This document shows positions 1-64,000 of a DNA stretch of 64,000 nt, piece by piece. Location of the stretch: contig NZ_CP034726.1 of the NCBI RefSeq assembly GCF_004359375.1, positions 868,001 through 932,000 on the forward strand, given 5' to 3'. The notes beneath the pieces were generated by a model that was not told the DNA's origin, did not search any database, and saw only the letters and a list, made by a program, of their open reading frames with translations. Position 1 is the first letter of the stretch. Every line of letters starts with the position of its first letter. Source of the stretch: Acetilactobacillus jinshanensis. Lineage in GTDB: Bacteria > Bacillota > Bacilli > Lactobacillales > Lactobacillaceae. The translations under genes were made by a program, and so were the position numbers.

Positions 1-1
1 T

Positions 2-124
2 AAAGCCGACGACGCGATTGATACGTTATTACCTGCTGCTGAACTGAAGCTTAACAAGCAGCAGATTGGTCGGCTTGTCTACTTGTTCCCGTCGATCGCT
101 AGTGACGCCTGGATGAATCTCTAA
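2..124 (+). CDS. C-terminal fragment of an unidentified protein
   Basis: An open frame runs in from the left edge and stops with TAA at 122-124, giving about 40 residues ending in DAWMNL. No start codon lies in the window. It is followed closely by a terminator, which supports it being the end of a real gene. I do not recognise the family from this fragment. Confidence 0.6.
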   Translation, partial: KADDAIDTLLPAAELKLNKQQIGRLVYLFPSIASDAWMNL

Positions 125-153
125 TTTAAGATACTCGTATGCCTTTCTCATAT

Positions 154-190
154 AAAAGAGATGCCGATTTTTTGGCATCTCTTTTATTTT
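154..190 (+). terminator. Rho-independent terminator
   Basis: AAAAGAGATGCC pairs with GGCATCTCTTTT around a short T-rich loop and is followed by T residues. It ends the partial gene at the left edge and isolates the thioredoxin gene. Confidence 0.85.
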
Positions 191-215
191 TATATATACA
201 TCTTGCACAAAAGGG

Positions 216-243
216 TTGTATACGATATAAATATGCCTATAAT
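216..243 (+). promoter_or_regulatory. Promoter of the trx-msrB unit
   Basis: TTGTAT (216-221) and TATAAT (238-243) are separated by 16 bases. The site lies about 70 bases upstream of the thioredoxin start, with no gene between. It is read as a sigma-A promoter by consensus only. Confidence 0.6.
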
Positions 244-315
244 GATAATTGTAAATGAAGATAAACCATAAAGTTTATTTAGGATACACTGTTTAGAGAG
301 ACAGGAGGAATTCTC

Positions 316-627
316 ATGGTTAATGAAACTAGCGATCAAAAATTTGATCAAGATACTGCTAAAGGTTTGAGTTTAACGGATTTCGGTGCTAGCTGGTGCG
401 GTCCTTGCCACATGGAAGCACCGATCATCGCTAAATTAGCAAAAGACTTGGGTAATAAAGTTAACGTCTACAAAATGGACGTCGATGCTAACCCAAAGAC
501 CGCCCGTGCATTAGGGATCATGGGAATTCCAACCATGGTCGTCAAAAAGGACGGTAAGATCGTTGACCGGGTCACCGGTGTTCACAGCGAAGATCAGTTG
601 AAAGCCGTATTAGCTAAACACGCTTAA
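316..627 (+). CDS. trxA: Thioredoxin
   Basis: A 103-residue protein of normal thioredoxin length with the redox motif WCGPC (Cys28 and Cys31) and the cis-proline region GIPTMV. The family reduces cytoplasmic disulfides using electrons from thioredoxin reductase. The ATG follows AGGAGG at a good distance. The next gene, 21 bases downstream, is methionine sulfoxide reductase B, an enzyme family that is re-reduced by thioredoxin. The pair therefore looks like an oxidative-damage repair unit with the electron donor encoded beside its client. The N-terminus is short and lacks the usual Trp just before the cysteines' strand, so it may be a specialised thioredoxin rather than the housekeeping copy. 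Confidence 0.93.
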   Translation: MVNETSDQKFDQDTAKGLSLTDFGASWCGPCHMEAPIIAKLAKDLGNKVNVYKMDVDANPKTARALGIMGIPTMVVKKDGKIVDRVTGVHSEDQLKAVLAKHA

Positions 628-648
628 CTAATTTTTGGAGGCCGTTGC

Positions 649-1083
649 ATGAAAAACAGTAAGTACGAAGCAAACATCAAAAAATTAACTCCTGAACAAT
701 ATAAATGTACTCAGCAGCGGGGGACCGAGTGGGCCTTTACTGGTAAGTACAATGATTTCTATAAAAAGGGCATCTACGTTGATTTGGTCAGCGGTGAACC
801 ACTGTTTAGTTCAGCCGACAAGTATGATTCCGGTTGTGGCTGGCCAGCATTTACCACGGCCATTCCAGGTGCTTTGACTTCTGACGTTGACACCCGTGCT
901 GGGATGGTTCGAAATGAAGTTCGCAGTAAGAAGTCCCATTCGCATCTAGGTCACGTTTTTGATGACGGTCCAGTTGACAAGGGTGGCCTCCGTTACTGCA
1001 TTAATTCAGCATCGCTGAAGTTCATTCCGCTATCTGACATGAAAAAGGACGGTTATGGTGACTACATCAAGTACGTTGGGTAA
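649..1083 (+). CDS. msrB: Peptide-methionine (R)-S-oxide reductase MsrB
   Basis: A 144-residue MsrB, which reduces the R-epimer of methionine sulfoxide in proteins. It has the motif CGWPAF (Cys63 region), the HSHLGHVF block, and [11 protein letters not shown] with the catalytic Cys117. The two CxxC zinc motifs of many MsrB proteins are absent; the region reads [13 protein letters not shown], so this is the zinc-free form. The ATG follows GGAGG. It is probably co-transcribed with thioredoxin, its likely reductant. Confidence 0.95.
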
Positions 1084-1342
1084 ACAGAAGTACCTAGATG
1101 AGTTGACCTACGAAAGTCCTGACGTGGTGTTGGGTAACATTATGAGTGATTATCATTACTCATTAAATCTCCATGACATCATTGATCCGTGTGACTGGCT
1201 ACACCATTGTAATTATCAGCATCTGAAAATGAACGATATTGATAAGAAAATAATCCAGTCTCAGCAGCCAATGTTTTATAATGCTGTTCAGCACCGTCCC
1301 GTTAATCGTCAGGACGTTATTAAGATCGTTAAAGAGCTCTAA
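1055..1342 (+). CDS. Hypothetical protein overlapping the msrB end
   Basis: A 95-residue frame that starts 29 bases inside msrB in another frame. AAAGGA sits upstream of its ATG. It runs to a strong terminator and its codon use resembles the neighbours. It is acidic to neutral with several His and Cys residues and no predicted membrane segment. I do not recognise a family. Translational coupling to msrB is likely if it is real; the alternative is that the start lies further in, for example at TTG 1076. Confidence 0.55.
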
Positions 1343-1374
1343 ATTTGCATTGCAGAAGATTATCAAGCAATAAT

Positions 1375-1416
1375 AAAAAATCTCGGTTCATAGCTTTGGT
1401 GAATCGAGATTTTTTA
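1375..1416. terminator. Bidirectional terminator
   Basis: AAAAAATCTCG...TTCA pairs with TGAATCGAGATTTTTT around a nine-base loop. T-runs on both sides serve the msrB unit and the convergent DNA glycosylase gene. Confidence 0.85.
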
Positions 1417-1433
1417 TTGTCTAATTTAATTTT

Positions 1434-2081
1434 TTAATTTATTTTCCAGCCGTTATTGGGTAAAACGTCACGTTTACTCATCTGTGAAACGTAAGGATTA
1501 CCCTGAACGTAAAATCGAAGCTGATCTCCCTGGTTAGGTCCCTTGCTGACGCCAATTCGAGCGCTGCGAATAATCCGTTTAGCAGTTCGCTTATGGTCAA
1601 GGTCGATTCCCAACGGGCCGTTGTTACAAAGTGTCAAGCTATAACGATTATTAGTGATCCCAAAGGCCTGCATTAATTTAGCTGGGCCGTTAGTAATATT
1701 GACGCCACGTTGTTTACGGTTTCGCACCATAAAGTATTTGCCCCGAGCGGGCTCGATAGCCCGGATCATGATTCCACTGGGTTGACCTTTCGGTTGATCA
1801 ACGATTCCGAAGACTTCCCTAGCGTGAATTTTATAGATATACATGGTTCCCGGAAGACCGTATAACGGTTTGCTTGATTTGGTGACGTGATTTTTATACG
1901 CATATGATGTTGAATCATTAGCGCCACCGTAGGCTTCGTCTTCGACGATATAGCCGGCTAAGGTTCCTTGAGAACCATGATAGTACATCGTGCGGCCGAT
2001 TAAGTCTTTAGCAATGGCGGCCGGTGAACGATGGGCAAAGAACTGATCTAATTTATCTTTTAGAGTTGGGGTAGTGAACAC
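1434..2081 (-). CDS. mpg: 3-methyladenine DNA glycosylase (AAG/MPG family)
   Basis: A 215-residue protein with AAG-family signatures: LAGYIVEDEAYGG near residue 42 with the catalytic Glu, the intercalating-loop region GTMYIYKIH, and the C-terminal NGPAKLMQAFGI. The family excises alkylated purines in base excision repair. Start is GTG at 2081 with only a weak ribosome binding site. It is divergent from the glycosyltransferase-like gene and convergent with msrB. Confidence 0.9.
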   Translation of the reverse strand: MFTTPTLKDKLDQFFAHRSPAAIAKDLIGRTMYYHGSQGTLAGYIVEDEAYGGANDSTSYAYKNHVTKSSKPLYGLPGTMYIYKIHAREVFGIVDQPKGQPSGIMIRAIEPARGKYFMVRNRKQRGVNITNGPAKLMQAFGITNNRYSLTLCNNGPLGIDLDHKRTAKRIIRSARIGVSKGPNQGDQLRFYVQGNPYVSQMSKRDVLPNNGWKIN

Positions 2082-2203
2082 TTCGATTCTATGGATAATT
2101 TCACCCTTAATTCTAACAGGATTTTTAGAAATCGGGGCTCGGAAAGCCTTTGATATGTTAAAATTAACAATACAACATTAAAATACAAGGAAAGATTAAT
2201 CAT

Positions 2204-2881
2204 ATGAACGAAATTCCAAACGTTATTCATTACAGCTGGTTTGAAAAGGGTGCCATGCCCCAGGACGTTAAAGATAACATCCAATCCTGGAAGAGATGCT
2301 GCCCTAAGTACAAATTAATTTGCTGGACACCGAAAAACTTTAACGTTAATAAAAAATTATTTACCCGTCGTGCGGCCAAACAGCAAAACTGGTCAGCAAT
2401 CAGTGACTACGTTCGCTTAATGGCTTTACGTCAAATGGGTGGTGTGTACTTGAACGTCCACACCCGAATGTTTAAGTCACTGGATCCGTTGATGCACCGA
2501 CAATCATTCATCGGTCTTTCACGTCCGGGTGCCATTAGTGCTAACCCAATCTGGGCTGCCAAACCAATGGATAAAAATGTGACCGAAACGTTAGACTTCG
2601 TTAACCGAATTGCTAAACGGAACGATTTAGAAAGTCGTTTGAATGATCAGCCTTACATTACTTCAGCTCACTTCCTAAAGTACGCCTTGGCACCACAGGA
2701 TGATAAGCAATTAATTAACCATTGCTCAGTCTTCCCAACGAGTTATTTTCATGCTCAGACCGATGATAACGGTCAACCATTAGATAGCACTGCGTACACG
2801 AGTTATACACCACAGCATCAAATGGCTATTGGTCATGAATTCAAGGCTCGTGTTCATTATTATCTAAAACACATGATTTAA
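2204..2881 (+). CDS. GT32-like glycosyltransferase, DXD motif lost
   Basis: A 225-residue protein resembling the DXD sugar-binding (GT32, capsular or mannosyl) family. The N-terminus IPNVIHYSWF and the ISDYVRLMALRQMGG block before the active site are typical. In the family the next residues are usually GGxYLDTD; here they read GGVYLNVHT, so Asn84 and His86 replace the two metal-binding Asp residues. Each change could arise from one base substitution. The fold is probably kept but metal-dependent transfer is doubtful. It stands alone, not in a polysaccharide cluster. Confidence 0.75.
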   Translation: MNEIPNVIHYSWFEKGAMPQDVKDNIQSWKRCCPKYKLICWTPKNFNVNKKLFTRRAAKQQNWSAISDYVRLMALRQMGGVYLNVHTRMFKSLDPLMHRQSFIGLSRPGAISANPIWAAKPMDKNVTETLDFVNRIAKRNDLESRLNDQPYITSAHFLKYALAPQDDKQLINHCSVFPTSYFHAQTDDNGQPLDSTAYTSYTPQHQMAIGHEFKARVHYYLKHMI

Positions 2882-2888
2882 GACCATG

Positions 2889-2917
2889 TTGCGAAATCAC
2901 AGAATCCGCGTTATACT
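2889..2917 (+). promoter_or_regulatory. Promoter of the PyrR-attenuated MFS gene
   Basis: TTGCGA (2889-2894) and TATACT (2912-2917) lie 17 bases apart. Transcription would begin near 2924, just before the PyrR-binding hairpin. Confidence 0.65.
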
Positions 2918-2932
2918 CAACATGAATTAATA

Positions 2933-3044
2933 AGGGTCTTTAATCCTAGTCCTGTGAGGCTAGCAAGATACCAAATAATTTTGCAATGAAATCAATCATT
3001 AAAATTATGAGGGGTCTGCTTGCCTAAAAGTAAGTAGGCCTTTT
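2933..3044 (+). promoter_or_regulatory. PyrR-dependent transcription attenuator
   Basis: AGTCCTGTGAGGCT at 2948-2961 matches the PyrR-binding loop consensus ARUCCNGNGAGGYU exactly. It sits in a hairpin (2933-2972) closed by GGGTCTT and AAGATACC. The 3' arm of that hairpin (2966-2972) can instead pair with GGGGTCT (3011-3017), continued by ATAATTTT with AAAATTAT, which forms an antiterminator. That in turn excludes a terminator, GGTCTGCTT (3013-3021) with AAGTAGGCC (3032-3040) followed by TTTT. These are the three mutually exclusive structures of pyr attenuators: PyrR with UMP stabilises the first and transcription stops. Confidence 0.9.
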
Positions 3045-3104
3045 GAGTATCAGCACCCTTAAAATAACGAATGTCTGTGAGCATTCATTTTGGAGGTCTA
3101 CACA

Positions 3105-4334
3105 ATGGAACATGTCAATTCTAAGTCGGCTATGTCGCATAATCAGCGATTGACGCTGGCTTCCACCACAGCTGGTTTTGCTTTAGAGAACATTGATTAT
3201 AACATCGTGTCGTTTACGATGTCATCAATGATTGCAACGCTAGGGATTAGTGCGGCTGCAGGTGGCTTAATTCCGTCGGTTACCAACGTCGGAATGTTGT
3301 TCGGTGGTGTGTTATTCGGTCTATTAGCAGATCGTTTTGGCAGAGTTAAAATCTTCTCGTACACCATTTTCCTGTTTGCGTTAGCAACCGGTCTGATGTA
3401 CTTTGCCAACAACATCGATATCATCTATATCCTCCGTTTCTTCGGTGGTTTTGCCGAAGGTGGAGAATATGGTGTCGGTGTTGCGTTACTGGCTGAAAAC
3501 TTTCCCAGCCGTGAGATCGGGCGTTTGACGTCATATGCATCAATTGGTGGCCAGGTCGGTGCCATTATCACTGCTGGTCTAGCTTCCGTAGTTATTCCGG
3601 CATTTGGCTGGCATGCCTTGTTTCTGGTTGGATTAGCACCAGCAATCTTCGCGTTCTTTGTTAGGCGTCATCTAAAAGAAAATCATCAATTCAAGATGCG
3701 TTCACACACGAAGAATTATGAGAAAAAGGTTTCAATTAAACAGTTGTTTAACACACCAAAGATGGTCTGGCAAACGATCGGTTTAATCTTAATGGTCGTT
3801 GTTCAGGTTGCCGGTTACTATGGCTTAATGAATTGGTTACCATCGATCATGCAGAAGCATCTGCACATCAGCGTTTCAAAGTCATCACTCTGGATGATCG
3901 TTACCATCATCGGTATGAGTCTAGGTATGTGGGCATTTGGTTATCTAATGGATCGATTTAGCCCACGGTTCTCTTACGGGATCTTCTTAATCGCTGCAGC
4001 AGCTGCGGTATTCCTGATCACCGTTGCCTTTAATGCGGGAACACTACTATTCGCATGTACGGTCGTCGGTTTCTTTACTAACGGGATGTACAGCGGTTAT
4101 GGTGCCGTCGTTAGCCGGTTATATCCAATGAACGTTAGAGCCACCGCAAATAACTTCATTATGAACGTTGGTAAAGCTGTCGGTGGCTTTTCACCGGCAA
4201 TCATCGGATTATTAATGGATAACTATTCATTAACGATGGTCATCATGATCCTGTCGGCAATGTATCTGTTCAGCTTTGTGATTATGCTGACGTTGCCGAA
4301 CTTCCGGAAGTTAAAGAACGTTAGTAAAGCATAA
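3105..4334 (+). CDS. MFS transporter, probable pyrimidine or orotate uptake
   Basis: About 409 residues and twelve hydrophobic segments of the major facilitator superfamily, with the motif LLADRFGR between segments 2 and 3 and GGFAEGGEYG in segment 4. The overall look is that of the aromatic-acid or sugar-acid proton symporters. The ATG at 3105 follows GGAGG; a TTG at 3090 is the alternative. The gene is the only one behind a PyrR attenuator, so its expression should rise when UMP is low. From that I infer a pyrimidine-related substrate; orotate, an aromatic acid, fits the family best. The substrate is not shown by sequence alone. Confidence 0.85.
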   Translation: MEHVNSKSAMSHNQRLTLASTTAGFALENIDYNIVSFTMSSMIATLGISAAAGGLIPSVTNVGMLFGGVLFGLLADRFGRVKIFSYTIFLFALATGLMYFANNIDIIYILRFFGGFAEGGEYGVGVALLAENFPSREIGRLTSYASIGGQVGAIITAGLASVVIPAFGWHALFLVGLAPAIFAFFVRRHLKENHQFKMRSHTKNYEKKVSIKQLFNTPKMVWQTIGLILMVVVQVAGYYGLMNWLPSIMQKHLHISVSKSSLWMIVTIIGMSLGMWAFGYLMDRFSPRFSYGIFLIAAAAAVFLITVAFNAGTLLFACTVVGFFTNGMYSGYGAVVSRLYPMNVRATANNFIMNVGKAVGGFSPAIIGLLMDNYSLTMVIMILSAMYLFSFVIMLTLPNFRKLKNVSKA

Positions 4335-4409
4335 CTTTTAACTCTACGGAATGTAACTCTAATAAATAATTAATGCAATGTAATATGATTATCAAGCAAA
4401 CTATGAAGA

Positions 4410-4444
4410 AAAGGGCGACCCTCTAGGGCATCATCCTTTTCTCG
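4410..4444 (-). terminator. Terminator of the toxin transcript
   Basis: On the minus strand GATGCCCT pairs with AGGGTCGCC and flanking bases, followed by a T-rich run. It lies just beyond the stop of the 50-residue peptide. Confidence 0.6.
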
Positions 4445-4449
4445 ACCAT

Positions 4450-4602
4450 CTATTCATCTCGATGATGAATAGAATGCCATAATCGTTTAATAGAATTAAC
4501 TACTGATCGACAGGCATCGAGCATCGTCGAAAATTTTGACAGATCGACAGCAATCACACTTAGATATAAAGCGAGAATTACCAAAAACTGTAGAGCGGCC
4601 AT
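4450..4602 (-). CDS. Candidate type I toxin, 50-residue membrane peptide
   Basis: The peptide has an N-terminal hydrophobic helix (about residues 3-19, MAALQFLVILALYL onward) and a basic, His-rich tail ending HHRDE. This is the plan of type I membrane toxins. The ATG follows the Shine-Dalgarno AAGGCGGTGA. A short RNA encoded divergently 100 bases away carries two segments complementary to this mRNA: ten bases against codons 2-5 and six against the Shine-Dalgarno. No standard ORF caller would list a gene this short. I do not recognise a named family; Fst or holin-like toxins are the closest in design. Confidence 0.7.
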   Translation of the reverse strand: MAALQFLVILALYLSVIAVDLSKFSTMLDACRSVVNSIKRLWHSIHHRDE

Positions 4603-4673
4603 TTTATTCACCGCCTTGTATGCTATAAATTAAGCGGGTTAAGCTTAAGCATACGTTAATTATCATATCATAA

Positions 4674-4701
4674 TTGACAATCCGGTAATATCTGTTATTC
4701 T
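4674..4701 (+). promoter_or_regulatory. Promoter of the candidate antitoxin RNA
   Basis: TTGACA (4674-4679), a 16-base spacer and TATTCT (4696-4701). It is one of the strongest consensus matches in the window, as expected for an abundant small RNA. Confidence 0.7.
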
Positions 4702-4707
4702 AGAGTT

Positions 4708-4795
4708 GAAATTGTAGAGCGGTCAATCACCGTAGCAAGTCGGTTACTTGCTGAACGATTAAAGTAGGGCGCTTTAATTAGCGCTTTTCTTTTTA
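4708..4795 (+). ncRNA. Candidate antitoxin small RNA
   Basis: A predicted transcript of about 88 bases without a credible ORF. It contains TGTAGAGCGG (4713-4722) and TCACCG (4727-4732), direct repeats of 4589-4598 and 4608-4613. The earlier copies overlie the toxin start on the opposite strand, so the RNA can pair with the toxin ribosome binding site and early codons. Then come a hairpin GCAAGT/ACTTGC and a terminator hairpin GCGCT/AGCGC (4769-4784) with a T-run. Confidence 0.7.
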
Positions 4796-5095
4796 CCATT
4801 TTTAGAAACGAAAATAAAGAGACTGTCAAAATGACAGTCACTGATCCAACCCCAGAAAGTGTACCGCCATAAATTTACTGTAACTGAAATATAACTTTTC
4901 GGTAAATGACTTAAAACAACCCTTGTAATGATGGGTATAACTTCCGGAACATATTTGTAAGGGTTCATGAGAATTACACTAAAAAGACACCGTACTAATT
5001 AATCTGTCTTGGTAAATGTGATTTTTCTATTGTATCAATGATTATTATAAATAAGGCGACAGATAAGATACGGAGCCTTTGTAAAATTGAACAAT

Positions 5096-5138
5096 AAAAA
5101 ATCCTGATTCCAAGTAAATGCCAGAATCAGGATTTTTA
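5096..5138 (-). terminator. Terminator of hicD
   Basis: AAAAATCCTGATTC pairs with GAATCAGGATTTTT and is followed by T residues on the minus strand, just past the dehydrogenase stop. Confidence 0.85.
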
Positions 5139-5163
5139 TTTATCTTTAATTAATAATCTTCAA

Positions 5164-6099
5164 TTAATTCATTGAATTAATGTCTTTTTTAATACAGTCA
5201 GCTGAATGAGTTAACTTTTTCTTCTCTTCATTAGTTAAATTCAGATGAACATGCCTTACAACACCTTTTTGGCCAACGATTACAGGATAGGAAAGGTAAG
5301 TCTGGTATTCATCCCGATAGTTACATACCGGAATTTCTGTTCGGGCATCGCTCATAATGATTCGAGCTAACCTTACGGCTGCAGCCGCAATCCCGTACTG
5401 GGTGCATTGCTTATCACGGAAAACGACGAAACTTTCTTTGCGAGCTGACTGTTCAATGGAATTTAGGTCAACATGCATCTTTTTGGCTAACGGAATGATT
5501 GGTTGACTGAGCACCCGGACGGTTGACCAGGCAATGAACTGAGAACCTCCGTGTTCACCTAAGGTAAATCCCTGTACAGAACGTGGGTCAACATGAAAGG
5601 CTTCACTAACGTGTCGTTTCATTCTGGCGGAATCTAATAAAGTCCCAGTCCCAATAACCTGATTTTTCGGTAAGCCAGTGATCTTCTGATATAAATAAGT
5701 CATGACATCACACGGGTTAGTAACGACTATTAAAATCCCATGAAAGCCAGATACTTTAATGTGCTTAGCAACTGATTTAACTTCAGGCGTGTTCAATGGA
5801 AATTCAATCATCCGGTCACCAAAGCGCTTGGGGTCTTTCGGATGTAATTCAGCACCTAAATCACCTAACGTTGAGATAACGACGTCGGCATCCTTTAAAG
5901 CTGAGTAATCATTTTCTTGAATATTAACGTGATCGGGTAAATTAGGTAAGCCATCACGAATGTCTAAAGCGTTGGCGTGAGCTTTGGCTTTATTTTTATC
6001 AAAGATTACTAAATCATCAACGATTCCACTAGTTAAAAGATATTGAACAACCATGGTACCAACGTTGCCCATCCCGATTACACCAATTTTTCGTGGCAT
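5164..6099 (-). CDS. hicD: L-2-hydroxyisocaproate (2-hydroxyacid) dehydrogenase
   Basis: 311 residues of the LDH/MDH superfamily. It has the NAD fold GMGNVG at residues 9-14, VIGTGTLLDSARM with the Asp and Arg of the active site, and GEHGGSQF with the catalytic His. The order of motifs and the ending match the L-HicDH branch rather than classical lactate dehydrogenase. That branch reduces branched or aromatic 2-keto acids to hydroxy acids with NADH. The ATG follows AAAGGAG. Directly upstream on the same strand is an aminotransferase, which would supply keto acids from amino acids; together they would form an NADH-reoxidising amino-acid catabolic pair. Confidence 0.9.
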   Translation of the reverse strand: MPRKIGVIGMGNVGTMVVQYLLTSGIVDDLVIFDKNKAKAHANALDIRDGLPNLPDHVNIQENDYSALKDADVVISTLGDLGAELHPKDPKRFGDRMIEFPLNTPEVKSVAKHIKVSGFHGILIVVTNPCDVMTYLYQKITGLPKNQVIGTGTLLDSARMKRHVSEAFHVDPRSVQGFTLGEHGGSQFIAWSTVRVLSQPIIPLAKKMHVDLNSIEQSARKESFVVFRDKQCTQYGIAAAAVRLARIIMSDARTEIPVCNYRDEYQTYLSYPVIVGQKGVVRHVHLNLTNEEKKKLTHSADCIKKDINSMN

Positions 6100-6130
6100 C
6101 TTTATAATCTCCTTTAATTCGGTTCAAAAT

Positions 6131-7295
6131 CTAATGTTCATTAGCGAACTTCTGAATTCGTCGAACGGCTGCCTTTAACTTGTCAGTGCTAGCGGCGTAA
6201 CTAATCCGTAAGTAACCGTCACCGCCGGGGCCAAAGACGGCACCCGGAATAACACCAACGTGAGCTTCTTTAGCTAGTTGATAACCGAATTTAAAGCTGT
6301 CCTGAGTATATTTACTGGGGATTTTGGCAAAGATATAGAAAGCACCGCTTGGTTCAGGACTCGTGAAGCCAGCTTTAGCTAGACCATCTCGTAAAAGATC
6401 ACGACGTTTCTTATAAACATCGCGCATCTTGAGACCATCATCGTAACCATTCTTAAAAGCTTCGGTTGCGGCGTATTGTGCACACGTCGTGGCTGACGTG
6501 ATATTAGCAGTATGGACAGAATTGATTTTAGTAATAATCTTAGGAGCTCCGCAGACGAAACCAATTCGCCAGCCGGTCATTGCGAAGGTCTTTGAAGCGC
6601 CATTCATAACGATTGCCTGGTCAGGAAGTAGTTCACCCATTGATGTATGATGATGAACATAGGTTAATTCGCTGTAAATCTCATCACTGACGCAAAAGAT
6701 CTGATGCTTCTTAATCACTTTAGCTAAGGCTTCTAATTGATTACGGTTATAGGTATTGCCAACTGGATTATTTGGATAGTTCAAGACGATTGCCTTGGTC
6801 TTTGGATGAGCTTCTAACGTGGATTCTAATTTATCAGGAGTTAAAAGGAAGTTACTCTTGGATAGATTAACGTAGACCGGCTTAGCATCCATGGCTAAAA
6901 TACTTGGAACGTATAGTGAAAAGATTGGGGTGGGAACGATGACTTCGTCACCTGGATTAAGAATGGTGCTAAAGACATCCCGAATTCCTTCTGATACACC
7001 TGCGGTAACGACAATCTGAGAATCCGGATTATAGTAAGTATTATATTTATCATCTAAAAATTTAGAGATCGCTTTTACGAAGCGGTAAAATCCCGCGTGG
7101 ATCGGTGTAATGACTGTGATTATCTTCAATCGCTTTAATCGCAGCTTTTTTGATGTGTTCCGGGGTGTTGAAATCAGGTTCACCTAACGTAAGCTTAATG
7201 AGATCAGGAAATTTTGAAATCTTTTGATCAAAACCGATGATCGCATCGGGCTGCATCGTTTTGACATAGTTATTAATTTTGTTCGACAAGTCCAT
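6131..7295 (-). pseudogene. Class I/II aminotransferase with a frameshift
   Basis: Two overlapping frames together give one PLP aminotransferase of about 388 residues. The N-terminal part (IIGFDQKISKFPDLIKLTLG onward) runs to PRGILPLRK, then hits a stop three codons later. The rest continues in another frame from AISKFLDDKY through NYPNNPVGNTYN and SKTFAMTGWRIGF, which contains the PLP lysine. The break is at a run of four T on the plus strand, 7073-7076 (AAAA in the gene); removing one base restores the frame. Start is taken at ATG 7295, behind AGGAAG. It is either a true pseudogene, a phase-variable or slippage site, or a sequencing error. The family makes keto acids from aromatic or branched amino acids, matching hicD downstream. 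Confidence 0.85.
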
Positions 7296-7326
7296 GAATA
7301 TGCACTTCCTATTTTCCATTCATAAT

Positions 7327-7416
7327 TAAAAAAGGCCCCACAATTCTTTTAGGAATCGTGAGGATTTAATTTCCTTTCATTAACTATAAGGATAATATAA
7401 TCAAAATCATAGTCAA
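7327..7416 (-). promoter_or_regulatory. Promoter and leader terminator before the aminotransferase
   Basis: On the minus strand TTGACT (7411-7416) and TATCCT (7389-7394) are 16 bases apart. Between this promoter and the gene lies an eleven-pair hairpin, CCTCACGATTC with GAATTGTGGGG (7336-7363), followed by CCTTTTTT. The upstream gene has its own terminator at 7488-7509, so this hairpin may act as an attenuator of the aminotransferase-hicD unit. No ligand domain or leader peptide rich in one amino acid was found. Confidence 0.5.
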
Positions 7417-7487
7417 GAAAGCACATAAATTTGATTCGATATTATTGTTAATGTTTCTATTTTTTTAATTACCAACGGAAAATAAAT

Positions 7488-7509
7488 GCATCACGAATTA
7501 ACGTGATGC
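7488..7509 (-). terminator. Terminator of the 7523-8092 gene
   Basis: GCATCACG pairs with CGTGATGC; the T-tract on the minus strand is imperfect. Confidence 0.6.
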
Positions 7510-7522
7510 GCAGCATTGATTT

Positions 7523-8092
7523 TTAATTTAAACGGTCTTTAAAACGGCTTTTAGCCAGTTTCTTTTGCCGAGCCAGGAGGTCTTTAAGGAATTTCTGAAC
7601 CACCATTAATTGTTTCTGGTTGCATTTGCTCAATTCCTTATTGATCGTCTTGACGAGCTGTGGCTGAGTCGGGTTCTTAGGCTCGATAAAGGTCGCAACT
7701 TCGAACAGACGAAAGAGGCTGTTTTCTAGTGATTTATAATTATTGCGCTTAACTTTGGCATAAAGGTAACGATTATCTTTATTAACTCCCGCAAAGTAAT
7801 GCAGATGAGCCTGCCGAAGTGTAAACTTAAACTTGTTTGACGGCCGCTTATGCATATGAATAAACCAACCGACAAATTTCTGAAACTGGTTGAATTTACC
7901 GATGATCTGAATGCCGTGCATGCAGCCCACCACGTTGAATAATGGCGTGATCTTGTGGGGTGGATGGACGATCATTAGCTGAACCTGCGTTAACGGCAGG
8001 TGATGCTGAGCATAATGATACATCTTTCGCGGCACGTTGAATTCATTAGCTTGATTATCAGGTGTGATGATAAGGACCTTCCATTCTCTCAT
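7523..8092 (-). CDS. Hypothetical basic protein
   Basis: 189 residues, no signal peptide or membrane segment, with a basic C-terminus (LLARQKKLAKSRFKDRLN). A central stretch, GCMHGIQIIGKFNQFQKF, is followed by a motif rich in His and Tyr. Codon use fits the neighbours and a terminator follows. I do not recognise the family and assign no function. Confidence 0.75.
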   Translation of the reverse strand: MREWKVLIITPDNQANEFNVPRKMYHYAQHHLPLTQVQLMIVHPPHKITPLFNVVGCMHGIQIIGKFNQFQKFVGWFIHMHKRPSNKFKFTLRQAHLHYFAGVNKDNRYLYAKVKRNNYKSLENSLFRLFEVATFIEPKNPTQPQLVKTINKELSKCNQKQLMVVQKFLKDLLARQKKLAKSRFKDRLN

Positions 8093-8158
8093 CTAGATCT
8101 ATTTTACACCTATTCTTAACGGATAATGATATAATTAATACATAAAGAAGGTAATTTT

Positions 8159-8530
8159 TTGGCAAAGCAATGGGATCCACAACTATTGAAATCGTTAACG
8201 AACGAACAGACGATCAAGGTAGCCCCTGATTATGCAGACCATCGAGCTTTAACACCGATCATCGTCTGGTTCGTCAGGGTCGGTAATGATCTGTACGTTC
8301 GAGCGTATCGCGGTCCTAGGTCAAAATGGTATCAGTCTGCTGTTAAACAGGGGACTGGACAAGCCGAATTAGACGGCCATCAGTTAAGCGTTAAGTTCGC
8401 ACCGGTCGATCGGTCTTCGTTCGTAAACAAGACCGTTAACCAGGAATACCTGGCTAAGTACCACGGTAACTCGATGCTATGGATGGTTGAAAACGCTCTG
8501 GATTCAACTTTGAAGGTCAGTCCAAAATGA
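8159..8530 (+). CDS. DUF2255 family protein
   Basis: 123 residues with the DUF2255 pattern LYVRAYRGPRSKWYQSAV and a C-terminal LKVSPK. The family has a small split-barrel-like fold and no settled function. Start is TTG at 8159 behind GAAGGTAA. Its stop overlaps the start of the next gene (ATGATG), so the two are translationally coupled. Confidence 0.8.
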   Translation: MAKQWDPQLLKSLTNEQTIKVAPDYADHRALTPIIVWFVRVGNDLYVRAYRGPRSKWYQSAVKQGTGQAELDGHQLSVKFAPVDRSSFVNKTVNQEYLAKYHGNSMLWMVENALDSTLKVSPK

Positions 8531-9198
8531 TGAAAGTAAAGTTAACTCGACAGGATCCAAATCGAATGCGAACCCGTGTGCTAGCCTTATTAGTTGGTTT
8601 GGCGCTAAATGCGTTTGGTAATGCTTTGACCGTTTCGTCGAACACCGGGTCAGCAGTCTATACCGCTGCATCAGTCGATTTGTATGAATTGACTGGGATC
8701 GGCATCAGTATCTACATCTTTGGATGGGGCTTACTGAACGCCATTATTAACCAGTTTCTGATTCGGCACGTTGACGTAATGCGTTTCTGTAAAGGAATTT
8801 TCTATACCTTTTTCTTCAGTTATTTTATCGATATATTTACCCACGGTTTAAACTGGCTGGGCTTACCCCAGTGCAGTTGGTTATTTCGAACGATTATTTC
8901 GTTGATCGGAGTTACCTTAATTGGGGTCTCAATCTCGATCTACCAGCGGGCTAATTTATTAATGCATCCAAACGATGATATGTCTAACATTTTACGTTTT
9001 GATTATTTACACGGCAGCGCCGTCTGGTCACAGGTGCTTGATTTAACGTTACCCGTGATCGCGATCATCGTCTGTTCACTAATGCTGTGGCATGTTTATG
9101 CCGTCAGCATCGCTACCGTCTGCTACTTCTTCCTGACCGGACCGGTTATCAAATACAGTGATAAGTGGATCTGGCCGAGCTTGAAGCATAATTTCTAG
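8527..9198 (+). CDS. YczE/YitT-type integral membrane protein
   Basis: 223 residues with about five to six hydrophobic segments. It starts with a basic stretch (NRMRTRVLALLVGLALNAFG) and has a GNALTVSSNTGSAVY segment typical of the YczE/YyaS group. Function is unknown in the family. It overlaps the DUF2255 gene at its start and precedes the zinc-ribbon gene by 13 bases, so the three genes form an operon. Confidence 0.75.
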   Translation: MMKVKLTRQDPNRMRTRVLALLVGLALNAFGNALTVSSNTGSAVYTAASVDLYELTGIGISIYIFGWGLLNAIINQFLIRHVDVMRFCKGIFYTFFFSYFIDIFTHGLNWLGLPQCSWLFRTIISLIGVTLIGVSISIYQRANLLMHPNDDMSNILRFDYLHGSAVWSQVLDLTLPVIAIIVCSLMLWHVYAVSIATVCYFFLTGPVIKYSDKWIWPSLKHNF

Positions 9199-9211
9199 GA
9201 GGTGTTCCTCT

Positions 9212-9730
9212 ATGAAAACTTGTCCACATTGTGGTCAGTTAATTAAATCTGATGCTGTAATTTGCCCGTACTGTGGCTACCAGCAATCTCGGATTTCACG
9301 AGATGAACATTCAAATCATAGTTATACCGACCCTGATCAAAACGAAGGTCAGCGTACTCATAACGTCCTGAAGTATTCGAAAGCTAAATTGACTGGCTTA
9401 GACTGGATTGCTTTGATCCTTAACGTTTTAGATGCAGGAACGTTGTTCTTCCTGGGTGTTCAAGGCTTGATTCGACCGTTCTACATCAATAACGTTGGAA
9501 CGTTTGTAACCGTAATCCTTAGTCTTTTCGGATTCATCGCAATTTGTTTTCAGATTCATCAAAACAGAGTCAATCGATTGCCGAACTGGGCATCGTTTGT
9601 CGCCATGATTGGTGATCTTAGTGTCTTCTTTATGATATTCATGTTTAATCAACGAGTTTTACTGATTAGTCTGGTAATCCTTGTTGTGGCATTGTTGATG
9701 TTTGATCATGAATTACGTAAGACCTATTAA
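9212..9730 (+). CDS. Zinc-ribbon membrane protein
   Basis: 172 residues. The N-terminus holds a zinc ribbon with paired CPHC and CPYC motifs in the first 22 residues, then a hydrophilic linker, then about four hydrophobic segments from residue 63 to the end. The ATG follows AGGAGG. Many Firmicute proteins share this plan without a known function. It is the last gene of the 8159-9730 unit. Confidence 0.8.
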   Translation: MKTCPHCGQLIKSDAVICPYCGYQQSRISRDEHSNHSYTDPDQNEGQRTHNVLKYSKAKLTGLDWIALILNVLDAGTLFFLGVQGLIRPFYINNVGTFVTVILSLFGFIAICFQIHQNRVNRLPNWASFVAMIGDLSVFFMIFMFNQRVLLISLVILVVALLMFDHELRKTY

Positions 9731-9750
9731 AAAATACATAAGACAGTAAA

Positions 9751-9785
9751 ATGCCCGGATTTTCTGAAATCCGGGCATTTTTTGA
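9751..9785. terminator. Bidirectional terminator
   Basis: ATGCCCGGATTT pairs with AAATCCGGGCAT around TCTG, with T-runs on both strands. It separates the convergent zinc-ribbon and deoxyribosyltransferase genes. Confidence 0.9.
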
Positions 9786-9838
9786 TGGGATTAAATAGTT
9801 GATTAAATATGTGGATAATGATTAAGGATTGACTAAAT

Positions 9839-10282
9839 TTAAAAGACTTTACCTTCGAAAGGCTTAGTTGGACATGATTTAAAATCATACTTAGCAAGTT
9901 CATCAGCACTGGTTAAGTAGGCATCACAGCACATGCCAATCATCAAGTTGGTGTGTTCTTTTGGATCGAACTTAACGACGACGATCTTTTTACCGGCTTG
10001 TCTAGCCATGCCTAATTCGAATGACGTTCCACTGTCAACGTCGCCACCGTCCATGTCGATGATGGCAACGACCGTTTTACAGCCGTGAACTCTTTGAACG
10101 TCCAGATTATAGATTTGCCGGCCCCACTGAACGGTATTCTGTGGATAGTCAGCCTTTTGGTAGTGGAGTGGGGAATAAAAGCTGTGAACGGTCGGGTTCT
10201 TTTTCAACGCGTTTTCGACTGCGTGGACCCGTTTGATCTGAAGCGGACTGAAAAACGGGGCTGCTAAATAGACTTGATCCAT
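9839..10282 (-). CDS. ndt: Nucleoside 2-deoxyribosyltransferase
   Basis: 147 residues, close to the usual 157 of lactobacillar NDT. The N-terminus VYLAAPFFS and the motif DVDSGTSFELG carry the nucleophilic Glu89. The family swaps bases between deoxynucleosides, which suits organisms that depend on external deoxynucleosides. The deoxynucleoside kinase gene lies directly upstream on the same strand (35 bases), so the two are probably co-transcribed: exchange the base, then phosphorylate. Confidence 0.93.
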   Translation of the reverse strand: MDQVYLAAPFFSPLQIKRVHAVENALKKNPTVHSFYSPLHYQKADYPQNTVQWGRQIYNLDVQRVHGCKTVVAIIDMDGGDVDSGTSFELGMARQAGKKIVVVKFDPKEHTNLMIGMCCDAYLTSADELAKYDFKSCPTKPFEGKVF

Positions 10283-10317
10283 AATTAATTATCACCTTTT
10301 AATTGAATGCTTATTTA

Positions 10318-10989
10318 TTATTTAGCGTGGACTTTCTTTAAAGCCTTATCGATTTTATTGAGAACGATCTCTAGGTCACGATGGCTGCTTACAAAGTCAT
10401 ATTTGTCACCATCGATAATTAAGAGTGGGGATGCATCGTACTGTTTAGCCCAGACGGCATAGTACTTAAGTAAATTCTTGTAGTACTTCGTCAATGCCGG
10501 ATTTTGGCTGGGTTGTTCGTACGGACGGTCACGCTTTTCGATTCGGTGAAGCATCGTATGGTAATTGACCTTGATGAGGATCATCAAGTCAGGCGACTTT
10601 TTATGAGCTGCGTACGGTAGTTCTTCCATCATGTTGGCCAGTAGGCTCTGGTAAATATCCCATTCTGGTTTGGTGGCGTTGCCCATTTCATAATTCATCT
10701 TCATAAAAAGACGATCTTCATAAATGGAGCGATCTAAGACGTTGTTGTCTTCCTGCATGGCTTCTTTAATCATCTTAAAACGGATGTTTAAGAAATAAAT
10801 CTGCAGTAAGAAGGTGTATGGATTGGTCTTCCATTTACCTTCAGCAACTAATTTATTACCACGATAGAATAGCGGTAAAACGGGGTTATTTTTCACGGGT
10901 TCATAAAACGGTTTGGAGCCGAGGTGTTTTGACAGCTTTTCGGTTAGACTAGTCTTTCCAGCTCCGATAACGCCTGCTAATGTGATCAA
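10318..10989 (-). CDS. Deoxynucleoside kinase (dAK/dGK-like)
   Basis: 223 residues of the deoxynucleoside kinase family. It has the P-loop GVIGAGKTS near residues 6-14, NVLDRSIYEDRLF with the DRS motif, and an Arg-rich lid (HRIEKRDRPYEQ). It phosphorylates purine or pyrimidine deoxynucleosides to monophosphates. The start appears to be TTG at 10989; AAAGGGA lies about 12 bases upstream, longer than usual, so translation may be weak or the true start one codon earlier at ATC. Lactobacilli often carry two tandem kinase subunits; only one is here. Confidence 0.88.
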   Translation of the reverse strand: MITLAGVIGAGKTSLTEKLSKHLGSKPFYEPVKNNPVLPLFYRGNKLVAEGKWKTNPYTFLLQIYFLNIRFKMIKEAMQEDNNVLDRSIYEDRLFMKMNYEMGNATKPEWDIYQSLLANMMEELPYAAHKKSPDLMILIKVNYHTMLHRIEKRDRPYEQPSQNPALTKYYKNLLKYYAVWAKQYDASPLLIIDGDKYDFVSSHRDLEIVLNKIDKALKKVHAK

Positions 10990-11186
10990 GATGAGATAAC
11001 ATCCCTTTCCGTATCATTTGTTCAACGATTAACAAGTTACCACGAAACCGGCTTGAAAACAAGCCATAATACAAGATATAGTATATCATTTTGAATATGC
11101 TCATAGATATGGTACATTTATTTTGCAATATAGTGAAGACATTAACAAAGAATTGATAAATTATAATTCGAAGGGATGAAAACATC

Positions 11187-11627
11187 ATGGTAAGAGTATT
11201 TATCAGCGCACCGTTTTTCAGCGATAATCAAGTTAATAAAGTTAAGACTTTAGAATGGGCTTTGAAGAAGAATCCCACGGTCGATAGTTTTTACTCGGCT
11301 CGTTTAGAACAAGGAACCAACTCCGAACCTGGTAGTTTGCAGTGGGGTAAAGAAATTTATCATCGTGACATGAACGGTTTGAAGTCGAGTGATGTCGTGG
11401 TGGCCATTCTGGACTTCGATGGCCATGATATTGATAGCGGCACTTCTTATGAGATTGGTCAAGCTAAAGCTTTAGGCAAACCGGTGATTGCGTTACGGAC
11501 CGATCGCAGTAAAACTAATCTAATGATCGGTGCCAGTGCCGACGCGTCCTTTAATAGTATTAAACCTTTGGTTGATTATGACTTTAATCATGTTAAACCG
11601 AATGCCTTTAAAGGTCAGTTGTGCTAG
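11187..11627 (+). CDS. Nucleoside 2-deoxyribosyltransferase, second copy
   Basis: 146 residues with the same plan as the copy at 9839-10282 (RVFISAPFFS, DIDSGTSYEIG with Glu89). The two are clear paralogues but well diverged, for example around residues 40-50. It is transcribed away from the kinase gene, sharing an AT-rich divergent promoter region at 10990-11186. Two copies suggest different base preference (purine-only versus general), which sequence cannot decide here. Confidence 0.93.
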   Translation: MVRVFISAPFFSDNQVNKVKTLEWALKKNPTVDSFYSARLEQGTNSEPGSLQWGKEIYHRDMNGLKSSDVVVAILDFDGHDIDSGTSYEIGQAKALGKPVIALRTDRSKTNLMIGASADASFNSIKPLVDYDFNHVKPNAFKGQLC

Positions 11628-11696
11628 CGATAAAAAATAGCCGCCAAATAATTTGACGACTAATGTATTTTACGTTCGAAAATTTAAAGACTTTAT

Positions 11697-12238
11697 TTAA
11701 TACCAGTGATGAGCTTGCCAGAACCGTTTAGCGTTTTGCCAAGATCCATATCGAGAATGGACGTAGGCATCAGCCACCTTAACCTGATGCTGATGATTTA
11801 GATTAATGTGACCGTTCTTACGACCTAAGTAGGACGGATCCAGCTGGAAATAGCCGATACAGCGGCCACCGTAGCTAAGGATGTTCCATCGATGACCTGA
11901 TTCATGGAACGAGATCCAGTTTCTGGCGCTGAGTTCAGAGTTACTTAAGCCATCACGGAACCAGTCGTTTTTAGTTGGTTTCTGGCTAGCTTGTTTCCGG
12001 ACGTGTTTAGCAAGTTTAGGTTTTTGCTGACCTTTGACCTGTTGCTTAGTGTTTCTGACGCCCTGATGAGTAGTAACGGACGGTTTGGTCGAATTAAGAT
12101 TGTGGCCACGTTTCTTACGGTGCCAACGCTTCTTTTTATTGTTCATTTTACGTTGATGCGTCATCATGGCGCTTTGCTGATTACTTTTAGCGTGAGCGGA
12201 ATGATTGGATTTAACGTTCGTAGCTGAAAAGGTGAGTA
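11697..12238 (-). pseudogene. APF-type surface protein, 3' part after IS insertion
   Basis: The C-terminal 75 residues are the aggregation-promoting-factor or resuscitation-factor-like domain: ARNWISFHESGHRWN, then GRCIGYFQLDPSYLG, ending RYGSWQNAKRFWQAHHWY. Before it lies a basic linker rich in Lys, Arg and Gln. There is no signal peptide: the open frame begins at a TGA right at the edge of the inserted element, and the first internal ATG (12167) has no ribosome binding site. The first residues of this frame (LLTFSATNVKS) look like the second half of a signal peptide whose first half is at 13884-13938. Confidence 0.8.
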
Positions 12239-12468
12239 GTCAACAACTCGGCACTAAAGTACCGAGCTTGTAACTCACATGGCGACTAATGTTCAATAGT
12301 CGTCATACCTGTGGTAGTTAGTGCATACCTAACGGTATGCTTCCACGGCAAAGCGGTTACATTGACCTATCAGTATTCAGTGGTAGGTCGTTGGGCTAGT
12401 TGATAAGTAGCCCTAACTACTAGAGATATACTCCAATAGTTATCACGGTTGGTTACGTGACTTAACGT
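12239..12468 (-). ncRNA. Putative omega (guide) RNA scaffold of TnpB
   Basis: The 230 bases between the tnpB stop and the right end hold no ORF but several hairpins, including CATACCGTTAGGTATG and the terminal CTCGG hairpin. In characterised TnpB systems the guide RNA comes from this region and its guide is the DNA just outside the right end. Here that would be the APF-type gene downstream of 12239. Existence as an RNA is inferred, not shown. Confidence 0.45.
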
Positions 12469-13728
12469 TTAAAACAAGGCGAGTTGCCCGTTATCTTTGA
12501 TAATCAGATTAGGATTAATCGTTGGCTTGAAGTGCTTCTTGATTGATTGCACTTTTTGCTGACCGAGCCATCTAATGTTCATTGCTCCGATACGGTCGTC
12601 ATTCGAGCTATATTCACAGTATTCACAGATATACTTATGGATATGGTGCTGACGATTTTGAGCTAGAACTCGTCCGCAATGCGGGCAACGCTGACTAGTG
12701 TATTTAGGATTAATTTTAATCACGATTGACTGGTTGAGTTTTGCTTTGTATTTAAGAAACTGTTCTAATTGGTAGAACGTCCAAGTTACTTGCGAGTAAC
12801 GGTATTTCTTAGATACCTGTTCAGTGCTAAATCTAACGCCACGTAAATCTTCTAAAACGAACGTAGTTCGTTTGCCATAATGTCTGACGAGTGCCTTACT
12901 GACACGGTGGTTTACATTGGTCATCCAACGGTTTTCTCGTCCACTTATTGATTTTAATTTACGTTTTGCTGATTTAGTTCCCTTAGCTTGTAGGACTGCA
13001 CGGTGCTTTAAGAAATGACACCGTTTACGTCTAATCTTCAAGCCGTTAAAGCTCAATGAGTGCCTATGATTATCATAAGTATACGCTAAAAATCTTAATC
13101 CACGGTCAATACCTACGGTATTCTCAGTTTGCTTATGATAATCGAAATCTGGGGTATCAACAGTACATGCAATATGCAAGTACCAGTGTCCTTGTCTGTT
13201 AAGCAACTTAGCTGTGCCTAACTTATGTGTCATACCGAGATATTTCTTAAAATATTTTGGTAAATAGTAATCAAGGACAGCACGCTTTTTAAGGGTATTG
13301 ACTGATAAATGATTACAGTTATCAGTCAAACTCCAGTCACGGTTAGCTACTAAGTCAGCTTGAGGTCGATTAAATTTAATCGGGTTCCACAGCCAACCAA
13401 TATTCTTATAACCGTGATACCACTGTTTAGTGTTCTGATTTTGAAACGAATAAGACTTGTGCCGAAGTTGCGTATCTACACTTTGGTATCGGGCTTTAAT
13501 CGTTCTTGGGACTGATACTGCTAATTGAGATTTAAGTCCGTATTTAGCTCGTATCGTTCGGTATGTTAAACAATGGAATGCCGTAACCGAAAGGTTACAG
13601 TTATGCTTAAAGTAAACTCTTGAAGCATAATTACAGGCTTTACGATATTGCTCACAGACTTGTGAGAATAGTAAGCCTTGTTGCTGACTAGGATATAACC
13701 TAGTTTTTAATACGATTGCTTGTTTAAT
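12469..13728 (-). CDS. tnpB: TnpB RNA-guided nuclease (IS605 family)
   Basis: An open frame of 419 codons. It has the RuvC residues GIDRG, VLEDLRG and NDDRIGAMNI, and a zinc finger CPHC followed by CEYC, so catalytic parts are intact. Residues 1-12 read IKQAIVLKTRLY, the usual TnpB start, but no ATG, GTG or TTG occurs before 13329. ATT at 13728 follows GGTGA at good spacing and may be the start; otherwise the start codon is lost and only a 286-residue truncated form from TTG 13329 is made. An in-frame TAG lies about 20 bases further upstream. Confidence 0.85.
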   Translation of the reverse strand: MKQAIVLKTRLYPSQQQGLLFSQVCEQYRKACNYASRVYFKHNCNLSVTAFHCLTYRTIRAKYGLKSQLAVSVPRTIKARYQSVDTQLRHKSYSFQNQNTKQWYHGYKNIGWLWNPIKFNRPQADLVANRDWSLTDNCNHLSVNTLKKRAVLDYYLPKYFKKYLGMTHKLGTAKLLNRQGHWYLHIACTVDTPDFDYHKQTENTVGIDRGLRFLAYTYDNHRHSLSFNGLKIRRKRCHFLKHRAVLQAKGTKSAKRKLKSISGRENRWMTNVNHRVSKALVRHYGKRTTFVLEDLRGVRFSTEQVSKKYRYSQVTWTFYQLEQFLKYKAKLNQSIVIKINPKYTSQRCPHCGRVLAQNRQHHIHKYICEYCEYSSNDDRIGAMNIRWLGQQKVQSIKKHFKPTINPNLIIKDNGQLALF

Positions 13729-13817
13729 AAGGAGTTCACCACTTTTCTACGAAGTGCAGTATATTAGATAATCCCTATTACCACAAGCATTTTGACTACA
13801 ACTTGAAAGGAAGTGAA

Positions 13818-13879
13818 GAGCAAAATCTACGCAATGCCTCTCGGCAATAAATTACCGAGTATCTTTGCGGATTTTGCTC
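13818..13879. repeat. Left-end palindrome of the IS element
   Basis: A 62-base imperfect palindrome. The outer arms GAGCAAAATC and GATTTTGCTC pair perfectly, the middle CGCAA/TTGCG and the inner CTCGG/CCGAG also pair. The inner hairpin matches the right-end hairpin of the element. Confidence 0.7.
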
Positions 13880-13883
13880 GATT

Positions 13884-13938
13884 TAGATGAAATTATGGAT
13901 AATAAACCAGTCATCAATTTCTTACCTAATTTTTTCAT
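13884..13938 (-). pseudogene. APF-type surface protein, 5' part (signal peptide start)
   Basis: ATG at 13938 follows GAGGTG and opens MKKLGKKLMTGLLSIIS, a basic n-region and the first half of a hydrophobic core. The frame then runs into the IS left end. Joined to LLTFSATNVKS at the other side of the element it rebuilds a normal secretion signal, so the insertion lies within the signal-peptide codons. Confidence 0.7.
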
Positions 13939-14025
13939 GAATTTCACCTCGGATTAAGACCACATTTTTATAATAGCTCATTATGAAAATGTTCGTTAAT
14001 TTCAGGTGGCAGAAAAGTAAACCCT

Positions 14026-14054
14026 TTGTACTCCTTACTGATTAGTAGTAATCT
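14026..14054 (+). promoter_or_regulatory. Putative promoter
   Basis: TTGTAC and TAATCT with 17 bases between, about 40 bases upstream of the oxidoreductase start. A moderate match only. Confidence 0.4.
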
Positions 14055-14093
14055 TAAGTAAGTGACAATTTAAAAGAAGAGGGCGTATATTTA

Positions 14094-15452
14094 ATGAGTA
14101 AAAAATATGACTATGACGTAATTTACATCGGCGCTGGTGTTGGATCAGTCAACGGTGCCGTACCGTTGGCCAACCGTGGCTACAAGGTTGCGATCGTTGA
14201 ATCGCAAGCTATCGGTGGTACTTGTCCGAACTGGGGCTGTACAGCTAAATATACTTTAGATGCGCCCGCTCAGTTAGCTTACCGAGCTAACCAGTTCTCA
14301 CATATCTACGGTGGCAATATACTACACGTTAACTGGAAACGTGACATGGCACGTAAGCACCGCAATATTGATAGTGGTCCGGCCACCGGAATGGAACACC
14401 GGATCAAAGCCGCCGGGATTAAGACTTATATGACTCACGGGACCTTATTGGATAACCATACCGTTAAGGTCGATGATCAAAAGATTACCGCTGATAAATT
14501 AGTCTTGGTCCCAGGGATGACACCGCACCATTTAAACGTTCCCGGAACTGAACTAACTCATGATAGCCGGAACTTCCTATCATTAGATGATTTACCGAAA
14601 CGGATGGTTGTGATCGGTACCGGTTACGTTGGGATCGAATTGGCAACCGTTGCGAATGCTGGTGGTGCTGACGTCACCGTCATGATGCACCATGATCGCC
14701 CGTTACGTGGCTTCTATGAACCATTTGCTGATCAATTGGTTAAGAGCCTAGAAAAACAGGGGATGCACTTCGTTAAGAGTGCTAAAGTTGCTGGCTTCAA
14801 GAAGTCGGGTAACCACTTAGTTGTTGAATACGGTGATCATCAGGAATTAGCTACTGACTATGTCTTAGACGCCAGTGGCCGAGTACCAAACCTTAAACAT
14901 TTAGGCTTAGAAAATACCAACGTTAAATACAACCGTCATGGAATTGAAGTTAACGGCTACATGCAGACCAGCGTACCAAATGTTTACGCTACTGGGGATG
15001 CGATCGACAGCAAGATTGAAAAGCTGTCACCAACCGCTACTTACGAAACCAAGTATTTAACTCGCTTATTGACGGGTGAAACCAATAAACCAATGGCAAT
15101 GCCTGCTGTACCGACGGCCGTCTACTCGTCACCACGAATTGCGAAAGTTGGAGTCGATGTGGATCAGGCTAAAGCAGGTAACCAGAAGCATCCCGGCAAC
15201 TTTAAGATTGTTACCAAAGATCTACGAAATCACATGTGGTACAAAGCTACCGGCCAGACACACGTTGCCGCTCGAGCATTAGTCTTTAACCGTTTTAACC
15301 GATTAGTTGGTGCTGAAGAAATCAGTGGCCGTGCCGATGATGCCATTAGTATGCTCGCTATCCTGATTTCATTACACGCCACCAATGAACAAATCGAAAA
15401 CATGGTTCGCTTGTTCCCATCACAGGCGAGTGACTTATTGAGTGATTTTTAA
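14094..15452 (+). CDS. Class I pyridine nucleotide-disulfide oxidoreductase (glutathione reductase-like)
   Basis: 452 residues. FAD site GAGVGSVNGA (13-22), redox pair GGTCPNWGC (Cys44, Cys49), NAD(P) site GTGYVGIELA, second FAD motif VYATGDA, and a C-terminal dimerisation domain. The redox segment differs from the common CLNVGC in having Pro and Trp. The C-terminal HPT motif of true glutathione reductase is not seen, so the substrate could be glutathione, another thiol or a metal ion. ATG follows an AGAGGG region. The gene opens a short unit with two small hypothetical genes. Confidence 0.85.
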   Translation: MSKKYDYDVIYIGAGVGSVNGAVPLANRGYKVAIVESQAIGGTCPNWGCTAKYTLDAPAQLAYRANQFSHIYGGNILHVNWKRDMARKHRNIDSGPATGMEHRIKAAGIKTYMTHGTLLDNHTVKVDDQKITADKLVLVPGMTPHHLNVPGTELTHDSRNFLSLDDLPKRMVVIGTGYVGIELATVANAGGADVTVMMHHDRPLRGFYEPFADQLVKSLEKQGMHFVKSAKVAGFKKSGNHLVVEYGDHQELATDYVLDASGRVPNLKHLGLENTNVKYNRHGIEVNGYMQTSVPNVYATGDAIDSKIEKLSPTATYETKYLTRLLTGETNKPMAMPAVPTAVYSSPRIAKVGVDVDQAKAGNQKHPGNFKIVTKDLRNHMWYKATGQTHVAARALVFNRFNRLVGAEEISGRADDAISMLAILISLHATNEQIENMVRLFPSQASDLLSDF

Positions 15453-15467
15453 ACGGAGGTTCAATTT

Positions 15468-15728
15468 ATGAAAAATACACAATCGTTTAATACACCAAAG
15501 GGTCTAGAAGATGTTAAGAAGAATTTTGAAGCTTGCCAAAAAGCTGTTAAGCAGGGTGATCACAAAGCAGCCGCTAAGTATTACGACGCTGCTTTTCAGG
15601 CCACATACCTATTCCCGCCTTGCAACGTGGTAAGTTCATTACGCAATGACTTTACTAATTACCAGTTCAAGAACATTCCTGGTGATTTAAAGGTCATTAA
15701 TGACAGCCGAGATAAAATCAGATATTAA
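15468..15728 (+). CDS. Hypothetical protein
   Basis: 86 residues starting 15 bases after the oxidoreductase, behind ACGGAGGTT. Predicted soluble, mostly helical (GLEDVKKNFEACQKAVKQGD) with a short Pro-Cys segment, LFPPCN. No family recognised; operon position suggests a link with the oxidoreductase. Confidence 0.75.
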   Translation: MKNTQSFNTPKGLEDVKKNFEACQKAVKQGDHKAAAKYYDAAFQATYLFPPCNVVSSLRNDFTNYQFKNIPGDLKVINDSRDKIRY

Positions 15729-15750
15729 ACCCGCTAAAGGATGAATTATT

Positions 15751-16083
15751 GTGATTGATACACAAACGTTATTCAACGAATTAGCACGAATTATGAATGA
15801 TAATGCAGACGACTTCTACTGCCGGGTTAGTCTAGATCGCTACTTCGAACCAAATCGTGACAAAGATTTAGACTGGACCTGGAAAGCTGTTGTCGGCCAC
15901 AAGTATGATCATCGGTTTTACGTTACGGTGACCAGCTTTGGCGTTACCAATGCTTCATCACTTTTAAGTAGTGACTACAGCGAAGAAACCAAGAAGCACG
16001 CTTATCAACTCTTAAATTCCTACGCTAATTACTTATCAACGATTTATGATAAGGTAGTTGCTAAGATGAACCAGAATAAATAG
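15751..16083 (+). CDS. Hypothetical protein
   Basis: 110 residues from a GTG start behind AAAGGATG. Acidic N-terminal half with aromatic residues (LDWTWKAVVGHKYDHRFYV) and a helical C-terminus. No signal peptide, membrane segment or known motif. It ends the unit that starts with the oxidoreductase, with a terminator following. Confidence 0.75.
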   Translation: MIDTQTLFNELARIMNDNADDFYCRVSLDRYFEPNRDKDLDWTWKAVVGHKYDHRFYVTVTSFGVTNASSLLSSDYSEETKKHAYQLLNSYANYLSTIYDKVVAKMNQNK

Positions 16084-16106
16084 TCAAAATTAATTAATCA
16101 ATTTGG

Positions 16107-16130
16107 AATCCCGTTTGGCGGGATTTTTTT
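16107..16130 (+). terminator. Terminator of the 14094-16083 unit
   Basis: AATCCC and GGGATT pair around CGTTTGGC and are followed by seven T residues. Confidence 0.85.
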
Positions 16131-16149
16131 ATTTTGGAGGGTATTATTC

Positions 16150-16602
16150 GTGAAAACATTATTTATTAACGCTAGTATCCATCGACACGGTCACGTGGCT
16201 AAAATGGCACATACTTTGATTGGTGGAATGCCTGATATCACGGTGAACTTAATTGATAAGAACATCAAACAGATTGGCCAGCAGGGTAGTCATCAGGATG
16301 ATTTCGCGAAAATCTGTCAGGACGTTAAAAAGGCTGACGTGGTTATATTAGGAACGCCAGTATACTGCCTTGATATGTCAGGATATCTGAAAACGTTTAT
16401 CGATCGAATGAGTGAAATCTTGGTTAACCATCTGCCCAACCCGTTTTATGGTAAAAAGATCGACCTGGTCATTAATTACGAAGTTAATCCGGAAGCCGTC
16501 AAGCACATCTCGGTCGTGGTCGAGTGTGAATGCCATGATATGCACATTAAATACGGTGGTGCCGTAAGCTCATTGGTAGAAGCTAAAAAACGACCACTGT
16601 AA
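16150..16602 (+). CDS. Flavodoxin-fold NAD(P)H-dependent oxidoreductase
   Basis: 150 residues from GTG behind GGAGGG. The N-terminus KTLFINASIHRHGH is the FMN phosphate-binding loop, and LGTPVYCLDMSGYLKTFIDR is the typical flavin-contact and dimer segment of the NADPH-dependent FMN reductase family. It is slightly shorter than most members (about 170-190). Likely a quinone, azo or flavin reductase; the substrate is unknown. Confidence 0.8.
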   Translation: MKTLFINASIHRHGHVAKMAHTLIGGMPDITVNLIDKNIKQIGQQGSHQDDFAKICQDVKKADVVILGTPVYCLDMSGYLKTFIDRMSEILVNHLPNPFYGKKIDLVINYEVNPEAVKHISVVVECECHDMHIKYGGAVSSLVEAKKRPL

Positions 16603-16679
16603 TAGTGAATAACACAAGTCATTTTATCGTGTAATCTGCTAAAATTCGTTATAGATTGAGTAAGAATCGAGGTAATAAC

Positions 16680-16970
16680 ATGAATGCTGAAGAAAAGAAG
16701 AAATTCAGACAAAAGATGGCTCACATGTCGATGTTTCAGATCAAGGAATTAGCTAATCGAACTCATAATCCATCATCTAAAGATAAGGTTCGGTTGAATA
16801 AATGGATGGAGTCACCTGATTACCAGGCCATCAAGGAAAACGATACGCCTGGATCAACGTCTGATCCGCACGAAGACGCTGATGAAGCCATCACTAAGTA
16901 CTTGCCAAAGATCAATCAACATTTAGCTAGGATTGAACAATTACTAAAGAAACTGAATCAGCAAAAGTAG
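16680..16970 (+). CDS. Hypothetical protein with C-terminal coiled coil
   Basis: 96 residues from ATG 16680, chosen over 16656 because GAGGTA lies at the right distance. Basic N-terminus, acidic middle (DPHEDADEA), then a heptad-like helix IEQLLKKLNQQK. No family recognised. Confidence 0.7.
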   Translation: MNAEEKKKFRQKMAHMSMFQIKELANRTHNPSSKDKVRLNKWMESPDYQAIKENDTPGSTSDPHEDADEAITKYLPKINQHLARIEQLLKKLNQQK

Positions 16971-17020
16971 ACGATGATTGGATCTGATTTTGTTGAACAT
17001 TATTGATCGGAGATGGTAAT

Positions 17021-17689
17021 GTGTCACCCCAAGAGACGATTTTTTGGACAGTGTACGCACCGTTGATTATTGCGTTAGTTAGTGTCTACATTAATAACAG
17101 TGGTGATATGTATGACCTTAGAATTCACCGAATTAACCGAAGCATTGCGGCGTTGCACGGGGTCAAAAACGCAATGATCCGTCGAATTTATCAAAGATTG
17201 ATAACTGATAAGGATCATCATCGGTTGGTCTATCAGGATGTTCGACATTTAGAGCCCTTATTGCTTAATATGTATTATCATTTATTCAATTATTTAAACG
17301 ATCTTAACCTTAATATGTGCCACGTCAGGATGAATACCAAGCAAAGTTGGTACACTTGGCATTATTTAAAGAATATTTCCCGATATATTCAGCAGGTTCG
17401 AACGCTTACCTTTGACGTCTGGGTACCACTTGAGTTTTACTTGCGGCATTCAACCAAAAAGGAACAGGAGAGCAGCAAATATACCACTCAAGTCATTAAC
17501 CGGTTCTTTAAACACGCTAAACCGCAGTCAATGGACGAGATTATGCATTCGTTAAAATATTTGGACCGTGATTTGGTTAACTTTAGAAACCTGTTAAATC
17601 CATTGCGTAATCAATGGTTGATCACTTACGAATTCAAACGGCCGTTCTTGGGTGAGCAGTTAATTAAACGGTATCACATGAAATTTTAG
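17021..17689 (+). CDS. Hypothetical membrane-anchored protein
   Basis: 222 residues. Start taken at GTG 17021 behind CGGAGATGG; TTG 17003 is the alternative. One N-terminal hydrophobic segment (TVYAPLIIALVSVYI) is followed by a long, aromatic-rich basic helix-dominated region. No family recognised. Its end overlaps by four bases the end of the convergent 49-residue membrane peptide gene. Confidence 0.7.
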   Translation: MSPQETIFWTVYAPLIIALVSVYINNSGDMYDLRIHRINRSIAALHGVKNAMIRRIYQRLITDKDHHRLVYQDVRHLEPLLLNMYYHLFNYLNDLNLNMCHVRMNTKQSWYTWHYLKNISRYIQQVRTLTFDVWVPLEFYLRHSTKKEQESSKYTTQVINRFFKHAKPQSMDEIMHSLKYLDRDLVNFRNLLNPLRNQWLITYEFKRPFLGEQLIKRYHMKF

Positions 17690-17835
17690 TGAACCCAATA
17701 GATAATTACGGCATAGACGACGATCGTTCCCAAAAGCATAAGTACCGTACTCCAGGTAATGGATCGCACGTAGCAGATATACATAATTAACCCAATGAAA
17801 ACTAGGGTACTGATAATTAAAATCAAAAATGACAT
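17686..17835 (-). CDS. Small membrane protein, 49 residues
   Basis: ATG at 17835 follows AGGAGA at good spacing. Two hydrophobic helices (about residues 2-22 and 27-47) joined by a short loop with Arg. Another minus-strand frame covers the same bases but lacks a ribosome binding site. A 5' inverted repeat (ACATTCA/TGAATGT) lies just upstream of the ribosome binding site. No family recognised; a toxin or a membrane accessory protein are both possible. Confidence 0.65.
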   Translation of the reverse strand: MSFLILIISTLVFIGLIMYICYVRSITWSTVLMLLGTIVVYAVIIYWVH

Positions 17836-17940
17836 GGTATGGTCTCCTCATTTATGCATTACATTCATGGTAAATAAGTCTAGGGGTGAATGTGTGTTGA
17901 TAAATAAGGTGCTAAGATGTTAATTTTACAATAAAAAGGA

Positions 17941-17991
17941 CGTTACTAAATCGATAGTAACGCCTGCTGCGCTTGAAATAGCGCCTTTTTT
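17941..17991. terminator. Paired terminators for convergent units
   Basis: CGTTACT/AGTAACG (17941-17962) has its T-run on the minus strand and would end the permease gene. GCGCT/AGCGC (17969-17984) is followed by TTTTTT on the plus strand and would end transcripts from the left. Confidence 0.75.
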
Positions 17992-17999
17992 ATTAACTA

Positions 18000-19382
18000 T
18001 TACTTCGTTACCTGTTTGTTATATTTAGCGTAGTAGATAATCGTCATAATGATTAAGAAGACGACACCTAACAGTAACGGAATCTGGGTATCAGGGTTTA
18101 AAGCCATAAAGATAACGGTCAATCCTAACATGATAAAGACGAAGTAATTACTGGTTGGTGAGAACGGCATCTTGAATGGATGTTTTTGAATAATTGCCGG
18201 ACTTTCTTGTTTTCTGAATTTCAGCTGGCTGACCAAAATTACGAACCACGGTACCATGCCAGGTAGAACACTTGAACTGTAAATCATAACGAAGACTTTG
18301 CTGCCATCGTTAAGAACCATTGGTAGAACGATGCTTAGAACGACACCTAATAACAGACCAATCGCAACGGCAAGAACCGCGATGTATGGAACACCGCGTC
18401 GGTTCAATTTAGCGAAGCTCTTCGGTAATTCGTGCTTCTTAGCTAGTGCGTAAGCCATGCGACTGATGTTATAGATTCCTGAATTACAACCTGAGAAGGC
18501 TGCGGTCAAAACAACAAAATTAATGATTCCGGCAGCCACTGTAATGCCTAACTTAACGAAAATTTCAACAAATGGCGAACCGATGGTCTTTAATTCGTTC
18601 CAAGGGTAAATACTGATGATTACGAAAATAGAACCAATGTAAAAGATTAAGATTCGATAAATGGTCGACTGAGTAGCTTTAATGATCGACCGCTTTGGGT
18701 TCTTAGCTTCACCAGCGGTCGTACCCATGAATTCAACGATGCCTTGATATGAAGCTAAAACGATCGCAAAGGCGAAGAAGAAACCTTTTACGCCGCCGGC
18801 AAAGAAGCCGTGGGTCCAAAGGTTACTGATGCCAGTGGGATGCATCCCGTTACCGAAGCCAAAGAGGATCACACCAAATCCAGCGATGATCATTAGAATA
18901 ATGGTGAAGACCTTAATAAACGAAAACCAGTATTCAAGAGTCCCGAATGATCTGACCGAAACTAGATTAATGCTTTCTAAGAAGACGATTGCGATTAAAC
19001 TTGGGATCCATTTCGGTAGGTTTGGCCACCAGAAACTGCAGTAGACACCCATGGCGACAACTTCACTCATGCCGACCATGACCCATTCGAAGATGTTACT
19101 CCAAGCTGACAGGTAACCGAATACCGGGTGCATATATTTAGTAGCAAAATCGGCAAATGATCCCGTGACGGGCTTGATGTATAACATTTCACCTAGAGCT
19201 CGCATAATCAGATACATAACGAGTCCAGCTATAGCATAGTCAATTAAAACTGAAGGTCCGGTCCAGTCAATCGTGGAAGCCGAGCCCATAAACAAACCAA
19301 CACCAATCGCTCCACCAAGGGCGATCATCTGAATTTTTCGCGGTGTTAACTCACGTTGAAGATGTCTAGCATGTCGAACCAT
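18000..19382 (-). CDS. Amino-acid permease (AAT family), probable serine uptake
   Basis: About 460 residues, twelve hydrophobic segments of the APC superfamily, AAT branch. N-terminal ALGGAIGVGLFMGSA substrate loop, and ASYQGIVEF with TTAGEA in segment 6, where one residue more is present than in the paralogue at 52650. Start is ATG 19382 behind AAAGGGG; TTG 19400 is less likely. Upstream on the same strand is a 32-codon leader peptide with six consecutive Ser codons and a set of alternative hairpins ending in a terminator. That suggests serine as the sensed amino acid and likely substrate. Confidence 0.9.
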   Translation of the reverse strand: MVRHARHLQRELTPRKIQMIALGGAIGVGLFMGSASTIDWTGPSVLIDYAIAGLVMYLIMRALGEMLYIKPVTGSFADFATKYMHPVFGYLSAWSNIFEWVMVGMSEVVAMGVYCSFWWPNLPKWIPSLIAIVFLESINLVSVRSFGTLEYWFSFIKVFTIILMIIAGFGVILFGFGNGMHPTGISNLWTHGFFAGGVKGFFFAFAIVLASYQGIVEFMGTTAGEAKNPKRSIIKATQSTIYRILIFYIGSIFVIISIYPWNELKTIGSPFVEIFVKLGITVAAGIINFVVLTAAFSGCNSGIYNISRMAYALAKKHELPKSFAKLNRRGVPYIAVLAVAIGLLLGVVLSIVLPMVLNDGSKVFVMIYSSSVLPGMVPWFVILVSQLKFRKQESPAIIQKHPFKMPFSPTSNYFVFIMLGLTVIFMALNPDTQIPLLLGVVFLIIMTIIYYAKYNKQVTK

Positions 19383-19414
19383 AATTACAACCCCTTTCAA
19401 ATTAGATAACTAAA

Positions 19415-19557
19415 AAGCCACGCAAGTTTCTGAACCGCGTGGCTTAAATTTTTAATTTGATCAGGTTCGATTACTTGGCTCGTTAAGCTACGCAGTCCAG
19501 AATTATCCTCCTGCGTAGCTTAATAACAATCAATACGTTATTAATTATTCCCGCAGG
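19415..19557 (-). promoter_or_regulatory. Ribosome-mediated attenuator of the permease gene
   Basis: Read on the minus strand, five segments can pair alternately. Segment 1 is CCTGCGG (19551-19557), within the leader peptide. Segment 2 is AAGCTACGCAG (19511-19521) and the following GG. Segment 3 is CTGCGTAGCTT (19485-19495). Segment 4 is AAGCCACGCGG (19435-19445). Segment 5 is GCGTGGCTT (19415-19423), followed by T residues. 2:3 pairs over eleven bases, 3:4 over ten of eleven, and 4:5 makes the terminator. 1:2 is reinforced by TTAATAAC/GTTATTAA between them. This is the logic of the trp attenuator. Confidence 0.8.
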
Positions 19558-19643
19558 TTTTCAAAGCTAGAAGATGAAGAACTCGTGCTTTGAGAATCTG
19601 TGGAGGATGTTAGTAATAAATTGAACTGTCTAATTAATAACAT
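19545..19643 (-). CDS. Serine-rich leader peptide
   Basis: A 32-residue frame from ATG 19643. Ten of its residues are Ser, and six Ser codons stand in a row at 19566-19583 (AGT TCT TCA TCT TCT AGC). It ends FENLRE just before attenuator segment 2, with segment 1 inside its last codons. A weak purine-rich site lies upstream. Ribosome stalling on uncharged tRNA-Ser would leave segment 1 free and favour read-through into the permease. Confidence 0.75.
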   Translation of the reverse strand: MLLIRQFNLLLTSSTDSQSTSSSSSSFENLRE

Positions 19644-19893
19644 ATTGATTACATCTCTTTTCACAACCTAATATAGCATTATTAATTCTAATGTAAACTA
19701 TATTTTATAAATTAATTTATATTTTTAAGATAAGGTTTCTATATATGATAAGAGGATAATCCTACATTAGATAAATTTCGTTTGAATAATCTCCGACACC
19801 ATGAGCTTTATAATCTACATCGCATTATTAAAGGGGTACTATTCAAGTGGAAAGTAAATAATGGATATGTGTTTTGTTTAGGAGATGTGCCCC

Positions 19894-20343
19894 ATGAGTA
19901 AATCAGAAAATGACTTCAGATTTAAGCGGATTATGGTCGGAATGGATGGTTCCTCCGATTCCGTATTGGCATTTCGTTATGCAGTCAGCCGAGTCAAAAA
20001 CACTGACGATCTATTAATTTTATGTACCGTAATGAGTGAACGGCACGAAAACGTATTCCAAAGCCTCGAACCAAGCTTCGTTTACGGTGAAAGTGACGAT
20101 GCCGTCAAGTATCTCAATAAATATAAGAAATTTGCTGAAAAGCAGGGCGTTAAGCACGTTAAATTAGTTCTTGATGAAGGTGAATCCGCTGGTGAAGTCA
20201 TCATTAAGGACGTTATTCCGCATGTTGAACCCGATTTACTGATCATTGGATCAAAATCTAAGAAAGGGATTGCTAAGCGCTTCGGTAGTCAAGCCGCATA
20301 TATGGCTAAGTATGCAAACATTCCGGTAATGATCGTTCGCTAA
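19894..20343 (+). CDS. Universal stress protein (UspA family)
   Basis: 149 residues. Start taken at ATG 19894, since GGAG is too close to ATG 19885. RIMVGMDGSSDSVLAFRYA and the C-terminal GSKSKKGIAKRFGSQAAYM loop with IPVMIVR match the nucleotide-binding Usp domain, although the usual G-2x-G-9x-G-S/T motif is altered, so ATP binding is uncertain. A single gene with a terminator at 20459-20490. Confidence 0.88.
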   Translation: MSKSENDFRFKRIMVGMDGSSDSVLAFRYAVSRVKNTDDLLILCTVMSERHENVFQSLEPSFVYGESDDAVKYLNKYKKFAEKQGVKHVKLVLDEGESAGEVIIKDVIPHVEPDLLIIGSKSKKGIAKRFGSQAAYMAKYANIPVMIVR

Positions 20344-21145
20344 TTTACATATTTATTTTTGGAAAATTGTTCGCTCAACCTAAATTAATGTTTAAGCAAT
20401 GTTAAAAATGTTAAAATAACGTTGTTCAGGATAATAACCTGAATAAACACTAAGAGATGAGAACGTCTTTTCGAGACGTTCTTTTTGTTTACTAAAAATC
20501 GACATGTAATACCTTGGAAATTACCACGAAGTAAACTTGCAATGGTGTTTAATATAAGAATTGCAAAAAGGTTTCTATGTCCTATGTTAGTTGTCGGATG
20601 CCACAGTGTGTTCGTCTGGCGCATGGCAAGTCCAAGTTATCGTGTAAAAGCGTTTGTGTCTGTTGTGTGTTTGAGCTAGCTTAGAAACTAGGCCTTTTTG
20701 TTTTTGTCTAATTTTTGGTTATAAATTGGATGTTACTGGTATAATGATAATCGTGAGTATATTACTTTGTAATTGAAAAAGGGATGTCAGTGATGACACC
20801 CCCTTTTTTAGTACCCAGTGAGTATGATAAACTTACAAGTGAAAGAATTATTGAATAATTCTTTTGTCAATCCACTAGGGCGCCATTATGGCGTCCTTTT
20901 TATATGCAAAATAATAGACGCCCAATTTTTAGTCGGGCGTTTTTTGGTATTTTCATTGATAAAAAACATAATGGTTCAGTGATGTTTTAGTGATATAATA
21001 AAAATGTTTTGTGAGTCTAAATTAATGCTTATGAATATTACCCTTATTTTTAGTGATTAATAAGCACTAACTTCACATTTCTTTCTGCTGTATGACTATT
21101 GTCAACCCGGTCGTCAATGTAATTTTGACGGCTTTTTTTGTTATC
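20344..21145 (+). other. Gene-poor stretch with five plus-strand terminators
   Basis: No convincing protein gene. Terminator hairpins with T-runs occur at 20459-20490, 20781-20809, 20877-20902, 20918-20946 and 21112-21139. TATAAT boxes with an extended TGn lie at about 20741 and 20995, upstream of the second and the last. This is the pattern of several short independent transcripts (roughly 55-135 bases), possibly small RNAs. Two overlapping frames in 20385-20679 have no ribosome binding sites and look like chance. Confidence 0.45.
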
Positions 21146-21180
21146 AAAAGGCACGTTATTTTGTTAGTAACGTGCCTTAT
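21146..21180 (-). terminator. Terminator of the 21206-21721 gene
   Basis: AAGGCACGTTA pairs with TAACGTGCCTT, followed on the minus strand by TTTT. Confidence 0.8.
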
Positions 21181-21205
21181 ATGTTTTGTGAGTCGTAGTT
21201 ATAAT

Positions 21206-21721
21206 TTATTCTAAGTCTCTTTTAGCATCTAATTTTGCATCTTGAGCAGTATAAGCTAGTGTATTTGGATGACGATTGATGATCTCGTTCATACTGGAAT
21301 GAGTGTTGTGATAAATCATTTCAATGTCCATCGGTTTAGAAAGGTGAGTGATCTTACCGTTATTTAATCTGCTGATCATGACTAATTCATGAGCAGGGAC
21401 CTTTTCGTCACGATCAATCTGTCTTTTATCAAAATCAATTTCAGCTTGAAAATCACGCGAAGTTTGAGCGGTTTTACTGTGTTCAATATCTTGGATGTCT
21501 CGTTTAGCATTATTAATGGCATCTTCTGGATAGCCTAAATTATCATAGCTAAAGCGATGACTATCTTCCTCCGCAGCTTTTACTGGTTGATATCCGTGAG
21601 CTTCGATTCGATTTAATTCCTGTTGATTATCAGTTTTGGAGCCCATGACATCAGCAACGTTATCAAGAACGTAATGATGATTACCATATAATTTATTAAT
21701 CAGATGTATAGTCTTATCCAT
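21206..21721 (-). CDS. Hypothetical charged protein
   Basis: 171 residues, strongly charged, with a long acidic-basic helical middle (DIQDIEHSKTAQTSRDFQAE). No signal peptide, membrane segment or recognised domain. Codon use fits. It lies downstream of another hypothetical gene (21816-22136) on the same strand and may share its transcript. Confidence 0.7.
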   Translation of the reverse strand: MDKTIHLINKLYGNHHYVLDNVADVMGSKTDNQQELNRIEAHGYQPVKAAEEDSHRFSYDNLGYPEDAINNAKRDIQDIEHSKTAQTSRDFQAEIDFDKRQIDRDEKVPAHELVMISRLNNGKITHLSKPMDIEMIYHNTHSSMNEIINRHPNTLAYTAQDAKLDAKRDLE

Positions 21722-21815
21722 AGAATTTACCTTTCAGTATGTATAGGCAAGATCTTGATGACCTTGCCTAGGTTGAATATGTTTAGATTAAACAAATGTG
21801 GAAAGGAAAACACAT

Positions 21816-22136
21816 TTAAGACAATTGCTTTAAATTATAAATGAAGCCTAACTTAAAATGAGGAGTGCCCACTCGAGTAAGGTTGGCAGTGATCTTACGA
21901 GCGGTGCCATGCACATCATGCAGTGTCTTGCGTTCTAAATCGCCCTGGCCATGATAAAGTTTAGGGAATAAACCAATCTTGAAGTAGGTGTTATTTTTGT
22001 CAACGATCATAACGCCTTCGTTACCTGATTTGTCCCATTTAACGGCTTTGACATAAGCACCCGTTAAATCAATGTTAGAGAAATAAGGTGACGTAAAATA
22101 AACGGCCTGCTGGCCAACATTATCTAATTTAATCAT
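21816..22136 (-). CDS. Hypothetical protein
   Basis: 106 residues, soluble, beta-rich in appearance (GVMIVDKNNTYFKIGLFPKLY). ATG follows a GAAAGGAAG sequence. A good promoter lies upstream on the minus strand (TATAAT with TGC extension near 22200). No family recognised. Confidence 0.7.
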   Translation of the reverse strand: MIKLDNVGQQAVYFTSPYFSNIDLTGAYVKAVKWDKSGNEGVMIVDKNNTYFKIGLFPKLYHGQGDLERKTLHDVHGTARKITANLTRVGTPHFKLGFIYNLKQLS

Positions 22137-22228
22137 CCGAAAGTCTTCCTTTCATAAGCATTTTCTGGTTAATCAACACTCTTTCTAACTGCATTTTTAT
22201 TATAGCATGATTTAGGTACGATAAAACA

Positions 22229-22261
22229 TAAGTTTAGGTTAACCTAAACTTAATGTATAAT
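22229..22261 (+). promoter_or_regulatory. Promoter overlapped by a perfect 24-bp palindrome
   Basis: Bases 22229-22252 form a perfect palindrome with core TTTAGGTTAACCTAAA. It covers the -35 region and spacer of a promoter whose TATAAT is at 22256-22261. The core matches what is known of operators for DtxR/MntR/SirR metal-dependent repressors. Repression of the 62-residue gene when manganese or iron is plentiful is an inference. Confidence 0.7.
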
Positions 22262-22290
22262 ATCACTTGGACAAGTAGGGAGAGATATTC

Positions 22291-22479
22291 ATGGATTCCA
22301 AGCGGATGAATAAGATTAGAGCGAAGAAACAGGCTTACCCCAAGTTTCAGTTAAAAATGGAAGACTATCAATTGAAGTTAAATCATGCTGCTAACATGGG
22401 CGATATGAAGAACGTCGGTAAATATACCATGCTGATTAATAAGATCTGGGATAAACACTATAAAGAATGGCATCTATAA
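22291..22479 (+). CDS. Small basic protein, possibly metal-regulated
   Basis: 62 residues, rich in Lys and Met, with aromatic residues at the end (IWDKHYKEWHL). ATG follows GGGAGAGA. No membrane segment. No family recognised. The palindromic operator in its promoter suggests control by a metal-sensing repressor, and small proteins in such regulons exist in other bacteria (for example MntS), but no sequence similarity is claimed. Confidence 0.65.
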   Translation: MDSKRMNKIRAKKQAYPKFQLKMEDYQLKLNHAANMGDMKNVGKYTMLINKIWDKHYKEWHL

Positions 22480-22848
22480 ATTGATATTGTCATTTTTAGT
22501 CTAATTTAGTAAAAATCAACATGTGAAATCGACATAACAAATATTTACTATCAAAAGTATAGGAACTCTAAATATGGCTATGATTAATAATGTCTGATTA
22601 AATAATTTATTTAGTGGATTGATTACTAGATGATTTATTTAATCAGGTGCATTAACAAATTTTCATAAAGTTTAGTCCATAACCCCAGTTAAGCAGCTGG
22701 GGCTATTTTTGACCACAGGAAACATGTCCAAATGACCATAAATACAACGATAATTCCCGGTATGATTATTGTACATGGTGAAATGACCTCAGGCCTTGTG
22801 ATTAGTATCATGGGTGAGTGTCATTTGACTGTTGATCAATACAAAAAA
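22480..22848. other. Intergenic stretch, no confirmed gene
   Basis: AT-rich. A plus-strand terminator CCCCAG/CTGGGG with T-run stands at 22683-22710. Short frames of 40-42 codons exist on both strands between 22735 and 22863 but none combines a good ribosome binding site with a recognisable sequence. Confidence 0.4.
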
Positions 22849-22876
22849 GCGTCCGATTAATCATCGGGCGTTTTTA
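22849..22876. terminator. Bidirectional terminator
   Basis: GCGTCCGAT pairs with ATCGGGCG around TAATC; T-runs stand on both sides. It ends the minus-strand gene at 22889. Confidence 0.75.
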
Positions 22877-22888
22877 TATACAATTGTA

Positions 22889-23485
22889 TTAATGTTTAGC
22901 TTTAGTCAAAATTAGTTTTAGATATTTTATCCCAAGCTTAGCTTGGGGCTGTGGGGTGTTGCCAAAGTATTTAATTGGCTTAAATATGTATTCATGGCCG
23001 TCTTTCTCAACTAATTTATATTTGGCACCGCTTAGCATGTATGTACCGACGCTCTTGCTCTTATTGTAATTTTTACAGGTGATCGTTAACGTATTTTTAG
23101 TTGCTTTGTATTTGAAATCGTTCGGGTGTTGATCATTCGAATTCAAAGTACCATTTTTCTTAAATTTCCAGGTTAAACCAGATAATTCGTTCCGGTTCGT
23201 TTCACCTAGGTTGTATTTCCGTGAGGATGAACTTCTGATCGAGGGATGCCAATTGTTTTGCTGCAACACCCGTTCCATGCTGACGTGATGTGCAGGATGA
23301 GAAAGGGAATGTCTAGGTCTGGTTAATCCAAAAACCAGCACGAGTACTAGGGCAAGTAGGATTACTACAGCTAATATTATTTTGCCTGTTGAATGCTTGT
23401 CAGCCCAACGGACTTTCGGTTGACAATTATTCGGTGAATCAACTTCAGATTTAGGTGTCTTTTTACCGTAATTTGAATAACGCAT
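22889..23485 (-). CDS. Hypothetical single-pass exported protein
   Basis: 198 residues: a hydrophilic N-terminus of about 33 residues, one hydrophobic helix (GKIILAVVILLALVLVLVFG), then an extracytoplasmic domain. That domain (ELSGLTWKFKKNGTL, VGTYMLSGAKYKL) reads like the small beta-barrel exported domains common in lactobacilli. No named family assigned. Confidence 0.75.
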   Translation of the reverse strand: MRYSNYGKKTPKSEVDSPNNCQPKVRWADKHSTGKIILAVVILLALVLVLVFGLTRPRHSLSHPAHHVSMERVLQQNNWHPSIRSSSSRKYNLGETNRNELSGLTWKFKKNGTLNSNDQHPNDFKYKATKNTLTITCKNYNKSKSVGTYMLSGAKYKLVEKDGHEYIFKPIKYFGNTPQPQAKLGIKYLKLILTKAKH

Positions 23486-23582
23486 TGTAAGTCTTCCTCA
23501 TTCATGAAGTACATTATTATACTGGGTTCTAAGGCTGGTTGCTAGTTATTGGTCACTGTCTATTTTGTAGGAATGTAAATAA

Positions 23583-23638
23583 AAGGCCCACGTTTGGATT
23601 ATCTTTGTCACAGGATAATATTAAACGTGCGCCTTTTT
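23583..23638. terminator. Long imperfect terminator hairpin
   Basis: AAAAGGC..ACGTTT..ATTATC pairs with GATAAT..AAACGT..GCCTTTT. On the minus strand it ends the 23653-24108 gene. Confidence 0.7.
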
Positions 23639-23652
23639 AGATTTTAGATTAA

Positions 23653-24108
23653 TTATTTAGTATTCTCTTTTTCAATATTCTGAATCATATCTTTAATCTG
23701 TTCACGATCATCAGCTAAATCTTTATTGGTTCGGCCTTTATCTCTCATCGCCAGTTTGATCGATGCTGAAATGGCTGCCAGTACATTAGCAAAGTTGATC
23801 TCTTTGTTGGATACACCCATTCTTGGACTAGATTGAGAATTGTTACTCGTTCCTAACAGGTCATCTGCCAAGTTTTCTGCCGAAAGCATTCGACGTGACG
23901 GTTTCCGAATGCTGAACAATACAATGATAATAAGTACTAGGAACACAATTAATGCAATGTACATATAACCAGCCCTTTCTAAGGAAAGCCTAAATCTCAT
24001 CAATCCTGAGAATAGCATGATTACTGTGGTTATAGGCACCGAAAACAAAATGGACAGTGCGGTCTTTTTACATTGAATGTATGGTTTGTTGTCTGAGACA
24101 TTGTCCAA
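23653..24108 (-). CDS. Hypothetical two-helix membrane protein
   Basis: 151 residues with two hydrophobic helices (about residues 15-37 and 47-66) and a soluble C-terminal half that ends in a charged helix (LADDREQIKDMIQNIEKEN). No family recognised. Confidence 0.7.
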   Translation of the reverse strand: MDNVSDNKPYIQCKKTALSILFSVPITTVIMLFSGLMRFRLSLERAGYMYIALIVFLVLIIIVLFSIRKPSRRMLSAENLADDLLGTSNNSQSSPRMGVSNKEINFANVLAAISASIKLAMRDKGRTNKDLADDREQIKDMIQNIEKENTK

Positions 24109-24197
24109 CGTGCCGTTGCACCAACAATTATTAATTTAATAAATCCGATTTATCACCACAATCACTGTAAAATCGGGCACTGTTCTTTTTATTATTT

Positions 24198-24413
24198 TTA
24201 ATTTGGGATAAATGAATAGCCAGTTAATTTTGTAAAGATTAGATAACAGATACCAACGAAGACAATTACAATAATGACGAAAAATACTAGGGTAATAAGT
24301 TTATGGTTGTGATTAAGTTGACGGTTAGGTTTTTGGCTCGATGGTTTGAATTGATTACTGAAGTCATTCTGCCTGGGCCTAGGGGTATTGTTCCATGAAT
24401 TTAGATTATTCAT
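24198..24413 (-). CDS. Small single-pass membrane protein
   Basis: 71 residues: an Asn/Gln/Pro-rich cytoplasmic N-terminus and one C-terminal hydrophobic helix (LITLVFFVIIVIVFVGICY). No family recognised. It is one of several minus-strand small membrane genes in this stretch. Confidence 0.65.
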   Translation of the reverse strand: MNNLNSWNNTPRPRQNDFSNQFKPSSQKPNRQLNHNHKLITLVFFVIIVIVFVGICYLIFTKLTGYSFIPN

Positions 24414-24466
24414 TTAAATAATCCCTCATTTCTTTTTCTTTAATGTTAGTTCATTTTTATAAAATT

Positions 24467-24496
24467 AAAAAGGCTGCTTTCATTAGCAGTCTTTTT
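24467..24496. terminator. Bidirectional terminator
   Basis: GGCTGCT pairs with AGCAGTC, T-runs on both strands; it ends the 35-residue peptide gene. Confidence 0.75.
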
Positions 24497-24514
24497 AACT
24501 TAATGGCCTTGGAC

Positions 24515-24622
24515 TTAACTTATCCGTGTCCAAAAATCACGTTTTTTCTGCAGCCGGATTCGCTTACGAAGTCTCCGACGTTGTTTATGAATATCATGAA
24601 GATTTCTGAGATAACTAAGCAT
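24515..24622 (-). CDS. Arg/Lys-rich 35-residue peptide
   Basis: ATG 24622 follows GGAGGCGA, one of the better ribosome binding sites in the window. The peptide opens MLSYLRNLHDIHK and then has a run of Arg and Lys. A strong hairpin with T-run lies in its own leader and a terminator follows, so it forms a one-gene transcript. No family recognised. It could be a regulatory or RNA-binding peptide. Confidence 0.6.
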   Translation of the reverse strand: MLSYLRNLHDIHKQRRRLRKRIRLQKKRDFWTRIS

Positions 24623-24640
24623 GACTCTCGCCTCCGTAAT

Positions 24641-24681
24641 AAAAAGAAAGGGCCTCAGTTTTCTAACTCTGGGACTCTTTC
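24641..24681 (-). terminator. Leader terminator before the 35-residue peptide
   Basis: On the minus strand GAAAGAGTCCCAG pairs with CTGAGGCCCTTTC at eleven of thirteen positions, followed by TTTTTATT, and the ribosome binding site comes six bases later. The upstream SDR gene has its own terminator at 24816-24856, so this one may attenuate the peptide gene. Confidence 0.6.
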
Positions 24682-24815
24682 AAGGGAAATGGTTACTATT
24701 ATATGGACTATATTTGGTCTTCATCTATAAGGTAACAAATCCCGTCAACAATAACCCTTTTGATTTTATCGGTTTACCGTGGTGGTTACTCAGTAGGCAA
24801 AGTGGCACGATACAA

Positions 24816-24856
24816 AAAGATCTTCATCAGAACCAGATCGTTTGATGAAGATCTTT
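24816..24856. terminator. Terminator of the SDR gene
   Basis: AAAGATCTTCATCA pairs perfectly with TGATGAAGATCTTT; TTTTT follows on the minus strand. Confidence 0.9.
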
Positions 24857-24888
24857 AAAATATTGTGATCGTAGGTAGTTGGAATGGA

Positions 24889-25659
24889 TTAATGATAGGT
24901 AATACCTCCATCGACAACGTAAGACTGACCGGTTACGTAATCTGACTTGTGGCTAGCTAAGAATGAAACTAAGTTGGCAACGTCCTGAGGCTTTCCAGCT
25001 CGTTTCAATGCTGATTGATCGACGGCACGGTGTAATTCAACACCTTTGTTGACGTGGTTGGTACGGTCCATCATGAAGTCATCCTTTTCTGCCATTGGTG
25101 TCATAATGATACCTGGGCAGTAAGCGTTAACAGTGATGTGGTACTTAGCTAATTCCTTAGCGGCAACCTGAGTTAAACCTCTAACGGCGAATTTAGATGT
25201 TGAATCAGCAGCTAAGTTAACGGTACCAGTTTGGCCACAGAATGAGCCAGCATTAATAATTTTACCTGGTGTATTCTGAGCGATGAACTGGTTAGCGGCT
25301 GCCTGAATACCATAGAACGTACCCATTACGTTAACGTCCAAGACTTTCTTCATTTCTTTAGGACTAATTCTAAGTAATGGTTTGATGTATGAAACTCCGG
25401 CGTTGTTAACGAAGACGCTTAAGCCACCAAATCTTTCAACGGTGTTTTCAACAGCTCGGTTAACGTCTTCAGGCTTGGTAACATCCGCGACGAAACCTGC
25501 TGCGTCACCGTTATGATTATTTATGTAATCAACGGAGCGCTTAATCTTTTCTTTGTCTCGAGCGACGATTGAAATTGCAAAGCCATCTTCACTTAAAGTT
25601 TTGGCAATGGATTTACCGATACCTTGACTGCCACCGGTGATTAACGCAATTTTGGTCAT
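24889..25659 (-). CDS. Short-chain dehydrogenase (acetoin/diacetyl reductase-like), catalytic Tyr replaced
   Basis: 256 residues of the SDR family, closest in motif layout to acetoin/diacetyl reductase: TGGSQGIG (8-15), VNNAGVS, Ser139 in NAGSFCGQTG, and SKFAVRGLTQVAAKELA. In the YxxxK motif the Lys is present (156), but residue 152, normally the catalytic Tyr, is Asp (GAT at 25204-25206; TAT would be Tyr). Without it hydride-transfer chemistry should be severely weakened. Upstream start ATG with GAAAGGAAA. A single gene. Confidence 0.88.
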   Translation of the reverse strand: MTKIALITGGSQGIGKSIAKTLSEDGFAISIVARDKEKIKRSVDYINNHNGDAAGFVADVTKPEDVNRAVENTVERFGGLSVFVNNAGVSYIKPLLRISPKEMKKVLDVNVMGTFYGIQAAANQFIAQNTPGKIINAGSFCGQTGTVNLAADSTSKFAVRGLTQVAAKELAKYHITVNAYCPGIIMTPMAEKDDFMMDRTNHVNKGVELHRAVDQSALKRAGKPQDVANLVSFLASHKSDYVTGQSYVVDGGITYH

Positions 25660-25834
25660 GTTAGATTTCCTTTCTACCTTAATCTTTACCTACATTTACA
25701 TAATATAAAATTACGAAAGAAAAAAGGTTGTTAAAAAGGATATCTGAAGTATTTATTTCACAGGTTTTAGCACAAAAAAGAGCCAATCAAGATTAACTTG
25801 GTCGGCTCATTACCATTATTAATGTTTAGATTGA

Positions 25835-26416
25835 TTATTTTTCGTTCGCAATCTTTAACCAATATAGAATTGCCAGATTAGTCTTCATGTCACGGACCTT
25901 ACCAGAGGTCATTAACTTAAGGGCTTGTGGCATCGTGTAGTATTCAAGCTTCATGTATTCACCTAAATCACGTGGCAGATCCTTATCAACGGGTTTTAAA
26001 TCCGTGGCGTAATAGAAGTAGGTGGCTTCATCAGTGCAGCCTGGACTTCCGTATAATGCTTTGGGTGTTAACAGTTTTACGGTCTGTGGAACGACCCGAA
26101 GTTCTTCGTTCATTTCACGCATAAAAGCATGATGGGGATGATCAGCATCTCGTGGATCAAGCTTCCCAGCTGGAGTTTCTAGCGTAAATTCATTAACCGA
26201 TTGTCGCCACTGCTTTTCTAAGATTATTTGTGGTTTGCCGTCTTTTTTGGCGATGACTACACCAGCGACGTCAGGGGCGTGTAAGATCGTGTCACGACCA
26301 GCTAATCGGTTGGTGTACGGAATTTTGACAGTTTCATGTTTTAACTTCATGAACGAATTAATCGTTTTGATTGTACCGGGCTTAATAGCTCGTTCCGGTC
26401 GAAGTGCTTTCGACAT
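25835..26416 (-). CDS. Nudix hydrolase (ADP-ribose pyrophosphatase-like)
   Basis: 193 residues. The Nudix box is recognisable (ETPAGKLDPRDADHPHHAFM then REMNEELRV) with the metal-binding Glu pair, though a few residues longer than the canonical spacing. VVIAKKDGKPQIILEKQWR before it is typical of the ADP-ribose subgroup. It probably hydrolyses ADP-ribose or related nucleotides. It lies 15 bases downstream of a hypothetical gene on the same strand. Confidence 0.85.
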   Translation of the reverse strand: MSKALRPERAIKPGTIKTINSFMKLKHETVKIPYTNRLAGRDTILHAPDVAGVVIAKKDGKPQIILEKQWRQSVNEFTLETPAGKLDPRDADHPHHAFMREMNEELRVVPQTVKLLTPKALYGSPGCTDEATYFYYATDLKPVDKDLPRDLGEYMKLEYYTMPQALKLMTSGKVRDMKTNLAILYWLKIANEK

Positions 26417-26431
26417 CCAATCTTCCTTTCG

Positions 26432-26797
26432 TTATTTCTTGACCCAGGTTACGTATTCGTCAGCGCTTTTAACGTGAAAGGTGATTGCTTCACCGGTATC
26501 GTACATATGACCGATGGCTTCAGGGGTTAATTTATGCTTTAAGTCCTTGGCCATGATCATTTCAGCACCAACTTGCGGTTCGGTTGTAGTTACGATCCAA
26601 TTGTAATCAGGCTGCATCTTATTATTAATCTCTTTTAAACTGCGACTGGTGTCAGAGATTCGATATGGAATCTTGATTGCGTGATCTCGTTTTTCGATTT
26701 CTTTATCGTGCATATTTTTCAGTGATCCGGTCGTGCTTGGCATCTGAGCAATTCGACGAGCAATTTTACCGGACTGCTGAAAACCGTTGTTAGTCAT
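26432..26797 (-). CDS. Hypothetical protein
   Basis: 121 residues, soluble, mixed alpha/beta, ending HVKSADEYVTWVKK. ATG behind GAAGGAAT. It shares a transcript with the Nudix gene judging by the spacing. No family recognised. Confidence 0.7.
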   Translation of the reverse strand: MTNNGFQQSGKIARRIAQMPSTTGSLKNMHDKEIEKRDHAIKIPYRISDTSRSLKEINNKMQPDYNWIVTTTEPQVGAEMIMAKDLKHKLTPEAIGHMYDTGEAITFHVKSADEYVTWVKK

Positions 26798-27019
26798 AAA
26801 TTCTCATTCCTTCGTTAACGTTGGTAGTTACAACATTATTCTAATACTAATTAGAAAATAATTGGTAATTTTATTAATTTTCTTCGGAATTTGGGTGTGA
26901 ATGACACGTTCAAGATTAATAAAACGAAAAATATACTAAATAAACACCATGATACTTCATAAATAAACAAACATTATGTTGAATTAATATCTTAATGGTG
27001 TGTATATACGATTTATGCT

Positions 27020-27049
27020 TTGACGTAACAGGGTTAAGGTAACTATAAT
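27020..27049 (+). promoter_or_regulatory. Promoter of rel
   Basis: TTGACG (27020-27025) and TATAAT (27044-27049) separated by 18 bases, about 40 bases before the gene. Confidence 0.7.
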
Positions 27050-27087
27050 GGTGTTAAACAATAAGAAGATTAGGGAGATGAAACTTG

Positions 27088-29334
27088 ATGACCAAGCCAC
27101 GAATATGGACGCCAAAGGACGTCATGAAGAAAGCTCAGACTTACATGAGTCCTGCCGAAGTTAGCAAGGTAGAGTTAGCTTACCAATTTGCTAACAAGGC
27201 CCACAGAGGGCAGTACCGTAAGTCTGGTGATAAGTACATTTCGCATCCAACTCAAGTTGCTTACATTTTAGCGGGATTAAAGATGGATGAAGAAACGGTT
27301 TGTTCCGGCTTTCTACATGACGTTGTCCAGGATACTCCCGTGACTCTGAAACAGGTTAAGGCCAAATTTGGTGACACCATTGCTCTAATCGTTTATGGAG
27401 TTACCAAATTAGATAAAATCAAATATCATCCGCACAAGAACAAGAAACTGACGATTAATTTCCGTCGGCTCTTATTGGCAATTTGTCCAGATATTCGATC
27501 GATGATCGTTAAACTAGCGGACCGGCTGCATAATATGGAAACTCTTCGTTATTTACCAGCAGCTAAACAAAAGACGACATCACGGGAAACGTTTGACGTC
27601 TACGCGCCGTTAGCTGACCGACTCGGGATCGGTGCGATCAAGTGGCGGTTACAGGATCTGTGCCTTAAGTATCTGAAACCTGAGGCATACCATAAGATCG
27701 CCAGTCACCTGAGTTTTAAGCGTACCCAACGTAACGAGTATATTAATTCGGCAATTAAGCAGGTCCGTGGCTTCATCAAGAATCTGCATCTCCACCATCC
27801 GTTATTATATGGACGCCCGAAGCATATTTACTCGATCTACCACAAAATAACCGTTCGTCATAAGTCGTTTGACCAGATTTTTGATTTCTTGGCAATGCGT
27901 GTAATCGTCGACAAGGTCAGTCAATGTTATGCCGTTTTAAGTGCTATCGAAACCCACTGGCTACCGATGCCCGGTCGATTCAAGGATTACATTGCTAACC
28001 CCAAGCCCAATGGTTACCGTTCATTACATATCACCGTCATTGGACCTAAGAAACGGCCGTTCGAAATTCAAATCAGAACCCGTAAGATGCACCACATCGC
28101 TGAATATGGTGTTGCTGCGCACTGGGCTTATAAAGCCGGCATTAAAGGCAAGGTTCATACTAACAACAACAATTCTCAATTGAACTGGTTCAAACGCATG
28201 ATCGCCGTTCAGGAAAGCAAGGCTAATCAGCCGGTTTATAACCTGAAGAGTGATCTGTTCAGTAACCACGTCTACGTCTTTACCCCTAACGGTGATGTTC
28301 TTGAATTACCTAAGGGTGCCGGACCATTAGACGTCGCTTACCAAATTCATACCGAAGTTGGTAACCATGCCATGGGTGCGAAGGTCAATGGTAAGATCGT
28401 TCCGCTGGATTGTCATTTACATAATGGTGATACCGTTGCCATCATGACGTCGACGAAAGCAACGCCGAGCCGTGATTGGTACCGAATCATTAAGAGTCGG
28501 AACGCCAAACGTAAGATTCGTCAGTACTTCAAGCAGCATGATCATGACGAAAACGTTGCTGAAGGTCGCAACCAAGTTCTGCGCTCGCTTCGTGACCACA
28601 AGTATCCGGCTAACCTGATTAACTCGGATCAGATCGAAGAGATTGCTAACCGCCGTAACTTTAATTCAACGGAAGATTTGTTAGCTGCCGTTGGCTACGG
28701 TGCCGTGGGCGTTAACTCAATCGTGAACAACCTTGGTCGTTACGTAAAGGAACAACGGGCTAAACAGGATCGGTTGGATGAAGAAAAGCGGATTCAAAAC
28801 GCTGCTAATTCATCTAATAAGAAAGTTGTTTTATCTCAACGTCCACATCAGTTGGAACCAGCCGACACCACTAAGAAGTCGTTCCAGGGGATTGTCATCG
28901 GTGGCATTAATAACGTTCTAGTTCGATTAAGTCACTGTTGTTATCCAGTGCCTGGGGATCCAATCGTTGGGTACATTACCCATGGCAACGGGATTTCGAT
29001 TCACCGTCGTGATTGTCCGCACATCGCTGACGACAAGTCTCAGCAGCGGTTAGTGGTTGCCCATTGGTCTAACAGTAATCAAACCAGTACGTATTACGCT
29101 ACTAAGTTATCGATTGATGCTTATGATCGTGGCAACCTGGTTAAAGATATTATTCAGGTCGGCAGTGAAAAAGCTGGCCAGATTATCTCGTTCTCAGGTG
29201 GTTACGATACGCAGACTGACGTTACGATGCATCTGAAGGTCGAAGTTCATAACCTTAAACAATTGAAGGACTTAATGACCGGTCTACAAAGCATCAGTAA
29301 GGTTCGTAAAGTTACCCGTGAAATGAGTAAATAA
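27088..29334 (+). CDS. rel: RelA/SpoT (p)ppGpp synthetase/hydrolase with altered hydrolase site
   Basis: 748 residues from ATG 27088 behind AGGGAG, with all domains. The HD hydrolase domain (about 30-180) has ISHPTQV, HDVVQDT and KLADRLHNMETL. The synthetase domain has FDQIFDFLAMRVIVD, PNGYRSLHITV and FEIQIRTRKMH. Then come TGS (VYVFTPNGDVLELP), a zinc-finger-like region (LSHCCYPVPGD) and ACT (29080 onward). In the hydrolase HDxxED motif the Glu is Gln81 (CAG, 27328-27330); His53, His77, Asp78 and Asp82 remain. The pair Glu81-Asp82 is catalytic in the studied Rel of Streptococcus, so (p)ppGpp breakdown may be poor while synthesis looks intact. Confidence 0.95.
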   Translation: MTKPRIWTPKDVMKKAQTYMSPAEVSKVELAYQFANKAHRGQYRKSGDKYISHPTQVAYILAGLKMDEETVCSGFLHDVVQDTPVTLKQVKAKFGDTIALIVYGVTKLDKIKYHPHKNKKLTINFRRLLLAICPDIRSMIVKLADRLHNMETLRYLPAAKQKTTSRETFDVYAPLADRLGIGAIKWRLQDLCLKYLKPEAYHKIASHLSFKRTQRNEYINSAIKQVRGFIKNLHLHHPLLYGRPKHIYSIYHKITVRHKSFDQIFDFLAMRVIVDKVSQCYAVLSAIETHWLPMPGRFKDYIANPKPNGYRSLHITVIGPKKRPFEIQIRTRKMHHIAEYGVAAHWAYKAGIKGKVHTNNNNSQLNWFKRMIAVQESKANQPVYNLKSDLFSNHVYVFTPNGDVLELPKGAGPLDVAYQIHTEVGNHAMGAKVNGKIVPLDCHLHNGDTVAIMTSTKATPSRDWYRIIKSRNAKRKIRQYFKQHDHDENVAEGRNQVLRSLRDHKYPANLINSDQIEEIANRRNFNSTEDLLAAVGYGAVGVNSIVNNLGRYVKEQRAKQDRLDEEKRIQNAANSSNKKVVLSQRPHQLEPADTTKKSFQGIVIGGINNVLVRLSHCCYPVPGDPIVGYITHGNGISIHRRDCPHIADDKSQQRLVVAHWSNSNQTSTYYATKLSIDAYDRGNLVKDIIQVGSEKAGQIISFSGGYDTQTDVTMHLKVEVHNLKQLKDLMTGLQSISKVRKVTREMSK

Positions 29335-29362
29335 TTAGAAATTAATTCAATTAGCGTAAAAG

Positions 29363-29402
29363 AAAACGGTTCTGAATATTTAAAATTCAGAACCGTTTTT
29401 GT
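29363..29402. terminator. Bidirectional terminator
   Basis: AAAACGGTTCTGAAT pairs with ATTCAGAACCGTTTT; it serves rel and the convergent dipeptidase. Confidence 0.9.
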
Positions 29403-29419
29403 TATCAGTAAATTTAGAT

Positions 29420-30871
29420 CTATAGATTATCTCCGGATTCAAAGTGAAGATCAGATAGGTTCAAAGCCTGCTTAACTAAGCTGCCCATAACTTCTTTAGT
29501 CTGATGGGTAATCTGATCAGCAGTCTTATCAGAAGCCTTGGTTAAGAATTCGGTTAATTTCTTACCATTTAATGATTTATTCTTAACTTTGGAATCCGTG
29601 ACTTTGATACGGTGAATTGCGTGAGCCTGGCAAGCCTTTCGGTAAGTATTGATTTCATTAATAAAGTGATGATAGTGAGGTTCAACGATTACCGACAAGA
29701 TCTTGTACATCCAGTAGGCACTGCGCATGGAAACGTGATTGCCGGCAGTTGCGTAGTTTTCGGGCGTCTTAAGAATGTTGGCGTAGAATGGAACGTATGG
29801 ACTGTAAGCAAAGAAGCCCAAGGCAATCCATTCGATGGCGGCGTACTGTGGATTAATCCCGTTGCGGATCTGTAAAATGTGTGAGATCTGGTTACGATCT
29901 AAAGCAATTGAACGGAAGGTCTGTTTCTTAAGTTCGTTCTTGTGGGTGAATGGATCGTAAGGAGTCTGCTGGTAGTGAGATGACAGGAAGTATTCAACGT
30001 CGTCAACGGTCATCTTGTGTTCAGGTTTCATGATGAACGGGATGTTCTGGCTAGTTGGTTTGTCAGCTAAACCGAGCTTCTGCATTTGCTTTGGTGAGAA
30101 CAATAAGTGACCGTACCATGCACGAGGCGTGTTGTAATGAGCATCCGCTTCGGTATGAGTACCAGCGATGTTACGGAAGTTGAATTCCTTTGGGTCGGAA
30201 CTTAAGTTCAAATGATTCTTACGAACGAATTCCGGTAAATCATTGGAGAACATGTAGTTCTTAGGATCGTGAAAATCGATGTCCTGAATATTGATCTGGT
30301 TCGGGGCAATGGCGTATGAATCGTCAGGAATGCGGACGGCAACCCAGTGATGACCACCAGCGGTTTCCATGTACCAGACTTCGTTATGATCAGAAAATGC
30401 AATCCCGTTACTCTGACCGGTACCATAAGTTTCAATTAACTTACCTAAACGTTTAACGCCTTCACGGGCACTGTTGATGTAAGGTAAGACGACCGTTAAC
30501 ATGCAGCCTTCGTTGACGCTGCCGTGTTTAACGAGTGGATCACAACCTAAGAAACGCTGGTTAGAGTAGGTCGTTTCGGTCGAACTCATGGCAACGTTCT
30601 TTTCATTGATGCCGGCTTCTTCGTAGGTCGGGTGAGTAGATGGTTCACTTGGTTCAGTCGTGTAACGGTAAGCATGAACCGGAAGCGGGATTTTAGCACC
30701 CGTTTCGTGTGATACATACATATTATGGTGCTTGTCGCGAGCTGGTCGAACAATAAAACGTTTAGGGCCGACCGGGCCGTAACCATCTTCGTTACGAGCG
30801 ACAATGGTAGAGCCGTCGACGGTAGCGTCCTTACCAATTAAAATCGCGGTACAAGCTAAATCTTTTTTCAT
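29420..30871 (-). CDS. pepD: C69 family dipeptidase
   Basis: 483 residues of the PepD family, an N-terminal-nucleophile dipeptidase of lactic acid bacteria. The nucleophile is Cys7 in LACTAILIG, followed by DGSTIVARNEDGYG. Six residues would be removed to free it. GTGQSNGIAFSDHNEVWYME and SSHYQQTPYDPF are typical. It is cytoplasmic and would complete the breakdown of peptides imported by systems such as opp in this window. ATG follows AAAGGAGC. Confidence 0.92.
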   Translation of the reverse strand: MKKDLACTAILIGKDATVDGSTIVARNEDGYGPVGPKRFIVRPARDKHHNMYVSHETGAKIPLPVHAYRYTTEPSEPSTHPTYEEAGINEKNVAMSSTETTYSNQRFLGCDPLVKHGSVNEGCMLTVVLPYINSAREGVKRLGKLIETYGTGQSNGIAFSDHNEVWYMETAGGHHWVAVRIPDDSYAIAPNQINIQDIDFHDPKNYMFSNDLPEFVRKNHLNLSSDPKEFNFRNIAGTHTEADAHYNTPRAWYGHLLFSPKQMQKLGLADKPTSQNIPFIMKPEHKMTVDDVEYFLSSHYQQTPYDPFTHKNELKKQTFRSIALDRNQISHILQIRNGINPQYAAIEWIALGFFAYSPYVPFYANILKTPENYATAGNHVSMRSAYWMYKILSVIVEPHYHHFINEINTYRKACQAHAIHRIKVTDSKVKNKSLNGKKLTEFLTKASDKTADQITHQTKEVMGSLVKQALNLSDLHFESGDNL

Positions 30872-31049
30872 GGTATACGCTCCTTTAATTTATTTCGAAT
30901 TCTTAATCAAATTTGGATTGACTACTTAAATAATAGTACATAATCCCGTCGTCTTACAATTGAGAAGCGTGATTAGGTTAAGGATTTTCAGGGAATTATG
31001 TGGATTAAATAATTTATAATTAATTATTTATTATAAATAGGATAAAAAT

Positions 31050-31077
31050 AAATCCTCGTTGATTGGCGGGGATTTAA
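31050..31077 (-). terminator. Terminator of the GH3 gene
   Basis: AAATCCTCG pairs with CGGGGATTT; a T-rich run follows on the minus strand. Confidence 0.75.
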
Positions 31078-31087
31078 ATTAAATTAT

Positions 31088-32200
31088 TTAGTAGTTTAAA
31101 CCTAACTTAGCTTTCATGGTTAAAATTCTACGAACGGAAGCGTTAATCTGTTTCTTAGAAAGCTTACCGTGTTTAACAGCCCAGGTTAACTGAGGAGTGT
31201 ACTTTCTGGAACCACTCGTCATGATCATATCGTTGCCAGCTTTCATAGCTAAGAAAGCAGGTGAAACATGATGACGGTACGCATAACTAGAAATGGATTT
31301 AGCATCTAAACTATCGGTAACGATGACACCGTTGAAGTGTAAATCATTTCTTAAAAGACTGATGTCTTTACGAGATAAAGTAGCAGGAACGCCACGTTGA
31401 ACCTTGTTTAAGATGATGTTGGTGATCATTACAGAATCGACATCTTTATTGATTCCGGCTTTGAATGGTAAGAAGTCATTGCGTTTTAAATAAGCAATGG
31501 AACGGTTACTTATGACGGATGCAAAATCAGTATCTTTATTGGCGTTGCCGTAACCTGGGAAGTGCTTCAAAGTTGCGGCGACGTGCTGATGTTGAATGGC
31601 TGGAACGGCATAACTAATGTATTTGGCGGTCATCTTGGGACCCTTACCAAAAGAACGTTGGTATTGATTCATGTAGCCACTAGTGGCAACGTCAGCATCC
31701 GGGGCGTAGTTCCAGTTGATGCCTAATTTACGAAGTTTCCAAGCTGAATAACTGTAAGCTTTAGTGATTCCACGCCATCCACCACGACGATAAGCAGCAC
31801 GTGGTGACGGATAACGGCTTGGATTATAACTGAGTCGGGAAACTTCACCGCCTTCTTGATCAGTACCGATCAATAGAGAATTATGGGATGCCCGTTGCAT
31901 GCTGTAGTCAAGCCGTTTATCACGGGTGATGTTACCATTTAACAGGACTCCTCCTAATTGGTAACGACGGACTTCTTTGGCAGCTTGACTAGGATTATTG
32001 GATAGGTTGGCACCAACTATCATCTGGCTAATCTTTTGACGCCAGCTCATGTGGCTAACCTGGCGGGTGATTGTGTCCTGAACATTATCGTCATTGTTAT
32101 TTTGATCCTGGTTAGTTGAGGCACTTGCGATGGATACCGTCAGTAAAGCACCGGCAAGGCCTGTTACTAAACCGAAAGCGATTCGTTTGAATTTATTCAT
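31088..32200 (-). CDS. Secreted GH3 beta-N-acetylhexosaminidase-like protein, catalytic His replaced
   Basis: 370 residues. Signal peptide in the first 27 (GLAGALLTVSIASAS). The GH3 domain starts near 50, with GTDQEGGEV, LKHFPGYG, the nucleophile Asp296 in VIVTDSLDA, and a C-terminal GNDMIM. NagZ-type enzymes use an Asp-His dyad as acid/base after the FPGYG loop (usually DTH or DSH); here it reads DTD, so residue 225 is Asp (GAT at 31526-31528, where CAT would be His). Expected role is peptidoglycan turnover; activity is doubtful. It is divergent from the DD-carboxypeptidase gene. Confidence 0.88.
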   Translation of the reverse strand: MNKFKRIAFGLVTGLAGALLTVSIASASTNQDQNNNDDNVQDTITRQVSHMSWRQKISQMIVGANLSNNPSQAAKEVRRYQLGGVLLNGNITRDKRLDYSMQRASHNSLLIGTDQEGGEVSRLSYNPSRYPSPRAAYRRGGWRGITKAYSYSAWKLRKLGINWNYAPDADVATSGYMNQYQRSFGKGPKMTAKYISYAVPAIQHQHVAATLKHFPGYGNANKDTDFASVISNRSIAYLKRNDFLPFKAGINKDVDSVMITNIILNKVQRGVPATLSRKDISLLRNDLHFNGVIVTDSLDAKSISSYAYRHHVSPAFLAMKAGNDMIMTSGSRKYTPQLTWAVKHGKLSKKQINASVRRILTMKAKLGLNY

Positions 32201-32360
32201 GAAAAGCTCCTTAAATTGATTAGAATAATCTAGAGTTATAATAATATTTTTAACAGAATTTGTTAATATTGTAAGTAATAATATATAAATTATATTAACA
32301 AATCTAGCTTAAATTTTGTATAATTATCGTATTATTACATATTAAGAGGAGTTAATTTAA

Positions 32361-33377
32361 ATGCATCAAAATAATTGGCTACATAATGTGTCATATTATT
32401 TTAAGCACATTTTGATAGCAAGCCTTGCGTTAGCTTGTTTAATAACGGTGGGGAGTTTAGCTGGGCATCAGATTAACGCTTCAACCGTTTACAGTTATGA
32501 TAATAACCAGCAGGTTGGTAGTAACGATTTAATCAACAATCGGCATAAGCTATATTTACCACACGCTAGTGCAGCGGTCGCAATGGATGCACAAACTGGT
32601 CAGATTGTTTACCAAAAGAATGATAATCAGCGCCGTTTAATTGCGTCTACTGGTAAATTAATGACCTTATACTTAGCTGGTCGTAAGATTAACAATACGC
32701 CAGGTGCTTGGAATCAAAACGTTGCCGTTAACAATGGTCTTCGCCGGATGAGTTATGACGGTAATGATGGTGGTTACCACTTTATTAATGGTCATCATTA
32801 TAACGTTGGTAATTTAATGAAGGCTGGAATTATCGCGTCATCAAATAATGCAGCAATTGCCCTAGGCCAATGGGTTGGCTACACCAACCACCACTTCTTG
32901 TACATGGAAAATAAGCAGGATCGTTTATGGCACTTACATGATCACTTTATTTCAGCTTCCGGTCTAGAAAATGGTGATTTAAAGCCATGGGGCTATGGTG
33001 TTAAAGGATATGGTAACGCTGCCGGTAACGAAATCTCCGCTAAAGACTTAGCCGTTATCGCGTATCATATCATTAAAGACGAACCATGGTTTCTGAAGTA
33101 TTCTAAGATTAACGATATGCATGAAGATGGTCAGAATTTATATAATTACAACGAATTCTTACCAGATCGGGACTATCCATACTTAGTTAAAGGTCTCCAT
33201 GTTGATGGGTTAAAAACCGGTTGGACACCAAGAGCTGGATACTGTTTTGTTGGTACTGCCCAAATGCCTGGACATCATCGCATTATTACCGTAGTACTAC
33301 ATGATGATCATCAGTGGCATGACAGCGCTAAATTAATGCGTTATGCATATAAATATTCAAAATTACTTCGGAATTAA
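32361..33377 (+). CDS. dacA: D-alanyl-D-alanine carboxypeptidase (PBP5/6 type)
   Basis: 338 residues. Signal anchor at residues 17-37, then an S11 peptidase domain: SxxK in LIASTGKLMT (Ser96, Lys99), SxN in IASSNNAA, and KTG in VDGLKTGWT. It trims the fifth residue of peptidoglycan stem peptides outside the membrane. The usual C-terminal beta domain and membrane-anchoring helix of PBP5 are missing, so this is the short form. ATG behind AGAGGAG. Divergent from the GH3 gene, both acting on the wall. Confidence 0.9.
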   Translation: MHQNNWLHNVSYYFKHILIASLALACLITVGSLAGHQINASTVYSYDNNQQVGSNDLINNRHKLYLPHASAAVAMDAQTGQIVYQKNDNQRRLIASTGKLMTLYLAGRKINNTPGAWNQNVAVNNGLRRMSYDGNDGGYHFINGHHYNVGNLMKAGIIASSNNAAIALGQWVGYTNHHFLYMENKQDRLWHLHDHFISASGLENGDLKPWGYGVKGYGNAAGNEISAKDLAVIAYHIIKDEPWFLKYSKINDMHEDGQNLYNYNEFLPDRDYPYLVKGLHVDGLKTGWTPRAGYCFVGTAQMPGHHRIITVVLHDDHQWHDSAKLMRYAYKYSKLLRN

Positions 33378-33400
33378 ATCTTAAACGATATATAAAATTA

Positions 33401-33438
33401 AATTTCCTCGCAAAAATTAACTTTTTGCGGGGATTTTT
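33401..33438 (+). terminator. Terminator of dacA
   Basis: TTCCTCGCAAAAA pairs with TTTTTGCGGGGA, followed by TTTTT. Confidence 0.85.
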
Positions 33439-33506
33439 CTTGTACCCTGGACCTATCCCTAGTCTGAAAGGTATAATTATATCTGTTAGATAGGATGAAT
33501 GTTTAT

Positions 33507-34880
33507 ATGGAAGAAAATAGAAATAATCGGGGCAAACTGTCCGTCCTTGGCCTGTTTGCCTTAGCAATCTCCGGGATTGCGCCCACCGGTTCAATGGCCT
33601 ACAGTACTACAGCAACCGCTCGAGTTGCTGGATATAATGTTCCGTTGTCCTTCCTGCTTGGTGGTCTCGGGATTTTATGCGTTGCATTATGTTTTGCGGC
33701 CATGGCCAAGCACATTGCAGGTGCTGGCTCAGCTTACGCTTATAACAAAGCGGCCTTTGGTGAAAAGGGTGGCTTTATCACCGGCTGGGTAATGGTCTTT
33801 GCCTATTTTGTATTGCTGATATCTCAGCCGGGATTGACTGCTAATTACGTCAACGTCTTTTTGCATCATTTCGGAATCACATGGTCGATTAACTGGATGA
33901 CTTTTATCATCATCGTGTCCATGTGGATCATCTCGTTATTTGGAATTAAGGTTACCAGTAAGATTGCCTTCATTACCGAAGGTGTATCGTTATTGATTTT
34001 GATTATTTTATCGGCCATTATCCTGATTAAGGCCGGTATGTCTGGAACAATTGATCCAAAACCGTTTATTCCGCATAATAACTACGGTGGAATTGGTCAG
34101 GGAATGATCTTTGCGATCCTTTCTTACGCTGGTTTTGAAGAGATCAGTACCGTGTCGTTCCGGGCCAAGAATCCAAAGCACACCGTTCCGAGAACTTTGA
34201 TCTGGACCGTAATTTTGATTGCCGCATTCTACTTGACCGTTACTTTTGTTGAAGTTAATGGCTTTGGCATTAAGAACATTGCGGCGTTCGCCAATTCACC
34301 GTCCCCATTGGATGCATTGTCATCAACTTATTTAGGTAACGCCATGGCGATGGTAATGGACCTCGCGATTCTGTTAAGTGGTTTAGCTTCCGTTTTAGGA
34401 TGTGCTAACGCCTGTGCTTACATGATGTATGCATTAGGTGCCAACCATTATTTACCGGGTTTTCTTGGTAAGTTTGATGAAAATTTAAATAGTCCTAAGA
34501 ATGCAGTTGACGTTACGATGATCATGTGTGCCATTGCCTACGCCATTTTCGGTGTACCGTATGGCTATCAAGTTGTGTATTCTAACGCTTCAACGTTAGG
34601 CGTCATGGGACTATTGATCGTGTACATGATGGTTTGTATTGGTAGCGGAATTTACTTTGCTCGTCGGTCTGACGTTCATTTCTCGTGGTTCCGTCACTTC
34701 TTGATCCCGTTAGTTGGGGTTGCCGTTTTGATCTTACCGTTCTTGAGCAATATCTATCCAGTTCCAAAGTTCCCTGGTAACTTGTATCCATATATTATCA
34801 TTATCTGGGTAGTAATTGGTCTGATCGTTTCTTATGTAAAGGATAAGGGCGATCGTAGTAGCGTTACTGATGAAGATTAA
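33507..34880 (+). CDS. APC superfamily amino-acid permease
   Basis: 457 residues with about twelve hydrophobic segments; N-terminal SVLGLFALAISGIAPTGSMA and AGAGSAYAYNKAAFG are typical of the APC family. Start ATG 33507 behind AGGATG; ATG 33495 overlaps the ribosome binding site. No regulatory RNA was seen in front, so the substrate is open (amino acid, polyamine or similar). Single-gene unit. Confidence 0.85.
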   Translation: MEENRNNRGKLSVLGLFALAISGIAPTGSMAYSTTATARVAGYNVPLSFLLGGLGILCVALCFAAMAKHIAGAGSAYAYNKAAFGEKGGFITGWVMVFAYFVLLISQPGLTANYVNVFLHHFGITWSINWMTFIIIVSMWIISLFGIKVTSKIAFITEGVSLLILIILSAIILIKAGMSGTIDPKPFIPHNNYGGIGQGMIFAILSYAGFEEISTVSFRAKNPKHTVPRTLIWTVILIAAFYLTVTFVEVNGFGIKNIAAFANSPSPLDALSSTYLGNAMAMVMDLAILLSGLASVLGCANACAYMMYALGANHYLPGFLGKFDENLNSPKNAVDVTMIMCAIAYAIFGVPYGYQVVYSNASTLGVMGLLIVYMMVCIGSGIYFARRSDVHFSWFRHFLIPLVGVAVLILPFLSNIYPVPKFPGNLYPYIIIIWVVIGLIVSYVKDKGDRSSVTDED

Positions 34881-34905
34881 TTTTTAGAAAAATAATTAGA
34901 TTATT

Positions 34906-34937
34906 GCGTCTTAGCTATAAAAAGTTAAGGCGTTTTA
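34906..34937 (+). terminator. Terminator of the APC permease
   Basis: GCGTCTTAGC pairs with GTTAAGGCG, followed by TTTT. Confidence 0.65.
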
Positions 34938-35079
34938 ATTATTAAGATTTGTTACAAATTCGCCTAAAGTATAAACATTAGATCCAATATATCTTATGCT
35001 TTTACATGTTGTCTACCTATTAAAGTAGAACACCTAGGAATCGATTATTAATAGACGTTATATATAGGGAGTAAAGTTT

Positions 35080-36069
35080 ATGACAATTCTCGTAACCGGT
35101 GGCGCCGGCTATATTGGTTCGCATACTGTTGACTGTTTAATTCGCCGTGGCTTCGATGTCGTTGTGGTGGATAACCTGGTAACCGGTCATCGGCAGGCCG
35201 TTAATCCGAAAGCTCGTTTTTATAAGGGTGACGTTCGTGACGCTAATTTCTTAAGTCACGTTTTTGACCGTGAACACATTGACGGTGTCATTCACTTTGC
35301 TTCGGTATCGATTGTTCCCGAATCAATGCGGGATCCCTTACATTATTTTGATGATAACGTTGAAGGGACCATCACGTTATTGGAAGCGATGCGTGACCAT
35401 AACGTTAAACGAATCGTCTTTTCTTCGTCCGCTTCGGTCTATGGAGATCCAAAGCGAATGCCGATTAAGGAAAGCGATCCAAAGGTTCCAACAAATCCAT
35501 ACGGTGAAACTAAATTAATGATGGAACGAATGATGAACTGGGCGGACGTTGCCTACGGGATTCACTTCATCGCCTTACGTTACTTTAACGTTGGTGGTGC
35601 TAAGTTAGATGGCAGTATCGGTGAAGATCATAATCCGGAGACCCATTTAATCCCGATTATTTTACAGGTTGCTCTGGGCCAACGAAATCAGCTCCAGATC
35701 TTCGGGGATGATTATCCTACTAAAGACGGGACCAACGTCCGTGATTACGTCCACGTTTTAGATTTGGCTAACGCCCACATCTTAGCTATGAAGTGGCTAC
35801 TAAGGGGTGGCCATTCTGACATCTTTAATCTAGGTTCGTCGACCGGTTTTTCTAATCTTCAGATGTTGCAGGCAGCTCGTGACGTAACGGGTCAGCCAAT
35901 TTCCGCCAGTATGGCACCGCGCCGTCCCGGTGATCCAAGTACGTTGATTGCGGATTCGTCGAAAGCCCGGAAAATCTTAGGCTGGAAGCCAAAGTATGAT
36001 GATATTCATAAGATTATTAGCAGCGCCTGGAAGTGGACGCGAAAGCATCCAAACGGCTACGAAAAATAA
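35080..36069 (+). CDS. galE: UDP-glucose 4-epimerase
   Basis: 329 residues of the extended SDR family: NAD site [10 protein letters not shown] (8-17), [11 protein letters not shown], the catalytic YGETK, and RYFNVGGA. It interconverts UDP-glucose and UDP-galactose for galactose use and wall or exopolysaccharide precursors. ATG behind AGGGAGTAA. No Leloir-pathway genes adjoin, which points to a biosynthetic role. Confidence 0.93.
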
Positions 36070-36086
36070 TTAAAATTGAGCGTAAA

Positions 36087-36125
36087 AAATGCCTCATCAA
36101 TTTATTTTTGATGAAGCATTTCTTT
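36087..36125. terminator. Bidirectional terminator
   Basis: AAATGCCTCATCAA pairs with TTGATGAAGCATTT, with T-runs both sides, between galE and the convergent small gene. Confidence 0.85.
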
Positions 36126-36317
36126 TTATTTAAATGGGCAAACGACGAGTGCCAAGGCAACCCATAAAGCAACGGTAATGATGCAGGTGAACCAGACCTT
36201 GTTACCGGTCTTCTTAATGGATTTAACGCATTTGTCTAAGTATTTAAAGATCAATGCCATAATTCCTGCGGTAACTAAGCCAACAAGGATCCATAACCAG
36301 AAGTCTAAAAACATCAT
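36126..36317 (-). CDS. Small membrane protein, two helices
   Basis: 63 residues from ATG 36317, chosen because GGAG is nine bases away. Two hydrophobic helices flank a Lys-rich loop (KCVKSIKKTGNKVW). No family recognised. Confidence 0.65.
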   Translation of the reverse strand: MMFLDFWLWILVGLVTAGIMALIFKYLDKCVKSIKKTGNKVWFTCIITVALWVALALVVCPFK

Positions 36318-36432
36318 CGATCTCATCTCCTATGGATAATAATAAGGCCCTTACATATAGGTAGTAAAGTGCTTTGACTACCTGTGATATACTTGACGGT
36401 GAACTAATTAATCGATATTTAAGGTGATTTTA

Positions 36433-36630
36433 ATGGCTAATAACCACACTAAATTCAAAGATTTACCAAAAGGTAATCAAATCTTTTTATATTCCTACTT
36501 TGCTTTATTATTATTGACATTGGGTGGCTTTGTAACTGCCGCCGTCAATTCACCAATTGGTGAATTGATCTGCACCATTCTTTTGATAATCACTCTCATC
36601 ACTAATGTTATCGTAGCTTTTCTAAAATAA
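36433..36630 (+). CDS. Small membrane protein, two helices
   Basis: 65 residues from ATG 36433 behind AAGGTGA. Hydrophilic N-terminus then two hydrophobic helices (LYSYFALLLLTLGGFVTA and LICTILLIITLITNVIVAF). 18 bases before the His/Asn-rich gene, so probably co-transcribed. No family recognised. Confidence 0.65.
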   Translation: MANNHTKFKDLPKGNQIFLYSYFALLLLTLGGFVTAAVNSPIGELICTILLIITLITNVIVAFLK

Positions 36631-36648
36631 CTTTTTGAAGGTGAGAAT

Positions 36649-37089
36649 ATGAGTAAAGTCGTACATCGCATTCATCCGCACGTAATGGGATCTAATGATC
36701 ATAACGATGATTTTAACCACAATAATCATAATAATGATAATGATTTCTTTAAACATTTTGGTCATGGCAATCACAATGGCGTTCACAGCTTTAGCGCGAC
36801 TTATAGTAACGTTAACGGCCATGTAAAGCGTCACTTTTCAAAGAACGGCCACAAGGTCAATCCGAGAGATGCCATGAACCAGATGAAGAAAATGAACGAA
36901 GACATGAATCGAAGCTTCAAACAAATGGACCAAGCCTTTGGTAATCTAGGTAACGACTTCGGTGGTGACTTCTTAGGTAATGGTCAGTCTAACGATCATA
37001 AGCATCATCTATTCCGTCAGTTGTTTGGTAAACATCATCGTAATCATGATGAAGGCAATTTGACCGGACGAATTACTCATCGCAAGTAA
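36649..37089 (+). CDS. His/Asn/Asp-rich low-complexity protein
   Basis: 146 residues. The first 45 residues are almost entirely His, Asn, Asp, Gly and Phe, the middle is helical (MNQMKKMNEDMNRSFKQMDQ), and the end is again His-rich. ATG follows GAAGGTGAG. His clusters could bind zinc, nickel or copper. No signal peptide. No family recognised; part of the name of such proteins in databases usually reflects composition only. Confidence 0.7.
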   Translation: MSKVVHRIHPHVMGSNDHNDDFNHNNHNNDNDFFKHFGHGNHNGVHSFSATYSNVNGHVKRHFSKNGHKVNPRDAMNQMKKMNEDMNRSFKQMDQAFGNLGNDFGGDFLGNGQSNDHKHHLFRQLFGKHHRNHDEGNLTGRITHRK

Positions 37090-37110
37090 ATAATTGATAA
37101 TTATTAACAA

Positions 37111-37146
37111 AAGCTCGTGAATTTCACATCACGGGCCTTTCTTTTT
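37111..37146 (+). terminator. Terminator
   Basis: AAG..CGTGA pairs with TCACG..CTT, with CTTTTT following the His-rich gene. Confidence 0.7.
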
Positions 37147-37172
37147 ACAATGGTCGTGTTGGAGTGATAAAT

Positions 37173-37271
37173 GTGTTAAATCAACATCAAGATCTACTTA
37201 GTTGGTTAATTGGCCCCGTACCCATGTTTATTATGGTGATTGGGTTGATTTTTGCCGCAATTGGCCGATAA
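37173..37271 (+). CDS. Micro-membrane protein, 32 residues
   Basis: GTG start at 37173 behind GGAGTGA. After ten polar residues one hydrophobic helix fills the rest (LIGPVPMFIMVIGLIFAAIG). It lies between a terminator and the lysine riboswitch promoter. Function unknown; possibly a membrane-acting peptide. Confidence 0.5.
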   Translation: MLNQHQDLLSWLIGPVPMFIMVIGLIFAAIGR

Positions 37272-37311
37272 ATGACCATAAATTGTGGTATACTTTGTAA
37301 TGTAAATGTAA

Positions 37312-37625
37312 AAATCGAAGAGGTTGCGACTGACATTAGTAAGTTGACCGAGTCACCGTTATGATATTGAAGTTAACTAAAAGGGGACGTCGCCGAAGTG
37401 CTGTTATTGACGGTTAACAGTGTTCTGGGACGTAGCTTAATATGCTGCGGACTGTCACGGACCCACCCGTGGAGCGCTTTATTCAAACAAGAATCGAATC
37501 TCAGTTAGTAATTGGATTCCTTTATTTGACTAAGCGCCAGATAAAGGACTTTTTTCTTTATTCAGACTGTGATTCATCATGTGCCGCTAATCCTCTTCGA
37601 AATCTTAAGATTAGAGGTTTTTATT
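37312..37625 (+). promoter_or_regulatory. Lysine riboswitch (L-box) with terminator
   Basis: Conserved L-box blocks appear in order: AAGAGGTTGCGA, AGTAAGTTG, AAAGGGGACGTCGCCGAAG, TTCTGGGACGT, CGGACTGTCA and CCGTGGAGCGC, up to about 37485. Downstream a hairpin CCTCT-AATCT/AGATT-AGAGG (37592-37617) with TTTTT precedes the permease start, and its 3' arm AGAGG is also the ribosome binding site. High lysine should stop transcription and hide the site. An extended -10 TATACT at 37290 is the likely promoter. Confidence 0.92.
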
Positions 37626-37627
37626 TT

Positions 37628-39115
37628 ATGACAGCTAAGCGAATTTCACTTACTAGCTTAGTCCTAATGATTTTATCAACGACCTTTGGCTTTATTAACG
37701 TGCCAACGGCCTTTGATCAGATGGGATATGCTAGTATCATTTGGTACATTGTGGGTGCATTGGCATTCTTCCTGCCCACGTCGTTTATGTTTGCTGAATA
37801 TGGTTCAGCATTAAAGGATTCCGCCGGTGGGATTTATTCCTGGATTAAATCCGGACTAGGTGAACGTTGGGCCTTTATCGGTGGCTTCACCTGGTTAAGT
37901 GCCTGGGTCATCACGATGCTGTTCGGGGTTCCAAACCTATGGGTTTCATTATCAGTTATGATTTACGGTCATGATACGACCCAGAGTTGGACGTTCCTGC
38001 ATTTTAACAGTACTGAAACTTTAGGCCTGTTATCGATTCTCTTTGTCATTGCGGCAACCTGGATCTCCGTAAAGGGCCTAGGTAATATTACCTGGATCGC
38101 CTCGATCGGTGGTTTCTTAGCAACTTCAATCGCTTTTGTTTTCTGTATCTTATCCGTAATTTTGATTTTCTTGAACCATGGCCATTTGGCTCAGCCCATT
38201 ACCGGTTTCAAGAGCTTTATCGTTTCGCCGAACCCAAGTTTTCAGACGCCAGTTTCCACGATTTCTTTCGTGGTTTATGCAATCTTTGCGTATGCCGGAA
38301 TTGAATCCCTATGTGGGGTCATTAACCATTTAAAGAACCCAGCTAAAACGTTCCCACATGGTGTTATGATCGCGACCGCCTTAGTTTTCGTTCTTTACAC
38401 GGTATCGATCATCCTTTGTGGATTCGTTGTTAACTGGAAAGCCGTAATGGGTCAAAACGGAGTTACCTTAGGTAATGTAATGTACGTATTAATGGGTAAC
38501 TTAGGATTTAGTTTAGGCCACGGCTTAGACTTAAGTCCGTCTGGTACGTTGGCTCTAGGTCATTTCTTAGCTCGTTACACTGGTTTTGCTAACCTCTGGG
38601 GCGGTGCTGGTGGCTTCTTGGTATTAGCTTATTCACCAATCAAGTCATTCATGTTCGGCTCCAACAAGAAGTTATGGCCAAAGTGGAGCTTACGTCTGAA
38701 CCGTGATGGCATGCCTGGCAACGTCATGTGGGTCCAGGGTGGCTTCTTAGTCGCTGTTCTGTTCTTCCTGACCTTTGGTGGTAACGATGCCAAGGCCTTA
38801 TTCCAGATCTTGACCGATATGAACAACGTTTCGACTGCTTTCCAGTACATCTTGATCGTATTAGCATTCCCGTTCTTTAAGAAACTTGCTAACCTGGATC
38901 GACCGTTCGTTGTCTACCATAGTATGAAGACGACGTGGGTCATCACGATCCTGGTGCTATTCGTCTTAGCCTTCGGAATTGGTTTCAATTTCGTTCAGCC
39001 ATTATTGGCTCATCAATACATGACTGATTTCTGGACCTTCTTAGGACCAGTAATCTTCGGTGGTGGTGCTTGGTTATTCTATGACTGGCACATGCGTCGT
39101 GAGACTGAAGCTTAA
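37628..39115 (+). CDS. Lysine-regulated APC permease
   Basis: 495 residues from ATG 37628; the longer upstream open frame runs through the riboswitch and is not coding. Twelve or more hydrophobic segments, with an N-terminus (ISLTSLVLMILSTTFGFIN) and GGIYSWIKSGLGERWAF typical of the YjeM/GadC-like part of the APC superfamily. The L-box implies repression by lysine, so lysine import is the most likely role, or an antiporter handling lysine or its products. Confidence 0.88.
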   Translation: MTAKRISLTSLVLMILSTTFGFINVPTAFDQMGYASIIWYIVGALAFFLPTSFMFAEYGSALKDSAGGIYSWIKSGLGERWAFIGGFTWLSAWVITMLFGVPNLWVSLSVMIYGHDTTQSWTFLHFNSTETLGLLSILFVIAATWISVKGLGNITWIASIGGFLATSIAFVFCILSVILIFLNHGHLAQPITGFKSFIVSPNPSFQTPVSTISFVVYAIFAYAGIESLCGVINHLKNPAKTFPHGVMIATALVFVLYTVSIILCGFVVNWKAVMGQNGVTLGNVMYVLMGNLGFSLGHGLDLSPSGTLALGHFLARYTGFANLWGGAGGFLVLAYSPIKSFMFGSNKKLWPKWSLRLNRDGMPGNVMWVQGGFLVAVLFFLTFGGNDAKALFQILTDMNNVSTAFQYILIVLAFPFFKKLANLDRPFVVYHSMKTTWVITILVLFVLAFGIGFNFVQPLLAHQYMTDFWTFLGPVIFGGGAWLFYDWHMRRETEA

Positions 39116-39140
39116 ATTAGATTAATTTAATTAATATTTG

Positions 39141-39172
39141 AGGTCTAACTCTAAGGGAGTTGGGCCTTTTTT
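39141..39172 (+). terminator. Terminator of the lysine-regulated permease
   Basis: AGGTCTAACTC pairs with GAGTTGGGCCT, followed by TTTTTT. Confidence 0.85.
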
Positions 39173-39337
39173 ATTTTCTCTATCAAAAAAATATAAACAT
39201 TATATAAAATAATAATAAATTAGTTAATATTTATTAAATAATAGCTTGACATTGGTGATTAATTGATAGACTATTAAGTTGCTAACAAAGAAATTTGGAA
39301 TTAATTAATGACTAAAATTCAAAAAGAGGGATTAATT

Positions 39338-39430
39338 ATGTTAACTAATAAACGGTATCATTTTAAAACGTTGTTATTCATGGTTATGATCGTGCTTCTT
39401 CTTCGAATTTTAGTCATTATTTCGGTCTAA
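39338..39430 (+). CDS. Micro-membrane protein, 30 residues
   Basis: ATG follows AAAGAGGGA. A basic N-terminus (MLTNKRYHFK) is followed by a 20-residue hydrophobic helix to the end. Upstream TTGACA at 39246-39251 may be its -35. The plan matches membrane-acting peptides such as type I toxins, but no antitoxin-like repeats were found nearby. Confidence 0.5.
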   Translation: MLTNKRYHFKTLLFMVMIVLLLRILVIISV

Positions 39431-39504
39431 AAAGCCCGTTTCAAGTTGCTAGTATTAAATGATAAATGGATAGTGTTAAAATTATTAAAACCTGGTGAAG
39501 TTAT

Positions 39505-39786
39505 ATGTTTAAGACAATGAAGGTCAATCGGAATTTTGTGGAATGGTTAGCAGAAATTCTGCCTGAATATCAGCATGAAGACGTAAGTCCATTGGGTGAT
39601 AACATCAATGAGTGTCTAGATTCCAATGCTCGTAATTTTGTGGTGATGTTCAAATCAGCCGCATGCTTAAAGTCGTATAACATTGATTTAAATAACCCGA
39701 AGTTATTACTTCGGGCCTACTTTCATAATTTAATTCTTGTTAAGATCGTTCCCCAAGGCGTTAAAAAACTAGATCAGAGTGCTTAA
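39505..39786 (+). CDS. Hypothetical protein
   Basis: 93 residues, soluble, with NFVEWLAEILPEYQHED near the start and several Cys. ATG lies behind GGTGAAG. Terminator at 39819-39850. No family recognised. Confidence 0.65.
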   Translation: MFKTMKVNRNFVEWLAEILPEYQHEDVSPLGDNINECLDSNARNFVVMFKSAACLKSYNIDLNNPKLLLRAYFHNLILVKIVPQGVKKLDQSA

Positions 39787-39818
39787 AATTGCCAACACAA
39801 ATAAACAAACCTCTTGGA

Positions 39819-39850
39819 AGGACTGGGATATTTAATCCCAGTTCTTTTTT
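39819..39850 (+). terminator. Terminator
   Basis: GGACTGGGAT pairs with ATCCCAGTTC, followed by TTTTTT. Confidence 0.85.
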
Positions 39851-40060
39851 GTTTTTATAAGTTCTTAAATGGTCGGTCGTTCTTAAATCTAATAAAATTA
39901 ACAGCAGGAGATTTACGAACCTTTAAAATTTGTTTAAAAATTAGGTTGCGATTTATAAAATTCGTGGTATTATAATAAGTGAACTTTGCTTATAAGAAGT
40001 AAATTTATTGTTTCTGTTTATATCAAGGATTCGTTAAATCAATTTATGAGGATGATGTCA

Positions 40061-41080
40061 ATGTCTGAAAGTCAAGAGCCACTGTTAAAGATTAGAAATA
40101 TGAATACCGCATATAAGATCAACGGTCATTATTACAACGCCGTTTCAGATATTAATCTGGACGTTCATAGTGATGAAATCCTGGCTCTGGTTGGTGAATC
40201 TGGCTGTGGTAAAAGTACCTTAGCTAAGACCGTTATGGGCTTAGAAGATGAAGATGCTAAAGCCAGTGGCCAAATTTATTTCAATGGTAGTAAGAAAAAT
40301 CTGCTTAAGATCAGTGAAAATGAATACAACCAGATCCGTGGTGGACAGATTGGAATGATCTTCCAAGATTCACTTTCAGCATTGAACCCGTTAAAGAAAG
40401 TTGGTAAACAGGTTGGTGAATCACTTTATTACCACACCAAGTTAGATCATGATGCCCGTTACAAGCGAGTCGTTAAGATCTTGGGTGAAGTTGGTTTACC
40501 TAATCCAGAATTGGTTGCTAACGAATTTCCTTACCAGTTATCTGGTGGGATGCGACAAAGAGTAATGATTGCCTTAGCGATTATTTGTCATCCGAAGTTA
40601 ATTATTGCTGATGAACCTACCACCGCGTTGGATGTTACGATTCAAGCTCAGATTTTGGATCTGCTCCGTAAGATTCAAAAGATCAGTCATGCCGGGATTA
40701 TCTTGATTACCCATGATTTGGGCGTCGTTGCTCAAATCGCTGATCGAGTTGCCGTTATGTATGCTGGCCAGATCGTTGAATTAGGCAGTGCTAAACAGAT
40801 TTTCTTGGATCCTAAGCATCCGTACACTCGTTCATTATTACGGTCAGTTCCACAACGAGACGAAGTTGGCAAGAACTTATACGTTATTCACGGGACGGTT
40901 CCTCCGCTTACCGCAATGCCAACCCATGGCGATCGGTTCGCAGCTCGAATCCCTTGGATTCCGGCTTCAGCCCATGAAGCTAATCCTAAGATGCACGACT
41001 TAGGTGATGGACATTGGGTTCGGTGCACTTGTTACAAACACTTTTACTTTCCACATGAAAAAGAAGAAAAGGACGCGTGA
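40061..41080 (+). CDS. oppD: Oligopeptide ABC transporter ATPase OppD
   Basis: 340 residues from ATG 40061 behind GAGGATG (longer starts overlap the ribosome binding site). Walker A GESGCGKST, signature LSGGMRQR, Walker B LIIADEPTTALD, and the C-terminal Opp/Dpp extension with PWIP and a CTCYKH Cys pair. First gene of oppDFBCA, six bases before oppF. OppD and OppF power peptide import through OppB and OppC. Confidence 0.93.
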   Translation: MSESQEPLLKIRNMNTAYKINGHYYNAVSDINLDVHSDEILALVGESGCGKSTLAKTVMGLEDEDAKASGQIYFNGSKKNLLKISENEYNQIRGGQIGMIFQDSLSALNPLKKVGKQVGESLYYHTKLDHDARYKRVVKILGEVGLPNPELVANEFPYQLSGGMRQRVMIALAIICHPKLIIADEPTTALDVTIQAQILDLLRKIQKISHAGIILITHDLGVVAQIADRVAVMYAGQIVELGSAKQIFLDPKHPYTRSLLRSVPQRDEVGKNLYVIHGTVPPLTAMPTHGDRFAARIPWIPASAHEANPKMHDLGDGHWVRCTCYKHFYFPHEKEEKDA

Positions 41081-41086
41081 TTTAGA

Positions 41087-42061
41087 ATGAGCAAAATAAT
41101 TCAACTCAAACATTTGAAAGTATTCTACCCGATCAGGGGTGGATTTTGGAACCGCGTCGTCAAGTATGTCAAGGCTGTTAATGACATCAGCTTTTCGATT
41201 AACACTGGTGAGACCTATGGCTTAGTTGGTGAATCTGGTTCTGGGAAATCCACTTTGGGCCGAGCAATCGTTGGCTTACAGAAGATCACCTCGGGTAAAG
41301 TTTATTATAAAGGTCATGACGTTACGACTAAGCATGAGCGCAAAGCCCTTAAGTATAATCATGATGTTCAAATGATTTTCCAAGATGCCGCTTCTAGTTT
41401 GAACCCTCAGAAACGGATTAAGGATATCATTGATCAGCCGTTAATTAACTTTACTAATTTAAATAAAGAACAGATCCATCAACATATCGGTAACATTTTA
41501 AAGATCGTTGGTTTACATGCATCTGATATGTATAAATATCCGTTCCAGTTCTCTGGTGGTCAACGTCAACGTATTGATATTGCGCGTGCTATTATTACGC
41601 ATCCGAAGTTGATCGTTGCTGATGAACCAGTATCAGCATTAGACTTATCCGTTCAAGCCCAAGTCTTGAACTTCATGAAGAAAATTCAAAAACGGTTTAA
41701 CATTTCTTACTTATTCATTTCACATGATTTAGGTGTTATTCGTCATATGTGTGATAATATCGCCATCATGAATCATGGACATTTGTTAGAAATCGGAACC
41801 CGTGACGATATTTATAATCGTCCGTTACATATTTACACACGTCGATTACTATCGGCAATTCCTGAAATTGACGTTCTTCACCGTGAAGAACATCGTCAGC
41901 ACCGTTTGAAGGTTGAAAAAGAATTCCAGGATGATAAAGATTTCTATTATCAGAAAAATGGTGATCCGTTCCCAATGACTAAAGTTTCACCTACGCATTG
42001 GGTTGCATTACCAAAAGATCGGGTTGCCAAGCTAGAGCAGAAATTGAAAGGGGAGGCTTAG
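41087..42061 (+). CDS. oppF: Oligopeptide ABC transporter ATPase OppF
   Basis: 324 residues. Walker A GESGSGKST, signature FSGGQRQR, Walker B LIVADEPVSALD, and a C-terminal extension. Pairs with OppD. Four bases separate it from oppB. Confidence 0.93.
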   Translation: MSKIIQLKHLKVFYPIRGGFWNRVVKYVKAVNDISFSINTGETYGLVGESGSGKSTLGRAIVGLQKITSGKVYYKGHDVTTKHERKALKYNHDVQMIFQDAASSLNPQKRIKDIIDQPLINFTNLNKEQIHQHIGNILKIVGLHASDMYKYPFQFSGGQRQRIDIARAIITHPKLIVADEPVSALDLSVQAQVLNFMKKIQKRFNISYLFISHDLGVIRHMCDNIAIMNHGHLLEIGTRDDIYNRPLHIYTRRLLSAIPEIDVLHREEHRQHRLKVEKEFQDDKDFYYQKNGDPFPMTKVSPTHWVALPKDRVAKLEQKLKGEA

Positions 42062-42065
42062 TACT

Positions 42066-43025
42066 ATGTGGAAAACAATTTTACGAAGAGTCCTGATCAT
42101 GATTCCAGAATTGATCATTCTAAGCCTCATCGTCTTTCTGTTAGCTAAAGCAATGCCTGGTGATCCATTCACTGGAAAGATCAACCCGCGTTTAAGTGCT
42201 TCACAAATTCATCATTTAATGAAGATTGATGGCTTGTATGATCCCTGGTACCAGCAGTACTGGAACTGGGTTGTCCATCTGTTCCATGGTAACTTGGGTG
42301 AAAGTTACGAATATCAAGAACCCGTTGTTACCTTGGTTAAAGAACGTGGTGCTAATACCTTATGGTTAGAAGCATTTTCAATGGTATTAACCTATATCAT
42401 TAGCTTGCCTTTAGGTATTATCGCCGGACGTCATGAAGGTAAATGGTCAGATACCTTGATCAGAATCTTCAGTTACGTAACCATGTCAATTCCGTTCTTC
42501 GTTATCCTGGTTATTGGGATTTGGATCTTCGGTTATGGACTTGGCTGGTTCCCAACCAGTGGCTCGGTATCATCATCCGCAACTGGTTTAGGCAGCACCA
42601 TGATATCGAGGCTTGGCCATATCCTGTTGCCAGGAATTCTAAGTGCCGTCTTCGGAACCACGTTCGTTGTTCAATACTTACGTAGTGAAGTTATCGATGC
42701 TAAACATTCCGGTTACGTTCAGACCGCCCGTTCAAAAGGTGTCAGCGTCAGAAATGTTTACCGTCACCATATCTTCAGAAATTCACTCTTACCAATCGCT
42801 GCGTTCGCTGGTTATTCCATTACCGGATTACTAGATGGATCATTATTCGTTGAAATGATTTTCTCATATTCTGGCATGGGATTACTATTCCTGAACGCCA
42901 TTAACTACCGTGATTACACCGTAATCATCGTATTGGTACTACTTTATGGATTCTTGAACCTGATGGGGACGTTACTATCAGATATCATCACCAGTGTCAT
43001 TGATCCACGGATCAGGATTAAATAA
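42066..43025 (+). CDS. oppB: Oligopeptide ABC transporter permease OppB
   Basis: 319 residues with six hydrophobic segments. The N-terminal segment RVLIMIPELIILSLIVFLL and the EAA loop HSGYVQTARSKGVS (about 218-231) that contacts the ATPases are typical. ATG behind AGGGGAGG at the oppF end. Confidence 0.93.
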   Translation: MWKTILRRVLIMIPELIILSLIVFLLAKAMPGDPFTGKINPRLSASQIHHLMKIDGLYDPWYQQYWNWVVHLFHGNLGESYEYQEPVVTLVKERGANTLWLEAFSMVLTYIISLPLGIIAGRHEGKWSDTLIRIFSYVTMSIPFFVILVIGIWIFGYGLGWFPTSGSVSSSATGLGSTMISRLGHILLPGILSAVFGTTFVVQYLRSEVIDAKHSGYVQTARSKGVSVRNVYRHHIFRNSLLPIAAFAGYSITGLLDGSLFVEMIFSYSGMGLLFLNAINYRDYTVIIVLVLLYGFLNLMGTLLSDIITSVIDPRIRIK

Positions 43026-43038
43026 GGAGTGAACAAGA

Positions 43039-43965
43039 ATGGATAAACAGGCTACCGCAAGTAAGAAACAAACTAAATCTACTAAGCCGACCAAGATTGT
43101 TGCTTCGAATGCTCAGGTCATCTGGGATGAATTCAAGACCAATAAAGCAGCACTATGGTCGGCCGGATTTATCATCGCATTAATTGCATTCGTTATCATT
43201 GCATCGTTCTTTATCAACGTACCAAATATGATGCAGACTCATATCATGGGTTACTATGCTCGACCGTTTTCGCAAGGTTACCTATTTGGTGCCGATTCAG
43301 CCGGCCGTTCGATTGCCGGTCAAATGATCGTTGGTTCTCGTAATTCCATCGGAATTGCGATCGGCTTAACCGTAATTTCCTCAACCTTTGGGATTGTCTG
43401 GGGCTTAATCTCCGGATACTACGGAGGCTTCGTTGATTTGGTAATGCAACGTATGTATGATTTCTTCATGATTATTCCGATGATGATGTTCATCATTGTA
43501 TTAGTTACTATCATTCATAACTACAATGCCATTACTTTGACTTTAATCATGTCACTATTCTATTGGATGGGTACTTCACGTTTGATTCGTTCTGAAACAC
43601 TTGCTGAATCCAACAAGGATTATGTCTTAGCCGCACGGATGGCTGGTTGTAGTGATTTCCATATCATCTTTAGTGAAGTTATGCCAAATATTTCTTCATT
43701 GATCATCGTTGATACTACATTGTCATTCGCATCAAACATTGGTGTTGAAACTGGACTATCTTACTTAGGCTTTGGTCTACCAGATGGTACCCCGTCATTA
43801 GGTACTTTAATCGCCAACGCCCAAGATCCAACCAACATTACCCAGTACTGGTGGACTTGGTTACCAGCCGCATTAGAAATCATTATCTTATGCCTGGCAA
43901 TCAGTTACGTTGGTCAAGTCTTACGTCGTTCAGTCAATGCTCAGCAGCGTCGTGGCAACCGTTAA
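43039..43965 (+). CDS. oppC: Oligopeptide ABC transporter permease OppC
   Basis: 308 residues; a Lys/Thr-rich N-terminal tail, then six hydrophobic segments, GADSAGRSI near residue 92 and the EAA loop KDYVLAARMAGCSD. ATG behind AAGGAGTG, 13 bases after oppB. Confidence 0.93.
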   Translation: MDKQATASKKQTKSTKPTKIVASNAQVIWDEFKTNKAALWSAGFIIALIAFVIIASFFINVPNMMQTHIMGYYARPFSQGYLFGADSAGRSIAGQMIVGSRNSIGIAIGLTVISSTFGIVWGLISGYYGGFVDLVMQRMYDFFMIIPMMMFIIVLVTIIHNYNAITLTLIMSLFYWMGTSRLIRSETLAESNKDYVLAARMAGCSDFHIIFSEVMPNISSLIIVDTTLSFASNIGVETGLSYLGFGLPDGTPSLGTLIANAQDPTNITQYWWTWLPAALEIIILCLAISYVGQVLRRSVNAQQRRGNR

Positions 43966-44079
43966 ATTTAGTTAGTTGTTTTTAATTAATATTTAATCTC
44001 ATTTTTTTAGAGGTGAAGGTTAACTATAAGTAATTTAGTGTTTTAAATTGTTTATTTAATCACAGGAGGTAAACAATCA

Positions 44080-45870
44080 ATGTTTGGGAGAAAATCTAAA
44101 AAGTGGGTAGTACTAAGTATTGCTGCTCTCTCTGCAATGGGCTTAGCTGCCTGTTCAAAAGGTGCCAACGGTAATAAGCCGGTACACATGTCAGAAAGTT
44201 ATAGTTCTTCTAAACCAGCTACTAAGGCCGGTAACAAGAGTACGTTAAAAGTTGCTGAAATTAATGATGCACCATTCGCTGGGATTCCGTATCCATCATT
44301 ACAGAGTAACGGTGAAGATAGTGATGTTTATTCACCCGGTGGTGAAGGTGGTTTGTTCAACCAGAACAAGAACTACGAAATCACCAAAGGCGGTTTAGCT
44401 AACTTAAAGTTAAATAAAAAGAATAACACCGCAACCATTACTTTACGTAAGGGTGCCAAATGGTCTAACGGGATGAAAGTTACCGCTAAGGATGTTGAAT
44501 ATCCATACGAAATCATTGCCAACAAGAACAGTAAGTCTCAGCAGTACACCACTGATATGAACGACATCAATGGTATGAAGGCTTACCATGCTGGTAAAGC
44601 AAGCAAGATTTCTGGGATTACCTTCCCAGATGGTCCTAAGGGCCGTGTTACCGTAATTCACTACAATCACTTAACACCTGCCTTAAAGTACAATGGTAAC
44701 GACTTCATGTGGGGTGCCGTTGAACCTTACGAATACATGAAGAACGTACCGATCAGTAAGTTAATGTCAGCTCCTCAGGTTCGTAAGCACCCAATCTTCA
44801 CTGGTCCTTACAAGTTAAAGAAGCAGGTCTCCGGTGAATCAACTAGCTGGGTACCTAACAAACACTACTGGGGTCCAAAGCCAAAGATTAAGCATATCAA
44901 TATCCAGGTCGTATCCACCGATAACTTCACTGAAGCTATGAAGACTAAGAAGTACGACTTCGTATTTGGTGCACCATCTACTCAGTACCCACGTGTTAAG
45001 ACCTTAAAGGACTACTCTGATGTCGCTCACCCAGGCTTAGAATTCAGTTACTTTGGCTTCAACGTTGGTCATGCTACTAAGTCTGGTAAGCAAGTCATGG
45101 GTAAGCACATGAAGATGGATAACCAGAACTTACGTCGTGCAATGCTTTATGCCGTTAACTTGAACGAATTAGCCAAGAAGTTTGGTCATGGCATTGATTA
45201 CCGTGCCAATACCTTGATTCCACCTGTATTCAAGCAGTACCACAGTTCTTACAAGTCTACTCCTGGATTTAACTACAACATGAGCAAAGCTAAGAGTTTA
45301 TTGAAGGCTGCTGGTTACAAGAAACGTCATGGCAGTAAGTACGTATCCCAGCCAAACGGTAAGAAGCTAGTTGTTCACTTAGGTGCAATGTCCGGTTCCG
45401 CAACTGCTGATGCTCAGTACCAGTACATGATGCAGCAGTGGCGTAAGTTAGGCATTGATGCTAAGTACACGAATGGTAAGCCGATCGAAATAAACAGCTT
45501 CTACTCCAACTTAGAAAAGCCTAAGCAGTCCAGCATGGATGTATTCTTAGGTGCATTCAGTACTAACTCCGAACCAACACCAACTGATTTCTTCGGTATT
45601 GAATCCCCATTCAACATGGGCCACTTCGCTTCCAAAGAAAATACTAAGTTACTTAACGAAATGAACAGTAAGAAGTCATTCAACTTGAAGTACCGTGTCA
45701 AGATCTTCAAGAAGTGGCAGAAGTACATGAACAAAGTTGCCGCATATGGCCCAGATACATTCAGCTTAGACTGGTCACCAGTTAACCACCGTGTAACTGG
45801 CTTCAGTTACTCACCAGCTGATAATAACTTCTGGGGCAAGTTAGGTTTGAACTCATCAAGCTTAAAGTAA
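44080..45870 (+). CDS. oppA: Oligopeptide-binding lipoprotein OppA
   Basis: 596 residues of the SBP_bac_5 family. Lipoprotein signal with lipobox LAAC (Cys25), so it is anchored outside the membrane to deliver peptides to OppBC. A Ser/Lys-rich linker follows, and NLRRAMLYAVN is the typical central motif. ATG behind AGGAGG, 114 bases after oppC; the larger gap may allow a separate promoter to make OppA in excess. Strong codon bias suggests high expression. Terminator at 45907. Confidence 0.93.
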   Translation: MFGRKSKKWVVLSIAALSAMGLAACSKGANGNKPVHMSESYSSSKPATKAGNKSTLKVAEINDAPFAGIPYPSLQSNGEDSDVYSPGGEGGLFNQNKNYEITKGGLANLKLNKKNNTATITLRKGAKWSNGMKVTAKDVEYPYEIIANKNSKSQQYTTDMNDINGMKAYHAGKASKISGITFPDGPKGRVTVIHYNHLTPALKYNGNDFMWGAVEPYEYMKNVPISKLMSAPQVRKHPIFTGPYKLKKQVSGESTSWVPNKHYWGPKPKIKHINIQVVSTDNFTEAMKTKKYDFVFGAPSTQYPRVKTLKDYSDVAHPGLEFSYFGFNVGHATKSGKQVMGKHMKMDNQNLRRAMLYAVNLNELAKKFGHGIDYRANTLIPPVFKQYHSSYKSTPGFNYNMSKAKSLLKAAGYKKRHGSKYVSQPNGKKLVVHLGAMSGSATADAQYQYMMQQWRKLGIDAKYTNGKPIEINSFYSNLEKPKQSSMDVFLGAFSTNSEPTPTDFFGIESPFNMGHFASKENTKLLNEMNSKKSFNLKYRVKIFKKWQKYMNKVAAYGPDTFSLDWSPVNHRVTGFSYSPADNNFWGKLGLNSSSLK

Positions 45871-45906
45871 AACTTTAGCTCTAACCCATTTATCATTCAT
45901 TCCATA

Positions 45907-45939
45907 AAAGGTTCACGGATTAATTCCGTGGGCCTTTTT
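45907..45939 (+). terminator. Terminator of oppDFBCA
   Basis: AAAGG..CACGG pairs with CCGTG..CCTTT, followed by TTTT. Confidence 0.85.
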
Positions 45940-46070
45940 ATTTGGCTGAATTTATTGATTAACGAATTTTAATCTAATTATGGATATGCTAAAGTATATA
46001 TAACGTATATCTAATAACATTAAGTAAGTAAATTATTTAAATTGTTTCTATTTATTAGGAGTGATTAAAA

Positions 46071-46943
46071 GTGTTAATTGATAAACACTGGATTGCTCAG
46101 TTGCCGATTAAAAACATTAAATTCGTGACGCCCGTTTCAGGTGGTTTTATGAACGCTGCTTACTGCTTACAGACAGATGATCACCAAAAGTACTTTATGA
46201 AGATGCAACCTGGGAAAGGCAAACGATTTTTCCAATACGAAGTCGATGGCCTGAAATTAGTTAGTCAAGCGGCTACGGTACCGAAACTGGTTACTTACGG
46301 TCAGGTCGGATCAGATGGCTATCTGATCCTAAAGTGGCAGAAATTTATGAAGTTCGATCAAGGTAATCAATATGAATTAGGCAAAATGGTTGCTAAAATG
46401 CATCAGATTCATGCCAAACGATTCGGCTTTAACTATGGCTTTCATTTGGGTGATATTCCGAAAGACAACCATTGGCAGACCAGCTGGAGCACGTTTTACG
46501 TTAAACAACGTCTGGATCCTAGTGTTAAATATTTAAAGCAACACGGTGGCTGGAGCGATTTTCGTGAAAGACACTATCGTAAGATGCGGCAAGCCTTTAT
46601 TGATTACTATGCAGATCCTAAGAACAAGGTCATACCAAGTCTTCTGCATGGTGACCTGTGGTCCGGGAATTGTGAATTTACAACCGATGGGAAACCGATG
46701 CTGATCGATCCCAACGTGATCTTTGGTGATCGTGAATTGGATTTATCGCTGACCAAGATGCCAAGTTCTTACGGTAACTTTAATGCTGAATTCTACAGGG
46801 GCTACAACAATGTTTACCCAAGCAAACCGGGCTTTGAACATCGGATGTGGTGGTATCAATTTAATTACGTCCTGAATGATGCCATCACGTTTAATAACGT
46901 TGGTAAAAAGTCCGGCATTGATCAGCTCCTAGCTAAATTTTAG
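46071..46943 (+). CDS. Fructosamine kinase family protein
   Basis: 290 residues from GTG 46071 behind AGGAGTGA. A kinase fold related to aminoglycoside phosphotransferases: GGFMNAAY glycine-rich loop, catalytic LLHGDLWSGN (Asp near 196), and LIDPNVIFGDRELDL with the metal-binding Asp. Members phosphorylate glycated amines so that they can be broken down (deglycation) or used as a carbon source. Single gene. Confidence 0.85.
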   Translation: MLIDKHWIAQLPIKNIKFVTPVSGGFMNAAYCLQTDDHQKYFMKMQPGKGKRFFQYEVDGLKLVSQAATVPKLVTYGQVGSDGYLILKWQKFMKFDQGNQYELGKMVAKMHQIHAKRFGFNYGFHLGDIPKDNHWQTSWSTFYVKQRLDPSVKYLKQHGGWSDFRERHYRKMRQAFIDYYADPKNKVIPSLLHGDLWSGNCEFTTDGKPMLIDPNVIFGDRELDLSLTKMPSSYGNFNAEFYRGYNNVYPSKPGFEHRMWWYQFNYVLNDAITFNNVGKKSGIDQLLAKF

Positions 46944-47059
46944 ATAAATAATAAATAATTAATTATAAATTATCGAAGCTCGAACGACCTGATGATTAAA
47001 AGGGCCGATCAATCATGTTATTATATTAGTGAACACTGAATTAAAATAAGGTGATTAAT

Positions 47060-47236
47060 ATGATGAAGAAATACTTTACAACTAAAGCAAAGGCTCAGGC
47101 TTACTTAGAACGCTACGTTAGTGAATTTACGATGGAAGACTTACGAACCATGAAGGCTAGTACGGTCATCAACTTAGCTAACGCTGATAAGCAGGCTACC
47201 CTTGAAGCCGAAAAAGATCCATACTTTGAACAGTGA
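47060..47236 (+). CDS. Hypothetical small protein
   Basis: 58 residues from ATG 47060 behind AAGGTGA. Helical and charged (AKAQAYLERYVSEFTMEDLR). No family recognised; terminator follows at 47259. Confidence 0.6.
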   Translation: MMKKYFTTKAKAQAYLERYVSEFTMEDLRTMKASTVINLANADKQATLEAEKDPYFEQ

Positions 47237-47258
47237 ATTTAATTAATTAATTACTGAT

Positions 47259-47290
47259 CGGGTTACGTCAATTGGCGTAGCTCTTTTTTA
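47259..47290 (+). terminator. Terminator
   Basis: GGTTACG pairs imperfectly with CGTAGCTC around TCAATTGG, followed by TTTTTT. Confidence 0.6.
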
Positions 47291-47300
47291 TTCTCATAAG

Positions 47301-47314
47301 TGTAAACGCTTACA
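47301..47314 (+). promoter_or_regulatory. cre site (CcpA operator)
   Basis: TGTAAACGCTTACA is a perfect match to the catabolite-responsive-element consensus and is palindromic. It lies 54 bases before the lactonase gene, so carbon-catabolite control of that gene is likely. Confidence 0.8.
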
Positions 47315-47367
47315 TAATTTAGGATCGTATGTTATGTTCAAAGCGTAGATATAGAGGAGCGATTCTA

Positions 47368-48444
47368 ATGATCGAAAAATTTTTAATCGGAACTTATTCG
47401 TTTGACTTAAAACCGAGTCATGGGATTTATGAATTAGAACTGAATGATGATACTAAACGTTTACAGAACCTACGTTTTGTGGCTGCCGCTGGTAACCCGA
47501 CGTACTTAGCTTTATCCAAGAAGAACCGGCTTTACGCCATTGATAAAGTCTGGGATCATAACTGGGGTGAAGAAGACGCTAAGTTACGTGGTGGCATTGC
47601 CGTCTTAGACAACAGTTCACGTCCAGCAATGGCCCTTAGTTATAATTTGAACCCAGGTACTTCACCGGCATACGTCGACATTGACGAAAAGGATCAGATG
47701 GCTTTTACCGCTAATTATCATACCGGTGTCGTAATCGTCTATAAGATCCAGGCCGACGGTTCACTGAAGGAAACCGACCGTGTTCAGGATAAGGGTCACA
47801 CCGGTCCGCGTCCTGAACAGCAGGACGGTGCTCACCCGCACTTTGCTGACTTAACGCCTGACCGTCGTTTAGTCGTCGTTGATTTAGGTCAGGACCGGTT
47901 GTACTTATACGACTTAAGTGACGCTGGTAAATTAACACCCGTTAGCCATTTCCAGTTCAAACCAGGCTTCGGTCCTCGACACATCGTCTTTGATCCGAAA
48001 AAGGGCGTTGCTTACGTTTCTGCCGAACTTAGCAGTAACGTTGCCGTCATGAATTATGATCAGCAGGCCGGCAAATTTACCCTTAAACAGGTGATTTCGA
48101 CAATTCCTGATACCTGGACTAAGCACAACGGTGCTGCCGCCATTCGAATGTCTAACGACCGAAAATACATTTACATTTCCAATCGTGGTTACAACACGAT
48201 CGCCGTCTTTAAGTCGGATCCAAGTGGCAAGTTAACCTTGATCCAGCAAGCTCCGGTTGCCGGCGATTTTCCACGGGACTTCAACTTCAATCATGATCAG
48301 AGTATGATGATCGTTCTTAATCAGAATACTAACAACGCCACTTTGTACACACGGGATTCAATGACCGGTAAATTAAAGATGGTCCAGAAGGATTTCCGCG
48401 TTCCGGAAGGCGTCTGTGTTTGTCCAGAAAAGATTATCAAATAA
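47368..48444 (+). CDS. Lactonase family beta-propeller protein (6-phosphogluconolactonase-like)
   Basis: 358 residues from ATG 47368 behind GAGGAG. Seven-bladed propeller pattern: FLIGTYSFDLKPSHGIYE, QDGAHPHFADLTPDRRLVVVDLG, FGPRHIVFDP, YIYISNRGYNTIAVF, and GDFPRDFNF. Members hydrolyse 6-phosphogluconolactone in the pentose phosphate pathway, which heterofermentative lactobacilli use as their main route. A cre site upstream agrees with a carbon-metabolism role. Confidence 0.85.
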   Translation: MIEKFLIGTYSFDLKPSHGIYELELNDDTKRLQNLRFVAAAGNPTYLALSKKNRLYAIDKVWDHNWGEEDAKLRGGIAVLDNSSRPAMALSYNLNPGTSPAYVDIDEKDQMAFTANYHTGVVIVYKIQADGSLKETDRVQDKGHTGPRPEQQDGAHPHFADLTPDRRLVVVDLGQDRLYLYDLSDAGKLTPVSHFQFKPGFGPRHIVFDPKKGVAYVSAELSSNVAVMNYDQQAGKFTLKQVISTIPDTWTKHNGAAAIRMSNDRKYIYISNRGYNTIAVFKSDPSGKLTLIQQAPVAGDFPRDFNFNHDQSMMIVLNQNTNNATLYTRDSMTGKLKMVQKDFRVPEGVCVCPEKIIK

Positions 48445-48544
48445 ATTTGATTTTATGTTGATATTATCTTGATGTCATCATAAATCAGCACTATAATTGT
48501 TTATGAACTTAGAAATAACTAATTATAAGTAAGTAATAAAATGA

Positions 48545-48782
48545 TTAAAACCAGATAGTAGTTAAAGGGAACTTGCTTTAGCGAGCGCCACTAAAACCGA
48601 TGCGAAGGGCGTAACAAGCCTTTAACGAAGTTGCACTGGCTAGATCAATGGTTAGTGGAAGCTAATCGTCCGTCAATCGCGTTATGAATTAATTAAGAAA
48701 TTACGGTGCAACACGCACAATAAAAGGTGGAACCGCGGCGAAAGTCGTCCTTTGATTAAATTCAAAGGACGGCTTTTTTCGT
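48545..48782 (+). promoter_or_regulatory. T-box riboswitch 1, cysteine specifier
   Basis: Stem I is closed by CCAG/CTGG and GTTAAAGG/CCTTTAAC. Its internal loop has AGTA on one side and GAAGTTGCA on the other, where GAA is the loop-E partner and TGC (48632-48634) plus A sits in the specifier position: a Cys codon. The T-box proper AAAGGTGGAACCGCGG (48723-48738) has TGGA, whose A fits the U73 discriminator of tRNA-Cys. The terminator GTCGTCCTTTG/CAAAGGACGGC with TTTTTT ends at 48779. Uncharged tRNA-Cys should switch on the ABC transporter downstream. Confidence 0.88.
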
Positions 48783-48805
48783 TCTATGGGTTTCTTAATT
48801 AATTC

Positions 48806-48960
48806 AAAATGTTTTGGTTCGGCAACGTTAGTGAACGCTAACGGTTCGGTCGATCTCGTTATCGATCCAATCAAGTTACCGGTGTGCCTAGCACACAATT
48901 AAGGTGGGACCGCGGTTTATATGATCGTCCTTTGAATTAAATTTCAAAGGGCGTTTTTTC
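48806..48960 (+). promoter_or_regulatory. T-box 2, truncated (no Stem I)
   Basis: A second T-box AAGGTGGGACCGCGG (48901-48915) and terminator CGTCCTTTG/CAAAGGGCG with TTTTTT follow the first. The hairpin CGTTAG/CTAACG and the GTGTGC/GCACAC stem resemble the second half of T-box 1, so it looks like a partial tandem duplication. Only about 40 bases separate it from terminator 1, too few for a Stem I, so there is no specifier of its own. Its bulge is TGGG, not TGGA. Confidence 0.8.
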
Positions 48961-49063
48961 TTTAGTTGATTAAAGGAGTTGAGGTAACTGATCAGCGAGT
49001 TCTGATGGTATCGTGATGTTTAACTTAGACAAATATTTTTAAGCAAAAGAGAGATGAAAAATA

Positions 49064-50098
49064 ATGAAAATTAAGAAAGCAATCGTACTTTTATTAAGTA
49101 GTTTAACGGTCGTTGGTTTGTTAAGTGGCTGTGCTAGCCATGCCGCAAAAGAACCTGGCTATCGATATGGAACCGTGGTGGCTCCGGCTAAAGACGGTTC
49201 AATCTGTAACGCCCCAAATTATATCGCTGACAAAGAGGGCTTCTTCAAAAAGAACGGCTTGAAACCGGATCTGCGAGCCAGTCCCAAGGACATTAGCGTC
49301 TTAGAAGCAGGTTTTGCCAGTGGCAAGTACGACGTTAATAACGGGGACTTTCAATACTTACCCGCAATTCAAAACGGGGCACCGATTAAAGCCGTTGCCG
49401 GTCTTCATCAAGGTTGTGTAAAGGTTCTGGTTCCTAAGAACTCCAAGATTCACAGTGTTAAGCAGTTGAAGAATAAAAACATCGGGGTTCCAGCACCCGG
49501 CTCGACACCGATGTTCGTCACTTCAATGGCTTTGGAACACTCGGGAGTTAGTCCTAAGAACGGTGTTAAGTGGCGGAGCTACCCGAATAATTTATTAGGC
49601 AAAGCTGCCCAGAAGGGTCAAGTTCAAGCCATCGGCGTCGTTGACCCGTTTGCGTCTCAATATCAACACGAGGACGGTTTTCGGGTCTTAGTTAATAACA
49701 ATAATCGTTATGGTAATAATCACATGGCCAAGATGGGCATGCGGAAACACGGCTCATGCTGCTATTTGTATCTATCTAGCCGTTTGATCCGTAAAGATCC
49801 GGCTAAGGCCCGTGCAATCGTTCGTTCTTATCATGAAGCCGCTAACTGGATCAACCGGCACCCGAAGAAGACTGCTGAGATTGAATTAAAGGATCATTTC
49901 GTTTCACGTACGAAATATACCAACATGAAACACCTGACCAACATTTTGAGCAGTGAAAAATTTCACTTCAGCGCTAATCATGGCAAGGCTGATTTTAAGA
50001 ATTACATCGTTCAGTTAAAGCGTGCTGGTTACTTGAAGAAAGATACCAACGTTAACCAGTTATTAAAGTATGCTTATTGGAATTCAGAATCGAAATAA
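49064..50098 (+). CDS. ABC transporter substrate-binding lipoprotein (NMT1/SsuA-like)
   Basis: 344 residues. Lipobox LLSGC (Cys23). The body resembles the NMT1/SsuA/TauA group of binding proteins: APNYIADKEGFFKKNGL, EAGFASGKYDVNNGD and KNKNIGVPAPGSTPM. First gene of an SBP-permease-ATPase operon behind a cysteine T-box, so the likely substrate is a cysteine source such as a sulfonate or another organosulfur compound. The exact substrate is unknown. Confidence 0.88.
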   Translation: MKIKKAIVLLLSSLTVVGLLSGCASHAAKEPGYRYGTVVAPAKDGSICNAPNYIADKEGFFKKNGLKPDLRASPKDISVLEAGFASGKYDVNNGDFQYLPAIQNGAPIKAVAGLHQGCVKVLVPKNSKIHSVKQLKNKNIGVPAPGSTPMFVTSMALEHSGVSPKNGVKWRSYPNNLLGKAAQKGQVQAIGVVDPFASQYQHEDGFRVLVNNNNRYGNNHMAKMGMRKHGSCCYLYLSSRLIRKDPAKARAIVRSYHEAANWINRHPKKTAEIELKDHFVSRTKYTNMKHLTNILSSEKFHFSANHGKADFKNYIVQLKRAGYLKKDTNVNQLLKYAYWNSESK

Positions 50099-50115
50099 GT
50101 TGGGGATGAACAAGT

Positions 50116-51120
50116 TTGAATCGAATTGAAAAGCAGCGTCGCCAGGATTATTTATTGAAACGTAAATACTGGCGAGGCTGGAAACCAACGTGGAATATCG
50201 TTAACATTGCTGTTTTGATAATTGCAATTTTAGAGAATCGCTTCGTAAAGACGACAGAACCCGTCAACAATACGGCATACCAATGGTTCTTGTGGATTTA
50301 TCTAATTTATTTATTAATTGTTTACGGTTTCGGTGCTTTCAAGCGTAGTCATATCCATTTACATTACTATGCTGGTCATTTTGCACCGTTAAACACCGTT
50401 TTAGGTATCGTTTTGATTTTCCAGGATTTGGTGACTGAAAAACTTCAGTTATTACACTTACCGTTCTTCGTAAGTTTTGCTCAGATCCTGGATCAGATGC
50501 GGGCTGACGTCCAAATCCTGTGGGAATCAACGTTATCATCATTCGGTCTCTGGCTGATCAGTTTCGTGGTCGGCACGTTACTAGGCGTATTCCTTGGGAT
50601 CATGATGGGTCACTATAAACGGTTTAACTATTGGGCCTTTCCGTTTCTAAAGGTTATCGGCATTATTCCACCCGTTGCCTTAATGCCAATTGTATTAGTT
50701 GTATTTCCAACTAATTATCTAGCCGAGATCTTTCTGATTGTATTCGCGGTTTGGTTCCCGGTTGCTTTCATGACGATTAACGGTGTTCAGGGGATTTCAT
50801 CCCATTACTTTGAATCCGCTAAGACGTTGGGCTTTAGTGAAGGCCAGATTATTCGGAAAGTCATTATCCCGGGATCGATGCCAAGTATCTTTAACGGGAT
50901 GTACACTTCGATGGGCCTGTCGTTTACGATGTTAGTCATCTCTGAAATGATGGGCGCCAAGATCGGCTTAGGCTGGTACATTAACTACGCCAAAAGCGTT
51001 GGTAACTATCCGCAGGTCTATGCCGCAATCGTGATCATGGCGATTCTGTTCTCGGTGATTTTTGCGTTAGTCAACAAGCTTCATGATCGGGTCTTATCAT
51101 GGAACGATTCGAATGAATAG
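50116..51120 (+). CDS. ABC transporter permease (SsuC/TauC-like)
   Basis: 334 residues from TTG 50116 behind GGGGATG. An unusual N-terminal extension with two hydrophobic segments (about 30-85) precedes the standard permease domain with EAA loop HYFESAKTLGFSEGQII. It follows the binding protein by 17 bases. Confidence 0.88.
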   Translation: MNRIEKQRRQDYLLKRKYWRGWKPTWNIVNIAVLIIAILENRFVKTTEPVNNTAYQWFLWIYLIYLLIVYGFGAFKRSHIHLHYYAGHFAPLNTVLGIVLIFQDLVTEKLQLLHLPFFVSFAQILDQMRADVQILWESTLSSFGLWLISFVVGTLLGVFLGIMMGHYKRFNYWAFPFLKVIGIIPPVALMPIVLVVFPTNYLAEIFLIVFAVWFPVAFMTINGVQGISSHYFESAKTLGFSEGQIIRKVIIPGSMPSIFNGMYTSMGLSFTMLVISEMMGAKIGLGWYINYAKSVGNYPQVYAAIVIMAILFSVIFALVNKLHDRVLSWNDSNE

Positions 51121-51130
51121 GAGTCCTAAT

Positions 51131-51874
51131 ATGTCATTATTATCGCTTAAAAACGTTTCTCAGCAGTTCGTTGATAACCAGGGCCGACTGGTTCACGCTT
51201 TAAAGGACATTAACTTAGACGTTAATCCTGGTGAGTTAGTCGCAATTATCGGACCTTCCGGATGTGGTAAGACTACCATGCTTCGAATTATTTCCGGATT
51301 AGCGAAGCCTAAGACTGGACGAGTAGTTCTAAAGGATCACGAAGTCACTAAGCCTGGTGTTCACATCGGTTACGTCTTCCAGCACGGCAGTTTATTTCCC
51401 TGGGAGACGATCAAACAGAACATTGGCTCCGGTTTAAAAGCGGTTCATGGTAATGATTATGATCGCTCGTTAGTTGACAAGTATTTACAGTTAATGGGCT
51501 TAAGTCGTTTCGCGAACGCTTATCCGCACCAAATATCTGGTGGGATGGCACAAAGAGCTGCATTAGCCCGTTCGATCATCATGAAACCCGAATTATTGTT
51601 ACTAGATGAACCAATGGGCGCCTTAGATGCCTTTACCCGAGCTGATATTCAAGGTGTGATTTACCGGATCTGGCATAAATCTAAGATGACCATGATTTTG
51701 GTTACCCATGATATTAACGAAGCGGTCTACCTTAGTAGCCGAATCGTGATCATGACGCCACGTCCCGGTCGGATCAAGGACGTCATTCAAAATAACTTGA
51801 AGTTCCCACGCGATCGAAACAGTGACGCGTTCTTCAAGATGAGTCGTCAGGTCCGGAATGAACTGAAGTTTTGA
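51131..51874 (+). CDS. ABC transporter ATPase (SsuB/TauB-like)
   Basis: 248 residues from ATG 51131 behind AGGAGT. Walker A GPSGCGKTT, Q-loop YVFQHGSLFPWE, signature ISGGMAQR, Walker B LLLDEPMGALD, and the H-loop VTHDINEA. It completes the importer under the cysteine T-box. Confidence 0.92.
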   Translation: MSLLSLKNVSQQFVDNQGRLVHALKDINLDVNPGELVAIIGPSGCGKTTMLRIISGLAKPKTGRVVLKDHEVTKPGVHIGYVFQHGSLFPWETIKQNIGSGLKAVHGNDYDRSLVDKYLQLMGLSRFANAYPHQISGGMAQRAALARSIIMKPELLLLDEPMGALDAFTRADIQGVIYRIWHKSKMTMILVTHDINEAVYLSSRIVIMTPRPGRIKDVIQNNLKFPRDRNSDAFFKMSRQVRNELKF

Positions 51875-51956
51875 TAATTTGAAAGTCGCCCCTGATTAAT
51901 TTACATGAATGTTTTATAATTAGACATGTAATTTGGAAATTATCGGAGGTATTACA

Positions 51957-52190
51957 ATGACCAGAACTTTTATGATTAAGAGTAAAGACGAATACAAGCC
52001 CGGCCAGACCGTAACAGTATGGAACAACATGCCAGATAAAAAGCTTCAGGAAAAGTATAAGATCGTGAAGTTATTGCACTATAACAAAGAAGACAGCATC
52101 GGTGAATTCAAGGTCGAACCCGTTGACGTCAGCAAGGATCCCGGTAATTTAACCGATGGTCATGGTCATCCAAGCAAGGGCTTACGTTAA
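51957..52190 (+). CDS. Hypothetical small protein
   Basis: 77 residues from ATG 51957 behind CGGAGG. Soluble, beta-rich (DEYKPGQTVTVWNNMPDKKL), with a Gly/His tail. A TATAAT-type -10 lies near 51915, so it has its own promoter. No family recognised. Confidence 0.7.
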   Translation: MTRTFMIKSKDEYKPGQTVTVWNNMPDKKLQEKYKIVKLLHYNKEDSIGEFKVEPVDVSKDPGNLTDGHGHPSKGLR

Positions 52191-52211
52191 TTAATCAAGT
52201 TAATAAGACAG

Positions 52212-52252
52212 AAAAAACGACGTTGCTTCAAAAAGAAGTAACGCCGTTTTTT
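52212..52252 (+). terminator. Terminator
   Basis: AAAAAACG.CGTT.CTTC pairs with GAAG.AACG.CGTTTTTT. Confidence 0.85.
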
Positions 52253-52409
52253 AGTGTTGTCGTAATTATATCGGAGCCTTGATAACCCCGACAGATTTAT
52301 TATATCAAGTTCAGGTCCTTAAAGTAAATAGCCAGAAAGGACATGAAGACTAAACACCCTGTTGAGTAGACAGTGGGTCTATCGTTAGAAATGGATGGGA
52401 GATGTGATT

Positions 52410-52559
52410 ATGTATGAATTACATGAAAACATTGAATTAGAACTTAAAAGCACTCCCGTTTACGTACCGCAAACGACTAGAATGCTCAACACCAAGCAGG
52501 TTCGTTTCTTAACCAGAAAGAGCTTTCCACTTGGCAAGCATAGTCATGTTGTCCTATAA
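52410..52559 (+). CDS. Small ORF in the leader of the second permease
   Basis: 49 residues from ATG 52410 behind GGGAGATG. Soluble, with a basic C-terminal half ending GKHSHVVL. It is followed by a terminator and then the permease, with no promoter between. Upstream bases 52260-52400 fold into several hairpins (CTTGATA/TATCAAG; GTCCTT/AAGGAC; ACCC..ACAGTGGGT). It may be a leader peptide or a small gene in its own right; no amino acid run points to one sensed residue. Confidence 0.5.
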   Translation: MYELHENIELELKSTPVYVPQTTRMLNTKQVRFLTRKSFPLGKHSHVVL

Positions 52560-52587
52560 AACAATCAAATATTTTATCTGAGGGAGG

Positions 52588-52622
52588 GCTCTGCTGATTA
52601 GTTAATTAGTAGGGCTTTTCTT
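52588..52622 (+). terminator. Terminator within the permease leader
   Basis: GCTCTGCTGATTA pairs over thirteen positions (with wobbles) with TAATTAGTAGGGC, then TTTTC. It ends only 28 bases before the permease ATG, so the permease must be reached by read-through: a likely attenuator. Confidence 0.7.
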
Positions 52623-52649
52623 TCTATATTTAGAAGGGAGCTGACATTT

Positions 52650-54125
52650 ATGCAAGCGTCACATGGCGGACCAAAAGTAAAGTTAAAGCGAACGCTAACG
52701 CCAGCTAAAATGCAGATGATCGCCTTAGGTGGTGCCATCGGTGTTGGACTGTTCATGGGTTCAGCATCCACCATTCAGTGGACCGGTCCATCAGTCTTAC
52801 TGGACTACGCAATTGCCGGATTTGTTATCTATCTGGTTATGCGAGCCCTAGGTGAAATGCTGTATGTTCACCCGGTTACTGGTTCGTTCGCCGACTTTGC
52901 CAATTATTATATGCACCCGATTTTCGGGTATCTCACCGCCTGGAGTAATATCTTTGAGTGGATTATCACCGGTACCAGTGAAGTCATTGCGATGGGTACA
53001 TATTGTCATTACTGGTGGCCTAGTTTACCGCGTTGGGTACCAGGATTAATTGCCATCGTGTTCCTATGCAGTGTCAACATGATTTCTGTTAAGTCATATG
53101 GTAACTTCGAATACTGGTTCTCAATGATTAAAGTTGTCACCATTATCCTGATGATTATTGCCGGACTCGGTGTCATCATCTTTGGTTTTGGTAACGGCAT
53201 GCATCCCGTTGGTGTTAGTAACCTTTGGTCACACGGCTTCTTTGGTCATGGCTTGAAAGGCTTCCTATTTGCCTTTGCGGTTGTCATTGCTTCATACCAA
53301 GGTGTTGAATTCATCGGGATTACCGCCGGTGAAGCTGAAGACCCGCAGCATTCGATTGTGAAAGCCGTTCAGTCGACCATTTGGCGAATCATGATCTTTT
53401 ACGTTGGTTCCATTTTCGTAATTGTCAGTATCTTTCCGTGGAATCAGTTGGATGCTCAACAATCACCGTTCGTTGAAACCTTCTCAAAGATTGGGATTAC
53501 GATTGCTGCCGGTGTCATTAACTTCGTTGTTTTAACTGCTGCATTATCTGGTTGTAACTCCGGGATTTACAGTACCAGTCGAATGACCTTTAACTTAGCT
53601 AGTAAGCATGAATTACCGAAAAGCTTCACGAAGATCAACCATAACGGGGTACCGTACATTGCCGTACTTGCCGTTTCGATCGGGATCTTCCTAGGACTAG
53701 TATTGAACATTATCTTGCCGTTCTTCATCAAGAGCAGTGGCAAGATCTTCGTCATGGTTTACAGTGCCGGGATTCTGCCAGGCATGGTCCCTTGGATCGT
53801 CATTCTGATTAGTCAGATGCGGTTCAGAAAGATTGAACCTCAGTCATTACATAATCATCCGTTCAAGATGCCGTGGTCACCATTCAGTAACTATGGTGCG
53901 TTAGCGATCCTGTTCGCAACCTTGATCGTGATGATGTTTAACCCTGATACTCAGATTCCGCTGTTGATCGGTGTCATCTTCTTAGCAACCTTTACGTTTA
54001 TCTACATCATCAGACATAATAAATGGCGCTTGATCAATAAAAAGTGGTTTATGAATCACTTTAAGTGGATGCACCTTAAGAAGAGTCACCATTACTCTAG
54101 AGACTACTTAAGATACCTAAGTTAG
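52650..54125 (+). CDS. Amino-acid permease (AAT family), paralogue of the 18000 permease
   Basis: 491 residues. ALGGAIGVGLFMGSA near the N-terminus and ASYQGVEFIGITAGEAEDP in segment 6; much of the sequence matches the serine-leader permease at 18000-19382. A basic C-terminal tail (residues 456-491) is extra. ATG behind AAGGGAGC. The segment-6 motif has the normal spacing, unlike the paralogue. Substrate unknown. Confidence 0.9.
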   Translation: MQASHGGPKVKLKRTLTPAKMQMIALGGAIGVGLFMGSASTIQWTGPSVLLDYAIAGFVIYLVMRALGEMLYVHPVTGSFADFANYYMHPIFGYLTAWSNIFEWIITGTSEVIAMGTYCHYWWPSLPRWVPGLIAIVFLCSVNMISVKSYGNFEYWFSMIKVVTIILMIIAGLGVIIFGFGNGMHPVGVSNLWSHGFFGHGLKGFLFAFAVVIASYQGVEFIGITAGEAEDPQHSIVKAVQSTIWRIMIFYVGSIFVIVSIFPWNQLDAQQSPFVETFSKIGITIAAGVINFVVLTAALSGCNSGIYSTSRMTFNLASKHELPKSFTKINHNGVPYIAVLAVSIGIFLGLVLNIILPFFIKSSGKIFVMVYSAGILPGMVPWIVILISQMRFRKIEPQSLHNHPFKMPWSPFSNYGALAILFATLIVMMFNPDTQIPLLIGVIFLATFTFIYIIRHNKWRLINKKWFMNHFKWMHLKKSHHYSRDYLRYLS

Positions 54126-54226
54126 CTTGTGAAAGTGGAATGTTGAATGTGTGAAATCAACACCTATTGAGTGGGTTTGAGCCATGATTATGATGATCCA
54201 AATCCATATGATAGGAGGTGAATGAT

Positions 54227-54322
54227 GTGAGAAATCATAAAGCTGATTGGCCAAGAAAATGTAAGCGCTTGCATAAGTGTGAACTTATCAAGTGGCTGTT
54301 TGTAAAGGAAGTAATACAATGA
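54227..54322 (+). CDS. Short coupled ORF before the microprotein gene
   Basis: 31 codons from GTG 54227 behind a perfect AGGAGGTGA. Basic with Trp and Cys (RKCKRLHKCELIKW). Its stop overlaps the next start in ATGA, so translation is coupled. A cre site lies inside it. It could be a leader whose translation opens the microprotein start. Confidence 0.55.
   Translation: MRNHKADWPRKCKRLHKCELIKWLFVKEVIQ
54260..54273 (+). promoter_or_regulatory. cre site (CcpA operator) before pyruvate oxidase
   Basis: TGTAAGCGCTTGCA is a near-perfect palindrome matching the cre consensus. Pyruvate oxidase of lactobacilli is known to be under catabolite control, and pox starts 267 bases downstream. The site lies inside the coupled short ORF, so a roadblock mode is possible. 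Confidence 0.7.
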
Positions 54323-54483
54323 CCATTTCCGTATTAGCTGCATTAATTATCTTAATCGCATTACCTTTAAGCTATGCTTTAGTAAAGTTAATTAGCTTGG
54401 GTTATGAAACACGTAACAGCGATGAAAAGAACTTCGCTCGCTACTTACGGAATAAGGAACGCTATCAGGAATACTTTGACTGA
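54319..54483 (+). CDS. LPLSYALVK microprotein A, membrane
   Basis: 54 residues from ATG 54319 behind AAGGAAG. One hydrophobic helix (SVLAALIILIALPLSYALV) and a charged tail (NFARYLRNKERYQEYFD). It shares SVLA and LPLSYALVK with the 48-residue protein at 58983. It precedes pyruvate oxidase by 57 bases and is probably on the same transcript. No family recognised. Confidence 0.7.
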   Translation: MTISVLAALIILIALPLSYALVKLISLGYETRNSDEKNFARYLRNKERYQEYFD

Positions 54484-54539
54484 TTAGCTGATGGGATTAA
54501 TGATTGATTAATAAATGAAAGATTAAGGAGATCTTTTCA

Positions 54540-56342
54540 ATGACTAAAGATATCGAAGCATATGTTGCTGGATTGAAGGTTCTAGAATCATATGGAGTTA
54601 AAGATATGTTTGGTTATCCAGCAGGTTCTGTTAATTCTCTGCTTAATGCATTGGATCAAGAACAGGATAACGTTAAATACATCCAGGTCCGTCATGAACA
54701 AGTAGCTGCGCTAGCTGCTAGTGCCCATGCTAAATTAACTGGCAAGATCGGTGTCTGCTTTGGTTCAGCTGGTCCAGGTGCCGCTAACCTGATTAACGGT
54801 CTGTATGATGCGAAAGACGATCATGCTCCAGTTTTGGCATTAATCGGTCAGACATCTAATAAGTTAATGAACTATGACTTCTTCCAAGAATTTCCGGAAT
54901 CTCCAATGTTCGCTAACATTGCTCAGTACGACCGCATTGTAATGACACCAGAAAGCTTACCACATGTTATTAATGAAGCCGTTCAGCAAGCATACAAGAA
55001 CAAAGGTGTCTCGGTCGTTGTCGTACCAAACAACTTTGGTTATGTAAAGATCCCAGACAGTAACTACACCAGTGCTTCCAAATCAATGGAAAAGGCTACG
55101 CCACAACCAAAGGCAACCCATCGTGAGATTATTGAATTCTTAAAGATGGTCAAAGAAGCCAAGCGCCCAGTAATGCACGTTGGCCGTGGTATTCATGGCA
55201 ATGGTGACTTGGTCGTTCGTTTATCCAAGAAACTTCGGATTCCAGTTTGTGTCGATGGCTTAGCCCGTGGCTTGATTGATTCCCATTACGAAGGTTACAT
55301 GGGATCAGCTAACCGTGCGGCTACTAAACCAGCCGATGAAGCTATTTCGTCAGCTGACTTAGTAATCGCAATCGGTGGTGACTTCTCATTCGCTCAGACT
55401 TACTACGCATCACATCCATTTAAGTACGTTCAAGTCGATAACGACCGTAGCGAATTAGGTAAGCACCACTCATTAGACTTAGGTATCTGGGCCGATGCCG
55501 GTGACTTCTTGACTAAAGCCTTAAGAGCCAGTCACGATGCCGGATCATCCAAGTTCTTCGATGACATGGTCGTTGATAAGCATAACTGGGACGACTATAT
55601 TCATCACATTCAGACCATGCCAAAGAAATACATTCACACCCAACAGATTTATTACTGGTTGAACAAGAAGGCCGATTCAGACGCCATCTACTCAATCGAT
55701 ACCGGTAATAATACCATTGATAGCTTCCGTTACTTAAATCTATATCATCATAAATGGTCATTATCGGCATTATTCGCAACCATGGGTTACGGTTTACCAG
55801 CATCCATTGCCGCTCAGTTAGACTACCCGCACCGTCAGGTCATCGACTTATGTGGTGATGGTGCCATGACGATGGTCATCCAAGACTTAGTAACCTTGCA
55901 TAAATATGACTTACCAGTCTTGAACATCGTTACTTCGAACCGTGACTTAGGCTTCATCATGGGTGAACAAGAAGATGCCCCGATGAAGTTCTTCGGTTTA
56001 CACTTACAGGACTTAAGCTTCGCTAAGGTTGCTGAAGCCATGGGTGTTAAAGCCGTAACGATTACTAAACCTGAACAAATTCCTAAAGCTTTAGATGAAG
56101 CTGAAGAAACGATGAAACAGGGCCACCCATTTCTAATTGACGCCAAGGTTGTTGATGAACGAGCTCTTCCGGTTGAAGACCTCCAAATCCACTCGGTCAA
56201 TGGTAAAGTCAGTGAAACCGTTGCACCAACATACCGCCAAGACAAGGCCAACGGTGGTCACTACACCTTACGTCAATTCTTTAACCAGTATCATGGTCAG
56301 GGCCTGAAATCATTGCCTGAGATCATGAAAGCAAATCAGTAG
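54540..56342 (+). CDS. pox: Pyruvate oxidase
   Basis: 600 residues of the ThDP/FAD pyruvate oxidase family. VRHEQVAALAA holds the catalytic Glu53, GSAGPGAANLINGLYDA is typical, and DLCGDGAMTM opens the ThDP motif. It converts pyruvate, phosphate and oxygen to acetyl phosphate, CO2 and H2O2. ATG behind AAGGAGAT. The cre site and microprotein genes lie upstream; a nitroreductase follows after a terminator. Confidence 0.92.
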   Translation: MTKDIEAYVAGLKVLESYGVKDMFGYPAGSVNSLLNALDQEQDNVKYIQVRHEQVAALAASAHAKLTGKIGVCFGSAGPGAANLINGLYDAKDDHAPVLALIGQTSNKLMNYDFFQEFPESPMFANIAQYDRIVMTPESLPHVINEAVQQAYKNKGVSVVVVPNNFGYVKIPDSNYTSASKSMEKATPQPKATHREIIEFLKMVKEAKRPVMHVGRGIHGNGDLVVRLSKKLRIPVCVDGLARGLIDSHYEGYMGSANRAATKPADEAISSADLVIAIGGDFSFAQTYYASHPFKYVQVDNDRSELGKHHSLDLGIWADAGDFLTKALRASHDAGSSKFFDDMVVDKHNWDDYIHHIQTMPKKYIHTQQIYYWLNKKADSDAIYSIDTGNNTIDSFRYLNLYHHKWSLSALFATMGYGLPASIAAQLDYPHRQVIDLCGDGAMTMVIQDLVTLHKYDLPVLNIVTSNRDLGFIMGEQEDAPMKFFGLHLQDLSFAKVAEAMGVKAVTITKPEQIPKALDEAEETMKQGHPFLIDAKVVDERALPVEDLQIHSVNGKVSETVAPTYRQDKANGGHYTLRQFFNQYHGQGLKSLPEIMKANQ

Positions 56343-56378
56343 TGATTGGTCTGCATATGGATCCCTTCGATTTTAAGC

Positions 56379-56413
56379 GAAGCGTCGTTCGAAAAGAACG
56401 GCGCTTTTCTTTT
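56379..56413 (+). terminator. Terminator of pox
   Basis: AGCGTCGTTC pairs with GAACGGCGCT, followed by TTTCTTTTT. Confidence 0.85.
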
Positions 56414-56472
56414 TATTCTCATTTTGGTAAAGTTAACTATGAAAGTCATTATACGTGAAAGGATCCGACAGA

Positions 56473-57090
56473 ATGCAATCCAACATGTTAAAAATCGCTA
56501 AAATGCGCCGCAGTATTTATCATCTGGGCCGTGACGTTAAATTAAGTCAGGATGAAGTGATTGATTTAATTGAAAATGCCGTCAAGCTAGCACCGACACC
56601 GTTCAATAACCAGTCCGTTCGAGCCGTGATCGTTACAGGTCAGGCTCAGGATAAGTTATGGGACGTTATTAGAGATTCCGTTAAATCGGTCGTTGGTGAA
56701 GATAAGTATCAAAAGGCCTTTGCTCCAAAGGTTACCAGCTTTAAAGCAGGTTATGGAACAGTTATGTTCTACACCGATGTCAACGTTGTTAAACAAAGTG
56801 CCAAACAGTTTGCTGGCTTTCCGGCCATTAACTTCTCCGAATGGGCTGAACAGGCCCAGGGCAATGCCCAGAGTGCCGTTTGGGATGCTTTAGCTGAACA
56901 GAAGATTGGTGCCAGCATTCATCATTATGCATCGCTATTAGGGACGACCGTTTCTGACAATATCGCTAAACAGTTCAAGATTCCAAGTAACTGGTGGTTA
57001 CGGACTGAAATGGTCTTTGGCTCGATTGAAAAGTCAGCCCACCCGAAGACCTTTATTAGTGACGAAAAGCGGTTTAGAGTCTTCAAATAA
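56473..57090 (+). CDS. Nitroreductase family protein
   Basis: 205 residues from ATG 56473 behind AAAGGA. RRSIYHLG at the N-terminus, APTPFNNQSVRAVIV with the FMN contacts, and GASIHHYASLLG are typical of the YdgI/HBN-type nitroreductases. An FMN-dependent, NAD(P)H-using reductase. Confidence 0.88.
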   Translation: MQSNMLKIAKMRRSIYHLGRDVKLSQDEVIDLIENAVKLAPTPFNNQSVRAVIVTGQAQDKLWDVIRDSVKSVVGEDKYQKAFAPKVTSFKAGYGTVMFYTDVNVVKQSAKQFAGFPAINFSEWAEQAQGNAQSAVWDALAEQKIGASIHHYASLLGTTVSDNIAKQFKIPSNWWLRTEMVFGSIEKSAHPKTFISDEKRFRVFK

Positions 57091-57162
57091 CTCCGTTAAG
57101 TTGAAATATTAGGGACTTCGTCGAGTTTGTTTTAAAATTACTTTTAGAGGGGGAGGTCAACC

Positions 57163-57735
57163 ATGTCTAAGAAAGTCAATCCATCAGGTGAACGAAATTT
57201 CTTGATCGGCCTATCCAGGCAGACCAAGGGTAGTGATGGTTTCATGCCGTCCGGCAATAATCACCACCGCAAATTCTGGTACATCGTTCTTGGCATCGTC
57301 GTTGTCATCGTATTATTTATTTTTGGTGCAAATATTTACGGTAGTCATCATTCGACTAAATCACAGCCGAGTCACCATACGAGAGTTACCAAGGTTGCTA
57401 AAAAGCCAACGTATCATAAGGCCAAAAAGTCCAAGAAGCACGCCACTAAGGAAAGTAGCAAAGAAAAAACCATTCGCCAGCGTGCTAAGAAGGTTCGTCG
57501 TGCTAAAAAGTTAGCTCAAAAGAAGTTAGCTGCCGAACGAAAAGCTGCCCGTAAAGCCGCTCGTCGTAATCGTGGTGGCAACCGTAACAATGGTGCAGCT
57601 ACTACTTATCGTCAGGCGACCACGCCAAAACGTCAGTACAGTCGTCAGACTACTCAGACAACGTCTAAGTCCAGTCAGACCAACACTGGTACTCAATCAA
57701 ATAACAATGCGCAGTCGAACAATAGTCAGAAATAA
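57163..57735 (+). CDS. Polycationic membrane-anchored protein
   Basis: 190 residues: a cytoplasmic N-terminus, one hydrophobic helix (YIVLGIVVVIVLFIFGANIY), then an external region dominated by Lys, Arg and Ala (57370-57600) and a Gln/Ser/Thr/Asn tail. It resembles the linker of wall-binding proteins but has no LysM or catalytic domain after it. It could bind teichoic acid or DNA, or be a truncated wall protein. ATG behind GGGGGAGG. Confidence 0.75.
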   Translation: MSKKVNPSGERNFLIGLSRQTKGSDGFMPSGNNHHRKFWYIVLGIVVVIVLFIFGANIYGSHHSTKSQPSHHTRVTKVAKKPTYHKAKKSKKHATKESSKEKTIRQRAKKVRRAKKLAQKKLAAERKAARKAARRNRGGNRNNGAATTYRQATTPKRQYSRQTTQTTSKSSQTNTGTQSNNNAQSNNSQK

Positions 57736-57758
57736 TAACTAATTGATTTGATTAAAAT

Positions 57759-57797
57759 AATCTCTATAACGTTTCCGTGTTATAGAGATTTTATTTT
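57759..57797 (+). terminator. Terminator
   Basis: AATCTCTATAAC pairs with GTTATAGAGATT, followed by TTATTTT. Confidence 0.85.
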
Positions 57798-57820
57798 GGC
57801 TAAATTAGGGAGTAAATAGT

Positions 57821-58570
57821 GTGTTACTTAGAAAATTCAGGATTCCCGCCAGTAATTCGTTAACGTCATGGCGAGGTAAACCACAGGTCTTTCATTACCA
57901 ATTATCTTGTGAGATGTATATTCCAGAGAACGTTAAACCTAAAGGAATCATTATCGTGAGTCATGGTTATAGCGCCACGATGGAGTCGACGTTTCGCTAC
58001 GTTAACCCATTGATCAAAACAGGTTATGCAATTTGCCTGTTTGATTTTGGCGGATACGGATCCAGTCGAAGTCGTGATTTTGATGAATTAGACGCCAGTG
58101 TCTTGACCGAAAAGGTCGATTTGATTACCGTAATCAAGGATATGGAAAAGAATTTCCATCCCAAACGTTTAATCTTGATGGGATGCTCACAGGGTGGCCT
58201 AGTGTCAGCATTAGTTGCCAATGACTACCCAAAGTTAATTGATAAAATGATCCTGTTTTATCCCGGCTTTAGCATTCCGGATAACATGAAGAGTGGCCAC
58301 CCAATCTTGAGCTACGACGGTGCCCGAATTGGTGCTCGTTACGTCGTGGACGGTCAAAAGTTGGACCCGTGGAAACAGATTAAGAATTATCATGGACCCG
58401 TGCTGATTTGTCATGGCACCGCTGATTATCTGGTTAATTTTAAATATTCTCAGACTGCCGCCAAGGTTTATTCAAACGCTAAATTAGTACCGATTCCGCA
58501 TGGTGATCACTGCTTCTATAAACACGGTTTCCGTCAAGCGATGCATGAAGTCGATACGTTCTTGAAATAA
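57821..58570 (+). CDS. Alpha/beta hydrolase (monoacylglycerol lipase-like)
   Basis: 249 residues from GTG 57821 behind AGGGAG. IIVSHGYSATMES oxyanion region, nucleophile elbow GCSQGG (Ser near 121), acidic residue in HGTADYLV and His in PHGDHCFYK. A complete Ser-Asp-His triad. The family cleaves acyl esters; substrate unknown. Confidence 0.88.
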   Translation: MLLRKFRIPASNSLTSWRGKPQVFHYQLSCEMYIPENVKPKGIIIVSHGYSATMESTFRYVNPLIKTGYAICLFDFGGYGSSRSRDFDELDASVLTEKVDLITVIKDMEKNFHPKRLILMGCSQGGLVSALVANDYPKLIDKMILFYPGFSIPDNMKSGHPILSYDGARIGARYVVDGQKLDPWKQIKNYHGPVLICHGTADYLVNFKYSQTAAKVYSNAKLVPIPHGDHCFYKHGFRQAMHEVDTFLK

Positions 58571-58678
58571 TCCACATAATTGTGATACATTATACCAATG
58601 TCGCTCGAGTGGTGCTATAGTCTATTGTGACGAAAGTAAAAGGTGCTACAAGGGCACTTTAAAGGGAAAGAGATTCAC

Positions 58679-58846
58679 ATGATCGCAAAGATTATTTCAA
58701 CAGAATTAATTTGGTTCTTCATTTTTATCGTATTATTTAGCATGATTCATGCTTGGCGTAAAAACAGTAGCTTTCAGCGTGTCGTGGTCTTCTTGATGTC
58801 AGAAATCGTGGCTGCGATCATCGTTTCTTATCCATTATGGCCTTAA
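58679..58846 (+). CDS. Small membrane protein, 55 residues
   Basis: ATG 58679 behind AAAGGGAAAGAGA. Two hydrophobic helices around a basic loop (WRKNSSFQR). No family recognised. Confidence 0.6.
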   Translation: MIAKIISTELIWFFIFIVLFSMIHAWRKNSSFQRVVVFLMSEIVAAIIVSYPLWP

Positions 58847-58865
58847 ATTAATCTTTAGTTAATTT

Positions 58866-58974
58866 TTGAATATAATCATGAATATGATATACTAATACAC
58901 GTCGATTGATATAATCGTATGTCTTTCTTCTGAGACCTTTAATGGTCGAATCTATTAAAAGTTTGAGAAGGAGG
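58866..58974 (+). promoter_or_regulatory. Promoter and ribosome-site-masking leader of microprotein B
   Basis: TTGAAT (58866-58871), a 16-base spacer and TATACT (58888-58893). In the leader CTTTCTTCT (58923-58931) can pair over all nine positions (some wobble) with AGAAGGAGG (58966-58974), the ribosome binding site, and the stem extends further. A masked start is typical of tightly controlled small toxic peptides. Confidence 0.6.
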
Positions 58975-58982
58975 AAATGCTT

Positions 58983-59129
58983 ATGTCTCTTAGTGTTTTA
59001 GCATTTTTAATTATTGCTATTACTTTGCCACTAAGTTATGCCTTAGTTAAAGGCATTAGCTTCGCTTATGAAGCTAAGGATGCTAAAATCCACGCTTTAG
59101 ACAAAGCTGCCAGAAAGGCCAATAATTAA
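58983..59129 (+). CDS. LPLSYALVK microprotein B, membrane
   Basis: 48 residues from ATG 58983 behind AGAAGGAGG. One hydrophobic helix (SVLAFLIIAITLPLSYALV) and a charged helical tail (KDAKIHALDKAARK). Paralogue of the protein at 54319; the tails differ. Too short for most gene callers. No family recognised; a toxin-like or regulatory membrane peptide is possible. Confidence 0.7.
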   Translation: MSLSVLAFLIIAITLPLSYALVKGISFAYEAKDAKIHALDKAARKANN

Positions 59130-59369
59130 ATTTCTTAAACCTTTGGTAAATCGAATGTTACTTGTATGCGAAATAACGAACAATTAAACCAATAATGATT
59201 AAGTTAAACTAGCAAAACACACTGCAGGAGATGTAATTGAAAGGTTGGTACCTAGATGTAAGGTATCGATAGATTGCATTATCTAACTGCGATGGCTTCT
59301 GTTTTTGACTTATCACAATTCTGTTTCCACCGTTTTTAAACAAGAATTTGTGCCGTCAAAGTTAGAAAA
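59130..59369. other. Intergenic stretch, no confirmed gene
   Basis: No coding frame with a ribosome binding site longer than about eleven codons. A hairpin ATCG-TAGAT/ATCTA-CGAT near 59265-59312 is followed by TTTTTG, so the microprotein B transcript may end there. Confidence 0.4.
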
Positions 59370-59404
59370 AAGTTCGTTAGGAATTATCCTAACGGGCTTT
59401 TTTT
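59370..59404. terminator. Bidirectional terminator
   Basis: CGTTAGGA pairs with TCCTAACG around AATTA; T-runs on both strands. It ends the sugar porter gene on the minus strand. Confidence 0.85.
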
Positions 59405-59424
59405 GTATCTCATTTAAGTTCTAA

Positions 59425-60312
59425 TTAACGTAAGAAACTTGTCATGATCCCGCCGACAACGATAACGGAAACTCCACTTAGCGTGTAGAATAAGGTCTTG
59501 CCGTGCTTGCGTTCGTGCAGGATCGTTAGTCCACAGATCGTGGAAATTACCGGTGTCATCTGAGATAGAGTAAATGCCGTTGAGACGCTGGTTAACATCA
59601 TTGCGGTCTGATAGAAGAACGTTCCTAGACTGGAGTTAAAGCCTTCAATAATATTCAGGAAAGCTGATTTATTAAAGAAGACGTTCCAATGACGGTCTTT
59701 CTTGGACATCAATGCCAAGATGACGGCACCTAAGAACATCCCGACCGTCTGAGACGGAAACGTAACCCAGCCGGAAGCATCTGGAATTCTCGGGAACGTT
59801 GAACAGATCGTATAACCAATCCCGGCACCTAGGATCAACTTAGTAACGTTAGCCGCAAACTGTTTCTTCTGAATGTACGTTGATTTAAGCGGTGTCTTTT
59901 TACCACCACGGGTACTGACGTAAACCCCGAAGATGATGAAAGCCACGGCTGAAAAACCAATGATCTTAGCTAATGGACTGGCCCAGCTGCCAAAAAACAG
60001 GACCCCGACGATGTTGACACCGACTAGCTGGACCCCGGAATTAATCGGGCTGGTGGTCGATACACTTAATCGATTGTAAGCGTGGTACTGAGCTAGTTGA
60101 CCGACAGACCAAAAAGCGCCACCGATGCAGCACCAGAAGAAGTCCCAGAAAGTGATGGTTGGCCTTTTAATTAGAAAAATAATTAGACCGATAACTAATC
60201 CACCATATGTCGTTCCTAACAATTGCTCGATGGGTTTACCACCCAGAAAATGAACGAAAACTGGCGTGAAACCCCAGAGTAATGCCGGAAGTAACGTAAT
60301 TAGCAATGTCAA
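59425..60312 (-). CDS. GRP-family sugar uptake protein (GlcU/RbsU-like)
   Basis: 295 residues, ten hydrophobic segments. N-terminal LLPALLWGFTPVFVHFLGGK, then VSTTSPINSGVQLVGVN and the C-terminal LTSVSTAFTLSQMTPVISTICG are typical of the glucose/ribose porter family. Proton-coupled import of glucose, ribose or a related sugar. Start TTG 60312 behind AAAGAGG. Confidence 0.88.
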   Translation of the reverse strand: MTLLITLLPALLWGFTPVFVHFLGGKPIEQLLGTTYGGLVIGLIIFLIKRPTITFWDFFWCCIGGAFWSVGQLAQYHAYNRLSVSTTSPINSGVQLVGVNIVGVLFFGSWASPLAKIIGFSAVAFIIFGVYVSTRGGKKTPLKSTYIQKKQFAANVTKLILGAGIGYTICSTFPRIPDASGWVTFPSQTVGMFLGAVILALMSKKDRHWNVFFNKSAFLNIIEGFNSSLGTFFYQTAMMLTSVSTAFTLSQMTPVISTICGLTILHERKHGKTLFYTLSGVSVIVVGGIMTSFLR

Positions 60313-60433
60313 TTTAGAATAACCTCTTTAATGACGAGTTAATTCCATTTTAGCATTTTGACGAGCGGAATGCCGAATTTATCAGGCATTTGGGACGTGG
60401 TAATATTGATTCAGAATATCGAGGGATAGTTTA

Positions 60434-61018
60434 ATGGACATTTTAAAATTAATTAAATCACAACAACCGTACTCAATCGTCTTCACCAAGATGCCTGACC
60501 AGTTACAGAAACAGGCTTATCATCTCTGCTGGATGTACAACATCTGTGATCCGAATGATCAAAAGAAACGTCAACGGATCTTAAAACAACTCTTTGGTAA
60601 GGATGTCCAAATTGGGATTAACCCGCCGTTTCACTGTGACTATGGTTTTAATATTCACGTGAAGGGAAGAGCTTTTCTAAATTACGGTGACGTTATTCTG
60701 GATACCTCGCCCGTTACGATTGGTGATGGAACCTTGCTTGCGCCTAACGTTTGCTTAGCATGCGCCGGTCATTCGGTCGATTATCATCAACGTCATGAAG
60801 GTGTGATGACCAGTGCTCCGATTACGATCGGCAAGGACGTCTGGATAGGTGCCAATACCTTCGTAAAGGGTGGCGTAACGATCGGCGATCATTCAGTCAT
60901 TGGCGCCGGGAGTGTCGTTACCAAAGATATTCCAGCTAACGTGGTGGCCTTTGGGACACCGTGCCGAGCTTACCGGAAAGTTACTCCGGCAGATCATTTA
61001 AAATACGTTATTCGTTAA
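60434..61018 (+). CDS. Maltose/galactoside O-acetyltransferase family protein
   Basis: 194 residues. A short helical N-terminal domain (maltose acetyltransferase type), then left-handed beta-helix hexapeptides ([40 protein letters not shown]) and the catalytic His in CAGHSVD. It acetylates a sugar with acetyl-CoA. Start ATG 60434; only a weak AGGGATAG site upstream. Confidence 0.9.
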
Positions 61019-61061
61019 TATGGCTATTTATTGGTAAAAATATCAAAAAACCACATCAATA

Positions 61062-61089
61062 TTGACTTACTAAAATTAAGTGCTAAAGT
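61062..61089 (+). promoter_or_regulatory. Promoter of the Cys-leader and cystine-binding gene
   Basis: TTGACT (61062-61067) and TAAAGT (61084-61089) with 16 bases between. Transcription would start about 40 bases before the leader ORF. Confidence 0.55.
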
Positions 61090-61137
61090 AGAAATTGAAA
61101 TTTGAAGTAACTGATCTAGAAAGGGATGAAGTTAATC

Positions 61138-61212
61138 ATGATTAGTTTAATGAATTGTTGCTGTTGTTTAGTTAACGCTAACGCTAGTCATGATCAACCG
61201 AATCTTGAGTAA
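61138..61212 (+). CDS. Cysteine-run leader peptide
   Basis: 24 residues, MISLMNCCCCLVNANASHD onward, from ATG 61138 behind AAAGGGATG. Four Cys codons in a row (TGT TGC TGT TGT at 61156-61167) and nothing else notable. Cys is among the rarest residues in this window, and the next gene encodes a cystine-type binding protein, so the peptide probably senses cysteine supply through tRNA-Cys charging. No clear terminator follows; the mechanism may act on translation or on other RNA structure. Confidence 0.7.
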   Translation: MISLMNCCCCLVNANASHDQPNLE

Positions 61213-61290
61213 TCGTTAATTAATCAGCAGTTAATTTAAGATCAAAATTAAAAGACGTCAAATCTACTTATAAAAGGGGATAATGTAGAA

Positions 61291-62091
61291 ATGCAATTGT
61301 TGAAGAAGCTTGTCAAATATATGTTAGTGCTGATTACTGTTGTCAGCACAGGTGCCATTTTAACAGCTTGTGGAGCCAGTAACACGGCAAAGTCTGAATT
61401 AGTTCACCCGCATTACTTAACGATCGGGATGTCTGCTCAGACGTTTCCGTATGCCGGGCGCAATTCTAATGGTCATCTAACGGGATTTGAAGTTGATTTG
61501 AGTAAGGACATTGCCCATAAGATGGGCTTAAAGCCAAAGTTTGTCGTTACCAAATGGGCCGGATTAATTTCTGGTCTAGGAACCGGTAAATACGATGCCG
61601 TATTCAATAACATCTCGGTTACTAGACAACGGAAGAAGAACTTCCGCTTTGCGACTCCGTACATGTATTCATATACCGATATCGTGGAGCCTAAGGATGA
61701 ACACATCAAAGACTTGAAGCAGTTACGTGGCCAGAAGGTTGCTGATCAAGGTGGGACCGATAACTCACTAATTGCTGAAAAGTGGCACGCTAAATTCATG
61801 CCCGTTGACGGTAGCGAGATTTTACCGTTCCTTCGTGAAGGTCGTGCTAAGGCAACCATTGCCTCGGTTCCTAACTGGTATGGTGATAAAAAGTACCAGA
61901 ACGTTAAGGGCTTGAAGATGGTTAAAGTACCAACCAGTGAACAGAAACCGGATTTGGTAGCACCGTTACTTAATAAGAAGTCACCGCAGTTACAGAAGAA
62001 GATCAGTAAGGCCATTCAAGAATTAAGAAAAGATGGTACCCTCAAGAAATTATCGATTAAGTACTTTGGTCATGATTTAACAACCAAATAA
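61291..62091 (+). CDS. Amino-acid ABC transporter binding lipoprotein (cystine type)
   Basis: 266 residues. Lipobox LTAC (Cys27). The SBP_bac_3 body has QTFPYAGRNSNGHLTGFEVDL, KWAGLISGLGTGKYDAVFNN and the C-terminal ELRKDGTLKKLSIKYFG, closest in layout to the TcyA/FliY cystine group. ATG behind AAAGGGGAT. No permease or ATPase is adjacent, so it must work with a transporter encoded elsewhere. The Cys-run leader 79 bases upstream supports cystine as ligand. Confidence 0.88.
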   Translation: MQLLKKLVKYMLVLITVVSTGAILTACGASNTAKSELVHPHYLTIGMSAQTFPYAGRNSNGHLTGFEVDLSKDIAHKMGLKPKFVVTKWAGLISGLGTGKYDAVFNNISVTRQRKKNFRFATPYMYSYTDIVEPKDEHIKDLKQLRGQKVADQGGTDNSLIAEKWHAKFMPVDGSEILPFLREGRAKATIASVPNWYGDKKYQNVKGLKMVKVPTSEQKPDLVAPLLNKKSPQLQKKISKAIQELRKDGTLKKLSIKYFGHDLTTK

Positions 62092-62123
62092 AATATAGCG
62101 ATAGATAATTAGTAGTCAACTTA

Positions 62124-62153
62124 AAAACGACCACACTATTATGCGGTCGTTTT
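62124..62153. terminator. Bidirectional terminator
   Basis: AAAACGACC pairs with GGTCGTTTT; it separates the binding-protein gene and the convergent exported protein. Confidence 0.85.
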
Positions 62154-62160
62154 GTTTACC

Positions 62161-63240
62161 CTAATTAATTAATAATTCAGATGGATAATGCAGTAATAAG
62201 TACCCGTGACCATGATAAAAGGCGATGTCTTCGAATTCATAGTGACCGGTCAACTTGGTGGCCTTGATGTCATTCGGTCTTAAATGATTGAAGTACTTAG
62301 TCGGTGCCGACATCAGTTCACCATCGGTTACGAAGTAGATGCGGTTATGTTTAGGATCGTAGCCCATGTTCTGCATGATCAATCCGGGGGCGTTTCGAAT
62401 TCCCTGGACCATGTGGAACTGGACCTGGTTATGACTGATCTTACCTTTATATAGCTTAAGGCTACCCATATTAGCGCCACCACGCGGGTTAAAGGTTCTC
62501 GTACAAGTGTAGGCATTACCATGCTTATCGAAGGTCAGGACGTCACCCATCGGATATGGATACATGATGAAGTTGATTTGTTTGATCGGGTTCAGACTCT
62601 TTTTACCGATTTCCTGAATGCTGGTCATGAAGGACGCACCTTCTTCGTTAGTCAACATCCATAATTTATGCGTCTTGGGATTATAAGCTAAACTTTGGCC
62701 ATGGCCACCTTTAAAGACCGGACCAGCGGCATAATTCGTAAATTGTAAATGATGACGCTTTTCGGTAATGTGATAACGAATAATCTGAATTTCACCACGG
62801 TTATCGACTCGGTGAGTTACGTAAAGGGTGCCGTGATTGGTAATGGCGATACTCTGTGGATTGTGTTCACTATCGAGATTCTTTAGGCGAGCGTAGGGTT
62901 TAAAATTCATTCGCTGGTTACCACCCGCAAAATTCAAGTGTCGGTAGGGGTTGAAGGTTTGATTGTAATGTAGGCTGTAATTATTGGGCTCTGCGTAGTC
63001 CCGGTTATTGACGAAATGAAAATTACCCAACTTAATGTAAGACGTTAGGGCGTTTTGGTGCTGATTGATGATTTTGACCCGGTTGAGTTTAGGGTGTTGG
63101 CCCTGATCAGTGGACCAGGTGGTAAAACTAAGTCCTAAAGCCAACACGATGAAGGTTAATAGGACTTGTAGTAAAAAGACTAAGATTGAGTTTTTAAAAA
63201 TTGAGCGCTTTTCATGTTTACGCATCGTGAATTCACGCAT
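62161..63240 (-). CDS. Exported or membrane-anchored protein, beta-propeller-like
   Basis: About 359 residues from ATG 63240 (AGAAG nine bases upstream; ATG 63225 and an earlier frame start are alternatives). A signal-anchor helix (SILVFLLQVLLTFIVLALGL) is followed by a repeated pattern of short strands: SIAITNHGTLYVTHRV, SLAYNPKTHKLWML, VLTFDKHGNAYTCTR, MGYDPKHNRIYFVTDG. The pattern suggests a propeller. No enzyme signature recognised. Confidence 0.75.
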   Translation of the reverse strand: MREFTMRKHEKRSIFKNSILVFLLQVLLTFIVLALGLSFTTWSTDQGQHPKLNRVKIINQHQNALTSYIKLGNFHFVNNRDYAEPNNYSLHYNQTFNPYRHLNFAGGNQRMNFKPYARLKNLDSEHNPQSIAITNHGTLYVTHRVDNRGEIQIIRYHITEKRHHLQFTNYAAGPVFKGGHGQSLAYNPKTHKLWMLTNEEGASFMTSIQEIGKKSLNPIKQINFIMYPYPMGDVLTFDKHGNAYTCTRTFNPRGGANMGSLKLYKGKISHNQVQFHMVQGIRNAPGLIMQNMGYDPKHNRIYFVTDGELMSAPTKYFNHLRPNDIKATKLTGHYEFEDIAFYHGHGYLLLHYPSELLIN

Positions 63241-63308
63241 TATGATCGACTTCTTTGCTAAATATTCTGCCCTTACAGTGTATACCATTAACGATCGGAG
63301 TGGGTAAC

Positions 63309-63338
63309 AAAAAAGAGCCCCGATTGAACGGGACTTTA
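63309..63338 (-). terminator. Terminator of the Sir2 gene
   Basis: AGTCCCG pairs with CGGGGCT on the minus strand, followed by CTTTTTT. Confidence 0.8.
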
Positions 63339-63359
63339 GATTAATTAATTTCTAATTGA

Positions 63360-64000
63360 TTAAACGTGTAATTCCTTAAAGAACTTGGTGGCGTCCATCT
63401 GAAGCATCGTGAAATGTGGAACGAACGGGATGCGGTTGATCTTCTGTTCGTTGATCATGATGACCGGTGCGCTTGGGCTCTTGTACTGGTTAAGCATGTT
63501 GAACGGAGCAACTGCCATAGCAGTCCCAACGATCACGACTAAATCAGCTTCTCGCATCATCTGTAAGGCACGGATAATGCTACTGTATTTCATGCCTTCA
63601 CCATAAAGAACTAGGTTCGGTCGGATCTGACCGCCATCTTCTTTATGAATGGGACTCTTTAAATACTGTTGCCAAGGAATGGATTTACCACACTTTAGGC
63701 AGTGGCAATGGTAAATGTTACCATGGAATTCAACTAAGCGGTCTTTCTTGGCGTGAGCCTTATTATACAGGTTATCGACGTTCTGGGTAATGATGCTGGC
63801 ACGGCCTTCACGGGTCAGCTTAGCCTGAGCTTCATGGATAGCGTTGGGTTTAGCGTCTGGATAGTACATCTTAGCCTTCATGAACTTGTAGAAAGTCTTT
63901 GGGTAGTTCATTAAGCAATCATGGCTTAAGTACCATTCGGCAGGCTTGTTATTAGCCTTGTTCTGGGTATATAGGCCACCTTTGGAACGGTAATCCGGGA
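63360..64000 (-). CDS. Sir2-family NAD-dependent deacylase, 5' end outside window
   Basis: The frame stays open from 63360 to the right edge, so the ATG at 63911 is internal. At the edge it reads DYRSKGGLY, the DFRS-type NAD loop. ASIITQNVDNLY and LVEFHGNIYHC hold the NAD-binding and catalytic His residues, and RPNLVLYGEGM follows. One zinc CxxC (CLKC) is present, but the second pair before GGQIRP is missing (HKEDGG). NAD-dependent protein deacylation is expected; the zinc site may be incomplete. Confidence 0.88.
   Translation of the reverse strand, partial: PDYRSKGGLYTQNKANNKPAEWYLSHDCLMNYPKTFYKFMKAKMYYPDAKPNAIHEAQAKLTREGRASIITQNVDNLYNKAHAKKDRLVEFHGNIYHCHCLKCGKSIPWQQYLKSPIHKEDGGQIRPNLVLYGEGMKYSSIIRALQMMREADLVVIVGTAMAVAPFNMLNQYKSPSAPVIMINEQKINRIPFVPHFTMLQMDATKFFKELHV

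Follow-up and report, generated by a model that had tools for sequence, protein, structure and literature searches.

What controls the amino-acid permease gene in the window, as we call the whole stretch of 64,000 nucleotides of Acetilactobacillus jinshanensis DNA analysed here, and is the region upstream of this gene a switch? Amino-acid attenuators of the his, thr and trp type are textbook elements of Gram-negative biosynthetic operons, and in Firmicutes T-boxes usually do the job of attenuators. A first-pass annotation had read the upstream region as a trp-style attenuator with a serine-rich leader peptide. Our analysis indicates the anatomy of a well-built leader-peptide attenuator, most likely for serine and specific to this lineage. 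We consider it likely that the region is a ribosome-mediated transcription attenuator which senses charged serine tRNA, possibly that of threonine too, and regulates a Thr/Ser-type permease gene.

On the minus strand, a promoter-like site, a short leader ORF, a set of inverted repeats and the permease gene follow each other in this order. The following features were recorded, apart from the repeats:

19670–19697, minus strand: promoter-like site (TTTACA, 16 nt, TATATT preceded by TG; 10 of 12 consensus matches)
19545–19643, minus strand: leader ORF of 32 codons plus stop (ATG at 19643, TAA at 19545), with ten Ser and three Thr codons
19566–19583, minus strand: six consecutive Ser codons (AGT TCT TCA TCT TCT AGC, read from the sequence), the presumed stall site
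18000–19382, minus strand: amino-acid permease gene (Pfam AA_permease, 335.4 bits)

The peptide encoded by the leader ORF (19643–19545, minus strand) is MLLIRQFNLLLTSSTDSQSTSSSSSSFENLRE. The count of ten Ser in 32 residues with six Ser codons in a row, given in the first-pass annotation, was confirmed for this ORF. The three Thr codons occupy positions 12, 15 and 20, which gives a Ser to Thr proportion of ten to three, and the only uninterrupted codon run is that of Ser. Four codons of the run are of the TCN and two of the AGY type; for the whole leader, TCN accounts for 7 of the 10 Ser codons. Short ORFs with six adjacent Ser codons were found once in the window and in one of 60 dinucleotide shuffles of the whole window. 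As short ORFs with at least ten Ser appeared in 31 of the 60 shuffles, the odd feature of the leader is the six-Ser run and not its Ser total.

By eye, the Shine–Dalgarno sequence ahead of the leader ORF is weak. A longer ORF starting from GTG at 19664 was considered as well; the ATG at 19643 was preferred, since the GTG would sit at about the predicted start of the transcript. The promoter scan of the window returned nine sites compared with 10.0 expected in shuffles, and the site at 19697–19670 is the best of the nine. Because the number of sites is not above that of shuffles, this putative promoter is a consensus match only, judged by its match and its place. A search of the A. jinshanensis genome found no further copy of the leader.

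The RNA of the leader region contains the following segments with pairing potential:

19631–19651, minus strand: arm over the leader start codon, pairing with about 19547–19527 (inverted repeat, 95% over 20 nt; MFE structure)
19587–19604, minus strand: segment Z, pairing with 19567–19550 with the Ser run in the loop (MFE structure; −15.7 kcal/mol)
19536–19557, minus strand: segment A (1 in the first-pass annotation; A:B −16.3 kcal/mol)
19510–19528, minus strand: segment B (2), similar to the first arm of the terminator (B:C −23.8 kcal/mol)
19483–19502, minus strand: segment C (3), the antiterminator strand (C:D −22.6 kcal/mol; duplex z −3.9)
19428–19447, minus strand: segment D (4), first arm and loop of the terminator (from pairing energies and inverted repeats)
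19412–19428, minus strand: segment E (5), second arm of the terminator and U-tract (D:E −17.2 kcal/mol)

The 1:2, 2:3, 3:4 and 4:5 pairings proposed earlier, with the last as terminator, were all found, with energies from −16.3 to −23.8 kcal/mol. They join 19557–19536 with 19528–19510 (1:2), 19523–19511 with 19495–19483 (2:3, 100% of 13 nt) and 19502–19483 with 19447–19428 (3:4, 85% of 20 nt), and the terminator itself is formed by 19445–19433 and 19428–19415, followed by the U-tract (4:5). The hairpin of segment Z and the arm over the start codon come in addition to what the first-pass annotation had named. Three long overlapping inverted repeats lie in the leader region. Fold z-scores were −5.9 for the part after the ORF (19411–19544) and −6.8 for the whole leader (19411–19663), and in neither case was any of 200 shuffles as good. 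Features expected of a ribosome-mediated attenuator are present, namely a short leader ORF in which codons for a single amino acid adjoin each other and, between leader and gene, a terminator that competes with an antiterminator; parts and competing pairings are established and exceed chance. By the calculated energies, the leader is a balanced switch (−40.3 kcal/mol for A:B plus C:D compared with −41.8 kcal/mol for B:C plus D:E). B and D share a direct repeat of 11 nt (91%), and by eye C is similar to E, so that B:C looks like a copy of the terminator hairpin D:E.

A simple terminator scan of the window did not list 19445–19415, a hairpin with a bulged stem. The nearest recognized upstream gene, a member of the Usp family, is divergently oriented. 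As it points away, the terminator seems to serve the leader transcript only, and its assignment to another gene was rejected. In the antiterminator duplex test, the program chose for the window a longer hairpin (approximately 19465–19392), which encloses D:E. Rfam (4227 models, release 15) gave nothing at gathering score at the leader site, the top weak match having 25.1 bits against a required 59, and a T-box, a PyrR site or another known RNA at this position was rejected on these grounds.

The arrangement suggests the following mechanism. When serine is plentiful, the ribosome would traverse the Ser run to the stop codon and cover segment A; B would then pair with C, the terminator D:E would form and the permease gene would not be transcribed. 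When serine is scarce, a ribosome stalled in the Ser run would open the hairpin that held A; the freed A would pair with B, C would become available for D, and transcription would continue. In the absence of a ribosome, the Z:A, B:C and D:E hairpins would form and transcription would end. We infer that the leader ORF is translated, that ribosomes stall in it, that transcription terminates at D:E in the cell, and that serine is both the signal and the cargo.

For an analysis of ribosome position, we calculated the capture of the first arm of the terminator, i.e. the extent to which it pairs with upstream RNA while the second arm is still to be synthesized; the fold was restricted to RNA that the ribosome has not yet reached. 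Over the Ser run, capture had a mean of 0.75 and a maximum of 0.91, compared with 0.43 at the stop codon and 0.16 without ribosome. With the edge of the ribosome footprint at +14, capture was 0.76–0.91 at codons 21–25, 0.32 at codon 26 and 0.41–0.46 from there to the stop codon. The last codon with high capture was codon 26, 25 or 24 for edges at +11, +14 and +17, respectively, which is the end of the Ser run, and it is there that this one model places the switch point. The earlier proposal that a stall at the Ser codons frees segment 3 to block segment 4 holds in its direction according to this model, in which capture of the first arm ends at the end of the run. When the stretch from the Ser run to the terminator was shuffled 200 times, the stall value was matched 22 times, the difference between stall and stop 23 times and that between stall and no ribosome 4 times; both contrasts together were matched by none of the 200 shuffles. 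The control leaders of Escherichia coli gave 0.62 stalled, 0.04 at the stop codon and 0.30 without ribosome (trpL), 0.57, 0.54 and 0.03 (hisL), and 0.62 stalled and 0.42 without ribosome with the stop not defined (thrL). The capture test is imperfect, as it shows hisL without its stop effect.

Two further types of model were applied. When full-length RNA was folded at equilibrium, with only the part ahead of the ribosome included, the terminator prevailed at codons 21–26 and 31–33, and the antiterminator C:D gained at codons 27–30, most at codon 29. If all RNA is allowed to pair around the ribosome, D:E outweighs C:D everywhere (in this calculation the codons were read with a shift of one base). 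A home-made and noisy cotranscriptional model, with 33 of 34 simulations (all but that of the window without ribosome), predicted termination of 0.00–0.45 at four codons of the Ser run (two footprints) and of 0.18–0.23 at codon 32 and the stop codon; a coarser run of it, comprising 206 of 272 simulations, gave 0–0.51 in the Ser run, 0.14–0.45 at the stop codon and 0.91 without ribosome. Neither the cotranscriptional nor the full-length equilibrium model yields a clean stall/stop contrast for the window leader. For trpL, hisL and thrL of E. coli, the cotranscriptional model predicted termination of 1.0 at the stop codon and of less than 1 at seven of nine control codons. Among ten leaders of the Thr-rich kind described below, predicted termination was at or near 1 at most positions; a stall effect was clear in one of them (L108), while L139 and others had scattered dips. 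On balance, we regard the direction of the ribosome-position mechanism as supported, short of proof.

Which amino acid would be sensed? At codons 1–20, capture was 0.58–0.91 (edge +14), so that stalling need not occur in the Ser run itself but would suffice at any position up to its end. Serine sensing as originally proposed agrees with the drop in predicted capture at the end of the Ser run; less well accommodated are the three Thr codons and the capture caused by upstream stalls, so that serine as the only signal is the part of the proposal that did not stand firm. The same attenuator might answer to threonine and serine, with a number of stall sites of which the Ser run is the last and the strongest. 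We regard this as a tentative possibility, which overlaps with the best explanation. Ribosomes placed at Thr codons 12, 15 and 20 kept capture at 0.79–0.89 (edge +14), each of the 51 other leaders treated below contains both Thr and Ser, and the nearest protein family is that of the Thr/Ser carrier ThrP. On the other hand, Ser outnumbers Thr ten to three, the unbroken run consists of Ser only, and the predicted switch point coincides with the end of the Ser run and not with a Thr codon.

It is unlikely that the attenuator is real and has a different trigger, such as a protein, a metabolite or leader translation in general, with the Ser run being there by chance. Such a trigger would fit the cotranscriptional model, in which a ribosome at most positions reduces termination relative to none, as well as the high capture for most upstream codons and the occurrence of a six-Ser run somewhere in one of 60 window shuffles. 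However, capture drops exactly where the Ser run ends, no Rfam family reached gathering score (25.1 bits at best, compared with 59), and codon runs for Thr and Ser occur in the leaders of homologous permeases as well. We keep to an attenuator that is biased towards serine.

The first-pass annotation had proposed control of an uptake gene, and the product is indeed an amino-acid permease whose nearest NCBIfam model is ThrP (Thr/Ser); its score of 567.9 bits lies below the cut-off of 850, which leaves the exact family assignment short of the threshold. YifK of E. coli, a member of the ThrP family, is described as carrying threonine and, to a lesser extent, serine (PMC10070963). The A. jinshanensis genome (1,616,430 bases, one contig) had no match to the models of serC and thrC, which matched 11 of 14 and 14 of 14 control genomes, respectively. 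Given that neither gene was matched, uptake should matter to A. jinshanensis, which probably depends on it for serine and threonine.

For a comparison with relatives, 145 upstream regions were assembled from protein searches in two sets of 60 and 397 genomes (order and family), from named genomes and from two added sets. They belong mostly to ThrP-type permeases and in some cases to more distant permeases of the own genome; second permease copies in other genomes are included in part only. A detector that required a short ORF to have six or more Thr/Ser among nine codons near its stop responded to 55 of the 145 regions, compared with 6 of the 145 regions in reverse complement and 10 of 725 shuffled sequences. 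Three of the 55 matches (L033, L060 and L151) were removed as chance by judgement, and 52 leaders including that of the window remained. The other 51 (one place counted twice) come from seven genus codes of the family (g5, g6, g9, g14, g19, g23 and g25), with g6 being Limosilactobacillus-like (95% match to L043). All are located upstream of a permease gene:

L018, L019, L021–L023, L043–L049, L051, L099–L112, L115–L123, L126, L128, L130–L140, L145 and L147: regions with Thr-rich leaders

This Thr-leader family on a homologous gene in related genera is the wider and unexpected find. Ribosome-mediated attenuation had been called rare in lactobacilli; with Thr-rich leaders and terminators upstream of permease homologs from seven further genera, the codon-run type seems less rare in this family than was assumed. 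In 48 of the 51 leaders Thr exceeds Ser, whether the full peptide or its densest nine codons are counted; of the others, L112 and L115 have a tie in the densest stretch, and L140 has five Ser and four Thr. Both amino acids occur in all 51, and the longest Ser run is two. A hairpin with a T-tract lies between leader and gene in 52 of 52 cases including the window, a count without control rate, and the antiterminator duplex had a mean z of −3.2 across the 52 leaders, with 39 of them below −2. A strict DNA pattern of the Thr-leader segments matched 22 of the 397 genomes, compared with none for the reversed pattern used as a control, and in 19 of these 22 cases the match is inside a Thr-rich leader. 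L077, L078 and L080 (g14) carry the Thr-leader DNA pattern without an apparent Thr-rich leader. Rfam gave no gathering-score match on the three Thr leaders searched (L018, L022 and L043).

The capture test was also applied to 50 of these leaders, L122 being left out as a duplicate of L021. Where the stop value was defined (47 leaders), the stall maximum was higher in every case, and it exceeded the value calculated in the absence of a ribosome in 44 of the 50. Mean capture was 0.47 without ribosome and 0.52 stalled, and an untranslated Thr leader is therefore not predicted to be off. Covariation of the segments in relatives, which had been suggested as a check, was seen for part of the material. 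In the terminator of nine leaders from g19 and g9, two-sided changes affected 8 of 21 pairs, and 5 of 189 cells were unpaired; in 17 Limosilactobacillus-type leaders (two of them, L106 and L108, truncated at an internal T-run), it was 0 of 13 pairs. Among the pairs predicted in the 5′ part of the Thr leaders, two-sided changes were found for 0 of 9, 0 of 11 and 1 of 10, so that 1:2 and 2:3 hardly vary and say little either way. A third group (eight rows, with L019 dropped for having no end pattern) gave no terminator consensus.

Does the window leader descend from this family? It has the gene family, the combination of leader, terminator and antiterminator and the mixture of Thr and Ser in common with the Lactobacillaceae Thr leaders. 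The Thr-rich run with ACCUCAACCAC and GGUUGAG segments that marks the family is not found in it, and the antiterminator strand, which in the Thr leaders usually reads GGUUGAG or GGUUGGG and is close to the stop codon, lies 41 nt past the stop codon in the window. A search of the A. jinshanensis genome for the DNA pattern conserved among Thr leaders gave no match. A quick tree was calculated for 78 permeases (L067 and L124 left out because of odd letters; every third of L052–L076 used). The 38 rows with Thr leaders fell into one branch of 46 rows, and the leader label required at least five changes compared with 26.4 in shuffles. The window permease lies outside this clade: together with its three close paralogs it belongs to another branch, comprising 18 rows, in which it is the only one that has a leader. 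The window, L031 and L032 are the starred trio of this tree, in which several end branches are long, that of the window measuring 0.39. A comparable leader was absent from the closest permeases examined and from the three close paralogs of the own genome (the matches of L033 and L060 were judged chance). Because its permease branch is separate and without other leaders, we think it most likely that the window leader had an origin of its own, later than the gene duplication.

It is accordingly very improbable that the window leader is a member of the Thr-leader family whose Thr codons were replaced by Ser during descent. The same gene family, the same position and the mixed Thr/Ser composition would be explained by such a descent, but not the separate 18-row branch lacking another leader next to a Thr-leader branch of 46 (quick tree), the missing Thr-leader DNA pattern in the own genome and an antiterminator strand that is not around the stop codon but 41 nt beyond it. 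We give hardly any credence to the idea that there is no attenuator at all and that a chance ORF precedes a constitutive or leftover terminator, which would suit the weak Shine–Dalgarno sequence and the failure of the simple scan to list the hairpin, but conflicts with the fold z-score of −6.8, the three long overlapping inverted repeats and the position of the leader between promoter-like site and permease.

We read the window leader as an independently evolved, serine-biased (perhaps Ser plus Thr) ribosome-mediated attenuator. For the fuller history, we see the chances as even: a new serine attenuator would have formed in one lineage after a permease duplication, by copying of the terminator hairpin and gain of an ORF with Ser codons, separately from a threonine family in other Lactobacillaceae genera. 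Codon-run attenuators would then have been acquired by the same uptake gene on two or more occasions, for different amino acids, and a third lineage would control it by a T-box. The T-box in question precedes the ThrP-type permease L005 (genus g24) at 1212–1435, with 62.2 bits against a gathering score of 93 and an E value of 3.5e-13, and would put a homologous gene under a third kind of control. If true, a serine version on an uptake gene next to a threonine version in relatives would mean that codon-run attenuators arise repeatedly in lactobacilli and that they can be retuned between amino acids sharing one carrier.

Among known systems, the his, thr and trp leaders of E. coli resemble the window leader in having a short ORF with a codon run and mutually exclusive terminator and antiterminator. 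The his leader, with its six-segment relay logic, comes closest. Differences from the E. coli leaders are the serine codons, the uptake gene in place of a biosynthetic operon, the Gram-positive host and the position of the start codon inside a long stem. The window leader would share amino-acid-responsive antitermination with T-boxes; it is proposed to sense by the ribosome, and T-boxes by direct binding of tRNA.

Attenuators of his operons have been described in Firmicutes, and the groups named in the passage on them do not include Lactobacillales (PMC9413887). The first regular leader peptides in Firmicutes were reported upstream of hisS/hisZ in bacilli (PMC2965389), and ilv of Staphylococcus aureus has a Leu-rich leader (PMC5794164; predicted branched-chain leaders in Lactococcus and Streptococcus are cited there). 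Like the window leader, these published elements comprise leader peptide, terminator and antiterminator; as far as the excerpts of these sources go, they differ from it by His or branched-chain codons and by biosynthetic or synthetase genes downstream. A threonine T-box is reported on an APC gene in the Bacillus cereus group (PMC2494555). Serine starvation is sensed through SinR of Bacillus subtilis by slower ribosomes at Ser codons, TCN above all (PMC3862929); TCN also makes up 7 of the 10 Ser codons of the window leader. In contrast to the window leader, SinR sensing, as described in the excerpt, works at the level of protein output and involves neither leader nor hairpins. The cited portions of the Firmicutes leader, SinR and T-box papers contain neither a serine leader nor a leader peptide ahead of a permease gene in lactobacilli. 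The judgement that a serine version is not a standard described element was upheld, in that the literature matches listed include no description of it, nor of the threonine version in the relatives.

Matches to other regulatory RNAs were seen in the same genome. It has 26 T-box matches, four of them over the gathering score; two in tandem in the window (48537–48755 and 48805–48935, plus strand; 59.3 and 43.5 bits) are below it. The region upstream of a paralogous permease gene of the window (52683–54023) had no Rfam match at gathering score (52410–52620, L032). On its plus strand it contains a 49-residue ORF and what looks by eye like a terminator hairpin and its T-run. Over the gathering score are a PyrR binding site at 2933–3048 (plus strand, 57.8 bits) and a lysine riboswitch at 37310–37487 (plus strand, 94.5 bits) of the window.
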